A stretch of 34,204 nt of DNA from Saprospiraceae bacterium (lineage in GTDB: Bacteria; Bacteroidota; Bacteroidia; Chitinophagales; Saprospiraceae), in the NCBI GenBank assembly GCA_026983735.1, contig JALSTN010000279.1, positions 1 to 34,204 of the forward strand. The letters run 5' to 3'. Below, in pieces: positions 1-34,204 of the stretch. Within the stretch, counting starts at the first letter, position 1. Each line of letters starts with the position of its first letter. The notes under the pieces were generated by a model. The model made no database searches, was not told the origin of the DNA, and was given only the letters and a program-made list of their open reading frames with translations. Both the position numbers and the translations under genes were made by a program.

Positions 1-1
1 T

Positions 2-2101
2 GACATTAGTAGCTATTCTACTGGTCAGATCGTCTTTTTGGCTCAAATACTAATGGGCTTAGCGCCCCTTTTCATAATAGGACATAAAGTAACCGATTTA
101 CTCCAATCCGCTTTACCAAATATCCGGCAAAGGATAACATATCTGCTTTTTGCAACTATGATTTGGCTACCTTTCGGATGGTATATGCACTCCGGGTTCC
201 AACTCTCCATTGTATACTTAGCGGTATTTATGCTTATCCTTTTAATGGATTTATATGTAGAAAAACCCGGTAATGGCTATGTCTGGTTCATCATATGGTT
301 GCTCTACTTTAGCAGTACAGCATCCGCCGGATTATTATTTTCACTTAATGATATCCATAGCCATCTATCGAAAGAAGGTAGAGCAATTGAAGTTATCCAA
401 CAAAAAATGCATCATTTTTCCCTAATTGAAGGCGCTATGGTCAAAGAATCAAAGGGGTGGCTTCAAAATTGGTCAAAATCAAAAATATCTTCCGTCCGGA
501 ATAACTCAATATACGGTAAATACACTTTGCGACGAATACAGAACAAAAGACAAATTTTAATTTGGGCTTATCCCTCTCCAAGTATTACGAATGGGATCTC
601 TTTGTTTTCTGTTTTTTTTATATTTTCACTTTTAATATTAGTATTTATAGCCATAGTTAACAGTATTTTTCATTTTTTACCGGATCCAGTCCCCTTGCGA
701 TTCCATTTCAAATCTTCCTTGCAAGAACGGATACAAATCATCATCATTTCGACGATTATCCTTACATTCATAATTATCGGGTATGCGTCCATTTATTTTT
801 TCAAACAGCGTGCGTTGAATACAAATAACAGTGCGATTCTTCATGAGATGCAATACATCCGTCACCTCTTGCAAAAGTTTCCGCATCAAACAACTAATAA
901 AAAATGGCACGATACTTTTATTCTACCCTTGGGATATTCCTTTAAAGAAATTACTACTGAAGAGGCCACTGAAAAATATTCATCCGGTATGAAATGGTTG
1001 CAAAACCATACATCCGGCCTATATCCCATATATGATAAAAGTGGGGATACCCTTTTAGCCGCTCTATCCAATTCACCAAATAAGGCAAAATTCTACTTTA
1101 TTGAAAGAAGGAATTCCAGATATTATTCCGTTACTCCTACGATACTTACAAACCTAATCAATGTATATGTTTTTCTATTCCTCATTGCTTATTCTGTAGT
1201 TATTGCCATGTCTAATTCTATTAGTTGGCCCTTGAAGGTATTAGGGGACAGACTCAAATCTATCCGTCTAAATAAGAAAAATGAAAAGTTGGACTGGCCT
1301 GACAATGATGAAATTGGGCAGTTGATTAACAACTACAATGAGATGCTTACTAAACTACATGAAAGTGCAGAGATTTTGGCAAAAACGGAGCGTGATAATG
1401 CCTGGAGAGAAATGGCAAAGCAAGTCGCACATGAGATAAAAAATCCACTAACTCCTATGAAGTTGAGTATCCAATATCTCAAACAGACGGCCCACTCAAA
1501 CCCTGAATCCTTATCTGAAATGGTTGAGCGGGTATCTAAAACTATGATTGAACAAATCGACAATCTATCCAGTATCGCAACAGAATTTTCTAATTTTGCT
1601 AAAATGCCTAATGCAAAGAACGACAAACTAATTCTGAATGATGTAGTGATATCTGTGCACAATCTCTTTAGGAAAAGGGAGGATATCAACATCCAATGTT
1701 ATCTACCCATCGATGATATATATGTATTTGCAGATAAAGAACAATTACTCAGGGTGTTAAATAACCTTCTTAAGAATGCGATTCAATCCATACCTATAAA
1801 GCGCCATGGTGAAATTATAATAAAATTGCAAAAACGAAAGGGACAAGCCATTATTTCAATTCAAGACAACGGCATCGGCATACCGGAAGATATGAAATCA
1901 AAGATATTTGAACCCAACTTTACGACAAAATCATCCGGCACAGGACTTGGGTTAGCCATGTGTAGAAGTATGATTGAAGGATTCAATGGACGCATACATT
2001 TTGAATCCAAAGCACAAGAAGGAACTATTTTCTTTGTGGAAATTCCAATGATGCGTTTGGAGGATAATTACAAGGAAAACAATCGAATTATTCTTACTTA
2101 A
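2..2101 (+). CDS. NtrY-like membrane sensor histidine kinase (5' end truncated by the window)
   Basis: Frame is open to the window edge (DISSYSTGQIVF upstream of the TTG at 38). Several N-terminal TM segments, HAMP-like region, H-box HEIKNPLTPMKLSIQYL, N-box NLLKNAIQS, G-boxes DNGIGIP and GTGLGLAM. Confidence 0.9.
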   Translation, partial: DISSYSTGQIVFLAQILMGLAPLFIIGHKVTDLLQSALPNIRQRITYLLFATMIWLPFGWYMHSGFQLSIVYLAVFMLILLMDLYVEKPGNGYVWFIIWLLYFSSTASAGLLFSLNDIHSHLSKEGRAIEVIQQKMHHFSLIEGAMVKESKGWLQNWSKSKISSVRNNSIYGKYTLRRIQNKRQILIWAYPSPSITNGISLFSVFFIFSLLILVFIAIVNSIFHFLPDPVPLRFHFKSSLQERIQIIIISTIILTFIIIGYASIYFFKQRALNTNNSAILHEMQYIRHLLQKFPHQTTNKKWHDTFILPLGYSFKEITTEEATEKYSSGMKWLQNHTSGLYPIYDKSGDTLLAALSNSPNKAKFYFIERRNSRYYSVTPTILTNLINVYVFLFLIAYSVVIAMSNSISWPLKVLGDRLKSIRLNKKNEKLDWPDNDEIGQLINNYNEMLTKLHESAEILAKTERDNAWREMAKQVAHEIKNPLTPMKLSIQYLKQTAHSNPESLSEMVERVSKTMIEQIDNLSSIATEFSNFAKMPNAKNDKLILNDVVISVHNLFRKREDINIQCYLPIDDIYVFADKEQLLRVLNNLLKNAIQSIPIKRHGEIIIKLQKRKGQAIISIQDNGIGIPEDMKSKIFEPNFTTKSSGTGLGLAMCRSMIEGFNGRIHFESKAQEGTIFFVEIPMMRLEDNYKENNRIILT

Positions 2102-2170
2102 AAATGGAGTTATTAGCTTTGGTTTTTTCATTGAAATTACGACAGATGGTACCATTATCTAAATATTGCT

Positions 2171-2178
2171 TACTTTTG
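2171..2178 (+). promoter_or_regulatory. Candidate Bacteroidota -7 element TACTTTTG upstream of the M23 peptidase gene
   Basis: Matches TAnnTTTG 29 nt before the ATG; no clear -33 element. Confidence 0.35.
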
Positions 2179-2206
2179 CATCCACCGATTTACTCAATTA
2201 TCAATT

Positions 2207-3532
2207 ATGGCAGGACAAAATAAACTAAGAGTCACACTCTTACGCACATTTCAGGGGACCCTTATCGTGGGGCTTCTTTTGGTTAATATCTATTATGCTG
2301 GAAAGTTATTTAACCTATTCGAACGTCAATTAGAAACTCCTGTCGCTGCACCTGCTCCTACCTCAAATAATGATACTGGCATCTCTGTCCAATACGAATA
2401 CGGTTTCCCGACTTCTAGATATACTTTTTTCGAGCAAAAGGTAAAACCAAATGAGTTTCTTTCGACCTTGCTAGAGAATACGGGACTTAGTAAACAGAAA
2501 GTATTCGATATTATTCAAAAAACAAAGCGTGTATTTGACCTAAGAACTTTTAGAGCGGGTAAACGATATGATTTAATTTACGAGGATATATGTAAAGCCC
2601 CTATTGCAATGGTGTACAAACCCTCCATTTACGACTACATTAAGTTTGATTTTAAGGATAATACGGTTCAGAAAATTACGCGGCCTTTAAAAACCCGGGT
2701 TGAATCCACCAGTGGAATTGTGAGAGGCTCCTTATGGCAAAGCATGGAAGCAGGGGGCAATAGTTGGGAACTTATCAGCCTAATGGAAGAAGCCTTGGGC
2801 TGGGCTGTTGATTTTTATCATATTAATGAGGGGGATAAATACAAACTCATATACGAACAAAAGTATGTAGATGGCAAAAAAGCCGGAATCGGCAGACTTT
2901 TAGGTGCGTACTATAAATCAAAAGGGCAAGAAGATACCTATTCTCTCTGGTATGAAAATGAAAAATACAAGGGTTATTACGACTTAACCGGTCATGCAGC
3001 CAGAAGTCGATTTTTAAAATCCCCTGTAAAATTTGCTCGCATTTCTTCACGATACAACCGGCATCGTTTTCACCCAATTCTCAAAAGGCGTAGGCCGCAT
3101 TTGGGGACGGATTATGCCGCACCATACGGGACACCAATCCTTGCTGTGGGTGACGGAATAGTGACCATTGCAACCCGCAGAGGAGGAAACGGGAGATACG
3201 TTAAAATCAAACATGACAAAACATACCAAACCCAATATCTTCACATGAGCCGGTTTGCCAAGGGCATCAAACGAGGTGCACATGTTCGACAAGGACAAGT
3301 TATCGGTTATATCGGTAGCTCCGGTCTGAGTACAGGGCCACATGTCTGTTTTAGATTTTGGAAAAACGGAAGACAAGTCAACCATTTAAAGTTGCATTTC
3401 CCCGCTTCAAAGCCATTGCCACCTGCAGAAAAGGAAGACTTCCTTTGTACTTCTAAACCCATTGTTCAAATGTTGAATGATATTCATTTCATCAAAGACC
3501 ATCAAGGAGTATTGGCACAAAACTCGAATTAA
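2207..3532 (+). CDS. M23 family metallopeptidase (LytM-type) with N-terminal TM segment
   Basis: HLGTDYAAPYGTPILAVGDGIV, GGNGRYVKIKHDKTYQTQYLHM, GPHVCFRFWKNGRQV. Confidence 0.88.
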   Translation: MAGQNKLRVTLLRTFQGTLIVGLLLVNIYYAGKLFNLFERQLETPVAAPAPTSNNDTGISVQYEYGFPTSRYTFFEQKVKPNEFLSTLLENTGLSKQKVFDIIQKTKRVFDLRTFRAGKRYDLIYEDICKAPIAMVYKPSIYDYIKFDFKDNTVQKITRPLKTRVESTSGIVRGSLWQSMEAGGNSWELISLMEEALGWAVDFYHINEGDKYKLIYEQKYVDGKKAGIGRLLGAYYKSKGQEDTYSLWYENEKYKGYYDLTGHAARSRFLKSPVKFARISSRYNRHRFHPILKRRRPHLGTDYAAPYGTPILAVGDGIVTIATRRGGNGRYVKIKHDKTYQTQYLHMSRFAKGIKRGAHVRQGQVIGYIGSSGLSTGPHVCFRFWKNGRQVNHLKLHFPASKPLPPAEKEDFLCTSKPIVQMLNDIHFIKDHQGVLAQNSN

Positions 3533-3654
3533 TTCGAAATACAGGTCGCTATAATATTGTATTAGTCTATATCACACTACGGAATTCACACCTATTTGAT
3601 CTATTCCATAGATTTTTGAATTTTACGCAATAATCAAATTTCGCAAAAGAGCAG

Positions 3655-4113
3655 ATGCGGTCATTATTAGAAAAATGGGAGGATATAGGAGAGGAGGATT
3701 GGAATCTTGTCGTGAAAGACATCTTAAAGATGCTACCTAGAAGCCATGTGATTCTACTCCAAGGCAACTTGGGTGCAGGAAAAACGAGTTTGGTACGAGC
3801 TCTAGCCAAGGAAATGGGATATCATTCCTCAATCTCCAGCCCTACCTTTTCCTTGGTCAATGAATACCCCTTGAATAGAGCCCATACTCGGATACAATCG
3901 ATCTATCACCTTGACTTATACCGTCTAAACTCCTTGGAAGAAGCCTTGGACATTGGCATTGAGGATTACTTGTATTCTGGGGAAGCACTAACGATTATTG
4001 AATGGCCGGATATTGCTCTACCTCTCATCCAAGAGGCGCTATTAATAGAGATTCAATATGGCAAAATGCACCTAAATAGGAATGTGAGACTTTACCATTT
4101 CATATCGGAATAA
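3655..4113 (+). CDS. tsaE: tRNA threonylcarbamoyladenosine biosynthesis ATPase TsaE
   Basis: Walker A GNLGAGKTSLVRAL, SPTFSLVNEY, HLDLYRL, IEWPD; small size. Confidence 0.93.
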   Translation: MRSLLEKWEDIGEEDWNLVVKDILKMLPRSHVILLQGNLGAGKTSLVRALAKEMGYHSSISSPTFSLVNEYPLNRAHTRIQSIYHLDLYRLNSLEEALDIGIEDYLYSGEALTIIEWPDIALPLIQEALLIEIQYGKMHLNRNVRLYHFISE

Positions 4114-4119
4114 TTATTG

Positions 4120-4127
4120 TATTTTTG
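4120..4127 (+). promoter_or_regulatory. Candidate -7 element TATTTTTG before ald
   Basis: Fits TAnnTTTG; overlaps the TTG start of the tracked ORF, favouring the downstream ATG at 4146. Confidence 0.3.
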
Positions 4128-4145
4128 TTGGTAGAAGCGTCAAAT

Positions 4146-5372
4146 ATGGAAGAGCAAGGTCAATCAAAAGTCAATATCAATCTGGGAGAATTCATTTACC
4201 GTCCCAAGGCGGAAATGCTTGCAGTGGCACCAAAAGAAAAAACGCTGTTAATAGGTATGCCTAAGGAGACGAGGATGAATGAAAATAGACTTTCCCTTGT
4301 TCCTAGTTCTGTCAAGATTCTAGTAGATGCGGGGCATCGTGTCTTGGTGGAGTCCGGCTCAGGCCTTCGGGCCAACTATCAAGACATAGAATTTTCTGAA
4401 GCAGGTGCAGAGATTGTTTTTAACAAGGAAGAAGCATTTCAAGCCAATATCGTTCTTAAGGTTGAGCCTCCTACCGTCGAAGAACTCGATCTATTTAATG
4501 CAGGGCAAATACTCATTTCGCCGCTTCAACTTCCTATCATATCAAAAGAATTTCTACTCAAACTCAAAGAGAAACAAGTTACCGCTCTTGCCATGGAATA
4601 TATTCAGGCGCGAGATGGCTCCTTCCCCTTTGTCAGAATCCTCAGTGAACTAGCTGGCATGAACGCAGTTATTACCGCTTCGGAATTACTTGCAAAAACA
4701 AATGAAGGGAGAGGGGTATTGCTTGGGGGTATAACCGGAGTTCCTCCGGCAAAAGTAGTAATTCTCGGCGCCGGAGTAGTGGCTGAGTTTGCCATACGTG
4801 CTGCCTTGGGTCTGGGCGCTACGATCCGCATTCTAGACAATAACATCCATAAGCTCATGCGCTTACAAAATCGCATGGGGAGTGTGTTACACACCTCTGC
4901 AATACACCCTGCTTACCTCAAACACCAACTCAAGACTGCAGATGTAGTCATCGGCGCTATACATTCAAAATCCGGTAGAACGCCCATGATTATAAGTGAA
5001 GATATGGTTATGCAAATGAAGCAAGGAGCTGTTATCATAGATGTATCTATCGATCAAGGGGGATGTTGTGAAACCTCTGAAGTAACTACCTTAGCCCACC
5101 CTACCTTTGTCAAACATGGTGTTGTCCATTACTGCGTTCCCAATATGGCCTCTAAATATCCCCGTACTGCCTCTTTAGCATTGAGCAATATCATCACGCC
5201 TATCCTATTAGATATGGGTCTACAACATGACCTTGAAAGGCTACTCTTCCATAACAGAGGCTTGAGAAATGGGGTCTATTGCTACAATGGATGCTTGACC
5301 AACGAAAACTTAAGCCGTCAGTTTGATTTGAGATATACCAATCTTGACCTATTGCTCACTTCCCAACGTTAA
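4146..5372 (+). CDS. ald: Alanine dehydrogenase (tracked ORF starts at TTG 4125; ATG 4146 preferred)
   Basis: GMPKETRMNENRLSLVPSSVKILVDAGHRV, VVILGAGVVAEFAIRAALGLGATIRILD, DVSIDQGGCCETSE. Confidence 0.88.
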   Translation: MEEQGQSKVNINLGEFIYRPKAEMLAVAPKEKTLLIGMPKETRMNENRLSLVPSSVKILVDAGHRVLVESGSGLRANYQDIEFSEAGAEIVFNKEEAFQANIVLKVEPPTVEELDLFNAGQILISPLQLPIISKEFLLKLKEKQVTALAMEYIQARDGSFPFVRILSELAGMNAVITASELLAKTNEGRGVLLGGITGVPPAKVVILGAGVVAEFAIRAALGLGATIRILDNNIHKLMRLQNRMGSVLHTSAIHPAYLKHQLKTADVVIGAIHSKSGRTPMIISEDMVMQMKQGAVIIDVSIDQGGCCETSEVTTLAHPTFVKHGVVHYCVPNMASKYPRTASLALSNIITPILLDMGLQHDLERLLFHNRGLRNGVYCYNGCLTNENLSRQFDLRYTNLDLLLTSQR

Positions 5373-5746
5373 GGCCAATTAGGGATGTACCCTTTTAACT
5401 TTCGTCCCCAGCGTGTTTTAAACATATACTCAGGAAGAAGGCCTAATCTAAGAAGAACGCCCAGCAAGTAAGCGAACCATACAAATAAGAAGAACGAATA
5501 AGTTAAGAAACTCGCACGATTCAAACTCCATGCTCTCCCCCAATCGCCATGATGGATATGCAACATGGCTCGAGTGGTTCCACAGCCGTAGCACTCTGTT
5601 CCAAACATCCATTTGGAAGGGCAAAGTCCAATAGCTCCTCCATCAAAATAATTCATGGGAATCAACCAAAAATAAACGGGCAAGGCCAATAAAAACAATA
5701 GCCATAGAAAACGAAACCACTGGACAACAGATTCGTTAAACTTCAT
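5369..5746 (-). CDS. DUF2752 domain-containing membrane protein
   Basis: CPSKWMFGTECYGCGTTRAMLHIHHGDWGRAWSLN is typical of DUF2752; TM segments. Confidence 0.85.
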   Translation of the reverse strand: MKFNESVVQWFRFLWLLFLLALPVYFWLIPMNYFDGGAIGLCPSKWMFGTECYGCGTTRAMLHIHHGDWGRAWSLNRASFLTYSFFLFVWFAYLLGVLLRLGLLPEYMFKTRWGRKLKGYIPNWP

Positions 5747-5764
5747 CCCATACGGTCATCTACT

Positions 5765-6181
5765 TTATAACTCCGCCAATTCCTTGTAGGCTTTTGTCAA
5801 GTGCTCGGCGATATGCTGTGCACTCGCTCCTTCTATGTGATGCCTTTCCAACATAAATGCTAGCTGTCCATCTTTAAATAGCGCAATCGAAGGAGAAGAG
5901 GGAGGAAATGGAAGCATGAGTTCTCGTGCTTTGGCGGTAGCTTCTCTATCTACTCCTGCAAACACAGTTATTGCCTTGTCTGGCTTTACCTCGCTCTCCA
6001 TGGATAAGATGACAGCAGGTCGAGCATTGGCAGCAGCACACCCACATACCGAATTTACAACTACTAAAGCAGTCCCGGGCTCACTTAATATAGCCTCAAC
6101 CTCATTAGGGTCTTTAACAGCTTGAATTCCGTGATTGGTGAGCTCTTGCTCCATGGGTTTAACTAATTCCGGTGGATACAT
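5765..6181 (-). CDS. BrxA/BrxB-family bacilliredoxin
   Basis: VVVNSVCGCAAANARPAV active-site CGC, PPSSPSIALFKDGQ, length 138 aa. Confidence 0.92.
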   Translation of the reverse strand: MYPPELVKPMEQELTNHGIQAVKDPNEVEAILSEPGTALVVVNSVCGCAAANARPAVILSMESEVKPDKAITVFAGVDREATAKARELMLPFPPSSPSIALFKDGQLAFMLERHHIEGASAQHIAEHLTKAYKELAEL

Positions 6182-6297
6182 ATGCTAATTGAGTTTTATT
6201 GATTACTTTTGATTCTAATTACGCCACCACATGGGTGCTATCATTTCAACAAAACAAGAAATGTCGACAATAGTTCATTTTATGGAATTAGAACTAA

Positions 6298-7644
6298 ATG
6301 AATCTCGAACCTATTAAATACGATCCCTCTTCCCTTTGCATAATTGTTTCTATCTTTTTCCTCCCCTTAAAACATACGCTTCGTTCTCTATTTCTTTGGT
6401 ACAATTGCAATAGAAAACCTATTCTTCTCCTAGAAGTCTTGCTTCTTATTTTTACACTACAAATCGCGCATAGTCAAGCTGTATTTAGAGATATTTTAGG
6501 CAAGCGCAATAAGGTTCATCTCGATTTTGAGTCACATGGCCACCTCATCTTAGTCTCTTTAAAAATCAAAAATAGAATTCCGCTAAATTTCATTTTTGAT
6601 ACAGGGTCTGCGCACACCATACTTTTCAATAAAGAAGTAACTGATTATTTAGGTATTCCTTATTCTGATACGGTTCAAATAGCCGGTGCCGATCAAAGTA
6701 GAATATTGAGAACCTATGTCGCAAGAAATGTCCCCCTCCAATTTGGAGAGGGTATCAGAGCCACAAGAGATATATTGGTACTTGAAGAAGATTATTTCCA
6801 ACTGCGCAGGTTACTGGGAGTAGAAGTGCATGGCATTTTGGGAATGGACCTAATAAAGACTTTAGCAATTGAAATCAATTACAAACATCATAGAATAAGC
6901 ATTTTTCGCCCTACACACCTACCTAAAATTACAAATTCTTATTCGGATTATAAATTGTATTTCAGACAGGGCAAACCATACATTAAGATTCCTTTGTACT
7001 TAAACAAATCAAAGAGGAACCCTATATTGGCAAAACTATTAATAGACACCGGAGCGGGAATAAGTATGATGCTGCTCAATAATTCACATCCGGATATAGC
7101 TCTCCCTTCTAAGCATATTCCAGGATTTATTGGTTCTAGCTTAGGAGGACCGGTAAAAGGCTATTTGTCACGGATACGAGAAGTGTCTTTGGGGGAGATC
7201 AAATATGTACAACCTCCGGTATACTTTCAGACCTTGGACTCCATTCGACCGAACATTTCTAAAGCCAATGGTCTAATAGGCAATAGATTTCTTGAGAACT
7301 ACTCTATCATTCTAGATGAAAGCCACCAAAGACTCTACTTGCATCCATATTCTAAAAAACAACCAAAATACAAATTAGATAGAAGTGGAATTCAGTTGTA
7401 TTCCATGGGCCCCAAGCTCAATAAATTTATAGTAGCAAGTGTTGTCCCCGGCTCACCGGCAGATCTGGCAGGGATACTCCCCGGAGATCAAATAATTAAG
7501 GTCGGTTGGCACCCTGTCGGATGGTACGGCCTGGATGGACTTTATGAATTATTCTCTAAAAAACCCGGCAAGAAAATCAAATTAAAACTCCTCCGTAATC
7601 ATCAAAATATCAAAGTAGATTTTCGCCTTAGAGACTTAATATAA
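6298..7644 (+). CDS. Retropepsin-like aspartyl protease with two DTG motifs and C-terminal PDZ domain
   Basis: FIFDTGSAHTILF and LLIDTGAGISMMLL; PDZ-like VVPGSPADLAGILPGDQIIKVG. Confidence 0.85.
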   Translation: MNLEPIKYDPSSLCIIVSIFFLPLKHTLRSLFLWYNCNRKPILLLEVLLLIFTLQIAHSQAVFRDILGKRNKVHLDFESHGHLILVSLKIKNRIPLNFIFDTGSAHTILFNKEVTDYLGIPYSDTVQIAGADQSRILRTYVARNVPLQFGEGIRATRDILVLEEDYFQLRRLLGVEVHGILGMDLIKTLAIEINYKHHRISIFRPTHLPKITNSYSDYKLYFRQGKPYIKIPLYLNKSKRNPILAKLLIDTGAGISMMLLNNSHPDIALPSKHIPGFIGSSLGGPVKGYLSRIREVSLGEIKYVQPPVYFQTLDSIRPNISKANGLIGNRFLENYSIILDESHQRLYLHPYSKKQPKYKLDRSGIQLYSMGPKLNKFIVASVVPGSPADLAGILPGDQIIKVGWHPVGWYGLDGLYELFSKKPGKKIKLKLLRNHQNIKVDFRLRDLI

Positions 7645-7768
7645 ATTACAACTTTAATATAATTTAATATTTTATACTATTTTAACTAATATGTACCCAT
7701 TAATATTTGGCATGTTAATACTGGCAATAGTCCTTACTTGGCCTTCGCCCAGCCCACTCTTCTACCCT

Positions 7769-10084
7769 TCATTTATTGACGCTATCCAACAATTTCATAT
7801 CAGCTGAATGTCCCACTTTTATTCGGACATCCCCAAAGGAAGAAAGCTGGACAACATCCATCCTCCATCCTGTGTGCTCTAACATCTTATACAAGAGAAC
7901 ATCCCATATAAAATCCAAATCATCTTTGGGGGCGATTAAAAATCCTTCCATACACATCACAGATAATTCCGCTTCCTCATCTAGTAACCGTTCTACAATC
8001 TCAGCCTCCGAAAGAGTGTCTATAGGATACCTCGTCCAATCGCTTCCCCTCTGCTCAAGAACAAGTGTTTCTATAGTATGATTTGAAATATACGAGAAAA
8101 TGATGTTCTTATCCGGATTCTCAAATATAGCCCCATGAGGCAAATAGTATCGGATGTAGCTGGCTAAAAAATTAAGTGATTTCCACCTATCGGAATGCGT
8201 AGATAAAACAATTCCTTTTTCGAGGGCTCGAATCGGCGGACAATCATAGTGGACAGACTTTCGAGTAGCATCTTTCTTTTCAGATAAGGTATGAAATGAC
8301 AACAAAATATTACCATCACTTTCACCTTGACGGGAGACCTTAACACGACAATTTGTGGCAGATGAAGAGAAGTCACTCGTTTCAGAGAGCAAACGAATAG
8401 GAAATAAATCTATTAATGTAGATTTTACTTCATTAGATAGCAGGAATGCATCTCCGGTTTTAAGCCAGTGCTTGACCTCCTTTTGTTGATTAGCCAATGC
8501 TTGTATATTTTGGAATATATCTGAGATTCGGCGATCCCAACGGATGCCCATTTCCGTCCGCTTCCATAAATTGTGCTTATTGTAAAGTGTATCAAGTACA
8601 GATTGTGCGCCCCCAGTTTCCACTTCCACCAATAACTCATTGAGTAGATATCGATAATACCACAATTCATACCTCATTAATCTCTCCTCTTTAGGAAAGC
8701 ATTCCAACGCCTTCAAAAGATTCAATTCATCTTCATTAATTTGTTCGTAAAATTGTCTAAACTTATAATAGGCTTTAAACTCACTTTTAGTATCCAAAAG
8801 AGACTGCCATTGGTTAAAAAGACGATCAAAAAATGCCATCTTTTGATATAAGTACATGTGGTTATCTTCCAGTACATCTTTGAAAATTTGACGTTTGTTC
8901 ATCCCCTCCATCAAATTACTGAAGCCTTCTAATATAGACTGCAATTGCTCTTTGGAACATATCTTATCCTCTGCATTAAACAACGTAAGTCGTCGCATCC
9001 GCTTAACGACAAAGTTTCGTATTTCATTTTTAATAGTTGTCCGGTTAATCATATCACTTAGAACAGGCCGTAATTCTAACACCTGCTGGACATCAATAAA
9101 AGGGGGCAAGGAGAATACTCCGTTGACAGGAAAAGAGTGACATTTATCTAAAAGCAACTGATAGAGTTCCTCAATATGTCGATCTTCGTCGAGCGTACGA
9201 CGGGTAAAAACTTTTAAAAGTCCCTTTTTGGATGTCGGTTTCCGGTGCTCATACAATTCCATCTGGAGCTGCAATTTTTGCCACAAGCCAATAATCTCTC
9301 TCCACCTACCGAAAATGTGACTGTATAACTGTTCCTCATAACTCTGCAACCAACTACTTAACTCCAACCTCAATTCTTGCAGGATCTGAATGCCTTTGGC
9401 CAACTCCTCAAAAAAGTGATCGGAAGCTTCGGGTTCGGAAAACATATCAAATAAAACCGGATGAATACATTCAAAACGATCGATAATATCCTGTTTTACC
9501 TCGACAGACATACCCTGCTTAATTAGATGGAATCGACGCCAAAACGTTTCTTCGTCAAGCGGAATCTCTCCATTGGCAGGGATGATATTTAGATGATGGG
9601 GAGGAGAAAGATATTTTTGAATCTGCGAATATCTAGCCAATATATCCATTGTAGTTTTCTCACTTAAAACTCTTTTATGGATAGTTGAGAAGAGTTGGGT
9701 GATGCGGTGTAGTGCCTCCTTATACTCAAATCGAAGTTTAATAATATGGGCATTCTCCTTCGAACCTGTATCCAACTGGGTCGTATTCCCCAAAAGGTTC
9801 AAATTCTGAAAACTCTGTTCAATATCGGCATCATAGAAGGTTCCACTTCCCCACCCTAGTTGATTTAAACGAATTGTTGTCCTTTCGAGTATTGTCTCAT
9901 CATCGAAAACAATTTCTATAGATAGCTCCCTAGAGAGGCATTCCCCAATCAGGTTCAACAAAGCTTCGGAAGCCAAAAGATCAGAGGTGAAATGCATCTC
10001 CAAAATTGATGAATCCTCCAATGCTTGCCTGATATCCCTAATAATAAATGGAGGAATAACACTATCTATTTTATTGATATACAT
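7769..10084 (-). CDS. Uncharacterised 771-aa protein; probable degenerate relative of large SF1 (AAA_11/AAA_12-type) helicases
   Basis: Intact 771-codon ORF. N-terminal LEMHFTSDLLASEALLNLIGECLSRELSIEIVFDDETILERTTIRLNQLGWG resembles LVVQGPPGTGKSQTIVNLIAxxLARGKxVLVVSxKRAALxVVYxRLxxxGLG of that helicase family, without catalytic residues. ORF is certain; family is inference. Confidence 0.55.
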   Translation of the reverse strand: MYINKIDSVIPPFIIRDIRQALEDSSILEMHFTSDLLASEALLNLIGECLSRELSIEIVFDDETILERTTIRLNQLGWGSGTFYDADIEQSFQNLNLLGNTTQLDTGSKENAHIIKLRFEYKEALHRITQLFSTIHKRVLSEKTTMDILARYSQIQKYLSPPHHLNIIPANGEIPLDEETFWRRFHLIKQGMSVEVKQDIIDRFECIHPVLFDMFSEPEASDHFFEELAKGIQILQELRLELSSWLQSYEEQLYSHIFGRWREIIGLWQKLQLQMELYEHRKPTSKKGLLKVFTRRTLDEDRHIEELYQLLLDKCHSFPVNGVFSLPPFIDVQQVLELRPVLSDMINRTTIKNEIRNFVVKRMRRLTLFNAEDKICSKEQLQSILEGFSNLMEGMNKRQIFKDVLEDNHMYLYQKMAFFDRLFNQWQSLLDTKSEFKAYYKFRQFYEQINEDELNLLKALECFPKEERLMRYELWYYRYLLNELLVEVETGGAQSVLDTLYNKHNLWKRTEMGIRWDRRISDIFQNIQALANQQKEVKHWLKTGDAFLLSNEVKSTLIDLFPIRLLSETSDFSSSATNCRVKVSRQGESDGNILLSFHTLSEKKDATRKSVHYDCPPIRALEKGIVLSTHSDRWKSLNFLASYIRYYLPHGAIFENPDKNIIFSYISNHTIETLVLEQRGSDWTRYPIDTLSEAEIVERLLDEEAELSVMCMEGFLIAPKDDLDFIWDVLLYKMLEHTGWRMDVVQLSSFGDVRIKVGHSADMKLLDSVNK

Positions 10085-10176
10085 AAGTTCATTAATTTCC
10101 GATGCAAATATATAAAGAATTTTCCTATATGTTTAGATTTACATTTTATATCCCGAATATTTTCCTTATTCTACGG

Positions 10177-10205
10177 TTTGTAATCAAAAATTGAGTGTAA
10201 CTTTG
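10177..10205 (+). promoter_or_regulatory. Bacteroidota-type promoter: TTTG (10177-10180), 17 nt, TAACTTTG (10198-10205)
   Basis: Matches the -33 TTTG / -7 TAnnTTTG pattern upstream of the enoyl-CoA hydratase gene. Confidence 0.55.
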
Positions 10206-10225
10206 AGGGCTATTAATAGGGGGCA

Positions 10226-10245
10226 GTATATGCATAGGCATATAC
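10226..10245. promoter_or_regulatory. Perfect inverted repeat GTATATGC-ATAG-GCATATAC (operator or leader hairpin)
   Basis: 8-bp arms with 4-nt spacer, 20 nt downstream of the promoter -7 element. Confidence 0.5.
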
Positions 10246-10368
10246 AGCTCAATGATCTAATCCAAATCCGCATTAGACTTCTTTACAAGGTGAATTATCG
10301 ATTTATCCCATACAAAAGGAATTAAAGTTATTCCTACCCATATTGATTAATCAAAAACTCAACGCCAG

Positions 10369-11151
10369 ATGAAACTTGTCACATTAACTACAGAGTTCAA
10401 AGAACATATCTTACACATCACACTACATCGTCCAAAAGCACTAAATGCGATCAATTCTCTTATGATGAGTGAATTGAAGGAAGTGATGGAGAATTATCAT
10501 CGAGTTTGGCCGGGGACCCGAGGCATTTTGATAACGGGCTCCGGAGATAAAGCATTTGCAGCTGGAGCTGACATTCGGGAATTTGTTGGTCTTAGTCCTC
10601 AAGAAGCATCAGAGTTATCTCGACGGGGGCATGAGACCTTCCAACTAATAGAGAATGCACACCTACCCGTTATCGCAGCAGTCAATGGATTTGCACTGGG
10701 AGGAGGATGTGAGTTGGCTATGGCATGTCATATCCGTATCGCATCGGAGCATGCCAAATTTGGACAACCTGAAGTCAATTTAGGGCTTATTCCGGGCTTC
10801 GACGGCACTCAGCGTCTTCCCCAATTAGTAGGCAAGGCAAAAGCCTTAGAATTATTAATGACCGGAGATATGATAGATGCTCAGGAAGCCCATAGAATTG
10901 GGTTAGTCAATCAAGTGGTAGAGCCTGGTCAAGAGGTATCTACCGCGGAGAAAATGCTTCAAAAAATAATACACAAAGGCCCCTTATCTATCAAATATAC
11001 TATTCGATGCGTCAATGCCAATTATAACCCCATCGAAGATGGAACCGAAATGGAAATTAGCCATTTTGGACACCTTATGGCCTCTGAAGAGGGAAAGGAA
11101 GGCATATCCGCATTTCTTGAGAAGAGAAAGCCCCGCTTTCACAAAGAGTAA
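10369..11151 (+). CDS. Enoyl-CoA hydratase (crotonase family)
   Basis: ITGSGDKAFAAGADIREF, AAVNGFALGGGCELAMACHIRIAS, FGQPEVNLGLIPGFDGTQRLPQLVG. Confidence 0.93.
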   Translation: MKLVTLTTEFKEHILHITLHRPKALNAINSLMMSELKEVMENYHRVWPGTRGILITGSGDKAFAAGADIREFVGLSPQEASELSRRGHETFQLIENAHLPVIAAVNGFALGGGCELAMACHIRIASEHAKFGQPEVNLGLIPGFDGTQRLPQLVGKAKALELLMTGDMIDAQEAHRIGLVNQVVEPGQEVSTAEKMLQKIIHKGPLSIKYTIRCVNANYNPIEDGTEMEISHFGHLMASEEGKEGISAFLEKRKPRFHKE

Positions 11152-11183
11152 AGCGCACTCTACTTCAATTGCCCTAATCAAAG

Positions 11184-12932
11184 TTATCCCCTAAATGGGT
11201 AACCGTTCTTATCTACTACAAATCCGGCAATGGATTCCCATGCGCGATATATATCAATATCATAGGATTGGTAGATTTCATTAAACTGCTTTAGGATTTG
11301 TTCTTTATGGGACTCATCCTTTGCGACATGAATCAGTACTCTATTGACTAATTCTCTAAACTGTGAAGCGTTGGAATGGACAGAGGCTGCAAGTGTATTT
11401 TCCAATAATTCTTCTTCATATAATTGACGATCGCGAAGCTTTTCTACCCGCAATAAGGCAGACTCTACCAGTAAGATGGATATCGCCATGTCTGCAAGCG
11501 CCATCGCGACATATTGGTCCTTTCTCAAATCCATCCTTCCACTCATTTGTGCTTGGATAAGCACAGACAAAACATACTGGAAAGCCTCTTTCATAGAATA
11601 AACGGTCTGGGCCTCTTTGGTCTTTCCTAGCACCTTAGGCTTCCGCCCTTGCAACCATTGAAGACTATTAATAACAAGGGTATTTTCTCCTTTTTCAGCA
11701 TCCTTTAAAAGCTGTTTGATAATGACTAATCTATTGATTTCGTTTGTCCCTTCATAGATCCTATTAATTCGTGCATCCCTAAACATTCGAGCGTAAGGCA
11801 TTTCTTCTGAAAACCCTATTCCTCCATGGATTTGAATGTTCTCATCTACAGAATAATCCAAAGTTTCAGAGCCGGCAATCTTAATAACCGCACATTCAAG
11901 CGCAAATTCCATAGCTGCATATAACCCTGATTTTTCTACAGATTCTCCCTCTGCCTTGAAAGCTTGTTTTCGATCCTCCAACCAATCGGAAACTCTATAC
12001 ACCGCACTTTCTACTTCAAAGGATCGGTATGCCATTTTCGCCAACTTCTCCCTTATCGCCCCGTATCTACTTATCGGATATTTAAATTGTACCCGTTCAT
12101 TGGCATAACCTGTGGCGTAGTCCAGTATCTTTTTGCACGCGCCAAGGGACATCGTACCCAACTTTAATCTACCGATATTCAATACATTAAACGCTACGCG
12201 GTATCCTTTACCCACCTTGCCCAATACATTTTCCACAGGCACTTTAAGGTTTTCGAAGAATATTTGACGGGTAGAAGAGCCTTTGATCCCCATTTTCTTT
12301 TCCTCTTCGCCTAAGGTAATTCCCGGAGACTTCGCATCTACTATAAAAGCAGTCACCTGCTCCCCATCTACTTTAGCAAACACCACAAAAACATCTGCAA
12401 AACCCGCATTGGTTATCCACATCTTTTGACCATTTATGATGTAGTGTTTGCCATCTTCTGACAACGAAGCCTGCGTCTTCAAAGCCATAGCATCAGATCC
12501 GGAAGTCGGCTCTGTTAAACAGTACGAATGAATATGTTCGGCAGTTATAGATGGTGGCAAATACAGCTTCTTTTGCTCTTCATTGCCGTAATAATAGATC
12601 GGCAACACCCCTATTCCGATATGAGCAGCAAAAGTAGTATCGAATGAACCACTCATCGTTCCTAGTTCATCAGCGATAAAGGTATTGGTATGCGTATCCA
12701 ATTCCAATCCCCCGTACTCTTCAGACAAATGAGCCCCTAACAATCCGAGCTCAGCCGCAGCTTCCATCAGAGGTCTTTGGTGGGCTAATTCATTTGATAG
12801 GTCTCGATTTTGTTGAACAAACTCTCTGACCATATCTATAATCATTCCCTGATCCTCATTGTGATCTTCCGGTATGAAAATTTGATCAGGAGTTTCATTC
12901 TCCCATAAAAATTGTGCTCCTTGCCATTTCAT
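11184..12932 (-). CDS. Acyl-CoA dehydrogenase family protein
   Basis: YCLTEPTSGSDAMALKT, MWITNAGFADVFVVFAKV, IHGGIGFSEEMPYARMFRDARINRIYEGTNEINR. Confidence 0.93.
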   Translation of the reverse strand: MKWQGAQFLWENETPDQIFIPEDHNEDQGMIIDMVREFVQQNRDLSNELAHQRPLMEAAAELGLLGAHLSEEYGGLELDTHTNTFIADELGTMSGSFDTTFAAHIGIGVLPIYYYGNEEQKKLYLPPSITAEHIHSYCLTEPTSGSDAMALKTQASLSEDGKHYIINGQKMWITNAGFADVFVVFAKVDGEQVTAFIVDAKSPGITLGEEEKKMGIKGSSTRQIFFENLKVPVENVLGKVGKGYRVAFNVLNIGRLKLGTMSLGACKKILDYATGYANERVQFKYPISRYGAIREKLAKMAYRSFEVESAVYRVSDWLEDRKQAFKAEGESVEKSGLYAAMEFALECAVIKIAGSETLDYSVDENIQIHGGIGFSEEMPYARMFRDARINRIYEGTNEINRLVIIKQLLKDAEKGENTLVINSLQWLQGRKPKVLGKTKEAQTVYSMKEAFQYVLSVLIQAQMSGRMDLRKDQYVAMALADMAISILLVESALLRVEKLRDRQLYEEELLENTLAASVHSNASQFRELVNRVLIHVAKDESHKEQILKQFNEIYQSYDIDIYRAWESIAGFVVDKNGYPFRG

Positions 12933-12962
12933 AACTCATAGTTTTGCTTATCAGATACAATA

Positions 12963-12995
12963 ATAACCCATTTAAAACTCAAAATGTTATGGGTT
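12963..12995. repeat. Inverted repeat TAACCCAT-N17-ATGGGTTA
   Basis: 8-bp arms just upstream of the acyl-CoA dehydrogenase start. Confidence 0.4.
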
Positions 12996-13050
12996 AATAC
13001 TAGTATTTTCTTCAAAACTACAATTAGGCTTATTTTAGTTTATTTTTTTA

Positions 13051-13084
13051 TATGAAACGAACATGAATTTTATTAATTATGAAA
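13051..13084 (+). repeat. Mini-copy of the TATGAAA-bounded repeat: TATGAAA-CGAACATGAATTTTATTAAT-TATGAAA
   Basis: First 26 nt identical to one end of the full copies at 20787-20934 and 24038-24186; also flanked by TATGAAA on both sides. Confidence 0.65.
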
Positions 13085-13138
13085 TGGTTGCAGAGTGGAT
13101 GCCTCTACAGACAACGACCGGTTGATAAAAAATTGCAA

Positions 13139-13146
13139 TATCTTTG
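13139..13146 (+). promoter_or_regulatory. Candidate -7 element TATCTTTG upstream of mutS2
   Basis: TAnnTTTG match 20 nt before the ATG. Confidence 0.4.
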
Positions 13147-13166
13147 CCCCAAATTATGCTTAATCT

Positions 13167-15572
13167 ATGTCAGAACCTTCTACCGATAAGTCTTCAGTCC
13201 ATTTATATCCCTCCACGCTTTTCAAAGACTTGGAAATGGACATGGTCTTGCATCACATTAAACAGTATGCGATTAATCTTGAGGCTAAGACTTGTATTGA
13301 ACAGATAACTCCGTCCTATGATGTGACCATCATCCATAAGAACCTCACAGAAACTACCGCTCTAAAAAGACTATTACAAGAAGGTAAGAGGATAAGTATC
13401 GCACAATTGGACGATATCACTTCTATTCTCGATGGGCTTTCAAAACCGGGGTATATTCTTGATTTAGAGCAGCTCACATCCGTTGCAAAAGTATTGAGAG
13501 GTGCAGTAGAACTCGCCCGTTTTGCCCATGATCATGTTCTGAAAGAAGGAGCATTAGGCGATAGTTTTTCTCCTTTGTTGAATGTCTTCGACTATGCGAC
13601 TCAAGTGGACAGGATATTGGATCAAAACTACAATATTCGACCGGATGCTAGTCCCGAGCTTCTGATTGTAGCCCGACAGATTGAAGAGGCACAAAAGCAT
13701 CTCAATCGAGCGTTTGAACAAGAACTACAGTACTATTCCTCTAAAGGATGGCTTAAAGATACGCGGGAAAGCATCAAAAACGGATTTCGAGTTTTGGCCG
13801 TCAAACCAGAGTTTAAACGGCAAATCCCCGGACTTTTATTAGATGAATCCACCTCCGGACAAACGTTTTATATCGCTCCTCAAAATTTTATTGAACAGCA
13901 CAATGAACTTCAGCATCTTGAATCTAAATATCAGCAAGAAGTCTATAAGATACTGCGTTTTATATCAGAGGAGTTAAGGTACCACGTTAATGAAATAAAG
14001 TTATATTATCCCACCATAATACATCTGGATATCCTACAAGCAAAGGCACGTTACGCAGTCAGGATTAATGGACATACCCCTAAACTCACTACAAAAAGAA
14101 TGATGCGATTGATCCATTGTGTTCATCCCGTTCTCCTTATTAAAAATATCGAAAGCAATAAAAATACGATTCCCTTTAATCTAACACTTGACATCAATAG
14201 CCGAATCCTTCTCATCAGTGGCCCAAATGCTGGAGGCAAATCGATTATGATGAAAGCGGCAGGATTGGCTCAAGTTATGACGCAGTCCGGCATCCTTCCA
14301 CCATTAGACCCTTCTTCTGAACTTTGCCTCTTCCAAAATATCATGGTCGACATAGGAGACCAACAATCTATCGAAGAAGATTTGAGTACTTACAGCTCTC
14401 ACCTCCAGAACATGGCCAAGATGATCCAGTATGCCCGGCACAATACTTTGTTGTTGCTGGACGAGTTTGGTTCCGGCACTGACCCTGTCTTTGGTGGAGC
14501 GTTAGCTGAATCCATTCTCTATAACTTTATCAAGTGTCGATGTTTTGGAATAATTACTACTCATTATTCCAATCTCAAGATATTCGCTTCTAAGAACAAG
14601 GGGATAACCAATGGAGCAATGATGTTCGATAAACGCAAACTGACGCCGACGTACCAATTCAAATCCGGTAACCCCGGAAGCTCCTTCGCATTTGAAATCG
14701 CCCGAAAATCAGGACTTCCGGAACGAGTCATCCGCGCAGCACGAAAAAAAGTAGGTCATTCTCAAACAGAAGTTGAAGACCTTCTGCTCCAACTAAGAAA
14801 TGAAGCTGCTGCACTCCAAGAACAAATACAATCCTACGCTTCTAAAGGACAACACCTCGATAGGCTAATCCAACAATACGACCTACTCAAACATGATTTG
14901 TTTATCAAAAAAAAGAAACTCAATATTCAAGAGCAACAACTCCAACTCGAATTCCTAACCTCTAAAAAAGCTGCGTTAAAAAAACTCCTTAAAAATCTCG
15001 ACGAAAAAGCAAACCACGAGCAAACACAAAATGAAATCAAAAAGGCAGAACAACTTCAAAAAACAGCAACGGACGCACTTCACCAAAGCATTGAAGAGGT
15101 CTATTATAAAAAAGGAGGCGCAGCTGCCCAACTTAGAGTGGGAGACCACGTACAATTGAAAATCGGGGGAATGAAGGGTGTTATAACCTCTATTAAAAAT
15201 CGTAAGGCCTCCATAGATTGTGAGATGTTTTCTCTTCAGGCCGAATTGAAAGACCTCATTCAAATCGAAAAACCTCTTCAATCCACAACGACCAAATCGA
15301 CTAGAATATCACTTGAATCTAGAAAAAGTGCTTTCAATAACAAACTGGACTTGCGAGGAATGAGCCGCTCCGATGCTTTGGATGTACTACAAACCTTTGT
15401 TGACGAAGCTTTAATTGCCAATGCCTTTGAAATCACTATTCTGCATGGAAAAGGAAATGGCATATTAAAACTTGCTGTACAGCAAAAATTAAAAGAATAT
15501 TCTGATGTTTCTAAGGTTTTTCACCCTGCCCCTGAGCAAGGAGGGGAAGGAGTCACCATCGTACAATTTTAG
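13167..15572 (+). CDS. mutS2: Endonuclease MutS2 with C-terminal Smr domain
   Basis: SGPNAGGKSIMMKAAG, LLLLDEFGSGTDPVFGGALAESIL, Smr LDLRGMSRSDAL and LHGKGNGILK. Confidence 0.95.
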   Translation: MSEPSTDKSSVHLYPSTLFKDLEMDMVLHHIKQYAINLEAKTCIEQITPSYDVTIIHKNLTETTALKRLLQEGKRISIAQLDDITSILDGLSKPGYILDLEQLTSVAKVLRGAVELARFAHDHVLKEGALGDSFSPLLNVFDYATQVDRILDQNYNIRPDASPELLIVARQIEEAQKHLNRAFEQELQYYSSKGWLKDTRESIKNGFRVLAVKPEFKRQIPGLLLDESTSGQTFYIAPQNFIEQHNELQHLESKYQQEVYKILRFISEELRYHVNEIKLYYPTIIHLDILQAKARYAVRINGHTPKLTTKRMMRLIHCVHPVLLIKNIESNKNTIPFNLTLDINSRILLISGPNAGGKSIMMKAAGLAQVMTQSGILPPLDPSSELCLFQNIMVDIGDQQSIEEDLSTYSSHLQNMAKMIQYARHNTLLLLDEFGSGTDPVFGGALAESILYNFIKCRCFGIITTHYSNLKIFASKNKGITNGAMMFDKRKLTPTYQFKSGNPGSSFAFEIARKSGLPERVIRAARKKVGHSQTEVEDLLLQLRNEAAALQEQIQSYASKGQHLDRLIQQYDLLKHDLFIKKKKLNIQEQQLQLEFLTSKKAALKKLLKNLDEKANHEQTQNEIKKAEQLQKTATDALHQSIEEVYYKKGGAAAQLRVGDHVQLKIGGMKGVITSIKNRKASIDCEMFSLQAELKDLIQIEKPLQSTTTKSTRISLESRKSAFNNKLDLRGMSRSDALDVLQTFVDEALIANAFEITILHGKGNGILKLAVQQKLKEYSDVSKVFHPAPEQGGEGVTIVQF

Positions 15573-15616
15573 ACTTTAAAAGCTACTAATTCAACTAATT
15601 GAGCCCATTAGCGACA

Positions 15617-16744
15617 CTAATTAGGAAGATAGTAAAATCCATTGGGGATGACTCCCGACCTAAACGTGCTGATGAGTGTACCGCTGACCGTATATCGTTC
15701 GACTACCCCCGTTTGTACAAAATCAACCGCATCCCCTACATACAATTCGTTACTAGCTTCAATATATTGTAAACTATAATAGCTTTTCCCTTTACTCTCA
15801 ATGATACGTTCAGGAGGATTGGATATTTGATCGGCTGAAACCGTGTAAACATCCTTATGCAAAAAATACAACTTTTGGTGTATAGAATCATAACTCATTG
15901 CGGCACCTAATGGATACTCATTCCCTGGAAAATTCAAACGCCCCAATATCCTTCGATCGGCAAGCGACACTCGGACGATGCCTCCTGCTGCTTTGGTTTG
16001 CTCGTGCCCTTGACAATAAACCCATGCTGTATGTGAAGGACCTGGCAGAATTAAAGTAGGTCCATCCATCACCTCTATGCTATCGATAATCCTTTCGAGC
16101 TGTATATCTATCGCATATATGTATCTTGTACTTTCTCCATTATACCATGCGGGATGGGTCACCCAAACTACCCCTTCGTCGTCTTTAATCATTTGCTCCG
16201 ACCATCCCGGCTTAAAGTCAAATGTGTGATCCAAGGACAATGTGTGACGATTGAGGACAGATATTTCACCGGACTTTAAATCGGATACCCAAATAAAATC
16301 ATCGTCAACAGGAAGCAAATACCTCGGGGACTGCAATCCCTTTATCTCTCCCTTTTGCTTGAAATCTTTTCTTGAAAGCACCACAACCTTGTTGCTATTA
16401 TTCAACACTAACCATAATTGATCGGTTGTAACAAGAACACTTTGGAGCACATCTCCTAGAGGCTTTTGATTAATTTTAGAAAATATATTTCCCATGTATT
16501 GCTCCTTTTCTAAATCAAACCACCCTAATGAAGCAGTATTAAAGTTAAATGTGCCCTCATTGGAAATTAAAACCCCGGAAGCATTATCCGGTTTTGAAGA
16601 GGGAGGTCTTTCTTTATCTTTACAAGAATGTATCACAAAAGCGAAAAGAATAAAAACAGAGTAAAGGAATAGCAGACGAAGTACTTTTTGCAAGAATACT
16701 TCAAGTTTACTAATGTCATTTAACCTAAGGAGATTCCTATGCAT
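15617..16744 (-). CDS. YncE/DUF5074-like beta-propeller lipoprotein, possible BtuG-like surface B12-binding protein
   Basis: Lipobox-like VIHSCKDKE; repeated propeller-like segments; last gene of a riboswitch-linked TonB receptor locus. Confidence 0.65.
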   Translation of the reverse strand: MHRNLLRLNDISKLEVFLQKVLRLLFLYSVFILFAFVIHSCKDKERPPSSKPDNASGVLISNEGTFNFNTASLGWFDLEKEQYMGNIFSKINQKPLGDVLQSVLVTTDQLWLVLNNSNKVVVLSRKDFKQKGEIKGLQSPRYLLPVDDDFIWVSDLKSGEISVLNRHTLSLDHTFDFKPGWSEQMIKDDEGVVWVTHPAWYNGESTRYIYAIDIQLERIIDSIEVMDGPTLILPGPSHTAWVYCQGHEQTKAAGGIVRVSLADRRILGRLNFPGNEYPLGAAMSYDSIHQKLYFLHKDVYTVSADQISNPPERIIESKGKSYYSLQYIEASNELYVGDAVDFVQTGVVERYTVSGTLISTFRSGVIPNGFYYLPN

Positions 16745-16826
16745 CTATTAATTATTATTTTTTGAGGCTGTATTACAATTTCTAAAATACAACTACTTTA
16801 TCTATCTTTTACCGATTGTATAAATT

Positions 16827-17816
16827 TTACTCGACAACCAATCTATTGGAAAATTTCCGTCCGCTAATCTCCTCTGTGATTGATACAATATAAACGCCGG
16901 GTACGAAAGTCGAGACATCCATCTCTTTTGAATCATTCACGGACGACTTGAATATTTTCTTCAAAATACATCTTCCTTCTATATCATAAATAAGCATAAT
17001 AAACGCTCCAGTAACTGGGGCTTTAAAATGAATCCGGGGAATATTCTTCACCGGATTCGGCCATAATTTGAGCTCAGCTTTAATATTACCTATCTTACGA
17101 AGACCTGTCAAAATATTCAACGCCCCTACTGCATCTAGATCAAATCCTCCAGTAACAAAAGGTGTCGGATAGGGATCGTTAATCGGATATCCTCTACTAT
17201 CCCTGGTAACGCCTTTCCCATGAATCGCACCTACTACATCAATTATGCGCACATATCTAATGGAGTTTTTATCCAAATACTCTTGAGGCTCCATCTCAGA
17301 CAAATCAAAAGGCGTACCATACAAAACACGATATTTACCTGCTAAATTGTACAACTTAGTTGGATCAAGTGATTCAAATGTCCCAATCTGGGCACTTGTA
17401 TCTGTTAAAGATATCGAGGGAAAACGATAATAATGAATTCCATCAGAGCTCACTTCCACATGGGCCAACTCAAGGAATGAATTGTCAAATCCATTTTCGA
17501 ATACCGCCAAATCAGGCCCGGGGCCATCTACTATAGGAGGATCAAACATCAAAACTGCCATCCCACTATCCCCTAAAGAAACAACAACTCCATCGGCTCT
17601 CCCTAAAGCATTTTCCGGAATTCCGTATGCCGCCTTTTTATCCTTTGATGCAATATTCGTCCATCCCCTTGTCACAATCGCCTCTTTGGCCCAACCTCTT
17701 ATTATGGAACTATCCTTAAAAATAGCTCTACTTCCTAATTGACCGACACCAGGAGGAAACTGCCCGCCTAGTATCGCGCTATACAATAACAAGAGAGGTA
17801 AAAAATAAGGCTTCAT
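16827..17816 (-). CDS. T9SS type A sorting domain cell-surface protein (tracked ORF starts at 17930; internal ATG at 17816 preferred)
   Basis: MKPYFLPLLLLYSAILG signal peptide begins at residue 39 of the tracked ORF; C-terminal LWPNPVKN...GVYIVSITEEISGRKFSNRLVVE. Confidence 0.8.
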   Translation of the reverse strand: MKPYFLPLLLLYSAILGGQFPPGVGQLGSRAIFKDSSIIRGWAKEAIVTRGWTNIASKDKKAAYGIPENALGRADGVVVSLGDSGMAVLMFDPPIVDGPGPDLAVFENGFDNSFLELAHVEVSSDGIHYYRFPSISLTDTSAQIGTFESLDPTKLYNLAGKYRVLYGTPFDLSEMEPQEYLDKNSIRYVRIIDVVGAIHGKGVTRDSRGYPINDPYPTPFVTGGFDLDAVGALNILTGLRKIGNIKAELKLWPNPVKNIPRIHFKAPVTGAFIMLIYDIEGRCILKKIFKSSVNDSKEMDVSTFVPGVYIVSITEEISGRKFSNRLVVE

Positions 17817-17869
17817 AGTCAAATTATTGGATTTCATAGGAAAGCATTGTTTTAATGCTTGTGTAAAGA

Positions 17870-17901
17870 TATAAAAATCAGGACACCATCGTGGTGTCCT
17901 G
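17870..17901 (-). terminator. Rho-independent terminator-like hairpin after the DUF4465 gene
   Basis: Minus strand CAGGACACCA-CGA-TGGTGTCCTG (10-bp stem, 3-nt loop) followed by ATTTTTAT. Confidence 0.75.
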
Positions 17902-17914
17902 AAAGCTACAACAC

Positions 17915-18913
17915 TTACTGCTTTATCCAACTTTTAGTGTATTGGTAGAAATTATTCTTGTCTCTAATATGGATGATATACAATCCCGACTTCAGGTTAT
18001 TAACCGAAATTCGATTAACTCCTTTATCCAATGAAAACTGCTTAAGGAGCAGACCACTTGTCGTGTACATCCGACATTGAGCAGCATCATAGGGTGAAAA
18101 GACGGACAAGGTCTCCTTTGCCGGATTTGGGAAGATGGACACGGCGCCGGACGTATAGTCTTTTACCTCAGTGATTGGTTCATAGGACAAATTATCAATC
18201 GCAAAAAACAAAGGGGTATTATAGCCGTATTGGGAAGTATCACTTGATTCCAATACGAACTGGAGGCTATCTATAGGGGAAGTTGCTAATGGGCTCAGGT
18301 CGACCTTTGTCCAATCCCAAATTATATAGTCCTTGGTACTATCCTCATCCCGATAATCTGCCAAGAAAAAAGACACATATGCCGAGGTGTCCATGGCTCC
18401 ATCTCTGAAGGCATAGATCTTCAATAAAAAATAGTCCGGATCTTGTCCATTAATGCCCCCAAATTTCTTCGCAAATTGGTCCCCCTTTGCCATGCTTAGT
18501 GCAGCGTATGTAGTATTGGTAATCTCAATACTCAGGCGTCCATTGGCACTTGTCCAGTTTTTAGGGATGTTTTTAATCTGAGCATTTTGTTGGCCTATTG
18601 CATAGATCGTCGAGCTATTGGCCCCTGAACCTGTGATGGCACTGTATAGATTAGTATAACCCGCCGTCGTATCATTGCGCATGGAAGATAGCGCCCACCC
18701 CTTACTCCAAAAATTATAGGTAAAGTCAAAGGTATTGGGAAATAAGACACCTTTGGAAGAAAATCCTCCCGAACTATCAGAACCATTCCAAAATGTATCC
18801 AAAGGAAGTGAGATTTCCTCAAAATCAATTTGGGTAGTATCTTGGGCATATACAGATGCACTGGTTATACCAAGAAGCAATACAAATAGGTATAAAGTAA
18901 TTTTGTTAATCAT
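17915..18913 (-). CDS. DUF4465-like secreted protein with T9SS type A sorting domain
   Basis: Signal peptide; IDFEEISLPLDTFWNGSDSSGGFSSKGVLFPNTFD...FWSKGWALSSMRND; C-terminal VSIFPNPAKETLSV...SGLYIIHIRD. Confidence 0.8.
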   Translation of the reverse strand: MINKITLYLFVLLLGITSASVYAQDTTQIDFEEISLPLDTFWNGSDSSGGFSSKGVLFPNTFDFTYNFWSKGWALSSMRNDTTAGYTNLYSAITGSGANSSTIYAIGQQNAQIKNIPKNWTSANGRLSIEITNTTYAALSMAKGDQFAKKFGGINGQDPDYFLLKIYAFRDGAMDTSAYVSFFLADYRDEDSTKDYIIWDWTKVDLSPLATSPIDSLQFVLESSDTSQYGYNTPLFFAIDNLSYEPITEVKDYTSGAVSIFPNPAKETLSVFSPYDAAQCRMYTTSGLLLKQFSLDKGVNRISVNNLKSGLYIIHIRDKNNFYQYTKSWIKQ

Positions 18914-18950
18914 AATGCAACTAATTTTGTAAATTAATGAATGTAATTAT

Positions 18951-20792
18951 TTAGTTTAAATTGATATCGATGTTCATTTTAAATACCCTTCCGGGAAGCA
19001 ACCATCCACGAATAATTTGATAGCTCTGATCGGTCAAATTATCAACAGCGACACCTATCACTGCATTGACCTTGGGCCTATAAACAGTATAGGATAGTCC
19101 TATATTGAATAAGTGATAATTCGGCAACCAAATCTCATTATCTGCTGTCACAAAACTCTTCCCGGACCAATGATGTTCTAAGTCCAATTTCCATTTGGGG
19201 CTCATCAGCCAGTCTACACGACTTGTACCTTGATGAAGTGGGACATATATCAACTGTTTTCCCAAGACATTATCATTGGGAAGTCTATTGGAGGTATATG
19301 TTGTCTTCGCAAATCCATAGTGAATAGTCCAAACCAACTGTTCTACCATTTCATACTTCCAATCCAGATCGATCCCCCGACTCCATACGGATGGAATATT
19401 CACTACAGAGAAAATACCGTTTTGAGGAATCCACTGTATATAGTCCAACATTCTCCTATGAAAGAGTGACCATTGAACGGTATTGGTTCCAAATGGAGTC
19501 CATTTCCATCGCATATCGGCACCCCATCCTTTTTCTGGCAATAGATCAGGTCGACCTCCAGGTGCCCAATACAAGTCATTAAAAGAAGGAATTCTCCCGT
19601 ATTTTCCCGTACTAAAGATTAGCTTCAACTGTGGTGATAAAGCACGATGTAAGGAGAACAAGAAAGTCACTAATTGCCTATTCCTTTCCGTAGAAAACTG
19701 GTTTCTAAAGGAAAACTTTAGATCCATTTTGTGTGTAGTCGCGCCAAATTCAGAGGATAGAATAAGGTCATTCGCTAGAATCTTCTGATTAAAACCTGTG
19801 GATTCTGCTTGAAAAGTGCGCCCTTGGACCTTTGCTATCCAATATCTTGCTCCGGACGTATATCTGTAGCTAAAATTGGAAATCCCTAACCAGGTTTTAC
19901 CTTTGAAATCAATATGAGCAGATGGACTTACATAAAAAGTCGAAAGGTTTGAGCTACTTAATCCAAAGGAGCATTGGGCATGTTTCTTTTCATAGCTCAA
20001 TTTACTTGAAAATAAGCTTCTTGTGTTCGTTAAATGTGCATCACTAAATTGTTGGAATAATCTAGGCGGAATATTTTTGTCATCATTTGTCAAAAGAAAA
20101 GAGGTCTCTATTCTCCAAAATTTTCTCAACAATTTCTGGATGCCTGCCCCATAGCCATAAAAACTGCGATTGCCATGCTCTAAAAGCTTTGATTGCCCAT
20201 TTTCTTCATAGGGGAAATTATTTTGATGGATGAGAGCGCCGCCAAAAGCAGAGAAAGCTGTACGACCATTGGAATAGGAGATTGATCCCTGACCGGATCT
20301 CAATCCATACTGCCCCCCCAAACCATTAATCCTGGAAGTCCACCCGGAAGAGTCTAATGTCGGCATCGAACTGAAACGCAATTGTCCACCGGGAAGACCA
20401 TCGAGCGAATTAACCGTGGAAAAAGTTAAGGAATTGCCCATCATAGACAAAAACATACCCGAAGCATCCATTTGACCGGTTAGCGGATCATTTATTAAGA
20501 TATCGTTCCAATATACCCCTGTAGAAGCTCCGGGAAGACCATGCCAGGTAAGTGTTGACAATTGACCGGCTCCATATTTTAGCAAATTGATGCCCATACG
20601 ATTGATATAATTTAGATTCGGGTCTATTGCTGGGCTGGGAGGGAGATGGAGGACTATTTCAAACGGGTTGGTCATCGTAATGGAGGAACCCATCACGAGC
20701 GCTTCTGGAAGGGAATACTCCAATGTATCTGTCTTTTGGCCAAATAATTGACCAGTGAATAAAGATAAATACAGCAACACCTTCCATTTCAT
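18951..20792 (-). CDS. TonB-dependent outer-membrane receptor, probable corrinoid transporter (BtuB-like)
   Basis: Signal peptide, plug-like N-terminus, beta-barrel repeats, C-terminal NLTDQSYQIIRGWLLPGRVFKMNIDINLN; downstream of a cobalamin riboswitch. Confidence 0.8.
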   Translation of the reverse strand: MKWKVLLYLSLFTGQLFGQKTDTLEYSLPEALVMGSSITMTNPFEIVLHLPPSPAIDPNLNYINRMGINLLKYGAGQLSTLTWHGLPGASTGVYWNDILINDPLTGQMDASGMFLSMMGNSLTFSTVNSLDGLPGGQLRFSSMPTLDSSGWTSRINGLGGQYGLRSGQGSISYSNGRTAFSAFGGALIHQNNFPYEENGQSKLLEHGNRSFYGYGAGIQKLLRKFWRIETSFLLTNDDKNIPPRLFQQFSDAHLTNTRSLFSSKLSYEKKHAQCSFGLSSSNLSTFYVSPSAHIDFKGKTWLGISNFSYRYTSGARYWIAKVQGRTFQAESTGFNQKILANDLILSSEFGATTHKMDLKFSFRNQFSTERNRQLVTFLFSLHRALSPQLKLIFSTGKYGRIPSFNDLYWAPGGRPDLLPEKGWGADMRWKWTPFGTNTVQWSLFHRRMLDYIQWIPQNGIFSVVNIPSVWSRGIDLDWKYEMVEQLVWTIHYGFAKTTYTSNRLPNDNVLGKQLIYVPLHQGTSRVDWLMSPKWKLDLEHHWSGKSFVTADNEIWLPNYHLFNIGLSYTVYRPKVNAVIGVAVDNLTDQSYQIIRGWLLPGRVFKMNIDINLN

Positions 20793-20934
20793 ATCTTTAA
20801 AAATTTCTAATAAATTGAAAATAAATGTATTATAAATTTTCTGCAGCTATGGAACCGCTGCGCTCTCACATGAATTTTTTTAAACATACTTCTGTGTGAA
20901 ATTTATGTTTAATAAAATTCATGTTCGTTTCATA
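20787..20934 (-). repeat. 148-bp TATGAAA-bounded repeat, copy 1
   Basis: About 4 mismatches and a 1-nt T-run length difference relative to 24038-24186. Right boundary (minus strand) forms the ATGAAA start of the TonB receptor gene. Confidence 0.92.
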
Positions 20935-20939
20935 ACTAC

Positions 20940-20970
20940 GTCTTTTTCCTAAATAAGGATACAAAAAGAC
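20940..20970. repeat. Inverted repeat GTCTTTTT...AAAAAGAC with inner CCT/AGG
   Basis: gtctttttcctaaataaggatacaaaaagac, between riboswitch and repeat copy 1. Confidence 0.5.
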
Positions 20971-21110
20971 TTCAATTGCTAAGGGAAGGAAAAGAAAGGG
21001 AAGGAAAAATCAAGATGACTCTGACATTCACTGCTATACAGAGACCGTCGGCAAACAATTTCTCACTTCACCTGCTTTTAATCCCGAAAGCAAATCGAAG
21101 TACATCATAT

Positions 21111-21292
21111 TATTGGCAGGTCTTCTGACTCATCATTTCATACAGCCTTCCCAATGTGTAGTACATCAGTGGCGACATGTATCCCTTTAACAAGGGTTGA
21201 TTCACAGCTGCGGGTACAGTATCCGGATTGCACGGATTTCCCTATTCTCTTCCCTACATTCGGGAAGATCTACTCTATAGAGTACCAAAATA
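21111..21292 (-). ncRNA. Cobalamin (B12) riboswitch
   Basis: Minus strand contains GGGAAATCCGTGCAATCCGGATACTGTACCCGCAGCTGTGA, CGCCACTGATG and the B12-box-like GAGTCAGAAGACCTGCC; possible closing P1 TATTTTGGTA/TGCCAATA. Confidence 0.92.
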
Positions 21293-21372
21293 TGTTACAA
21301 AGATACAATTAAATTGGGGATAAATAGCAGATATATCTGACTAAAAAATGAGGATAGGGACACCGTGCCAAG

Positions 21373-22596
21373 TCACACTTGGTCCTGCATTAGTTTCAAA
21401 TGCATGTCATACTTGTGAATAAGCTCTCCCACTAAACGCAAGTTGTCATAGTTTTCAAGGATAAATTTGTGCGCATTGGAAGCCATTCTCTTCCGATGAA
21501 CAGGGGACTGAATAAGTTCGGAAAGCTCCTTGACAAACTCTTCCTTTGTATTGGCGATAGCTATATGTTTTCTATGCTTAGCATTGATTCCCTCTAACCC
21601 AACGGATGTCGTTACGGTAGGACATCCCAAGGTCATAGACTCTATTATTTTCACTCTCATCCCACTACCGCTAAACAGAGGGACAACCATAGCATGACAA
21701 GATTGAACAAATTCCTGGGCATCGTTTACTTCTCCATGGACAAATAATCTGTCCACGTTTTGTTGGAGTAAAGATTTAGGAGTATTTCGTCCCGCAATAT
21801 GCAATTCCACATCGGAAAATTTTTCTTTTAGAGAAGGCCAAACCTCTCTAATGAACCAACGAATCCCCTGATGATTAGGAGTCCAATCGAGGGAACCTAT
21901 GAACCCTATTTTAAAGGGTGATTGATCCTCTCGACTTCGAGTAATTTTTAGTCCGGCAACATCGACACCCACAGGAGTAAAAATCGCTCCATTCTTGTAT
22001 CCCAAGCTTTTTATATTCAGAAGGTCTTTATTGGAAATAGCCGCAATAAAATCGTATTTATTAAGGTGATCTACTTCATAATTCTTCAGTTGTTGAGTCA
22101 GTTTATGGATATACCATCGCTTAGGAAGAAAACGGGTATTTTGGGTAATTCTGTCCCATATTTCATGTTCGATATTATGGGCTCTAAGAGCAACTAATGC
22201 GTTTGAGTTGGTCTTAACGATATCTACATAGTGTGAAAGATAAATCGTTTCCATTTGCACAACATCATAATCAAATTGATTAACTAACTCCTTTAGTTTC
22301 AACCCAAATTTTTCAGATCTAAATCGCGCGATATGATAGGAATCTCCGGAAAGAAGATGGATTGCTGCATCTTTAATTTTTAAACGGTTATCGACATCAA
22401 CCGTATATATTTGACTATAGATTCCTAGATTTTCAATCGCTCGAGTATCCTCCACATAATGCTTGGTAGTATTCATAGCAAGCAAATGCATCTCACATCC
22501 CAACTTATGCATTGCATGTGCTATATTAAGAATTGCAATCGACTCGCCATCTTTTGGGGGATAGGGAAATTTCTTACATAGCTGGAGTATTTTCAT
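21373..22596 (-). CDS. Glycosyltransferase (GT4-like, GT-B fold)
   Basis: MKILQLCKKFPYPPKDGESIAILNIAHAM, IGFIGSLDWTPNHQGIRWF, VVPLFSGSGMRVKIIESMTLGCPTVTTSVGLEGI. Confidence 0.88.
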   Translation of the reverse strand: MKILQLCKKFPYPPKDGESIAILNIAHAMHKLGCEMHLLAMNTTKHYVEDTRAIENLGIYSQIYTVDVDNRLKIKDAAIHLLSGDSYHIARFRSEKFGLKLKELVNQFDYDVVQMETIYLSHYVDIVKTNSNALVALRAHNIEHEIWDRITQNTRFLPKRWYIHKLTQQLKNYEVDHLNKYDFIAAISNKDLLNIKSLGYKNGAIFTPVGVDVAGLKITRSREDQSPFKIGFIGSLDWTPNHQGIRWFIREVWPSLKEKFSDVELHIAGRNTPKSLLQQNVDRLFVHGEVNDAQEFVQSCHAMVVPLFSGSGMRVKIIESMTLGCPTVTTSVGLEGINAKHRKHIAIANTKEEFVKELSELIQSPVHRKRMASNAHKFILENYDNLRLVGELIHKYDMHLKLMQDQV

Positions 22597-22766
22597 ACTT
22601 GACGATTGTTTTAAGCGTTACATATCTAATAATGTACAAGCTTCATACCAATTCTCTCTGTATTCTCTTGAATCATGTATGAAATGGCAGGATCCTGACT
22701 TGTATTCACAAATTTTAGTACTTTCACTGCCTCAAACAGAAGTATTAGATACAGTTGGCTTTAGTT

Positions 22767-22783
22767 GTCCGTATTAAACGGAC
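22767..22783. repeat. Inverted repeat GTCCGT-ATTAA-ACGGAC upstream of the ABC ATPase
   Basis: 6-7 bp stem with 5-nt loop in the intergenic region. Confidence 0.4.
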
Positions 22784-22817
22784 ATATATCAAAACTTAGT
22801 ATATAGGTAATAGAATT

Positions 22818-23480
22818 ATGATTAGAATTCGTGACATACACAAACAGTTCGGCGATTTGAAAGTGCTCAATGGAATTAACTTAGATATTGAAGAAGGGGA
22901 AATTGTGTCCATCGTAGGGAAATCCGGAGCCGGGAAGAGTACGCTGTTACATATAATAGGGACATTGGATACTCCTAGCAAAGGAAGAGTAAGTATTAAT
23001 GGTCAAGAGGTCACTAGATATTCACAAAAGCAACTAGCAGAATTTCGCAACAAACACATAGGCTTTGTATTCCAGTTTCACCACTTATTACCTGAATTCT
23101 CTGCGGTTGAAAATGTTGCTATACCCGGTTATATAGGAGGCAAATCTAAGGAAGAATCCAGAGATAAAGCCAGATATCTATTAGACTATCTGGGGCTTGG
23201 AGAACGGCTTTCTCATCGACCCTCTGAAATGTCCGGAGGAGAACAACAAAGGGTAGCTATCGCCCGTGCATTAATGAATGATCCCGATATCATATTAGCT
23301 GATGAACCTACCGGCAATCTAGATACTGCCACTTCTATGGAGATTCATCAATTGATCCTTGACCTTAGAGCTACTTTCAATCGCACGTTCGTTATAGTGA
23401 CACATAGCCGTGACTTGGCAACGATGAGTGATAGAGTTATTACGATGAAAGACGGGAATTTGCTATCGTCTGATTCTTGA
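22818..23480 (+). CDS. lolD: ABC transporter ATP-binding protein, LolD-like
   Basis: [60 protein letters not shown]. Confidence 0.8.
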
Positions 23481-23554
23481 TATTTATCCCTTCAGACTTC
23501 TACTTACTCCTAGATAACATCCGAAGTTGAAATTATTCAGCAGAAGAAATCCTG

Positions 23555-24043
23555 CTACTTATCAAATTCAACAACTTGCATGTTAAGTACTTTGTAATCT
23601 ATTATATCAAACTGTACCATGGTACGAACCGTATGAAATCCGGACTTACCAGCCGCACCTGGATTTATATGTAGCAAGTCATGAATGCGATCCGGCATGA
23701 TTTTTAGAATATGAGAATGACCACTTAAAAAGATGTTGGGTTGGTGTTGGAGAATAAGTTCTTTCGCACGGCTGGTGTATCTTCCTGGATACCCGCCAAT
23801 GTGCAACATAACAATTCTCAATCCTTCGATATCAAAAACTAGAAATTCAGGAGCATACCCTCGAATATCTCTACCGTCAATATTGCCGTAAACTACTCGA
23901 AGCTCTCCGATATCCCTTAATTGAGAAAGCACGTCAAGGCTACCAACATCTCCTATATGCCATATCTCTTGACAACATCTGAGGGTTTCCAACATATCAT
24001 TTCCTATATACCCATGTGTATCGGACAGAACTCCTATTTTCAT
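23555..24043 (-). CDS. YfcE/MJ0936-type metallophosphoesterase
   Basis: MKIGVLSDTHGYIG, HIGDVGSLDVL, VYGNIDGRDI, LSGHSHILK, INPGAAG. Confidence 0.9.
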   Translation of the reverse strand: MKIGVLSDTHGYIGNDMLETLRCCQEIWHIGDVGSLDVLSQLRDIGELRVVYGNIDGRDIRGYAPEFLVFDIEGLRIVMLHIGGYPGRYTSRAKELILQHQPNIFLSGHSHILKIMPDRIHDLLHINPGAAGKSGFHTVRTMVQFDIIDYKVLNMQVVEFDK

Positions 24044-24186
24044 ATCTTTAAAATTTTCTAATAAATTGATAATAAATGTATTATAAAATTTCTGCAGCTA
24101 TGTAACCGCTGCGCTCTCACATGAATTTTTTTTAAACATACTTCTGTGTGAAATTTATGTTTAATAAAATTCATGTTCGTTTCATA
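24038..24186 (-). repeat. 149-bp TATGAAA-bounded repeat, copy 2
   Basis: About 97% identical to copy 1; right boundary (minus strand) forms the ATGAAA start of the phosphoesterase gene. Confidence 0.92.
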
Positions 24187-24481
24187 CTTATCTTCTGTTT
24201 GCAATAAAAATTCTCTGAAATATTCTCAATGAGAACGCTATAAATTTACCTCTCCCCAGGAAACCGGTTTTCCATCTTTTTTTACCCTCAACTGTTATTC
24301 TACTCAGACAAATTTTTAGATATAAAATCTCCTTACACTCTTGATGCATGGCTTCCACCAAAACAATTTAAAGATACGAATAGTTGCACCCGATTCAGCC
24401 CAGATATCGTATTTTTTTACTAATATTGCATTTTGGGAGCGATCATTTACATTGAAACAGAGAGCCATAAACCATTAATAT

Positions 24482-25540
24482 ATGAGATCAAAAATCAAAG
24501 GGACAGGATACTATGTTCCGGACAACGTTGTAACGAATTTTGACTTAGAAAAGATCATGGATACTTCAGATGCTTGGATACAAGAACGAACAGGCATCAA
24601 GGAACGACGTTATGCCCAAAAGGGTAAGGAGACCACCAGCACCATGGCTACGAAGGCAGCACAACGAGCGATGCAGCAAGCCGGAGTATCTGCTGAGGAT
24701 ATAGATTTTATCATATTAGCGACTTTAAGTCCGGATTATTATTTTCCGGGGGCAGCCGTTCTCGTACAGAGAATGCTGGGGTTACAAAAAAAGGAAATCG
24801 GAGCATTGGATATTCGAACACAGTGTACAGGTTTTATCTATGGACTCAGCATTGGAGATCAATTCATTCGTTCCGGAATGTACAAAAACATCTTAGTTAT
24901 CGGAGCTGAAATGCACTCGATGGGTATGGATATGAGTACGAAAGGTCGCAATATCTCTGTCATCTTTGGTGACGGAGCAGGAGCCGTAGTTCTTCAAGCA
25001 ACAAACGAAGAGGGTTCCGGCATCATAACTACAAACCTACATTCAAATGGGGACTTTGCCGAGGAGCTAGCTATGATTAGTCCCGGCTGCCATGCCGGAT
25101 ATCATGAGCAGAACCCGGCTAAATACGGAGCAGAAAGTGCTACCGTATTTGATTCGGTTTTTATTACTCCCAAAATCGTAGAAGACGGTCTTTATTTCCC
25201 CAATATGAACGGGCAATTAGTCTTCAAAAATGCAGTGGTTAAGTTTACCCAAACGATTGAAGAAGCATTGAGGGATGCCGGTAAAAGAAAGGAAGATATC
25301 GATATGCTTATCCCCCATCAAGCAAATCTACGTATCAGTCAATTCATCCAGAAACGTATGGGGTTGGAGGATGACAGAGTGTGGAATAATATACAGCGTT
25401 ACGGCAACACCACTGCCGCCTCTATCCCCATAGCACTTGCAGAAGCAGTTGAGAACAAGGCAATTTCCGAAGGAGATTTGGTCTGTTTGTCTGCATTTGG
25501 AAGCGGATTCACCTGGGGCTCCGTTCTATTTTACTTTTAA
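24482..25540 (+). CDS. fabH: Beta-ketoacyl-ACP synthase III
   Basis: DIRTQCTGFIYGLS, IPHQANLRI, YGNTTAASIPIALAEA, FGSGFTWGSVLF. Confidence 0.93.
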   Translation: MRSKIKGTGYYVPDNVVTNFDLEKIMDTSDAWIQERTGIKERRYAQKGKETTSTMATKAAQRAMQQAGVSAEDIDFIILATLSPDYYFPGAAVLVQRMLGLQKKEIGALDIRTQCTGFIYGLSIGDQFIRSGMYKNILVIGAEMHSMGMDMSTKGRNISVIFGDGAGAVVLQATNEEGSGIITTNLHSNGDFAEELAMISPGCHAGYHEQNPAKYGAESATVFDSVFITPKIVEDGLYFPNMNGQLVFKNAVVKFTQTIEEALRDAGKRKEDIDMLIPHQANLRISQFIQKRMGLEDDRVWNNIQRYGNTTAASIPIALAEAVENKAISEGDLVCLSAFGSGFTWGSVLFYF

Positions 25541-25572
25541 TTTCCTTCAATATTGTTAAGACATAATCTAGT

Positions 25573-26301
25573 ATGCCCATAAAATATGCTGTTGATATAC
25601 TTGCCATTGGAGCCCATCCGGACGATATCGAATTGAGTTGCTCCGGCACCTTACTCAAACACAAAGCACTCGGATATAGTATCGGGCTTATAGACTTAAC
25701 AATGGGCCAATTAGGCTCTAGAGGGACATCTGAACTTAGGTTGGAAGAAGCAAAAATGGCCTCAAAAATACTAGGAGCAACTTTTCGACACAACTTGAGA
25801 TGGGAGGATGGATTCTTTGAGGGAACTCAAGATCATCTTATCGACTTAATAAAGGAAATTAGAAATGCGCGTCCCAAGATTATCTTGGCCAATGCCATAC
25901 AAGACAGACATCCGGATCACGGGAGAGCTAGTACGATCATCGACAGAGCGGCTTTTTTATCTGGGCTTGTCAAAATAGAGACCTCTTACAGAGGAATGCA
26001 TCAACAACCACATCGCCCCTCTCTAGTCTTGCACTATATCCAGGATCGCTTCGTCCAACCGGATTTAGTCTTCGACATTACAAAGAATTTTGAAGAGAAG
26101 ATGTCGGCCATTTCATGCTATGCAAGTCAATTCTATTCCTCTAGGAACAAAGGGCCTGACACTCCGATTTCAACAAAGGATTTTTGGGATTACATCGAGG
26201 CCAAAGACCGATACTACGGCAGAATGATTCATTGCAAATATGGAGAGGGGTTCACTTCAGAAAGGGTAATAGGAGTGCAGGAGCTAAATGGGCTGATTTA
26301 A
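25573..26301 (+). CDS. bshB1: Bacillithiol biosynthesis deacetylase BshB1
   Basis: DILAIGAHPDDIELSCSGTLLKH, LTMGQLGSRGTSELRLEEAKMASKILGA, QDRHPDHGRAS. Confidence 0.93.
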   Translation: MPIKYAVDILAIGAHPDDIELSCSGTLLKHKALGYSIGLIDLTMGQLGSRGTSELRLEEAKMASKILGATFRHNLRWEDGFFEGTQDHLIDLIKEIRNARPKIILANAIQDRHPDHGRASTIIDRAAFLSGLVKIETSYRGMHQQPHRPSLVLHYIQDRFVQPDLVFDITKNFEEKMSAISCYASQFYSSRNKGPDTPISTKDFWDYIEAKDRYYGRMIHCKYGEGFTSERVIGVQELNGLI

Positions 26302-27080
26302 GAACTTTGGAATCCTCTCATCAGACCTCTTTCAGACTGTTCAATAAAATCGAGCACTTTTTTCTGTTCTGAAGTGTCCGGCAATTCCATTTGAATCCGC
26401 TGGATAGCTTCTTTTATCTTATATCCCCTCACATACAACATCCGATAAATCTCCTGAATATTATGGATTTGTTCATCACTAAAACCACGTCTTTTAAGTC
26501 CTACTGAATTCACTCCCGCATAAGACAAAGGCTCTCTTGCCGCTTTGACGAAAGGCGGAACATCTTTACGGACCAATGAAGCCCCACCTATAAAGGCGTG
26601 CTCTCCGATGCGTACAAACTGCTGGACGGCTGAAAGACCACCTAGAATCACATAGTCACCGATAATAACATGCCCTGCAATGTTTACATCATTTGCCAAA
26701 ATACAATTCGCACCAATCACACAATCATGAGCGACATGTACATAGGCCATGAGAAGAGTTTTATCACCAATTGAGGTAGTAAAATTGGCTTCGGTCCCCC
26801 TATTAATGGTAACATACTCTCGGATGATAACATCATCCCCTATCTCTACTATAGATTCTTCCCCATGATACTTCAGATCTTGTGGCACCGACCCCACCAC
26901 TGCCCCTTGGAATATCTTACACCGCTTTCCAATACTCGTATAATCCAATACAGAGGAAAATGGCGCAATTTCGGTATTATCTCCTATGGTCACATTCCCT
27001 TCGATATAAGCAAAGGGGCCGATACGGACATTCTCCCCTATCTGTGCCGAAGGATGAATATGAGCTTGTGGACTAATCAT
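26298..27080 (-). CDS. lpxA: Acyl-ACP--UDP-N-acetylglucosamine O-acyltransferase
   Basis: Hexapeptide repeats; ISPQAHIHPSAQIGENVRIGPFAYIEGNVTIGDNTEI; VNSVGLKRRGFS. Confidence 0.94.
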   Translation of the reverse strand: MISPQAHIHPSAQIGENVRIGPFAYIEGNVTIGDNTEIAPFSSVLDYTSIGKRCKIFQGAVVGSVPQDLKYHGEESIVEIGDDVIIREYVTINRGTEANFTTSIGDKTLLMAYVHVAHDCVIGANCILANDVNIAGHVIIGDYVILGGLSAVQQFVRIGEHAFIGGASLVRKDVPPFVKAAREPLSYAGVNSVGLKRRGFSDEQIHNIQEIYRMLYVRGYKIKEAIQRIQMELPDTSEQKKVLDFIEQSERGLMRGFQSS

Positions 27081-28492
27081 GATTTAATTTTTACGATTTG
27101 CGCTGTAAATTCTCCCTCACAAGCGATCTTATTCCCTACATATGCGATACCATACATGGTAACCATCCCTCTTCGAATAGGTTGCATGAGTTCCATTTTC
27201 AAGATCAAGGTATCACCGGGCTTTACCATATTTTTAAAGCGCGTATTGTCAATTTTTACAAAATACGTATTCCATTTACTATCCGGTTCGTTAATAATAG
27301 TCAAGGCAAGGATTCCCCCGGTTTGAGCCAATGCTTCAACTTGTAGTACTCCCGGAAATATAGGATTGCCGGGAAAATGCCCTTGAGAGTACAGTTGGTC
27401 GTGGGATATATTCTTAATACCTACGATATAATTCTCTCCGACTTCTATAATTTTATCTACCAAAAGAAATGGGTATCTATGGGGAATCATTGCCTTAATG
27501 GCTTCCGTATCTTTTATTGGCGGGATATTAGGGTCATAATTGGGCTTCCCCTTCAGCTTTTTACTCTCTACATATTTGTTCTTAATGCGTTTGGCGAGTT
27601 CGACATTCACCTTATGGCCCGGTTTATTCGCTACGATTTTCCCTTTAAGCCGCACTCCTACTAAAGATATATCTCCTATGAGATCCAACAATTTATGTCT
27701 AGCAGGTTCATTTTTAAATTGAAGGTCAATCGTATTTAAGATACCTTCTTTTTCTACGACTACAGTTTCCCTTCCCATTTTGTCGGATATTCTCTTTAGA
27801 TCATCTTCATCCATCTGTTTATTGGCGATGACGATAGCATTATTAAGATCTCCTCCTTTGATAAGGCCTTGGTCAATTAAGGCCTCCAATTCATGAACGA
27901 ATACAAAGGTACGTGCCGGAGCAATCGCATATTTATACTCATCTAAGTTCTCCAAATAAGCATATTGCTGACCTAATACCGGAGAATTAAAATCTATAAG
28001 TGTGGTAGCTTCAAAATGATCCGAAGGAATAAATAGCATTTCCGAGCCACTCTCCTCGTCTTTGTAAGACAGTGGTTCTTCAGGTTGAAAATACTCACGA
28101 GGTGCAGCCTGATCTCGAAGCCCCACTTCTTCTATCATTTGGACATAAGGCGCCGCACTTCCATCTAAAATAGGTATTTCAACATTGTCCACTGTGATCA
28201 ACGCATTGTCAACTCCCATACCATAGAGCGCTGAAAGTACATGTTCTACTGTCATAACCTGGACATCTCCTTGACGTAGTGTTGTGCTTCTATTCGTAGA
28301 AACCACTTTAGAAACATCTGCCAGGATAATAGGTTTATCTTCCAGGTCAACCCTTTGGAACTTAAATCCGTGATTCTCCGGAGCGGGATGCAAGGTTAAG
28401 GTGACTGGCTTTCCTGAGTGCAATCCAGTGCCTTGAATACGAACAACATCGGCCAGTGTCTGTTGCGGTGTATTTTTATCGGTAGTGATCAT
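27077..28492 (-). CDS. lpxC/fabZ: Bifunctional UDP-3-O-acyl-GlcNAc deacetylase / 3-hydroxyacyl-ACP dehydratase (LpxC-FabZ fusion)
   Basis: LpxC half: GTGLHSGKPVTLTLHPAP, VEHVLSALYGMGVDNA, HKLLDLIGD. FabZ half: IPHRYPFLLVDKI, GHFPGNPIFPGVLQVEALAQTGG. Confidence 0.95.
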   Translation of the reverse strand: MITTDKNTPQQTLADVVRIQGTGLHSGKPVTLTLHPAPENHGFKFQRVDLEDKPIILADVSKVVSTNRSTTLRQGDVQVMTVEHVLSALYGMGVDNALITVDNVEIPILDGSAAPYVQMIEEVGLRDQAAPREYFQPEEPLSYKDEESGSEMLFIPSDHFEATTLIDFNSPVLGQQYAYLENLDEYKYAIAPARTFVFVHELEALIDQGLIKGGDLNNAIVIANKQMDEDDLKRISDKMGRETVVVEKEGILNTIDLQFKNEPARHKLLDLIGDISLVGVRLKGKIVANKPGHKVNVELAKRIKNKYVESKKLKGKPNYDPNIPPIKDTEAIKAMIPHRYPFLLVDKIIEVGENYIVGIKNISHDQLYSQGHFPGNPIFPGVLQVEALAQTGGILALTIINEPDSKWNTYFVKIDNTRFKNMVKPGDTLILKMELMQPIRRGMVTMYGIAYVGNKIACEGEFTAQIVKIKS

Positions 28493-29519
28493 CTCGTTTA
28501 ATATGTTTTTTAAGTTGGTTAAGTTCTTTTACTAGATCAGGGAGGTTTCTAAATACAGAATAGGCTCTCATATAGTTACTGAAGTCAATAGCCGGAACCC
28601 CAAATAATTTTTGACCTTCTTTACTTGCTTTTGTCACACCACTCTTTCCCTGAATTTGAGTACCGTCAGCGACTTTGATATGTCCGACGATTGCTACTTG
28701 ACCTCCGATAAGACAATTTTTACCGATCTCGGTACTTCCCGCAATAGCAGTTTGAGCTGCGATTACAGTATTTTCGCCAATAACCACATTATGCCCTACT
28801 TGTATTAAGTTATCAAGTTTTACACCGGAGTGTATCCGCGTGCTTCCCATAGTGGCTCTATCAACTGTCGTATTGGCTCCTATTTCTACGTGATCTCCGA
28901 TTATCACATTTCCAATTTGTGGGATTTTGGCGTATTTATTTCCGTCTCTCTTTGAAAAACCAAATCCATCAGCACCTATTACTGCATTGGCATGAATGAT
29001 GACATCATCCCCAATTCGGCAATCGCGATAAATTTTGGCGCCGGGGTAAATGGTACAGCGTTTACCGATGACCACTCCCCGACCGACGAAGACATGACTA
29101 TGTATATGGGTTCCTTCACCTATGATCACCTCCTCTTTGACCACTGCAAAATCATCTATGGAGACCTGGTCGTGTATCTGGGATGATGTCGAGACAGAAG
29201 CCAATTGCGCAATGCCGGTATACTCCTCTGTGGTCGCTTCAAACTGCCCGAGCAAATAAGCCACAGACTCATATACATTGTCCACTTTTATCAAGGTTGG
29301 ACGAATAGGCCTTTGGGGGCTGTACTCTTTATCCACCAACAACACTGAGGCTTTTGTTGAATAGACGAAAGGCTCATATTTCATGTTAGACAGAAAGCTG
29401 ATGTCTCCTTTTTGCGCATGCTCCAATCCGGCAGGTGCGTGTACACTTACTTGGGGATCTCCAATGACTTCACCATTGACCAATTGAGCAATTTCTTCAG
29501 CTGTTATATTCATAGTCAT
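28476..29519 (-). CDS. lpxD: UDP-3-O-(3-hydroxyacyl)glucosamine N-acyltransferase
   Basis: Hexapeptide repeats; GADGFGFSKRDGNKYAKIPQIGNVIIGDHVEIGANTTVDRATMGSTRI. Confidence 0.95.
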   Translation of the reverse strand: MTMNITAEEIAQLVNGEVIGDPQVSVHAPAGLEHAQKGDISFLSNMKYEPFVYSTKASVLLVDKEYSPQRPIRPTLIKVDNVYESVAYLLGQFEATTEEYTGIAQLASVSTSSQIHDQVSIDDFAVVKEEVIIGEGTHIHSHVFVGRGVVIGKRCTIYPGAKIYRDCRIGDDVIIHANAVIGADGFGFSKRDGNKYAKIPQIGNVIIGDHVEIGANTTVDRATMGSTRIHSGVKLDNLIQVGHNVVIGENTVIAAQTAIAGSTEIGKNCLIGGQVAIVGHIKVADGTQIQGKSGVTKASKEGQKLFGVPAIDFSNYMRAYSVFRNLPDLVKELNQLKKHIKRDDHYR

Positions 29520-29679
29520 TCAATAGATCAAGCAAAAATATCCAGCATCATAAATCATGCAGATATTTCATACCTAAAAAAGGTTGGGTTACTATACCTC
29601 AATAACGCAAATCAACTACATCGTGTTGTTTGTACTCTGCTCAATAGTATCTCCCTTCAATATATTTCTCTCTACTCTA

Positions 29680-30987
29680 CTAGTAACGATAGTGTTCCGG
29701 CTTATAAGGTCCATTTACCGGGACGCCAATATAGGCCGCTTGATCATCAGAGAGTTCATCCAATTCTACTCCGATCTTAGCAAGGTGCAATCGCGCTACC
29801 TTCTCATCCAAATGTTTAGGAAGCACATATACCTTGTTATCGTAGTTCTCAGAGTGATTCCACAATTCCATTTGAGCCAATGTCTGATTGGTAAACGAAT
29901 TGGACATGACAAAAGAAGGATGTCCGGTAGCACACCCCAGATTGACTAATCTGCCTTCGGCCAACACGATAATATCTTTTCCTTCAACATTGTATTTATC
30001 CACTTGGGGCTTAATTTGATCTTTGGTATGTCCATAAGCTTTATTGAGCCATGCCATATCGATTTCATTATCAAAATGGCCTATATTGGCAACAATCGTT
30101 TTATCCTTCATAGTCCTAAAATGCTCTTCCGAGATAATATTTTTATTCCCGGTTGCAGTTACAACGATATTGGCTTCCTTAATTGCATCTTTCATTTTCT
30201 TCACTTCAAATCCCTCCATAGCTGCCTGAAGTGCACAAATCGGATCAATCTCCGTAACAATAACTCTGGCATGCGAACCTTGAAACGCTGCTGCAGTACC
30301 TTTCCCCACATCTCCATAGCCTGCCACTACAACGACCTTACCAGCCAACATAATATCCGTAGCTCTTCGAATTGCATCTACCGCAGATTCGCGACATCCG
30401 TATTTGTTATCAAATTTGGACTTGGTCACACTGTCATTTACGTTAATAGCAGGGACAGGCAAGGTACTATTTTTAACTCGTTCATAAAGCCGCATCACCC
30501 CTGTGGTGGTCTCCTCTGTAATACCGCGCAATTCCCCCTGTAGTTCCGGATGATGATCCAACACCATATTCGTCAAATCTCCCCCATCATCCAAGATCAT
30601 ATTAAATGGTTTTCCACCTTCAAATGCATAAAAGGTCTGTTCAATGCACCATTCATACTCCTCTTCAGTCATCCCTTTCCACGCAAAAACAGGCACGCCG
30701 GATGCCGCTATTGCTGCCGCAGCGTGATCCTGAGTGGAAAAAATATTACATGAACTCCATGCAACTTCAGCTCCCAATTCCTTAAGTGTTTCGATTAAGA
30801 CTGCCGTCTGTATTGTCATGTGAAGACACCCTGCAATTCGCGCTCCCTTCAATGGCTTGGTGGCTCCGTATTCATTCCTTAAGGACATCAATCCGGGCAT
30901 TTCCGCCTCGGCCAATTTTATTTCTTTCCGCCCCCAGTCTGCGAGCTTAATATCTTTCACCTTATAAGGTAATGTTTTGGTTTCCAT
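29680..30987 (-). CDS. ahcY: Adenosylhomocysteinase
   Basis: [67 protein letters not shown]-terminus. Confidence 0.97.
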
Positions 30988-31014
30988 ATTTTATATTTGT
31001 TTAAAAAAATTACG

Positions 31015-31022
31015 CAAAGATA
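31015..31022 (-). promoter_or_regulatory. Candidate -7 element TATCTTTG upstream of ahcY
   Basis: Minus strand TATCTTTGCG about 28 nt before the ATG. Confidence 0.45.
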
Positions 31023-31233
31023 ACCATTTCATATAAGCTAAAGATAAAACTGGTACAAGATTCTCATAATTCATCGTATTTTAATCGATGAGGTCGAGGT
31101 AGGGCTGGTATGAAATGGCAACAGACCGTAGATTCCGTAAATCATCTTTTCCCTTCTAGACCTCTTAAAAAAATCCTATCTCAGCCTTTCTATAAATTGG
31201 TTACGCTTATAGGTCTAATTACGACAAAGGAGT

Positions 31234-31241
31234 TATCTTTG
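31234..31241 (+). promoter_or_regulatory. Candidate -7 element TATCTTTG upstream of the rhodanese-like lipoprotein gene
   Basis: TAnnTTTG match 105 nt before the ATG. Confidence 0.4.
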
Positions 31242-31346
31242 CCGCGGCAAAGGCAAAGGTGATTTATTCAACTCATCATGTGTGATTTTCGTTAAGTCAT
31301 GTCTTAGCCGGTAAAAATCTAATTTATCACATCAACTTCCAAAATA

Positions 31347-31856
31347 ATGAATAAAGGATCCTTTTTTTTACTAGCCATACTCGTCTTTCTCTTAAGCTCA
31401 TGCAAAGGGAATGGGGAGACCTCAACGACCGGTGATACTACTAACACCTCCTCCCCTCAAGCCTCTACTTCAAACCGAATGGCTGGGATAGATTTTGAAG
31501 GGAAGACCGGAATCCAATACAGTGGCCAATTGCCAAAAGTTGACAACATGAATGCTACGATGTTTAAAGAACTCGTAGAATCAGACAAGTATGTTATCCT
31601 TGACCTTAGAGCGGACAATCACTACAAAGAGGGGCATATAAAGGGTGCTGTTTCCTTCCCTATATCCGATCCAAAGTTTAAAGAGAACATCAAAAAATTG
31701 GACAAAAATGCAGCCTATTTGGTCTACAGCCAAAAAGGGATAAACAGTGTCAAAGCGATGGTCGCCCTAAAGGACGAAGACATTACTCATGTGATTAATT
31801 TAATCGGAGGAATAAACAACTGGGTAAATGATTACAACTATCCATTAGTGAAGTAA
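31347..31856 (+). CDS. Rhodanese-like domain lipoprotein, active-site Cys apparently replaced by Ser
   Basis: Lipobox LLSSCKGNG; YVILDLRADNHYKEGHIKGAVSFPI; AYLVYSQKGINSVKAM; GGINNWV. Confidence 0.85.
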   Translation: MNKGSFFLLAILVFLLSSCKGNGETSTTGDTTNTSSPQASTSNRMAGIDFEGKTGIQYSGQLPKVDNMNATMFKELVESDKYVILDLRADNHYKEGHIKGAVSFPISDPKFKENIKKLDKNAAYLVYSQKGINSVKAMVALKDEDITHVINLIGGINNWVNDYNYPLVK

Positions 31857-31919
31857 TTCTCCCCTGTTATTAGCAGTTTTTTGTAAAACATTCTTTTACC
31901 ACTAAAAATATAGCTATTC

Positions 31920-33944
31920 GTGCCTATACAACCATCTAATTCTTCACGGGCTATCCCCTTGCAACTTATTGCAAATACTATTCGAGGCCTCTCTATGGAC
32001 GCTGTTCAAAAAGCTAAAAGCGGACATCCGGGCATGCCTATGGGTATGGCGGATGTTATGTCTGTGTTATGGGGAAAGTTCCTCAGATTTAGCCCAAATA
32101 ATCCGAATTGGTTAAACCGTGACAGGTTTATTCTATCGGGAGGGCATGGGAGTATGCTGCACTATTCCTTACTTCACCTATTCGGGTATGATATGACATT
32201 GGAGGATATCAAAAGTTTCAGACAATGGGGCAGTAGAACACCCGGTCATCCGGAATACCGACATACTCCTGGCATAGAAACGACCACCGGGCCTCTCGGA
32301 CAAGGTCTTGGCAATGCCATAGGAATGGCCATAGCTGAACGCCATCTCAGCGCTAGATTTAACAAACCGGGACTGTCTATTATCGATCATCATACCTATG
32401 TGGAGGTGGGAGATGGGGACTTGGAAGAGGGGATTTCCCATGAAGTGTGCTCTCTCGCCGGGCACCTAAAGCTCAACAAACTCATCGTACTTTATGACTC
32501 AAATCATATAACTATTGATGGGGATACGACCCTCTCTTACACTGAAGATGTAAAATCTCGGTTCCTAGCCTATCATTGGGAAGTAATCCTTGCAGATGGC
32601 CATGATTACGCTCAGATAGAATCAGCACTGAGAAAAGCTCAAAATTCAAAGGACAAGCCCGTACTAATTATTTTCAAAACAATTATTGGGTATGGAAGCC
32701 CGAATAGAGCCGGCACGTCCAAAGCACACGGGGAGCCGCTGGGGGAAGAAGAAGTACGACTCAGTAAACAAAAATTGGGTATACCGGAGATTCCATTTTA
32801 CGTGCCGGATGAATTAGATGACTTAGCTCAACAATTTCATACCCTCGGAAAAGAATTAGAAGAAGCTTGGCAAAAGTCTCTTACCAAGTATAAAGAGCGC
32901 TATCCCCAACTGTACAATACATTAATTGCCTGTACTTCCAAGGCCAATTCCCCTTCGGGTATCTTTAAGAATTTTGAACCATTTACTAGTGGAAAACCCT
33001 TGGCTACAAGGGCGGCCTCAGGTAGGGTATTGGATCAGATTGCTGCAGAATACCCTTGTCTTATTGGTGGGTCAGCTGATTTAACACCTTCCAACAAAAC
33101 ACTTGTATCCAACATGGGCATTCTCTCTGCAGACAATCCTTCCGGTCAATATATCTATTATGGAGTGCGGGAATTTGGAATGGGGGCGATCATGAATGGC
33201 TTGAGATTACACAGTGGACTTCAACCATATGGCGGAACCTTTTTTGTGTTTTCAGATTATATGCGGGCTACTATTCGAATGGCCGCGCTTATGAAACTGA
33301 GGATTGTCTATGTTTTGACACATGATTCTATCGGACTTGGAGAAGATGGCCCTACGCATCAGCCGATAGAGCACCTAAGTTCGCTACGTGCGATGCCCGG
33401 CATAAAGGTGATTCGGCCAATGGATGGAGCCGAGACCTTGCATGCATGGAGAGTTGCTCTGACTGGAAAAGAAGAGCCCACTTGCCTTGTTCTAACAAGA
33501 CAGGGTCTTCCTGCCATAGAGCGAGATACCACTATGGGGCAAGCCAATGATTTAGAGAAAGGAGGCTATATCTTAGCAACAGATGAAGCACCTGAGATCA
33601 TTATTTTATCCTCGGGTTCTGAAGTGCATATCGCCTTGGAAGCGAAGCAAGCCTTAAATGAGCTTAACCTCTCTGTTAGAGTGATTTCCATGCCTTGTAT
33701 GGAGTTATTTGACCGGCAAGATGAAGCTTATAGGGAATCGGTATTACCTCGCCACATAACAAAGCGAATCGCAATAGAGGCCGCCGCCCCAATGAGTTGG
33801 TACAAATACACCGGATTAGAAGGGAAGGTTATCGGATTGAAGGATTTCGGAGCTTCGGCTCCATTTGAAACCCTTTATTCACATTTTGGCATTACGAAAG
33901 AAGCACTTATTGACGCCGCTCTATCTATGAATAAAAAACAATAA
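31920..33944 (+). CDS. tkt: Transketolase (GTG start in the ORF track)
   Basis: AKSGHPGMPMGMADVM, GPLGQGLGNAIGMAIAER, GDGDLEEGISHE, THDSIGLGEDGPTHQPIEHLSSLR. Confidence 0.95.
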   Translation: MPIQPSNSSRAIPLQLIANTIRGLSMDAVQKAKSGHPGMPMGMADVMSVLWGKFLRFSPNNPNWLNRDRFILSGGHGSMLHYSLLHLFGYDMTLEDIKSFRQWGSRTPGHPEYRHTPGIETTTGPLGQGLGNAIGMAIAERHLSARFNKPGLSIIDHHTYVEVGDGDLEEGISHEVCSLAGHLKLNKLIVLYDSNHITIDGDTTLSYTEDVKSRFLAYHWEVILADGHDYAQIESALRKAQNSKDKPVLIIFKTIIGYGSPNRAGTSKAHGEPLGEEEVRLSKQKLGIPEIPFYVPDELDDLAQQFHTLGKELEEAWQKSLTKYKERYPQLYNTLIACTSKANSPSGIFKNFEPFTSGKPLATRAASGRVLDQIAAEYPCLIGGSADLTPSNKTLVSNMGILSADNPSGQYIYYGVREFGMGAIMNGLRLHSGLQPYGGTFFVFSDYMRATIRMAALMKLRIVYVLTHDSIGLGEDGPTHQPIEHLSSLRAMPGIKVIRPMDGAETLHAWRVALTGKEEPTCLVLTRQGLPAIERDTTMGQANDLEKGGYILATDEAPEIIILSSGSEVHIALEAKQALNELNLSVRVISMPCMELFDRQDEAYRESVLPRHITKRIAIEAAAPMSWYKYTGLEGKVIGLKDFGASAPFETLYSHFGITKEALIDAALSMNKKQ

Positions 33945-34052
33945 TTGACTAAGAAATGGAGTTGGATAGAGGCATTCGCTCTTCCTTTAGAAAACATAAA
34001 CGTAGAATAGTACGTCACATAAAAAAAGCATTCGCTATAAAAAATACTTGCA

Positions 34053-34204
34053 ATGAAACCATTAAAAAACACTATTTCGCTTCTAGTCCTCTTTTGTGTC
34101 AGTTTGTCACAGATCCACGGTCAACAGGCGATTGACTTACCCAAGCGGTTCGATTACGGAAAAATGTGGACCTTTGAGCATCCCCCAAAAGCTTGGTTCA
34201 AGGA
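34053..34204 (+). CDS. N-terminus of a secreted protein, probably an S46 family peptidase (3' truncated by the window)
   Basis: MKPLKNTISLLVLFCVSLSQIHGQ signal peptide, then FDYGKMWTFEHPPKAWF, like the mature N-terminus of S46 dipeptidyl-peptidases. Not in the ORF track. Confidence 0.6.
   Translation, partial: MKPLKNTISLLVLFCVSLSQIHGQQAIDLPKRFDYGKMWTFEHPPKAWFK

Follow-up and report, generated by a model that had tools for sequence, protein, structure and literature searches.

The riboswitch-receptor locus

The window, a stretch of 34,204 nucleotides from a contig of a Saprospiraceae bacterium, carries on its minus strand a cobalamin riboswitch followed by a gene for a BtuB-like TonB-dependent receptor. 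The riboswitch aptamer (RF00174, 21288-21098; cmscan, 90.4 bits, E 2.4e-21) is matched over the full length of the model (positions 1-189; gathering score 31.5) and is the sole Rfam RNA match in the window. The receptor is encoded by an open reading frame of 613 amino acids (18951..20792, ATG at 20792); its best PDB matches are the BtuB/TonB receptors 8p98, 8blw and 8bmx, and it has weak NCBIfam matches to the TonB receptor models TIGR01779 and TIGR01783. DUF4465, secreted and DUF5074 genes lie downstream, and a sister species of the same genus (G001) has this four-gene series, too, after the same riboswitch.

A putative Bacteroidetes -7 promoter motif of the TAnnTTTG type (TATCTTTG, 21298..21305, minus strand), found by motif scan, lies just 5' of the riboswitch, and G001 has its equivalent, TACCTTTG, at the matching place. 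On the 3' side of the aptamer, comparison of the two sequences indicates a probable P13-like hairpin (GCTTTCGGGATTAAAAGC, 21074..21091, minus strand), which in G001 reads GCCTTCGGGATTAAAGGC, with a compensating change. The GGATT of its loop complements an AATCC in the aptamer, so that a loop-aptamer pairing is possible; the predicted ligand-free fold does not favour the hairpin. The original leader (20935..21073, minus strand) continues from there to the old start site, and is similar in length to the element-free leader of G001 (about 180 nt in G001 versus 164 nt here, counted to the upstream ATGAAA with the inserted element removed).

A preliminary description of this locus had noted a repeat of about 148 nt between the riboswitch and the receptor gene, and a repeat is found at 20934-20787. 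The leader length that it gave, about 320 nt, is close to the 305 nt separating the end of the aptamer model from the receptor ATG, its coordinates and lengths being good to about 15 nt. That the repeat is an insertion is upheld by the btuB locus of G001, where riboswitch, receptor and downstream genes are present and the element is absent. Its placement between riboswitch and receptor needs amending, as the last six bases of the repeat, ATGAAA (20787..20792, minus strand), are codons 1 and 2 of the receptor and form its current start (open reading frame 20792-18951).

Without double counting, this first copy of the element occupies 141 nt (20793..20933, minus strand), as defined by the other copies in the genome and a match of 131.9 bits to covariance model R1; it becomes a 148-nt repeat when TATGAAA is counted at both ends. 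The left ATGAAA (20928..20933) is presumed, by the empty-site logic of G285 and its sister species described below, to be the original start codon, and now opens a four-codon reading frame, ATGAAACGAACATGA (MKRT*, 20933-20919). Between the two ATGAAA sequences, all on the minus strand, are a hairpin supported by covariation (H1, 20868..20924) and a second hairpin (H2, 20790..20851) in which helices 2 and 3 covary. H2 begins with a guide-like segment, CATAGC (20846..20851; CATNNG in the family), which covaries with the 3' end of the element, and its 3' foot, GATATG (20795-20790; CNNATG in the family), includes the receptor start codon. A second copy in the window (24038..24186, minus strand) precedes a metallophosphoesterase gene and contains the gene's start codon (24043) at its end. 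The two copies (20934-20787 and 24186-24038) are 95-100% identical.

Copies in this genome and in relatives

The genome assembly (G000; 3.3 Mb, 314 contigs) contains the repeat in 114 places by a 28-mer pattern and in at least 128 by a looser pattern, the reversed control pattern giving no hits. This is far above chance, and the copy counts here and below are lower bounds because the searches score top candidates only. Identity to the window copy is about 90-98% for most full-length copies, whose flanks are unrelated. Where copies are neighbours, they share the terminal TATGAAA, which gives tandem arrays with a period of about 141, and many copies lie away from genes. Contigs C135, C231, C242, C259 and C271 end in or beside a copy, and the repeat therefore probably fragments the assembly, the true copy number being probably underestimated.

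A longer version of about 300 nt carries an imperfect inverted repeat of about 170 nt in the H1 loop (L153, L155, L156, L162, L164, L170, L174, L177, L036). This insert occurs in many internally deleted forms, always attached to the left end of the element. We considered that it might be a transposase remnant and rejected the idea, as it is an imperfect inverted repeat without a long shared open reading frame.

Beyond this genome, at least 17 others of the order Saprospirales have diverged versions of the element. Related elements were found, with two mismatches allowed, in 13 further genomes among 398 of the family, and the covariance model added G443, which belongs to another family, as well as G109, G255, G122 and one degenerate copy in G001. 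Lineage-specific versions reach at least 26 copies in G285, 18 in G062 and 10 in G443. The element occurs in named records of a Saprospiraceae MAG and an uncultured Lewinella MAG; phages, plasmids and viral contigs yielded no copies. Rfam gave only chance-level matches to the element, and nothing on a bacterial repeat that inserts at start codons turned up in the literature searched; the hairpin element is previously unlisted. Some relatives have extra G+C-rich hairpins (e.g. CCGCCTTAGGCGG) within the element, at a small number of recurring positions (L108 and L110-L113 in G062; L249, L251, L253 and L255 in G443), and a second element type, with GGGAGTTCCTGAAT replacing AGCGGTTnCATNNG, likewise ends at start codons (L234 in G255, L235 in G001).

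Insertion at start codons and conserved structure

The trp operon of G285 has elements at the trpG/trpD and trpF/trpB junctions, and three species of the same genus are without both. The empty site of G178, ATATGAAAGCG (..AAAATATGAAAGCG..), has the trpG stop TGA overlapping the trpD ATG. In the filled site of G285, GTATGAAACGA..AACATATGAAAGCC (..GCTGTATGAAACGAGC, then the element, then AACATATGAAAGCC..), the trpG stop and the trpD start are both kept. The trpF/trpB site shows the same arrangement. Empty sites have a single ATGAA and filled sites have ATGAA at both ends; the empty sites settle the point of insertion as an ATGAA start codon which is duplicated. A start codon may be a safe landing place, since duplication of ATGAA restores the start and even an upstream stop that overlaps it. 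The element lengthens the leader of a gene without breaking the gene, since it inserts exactly at the start codon and restores it. In some copies the upstream ATG has decayed (TGGAAACGA, TCCAAACAA) and the downstream ATG is retained.

Of 52 copies inspected in other species, 47 finish precisely on the start codon of an open reading frame. Among ATGAA sites at loci free of the element, 52 of 87 (about 60%) are start codons, so that the excess is significant (p 9e-5); both counts are rough, the former hand-filtered and the latter dependent on a crude open reading frame caller. Only 30 of 87 copies in the present genome are at start codons, which is under the background rate, and the recent burst in this genome was therefore not start-specific.

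Structural conservation was examined in an alignment of 37 elements with 44 base pairs over H1 and H2. The pairs are formed in 88% of cells, versus 79% after shuffling and at most 51% when the partners are slid, and the covariation score (0.264 versus 0.112 shuffled) was reached in none of 500 shuffles. Changes on both sides are seen in 27 of the 44 pairs, and in 16 of 24 pairs in H1. G-T pairs outnumber A-C (85 versus 25), and the folded strand is therefore the gene-sense one, whether as RNA or as single-stranded DNA. Pairing between the internal CATNNG and the terminal CNNATG is present in 97 of 111 variable cells (72.7 shuffled; 0 of 20000 permutations), through at least seven combinations (AT/AT, AC/GT, GA/TC, CT/AG, GT/AC, AG/CT, TT/AA), and the ATG of CNNATG serves as the downstream gene's start codon.

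The same covariation would also be expected from a role at the RNA level. The element might be mainly a cis-acting regulatory RNA in which H2 hides the start codon and whose copies are kept for translation control of a thermosensor-like or ligand-controlled kind. The sense-strand structure agrees with this, as do the covariation that keeps the start codon paired, the predicted opening of the start codon, near zero in several relatives where it is buried in H2, and the excess of copies at start codons in other species. However, the prediction for the window variant is a mostly open start codon, copies in this genome occur in tandem and away from genes, there is no Rfam match, and the orthologous trp genes of sister species are without the element. 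The downstream genes are also unrelated (asd, proC, acs, sdhB, rmlC, pepP-like, cytochrome oxidase, trpB, trpD and metF-like), which led us to reject the idea of a regulon, and we consider a primarily regulatory RNA unlikely. The four-codon upstream reading frame was also rejected as a conserved feature; some copies have lost its stop, which makes it a probable by-product of the H1 stem.

Proposed mobility of the element and B12 control of the receptor

What the sequences show is the number of copies, their structure, the point of insertion, the empty sites of sister species and, in other species, the association with start codons. On balance we read the repeat as a mobile element of a new, non-autonomous kind: some 141 nt long, it would insert at ATGAA(A), typically at start codons, and it has a guide anatomy like that of the IS200/IS605 family. 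It would enter ATGAA(A) and leave ATGAA at both ends, through which the downstream gene would keep its start codon and reading frame. By analogy, the element would move as a folded single strand, its ends and target recognised through base pairing as in IS200/IS605, with an enzyme supplied in trans. At the present locus, the start codon that it entered would be that of a BtuB-like receptor under riboswitch control.

IS608 has a fixed short target at its left, with that sequence again at the right end, hairpins on a single strand and an internal guide that pairs with the right-end cleavage site (PMC5934647). Like IS608 and ISDra2, the element has short hairpin-bearing ends and strand-specific structure, and it inserts beside a fixed target, as these do beside 4-5 nt that are kept at the left flank, here with ATGAA at both ends. 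The covariation of CATNNG with CNNATG appears to correspond to the pairing of the internal guide with the right-end cleavage site. Unlike IS200/IS605 members, the element has a target of ATGAA with a preference for gene starts, its only supported guide lies between two hairpins with a pairing site that holds the start codon, and no Y1 transposase was found with it. A left-end guide has no covariation support; GTTnCAT could pair with ATGAAAC, and the guide changes in G285 are unmatched at the left end. Our comparison suggests an element that works like IS200/IS605 rather than one that is a member.

None of the copies examined has a transposase gene inside or next to it, and the element was not found in the flanks of 17 Y1 loci, the Y1 genes of this and related genomes lying away from it. 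G162 carries the element and has no Y1 match. The only Y1 gene of the present genome, a RAYT-like transposase gene of 153 amino acids (contig C313, L122:1-2117), lies inside an array of another palindromic repeat (agctccgtaggagc / cgtcccgaagggac), to which it belongs. A RAYT/Y1 gene as carrier of the element was rejected, as the two are not adjacent in any genome tested.

This RAYT-like gene bears on whether the element is a REP/REPIN-type repeat moved by a RAYT (TnpA-REP) transposase, with which its high copy number, hairpins and occasional tandem arrays are consistent. As in REP, REPIN and BIME systems, many dispersed hairpin repeats are present per genome and were probably moved in trans. 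However, the RAYT-like gene sits among the different repeat, the element is 140 nt and not 20-40, its layout and start-codon insertion differ, and in place of a conserved GTAG tag at the hairpin foot, GTAG occurs in 9 of 37 copies at scattered places. A REP-type origin is improbable in our judgement. Another explanation is a DDE-type MITE or a site-specific recombinase element, for which ATGAA would be a target duplication of the usual kind or an overlap region. Duplication of the target would give the same ATGAA at both ends, the direct ATGAA(A) repeat and the site preference fit either type, and the 300-nt version has a large inverted repeat inside H1. Miniature size, high copy number and lack of genes are shared with MITEs, but the ends of the element, AAACGAnCATG and TTTTAAACNNATGAA, are not inverted copies of each other, and the element has an asymmetric two-hairpin layout with strand-specific G-T pairs and no terminal inverted repeats. 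We assign this explanation a small probability.

The single-strand reading has a more far-reaching form, which we put forward tentatively as the less probable one, in which the element represents an undescribed class whose internal base-pairing guide directs insertion at start codons, with possible translation control via the same pairing. If it is true, a mobile element with a built-in landing at gene starts would leave genes unbroken and swap 5' leaders genome-wide, providing natural experiments in which riboswitch-controlled and operon genes gain a new translation start region, and the covarying guide would make the targeting mechanism directly testable.

The preliminary description had suggested that the repeat, should it carry a promoter or refold the leader, could alter or uncouple the B12 control of the receptor. 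The position between riboswitch and gene and a TATAAT in AT-rich DNA speak for this, but neither window copy contains TAnnTTTG (found in 2 of 37 family members) or a sigma-70-like site, and the promoter-like motif lies upstream of the riboswitch both here and in G001. Refolding of the leader fares no better, since the repeat folds on itself and pairing within the riboswitch is predicted to change by only about 1%. We regard this explanation as very improbable.

The aptamer is a normal member of the RF00174 riboswitches found upstream of btuB, and what differs is the receptor start, displaced by the inserted element. Transcription control has been reported for many Gram-negative cobalamin riboswitches (PMC12121620). 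A scan found no terminator between riboswitch and repeat. Transcriptional control by the riboswitch should, on our model, survive the insertion; a single transcript from upstream of the riboswitch would be made, and the receptor would be translated from the element-borne start region. Translational control may have been weakened or uncoupled by the element, because the receptor start has moved 141 nt downstream and the old start is left with the four-codon MKRT* frame only. Predictions give the new start region a more open structure than the old.

The variant CATAGCTGCAG, found at window positions 20860-20842 and in most copies in this genome, could fold into a small competing hairpin (GCAGC..GCTGC), releasing the start codon; this may explain the tolerance of a high copy number in this genome.
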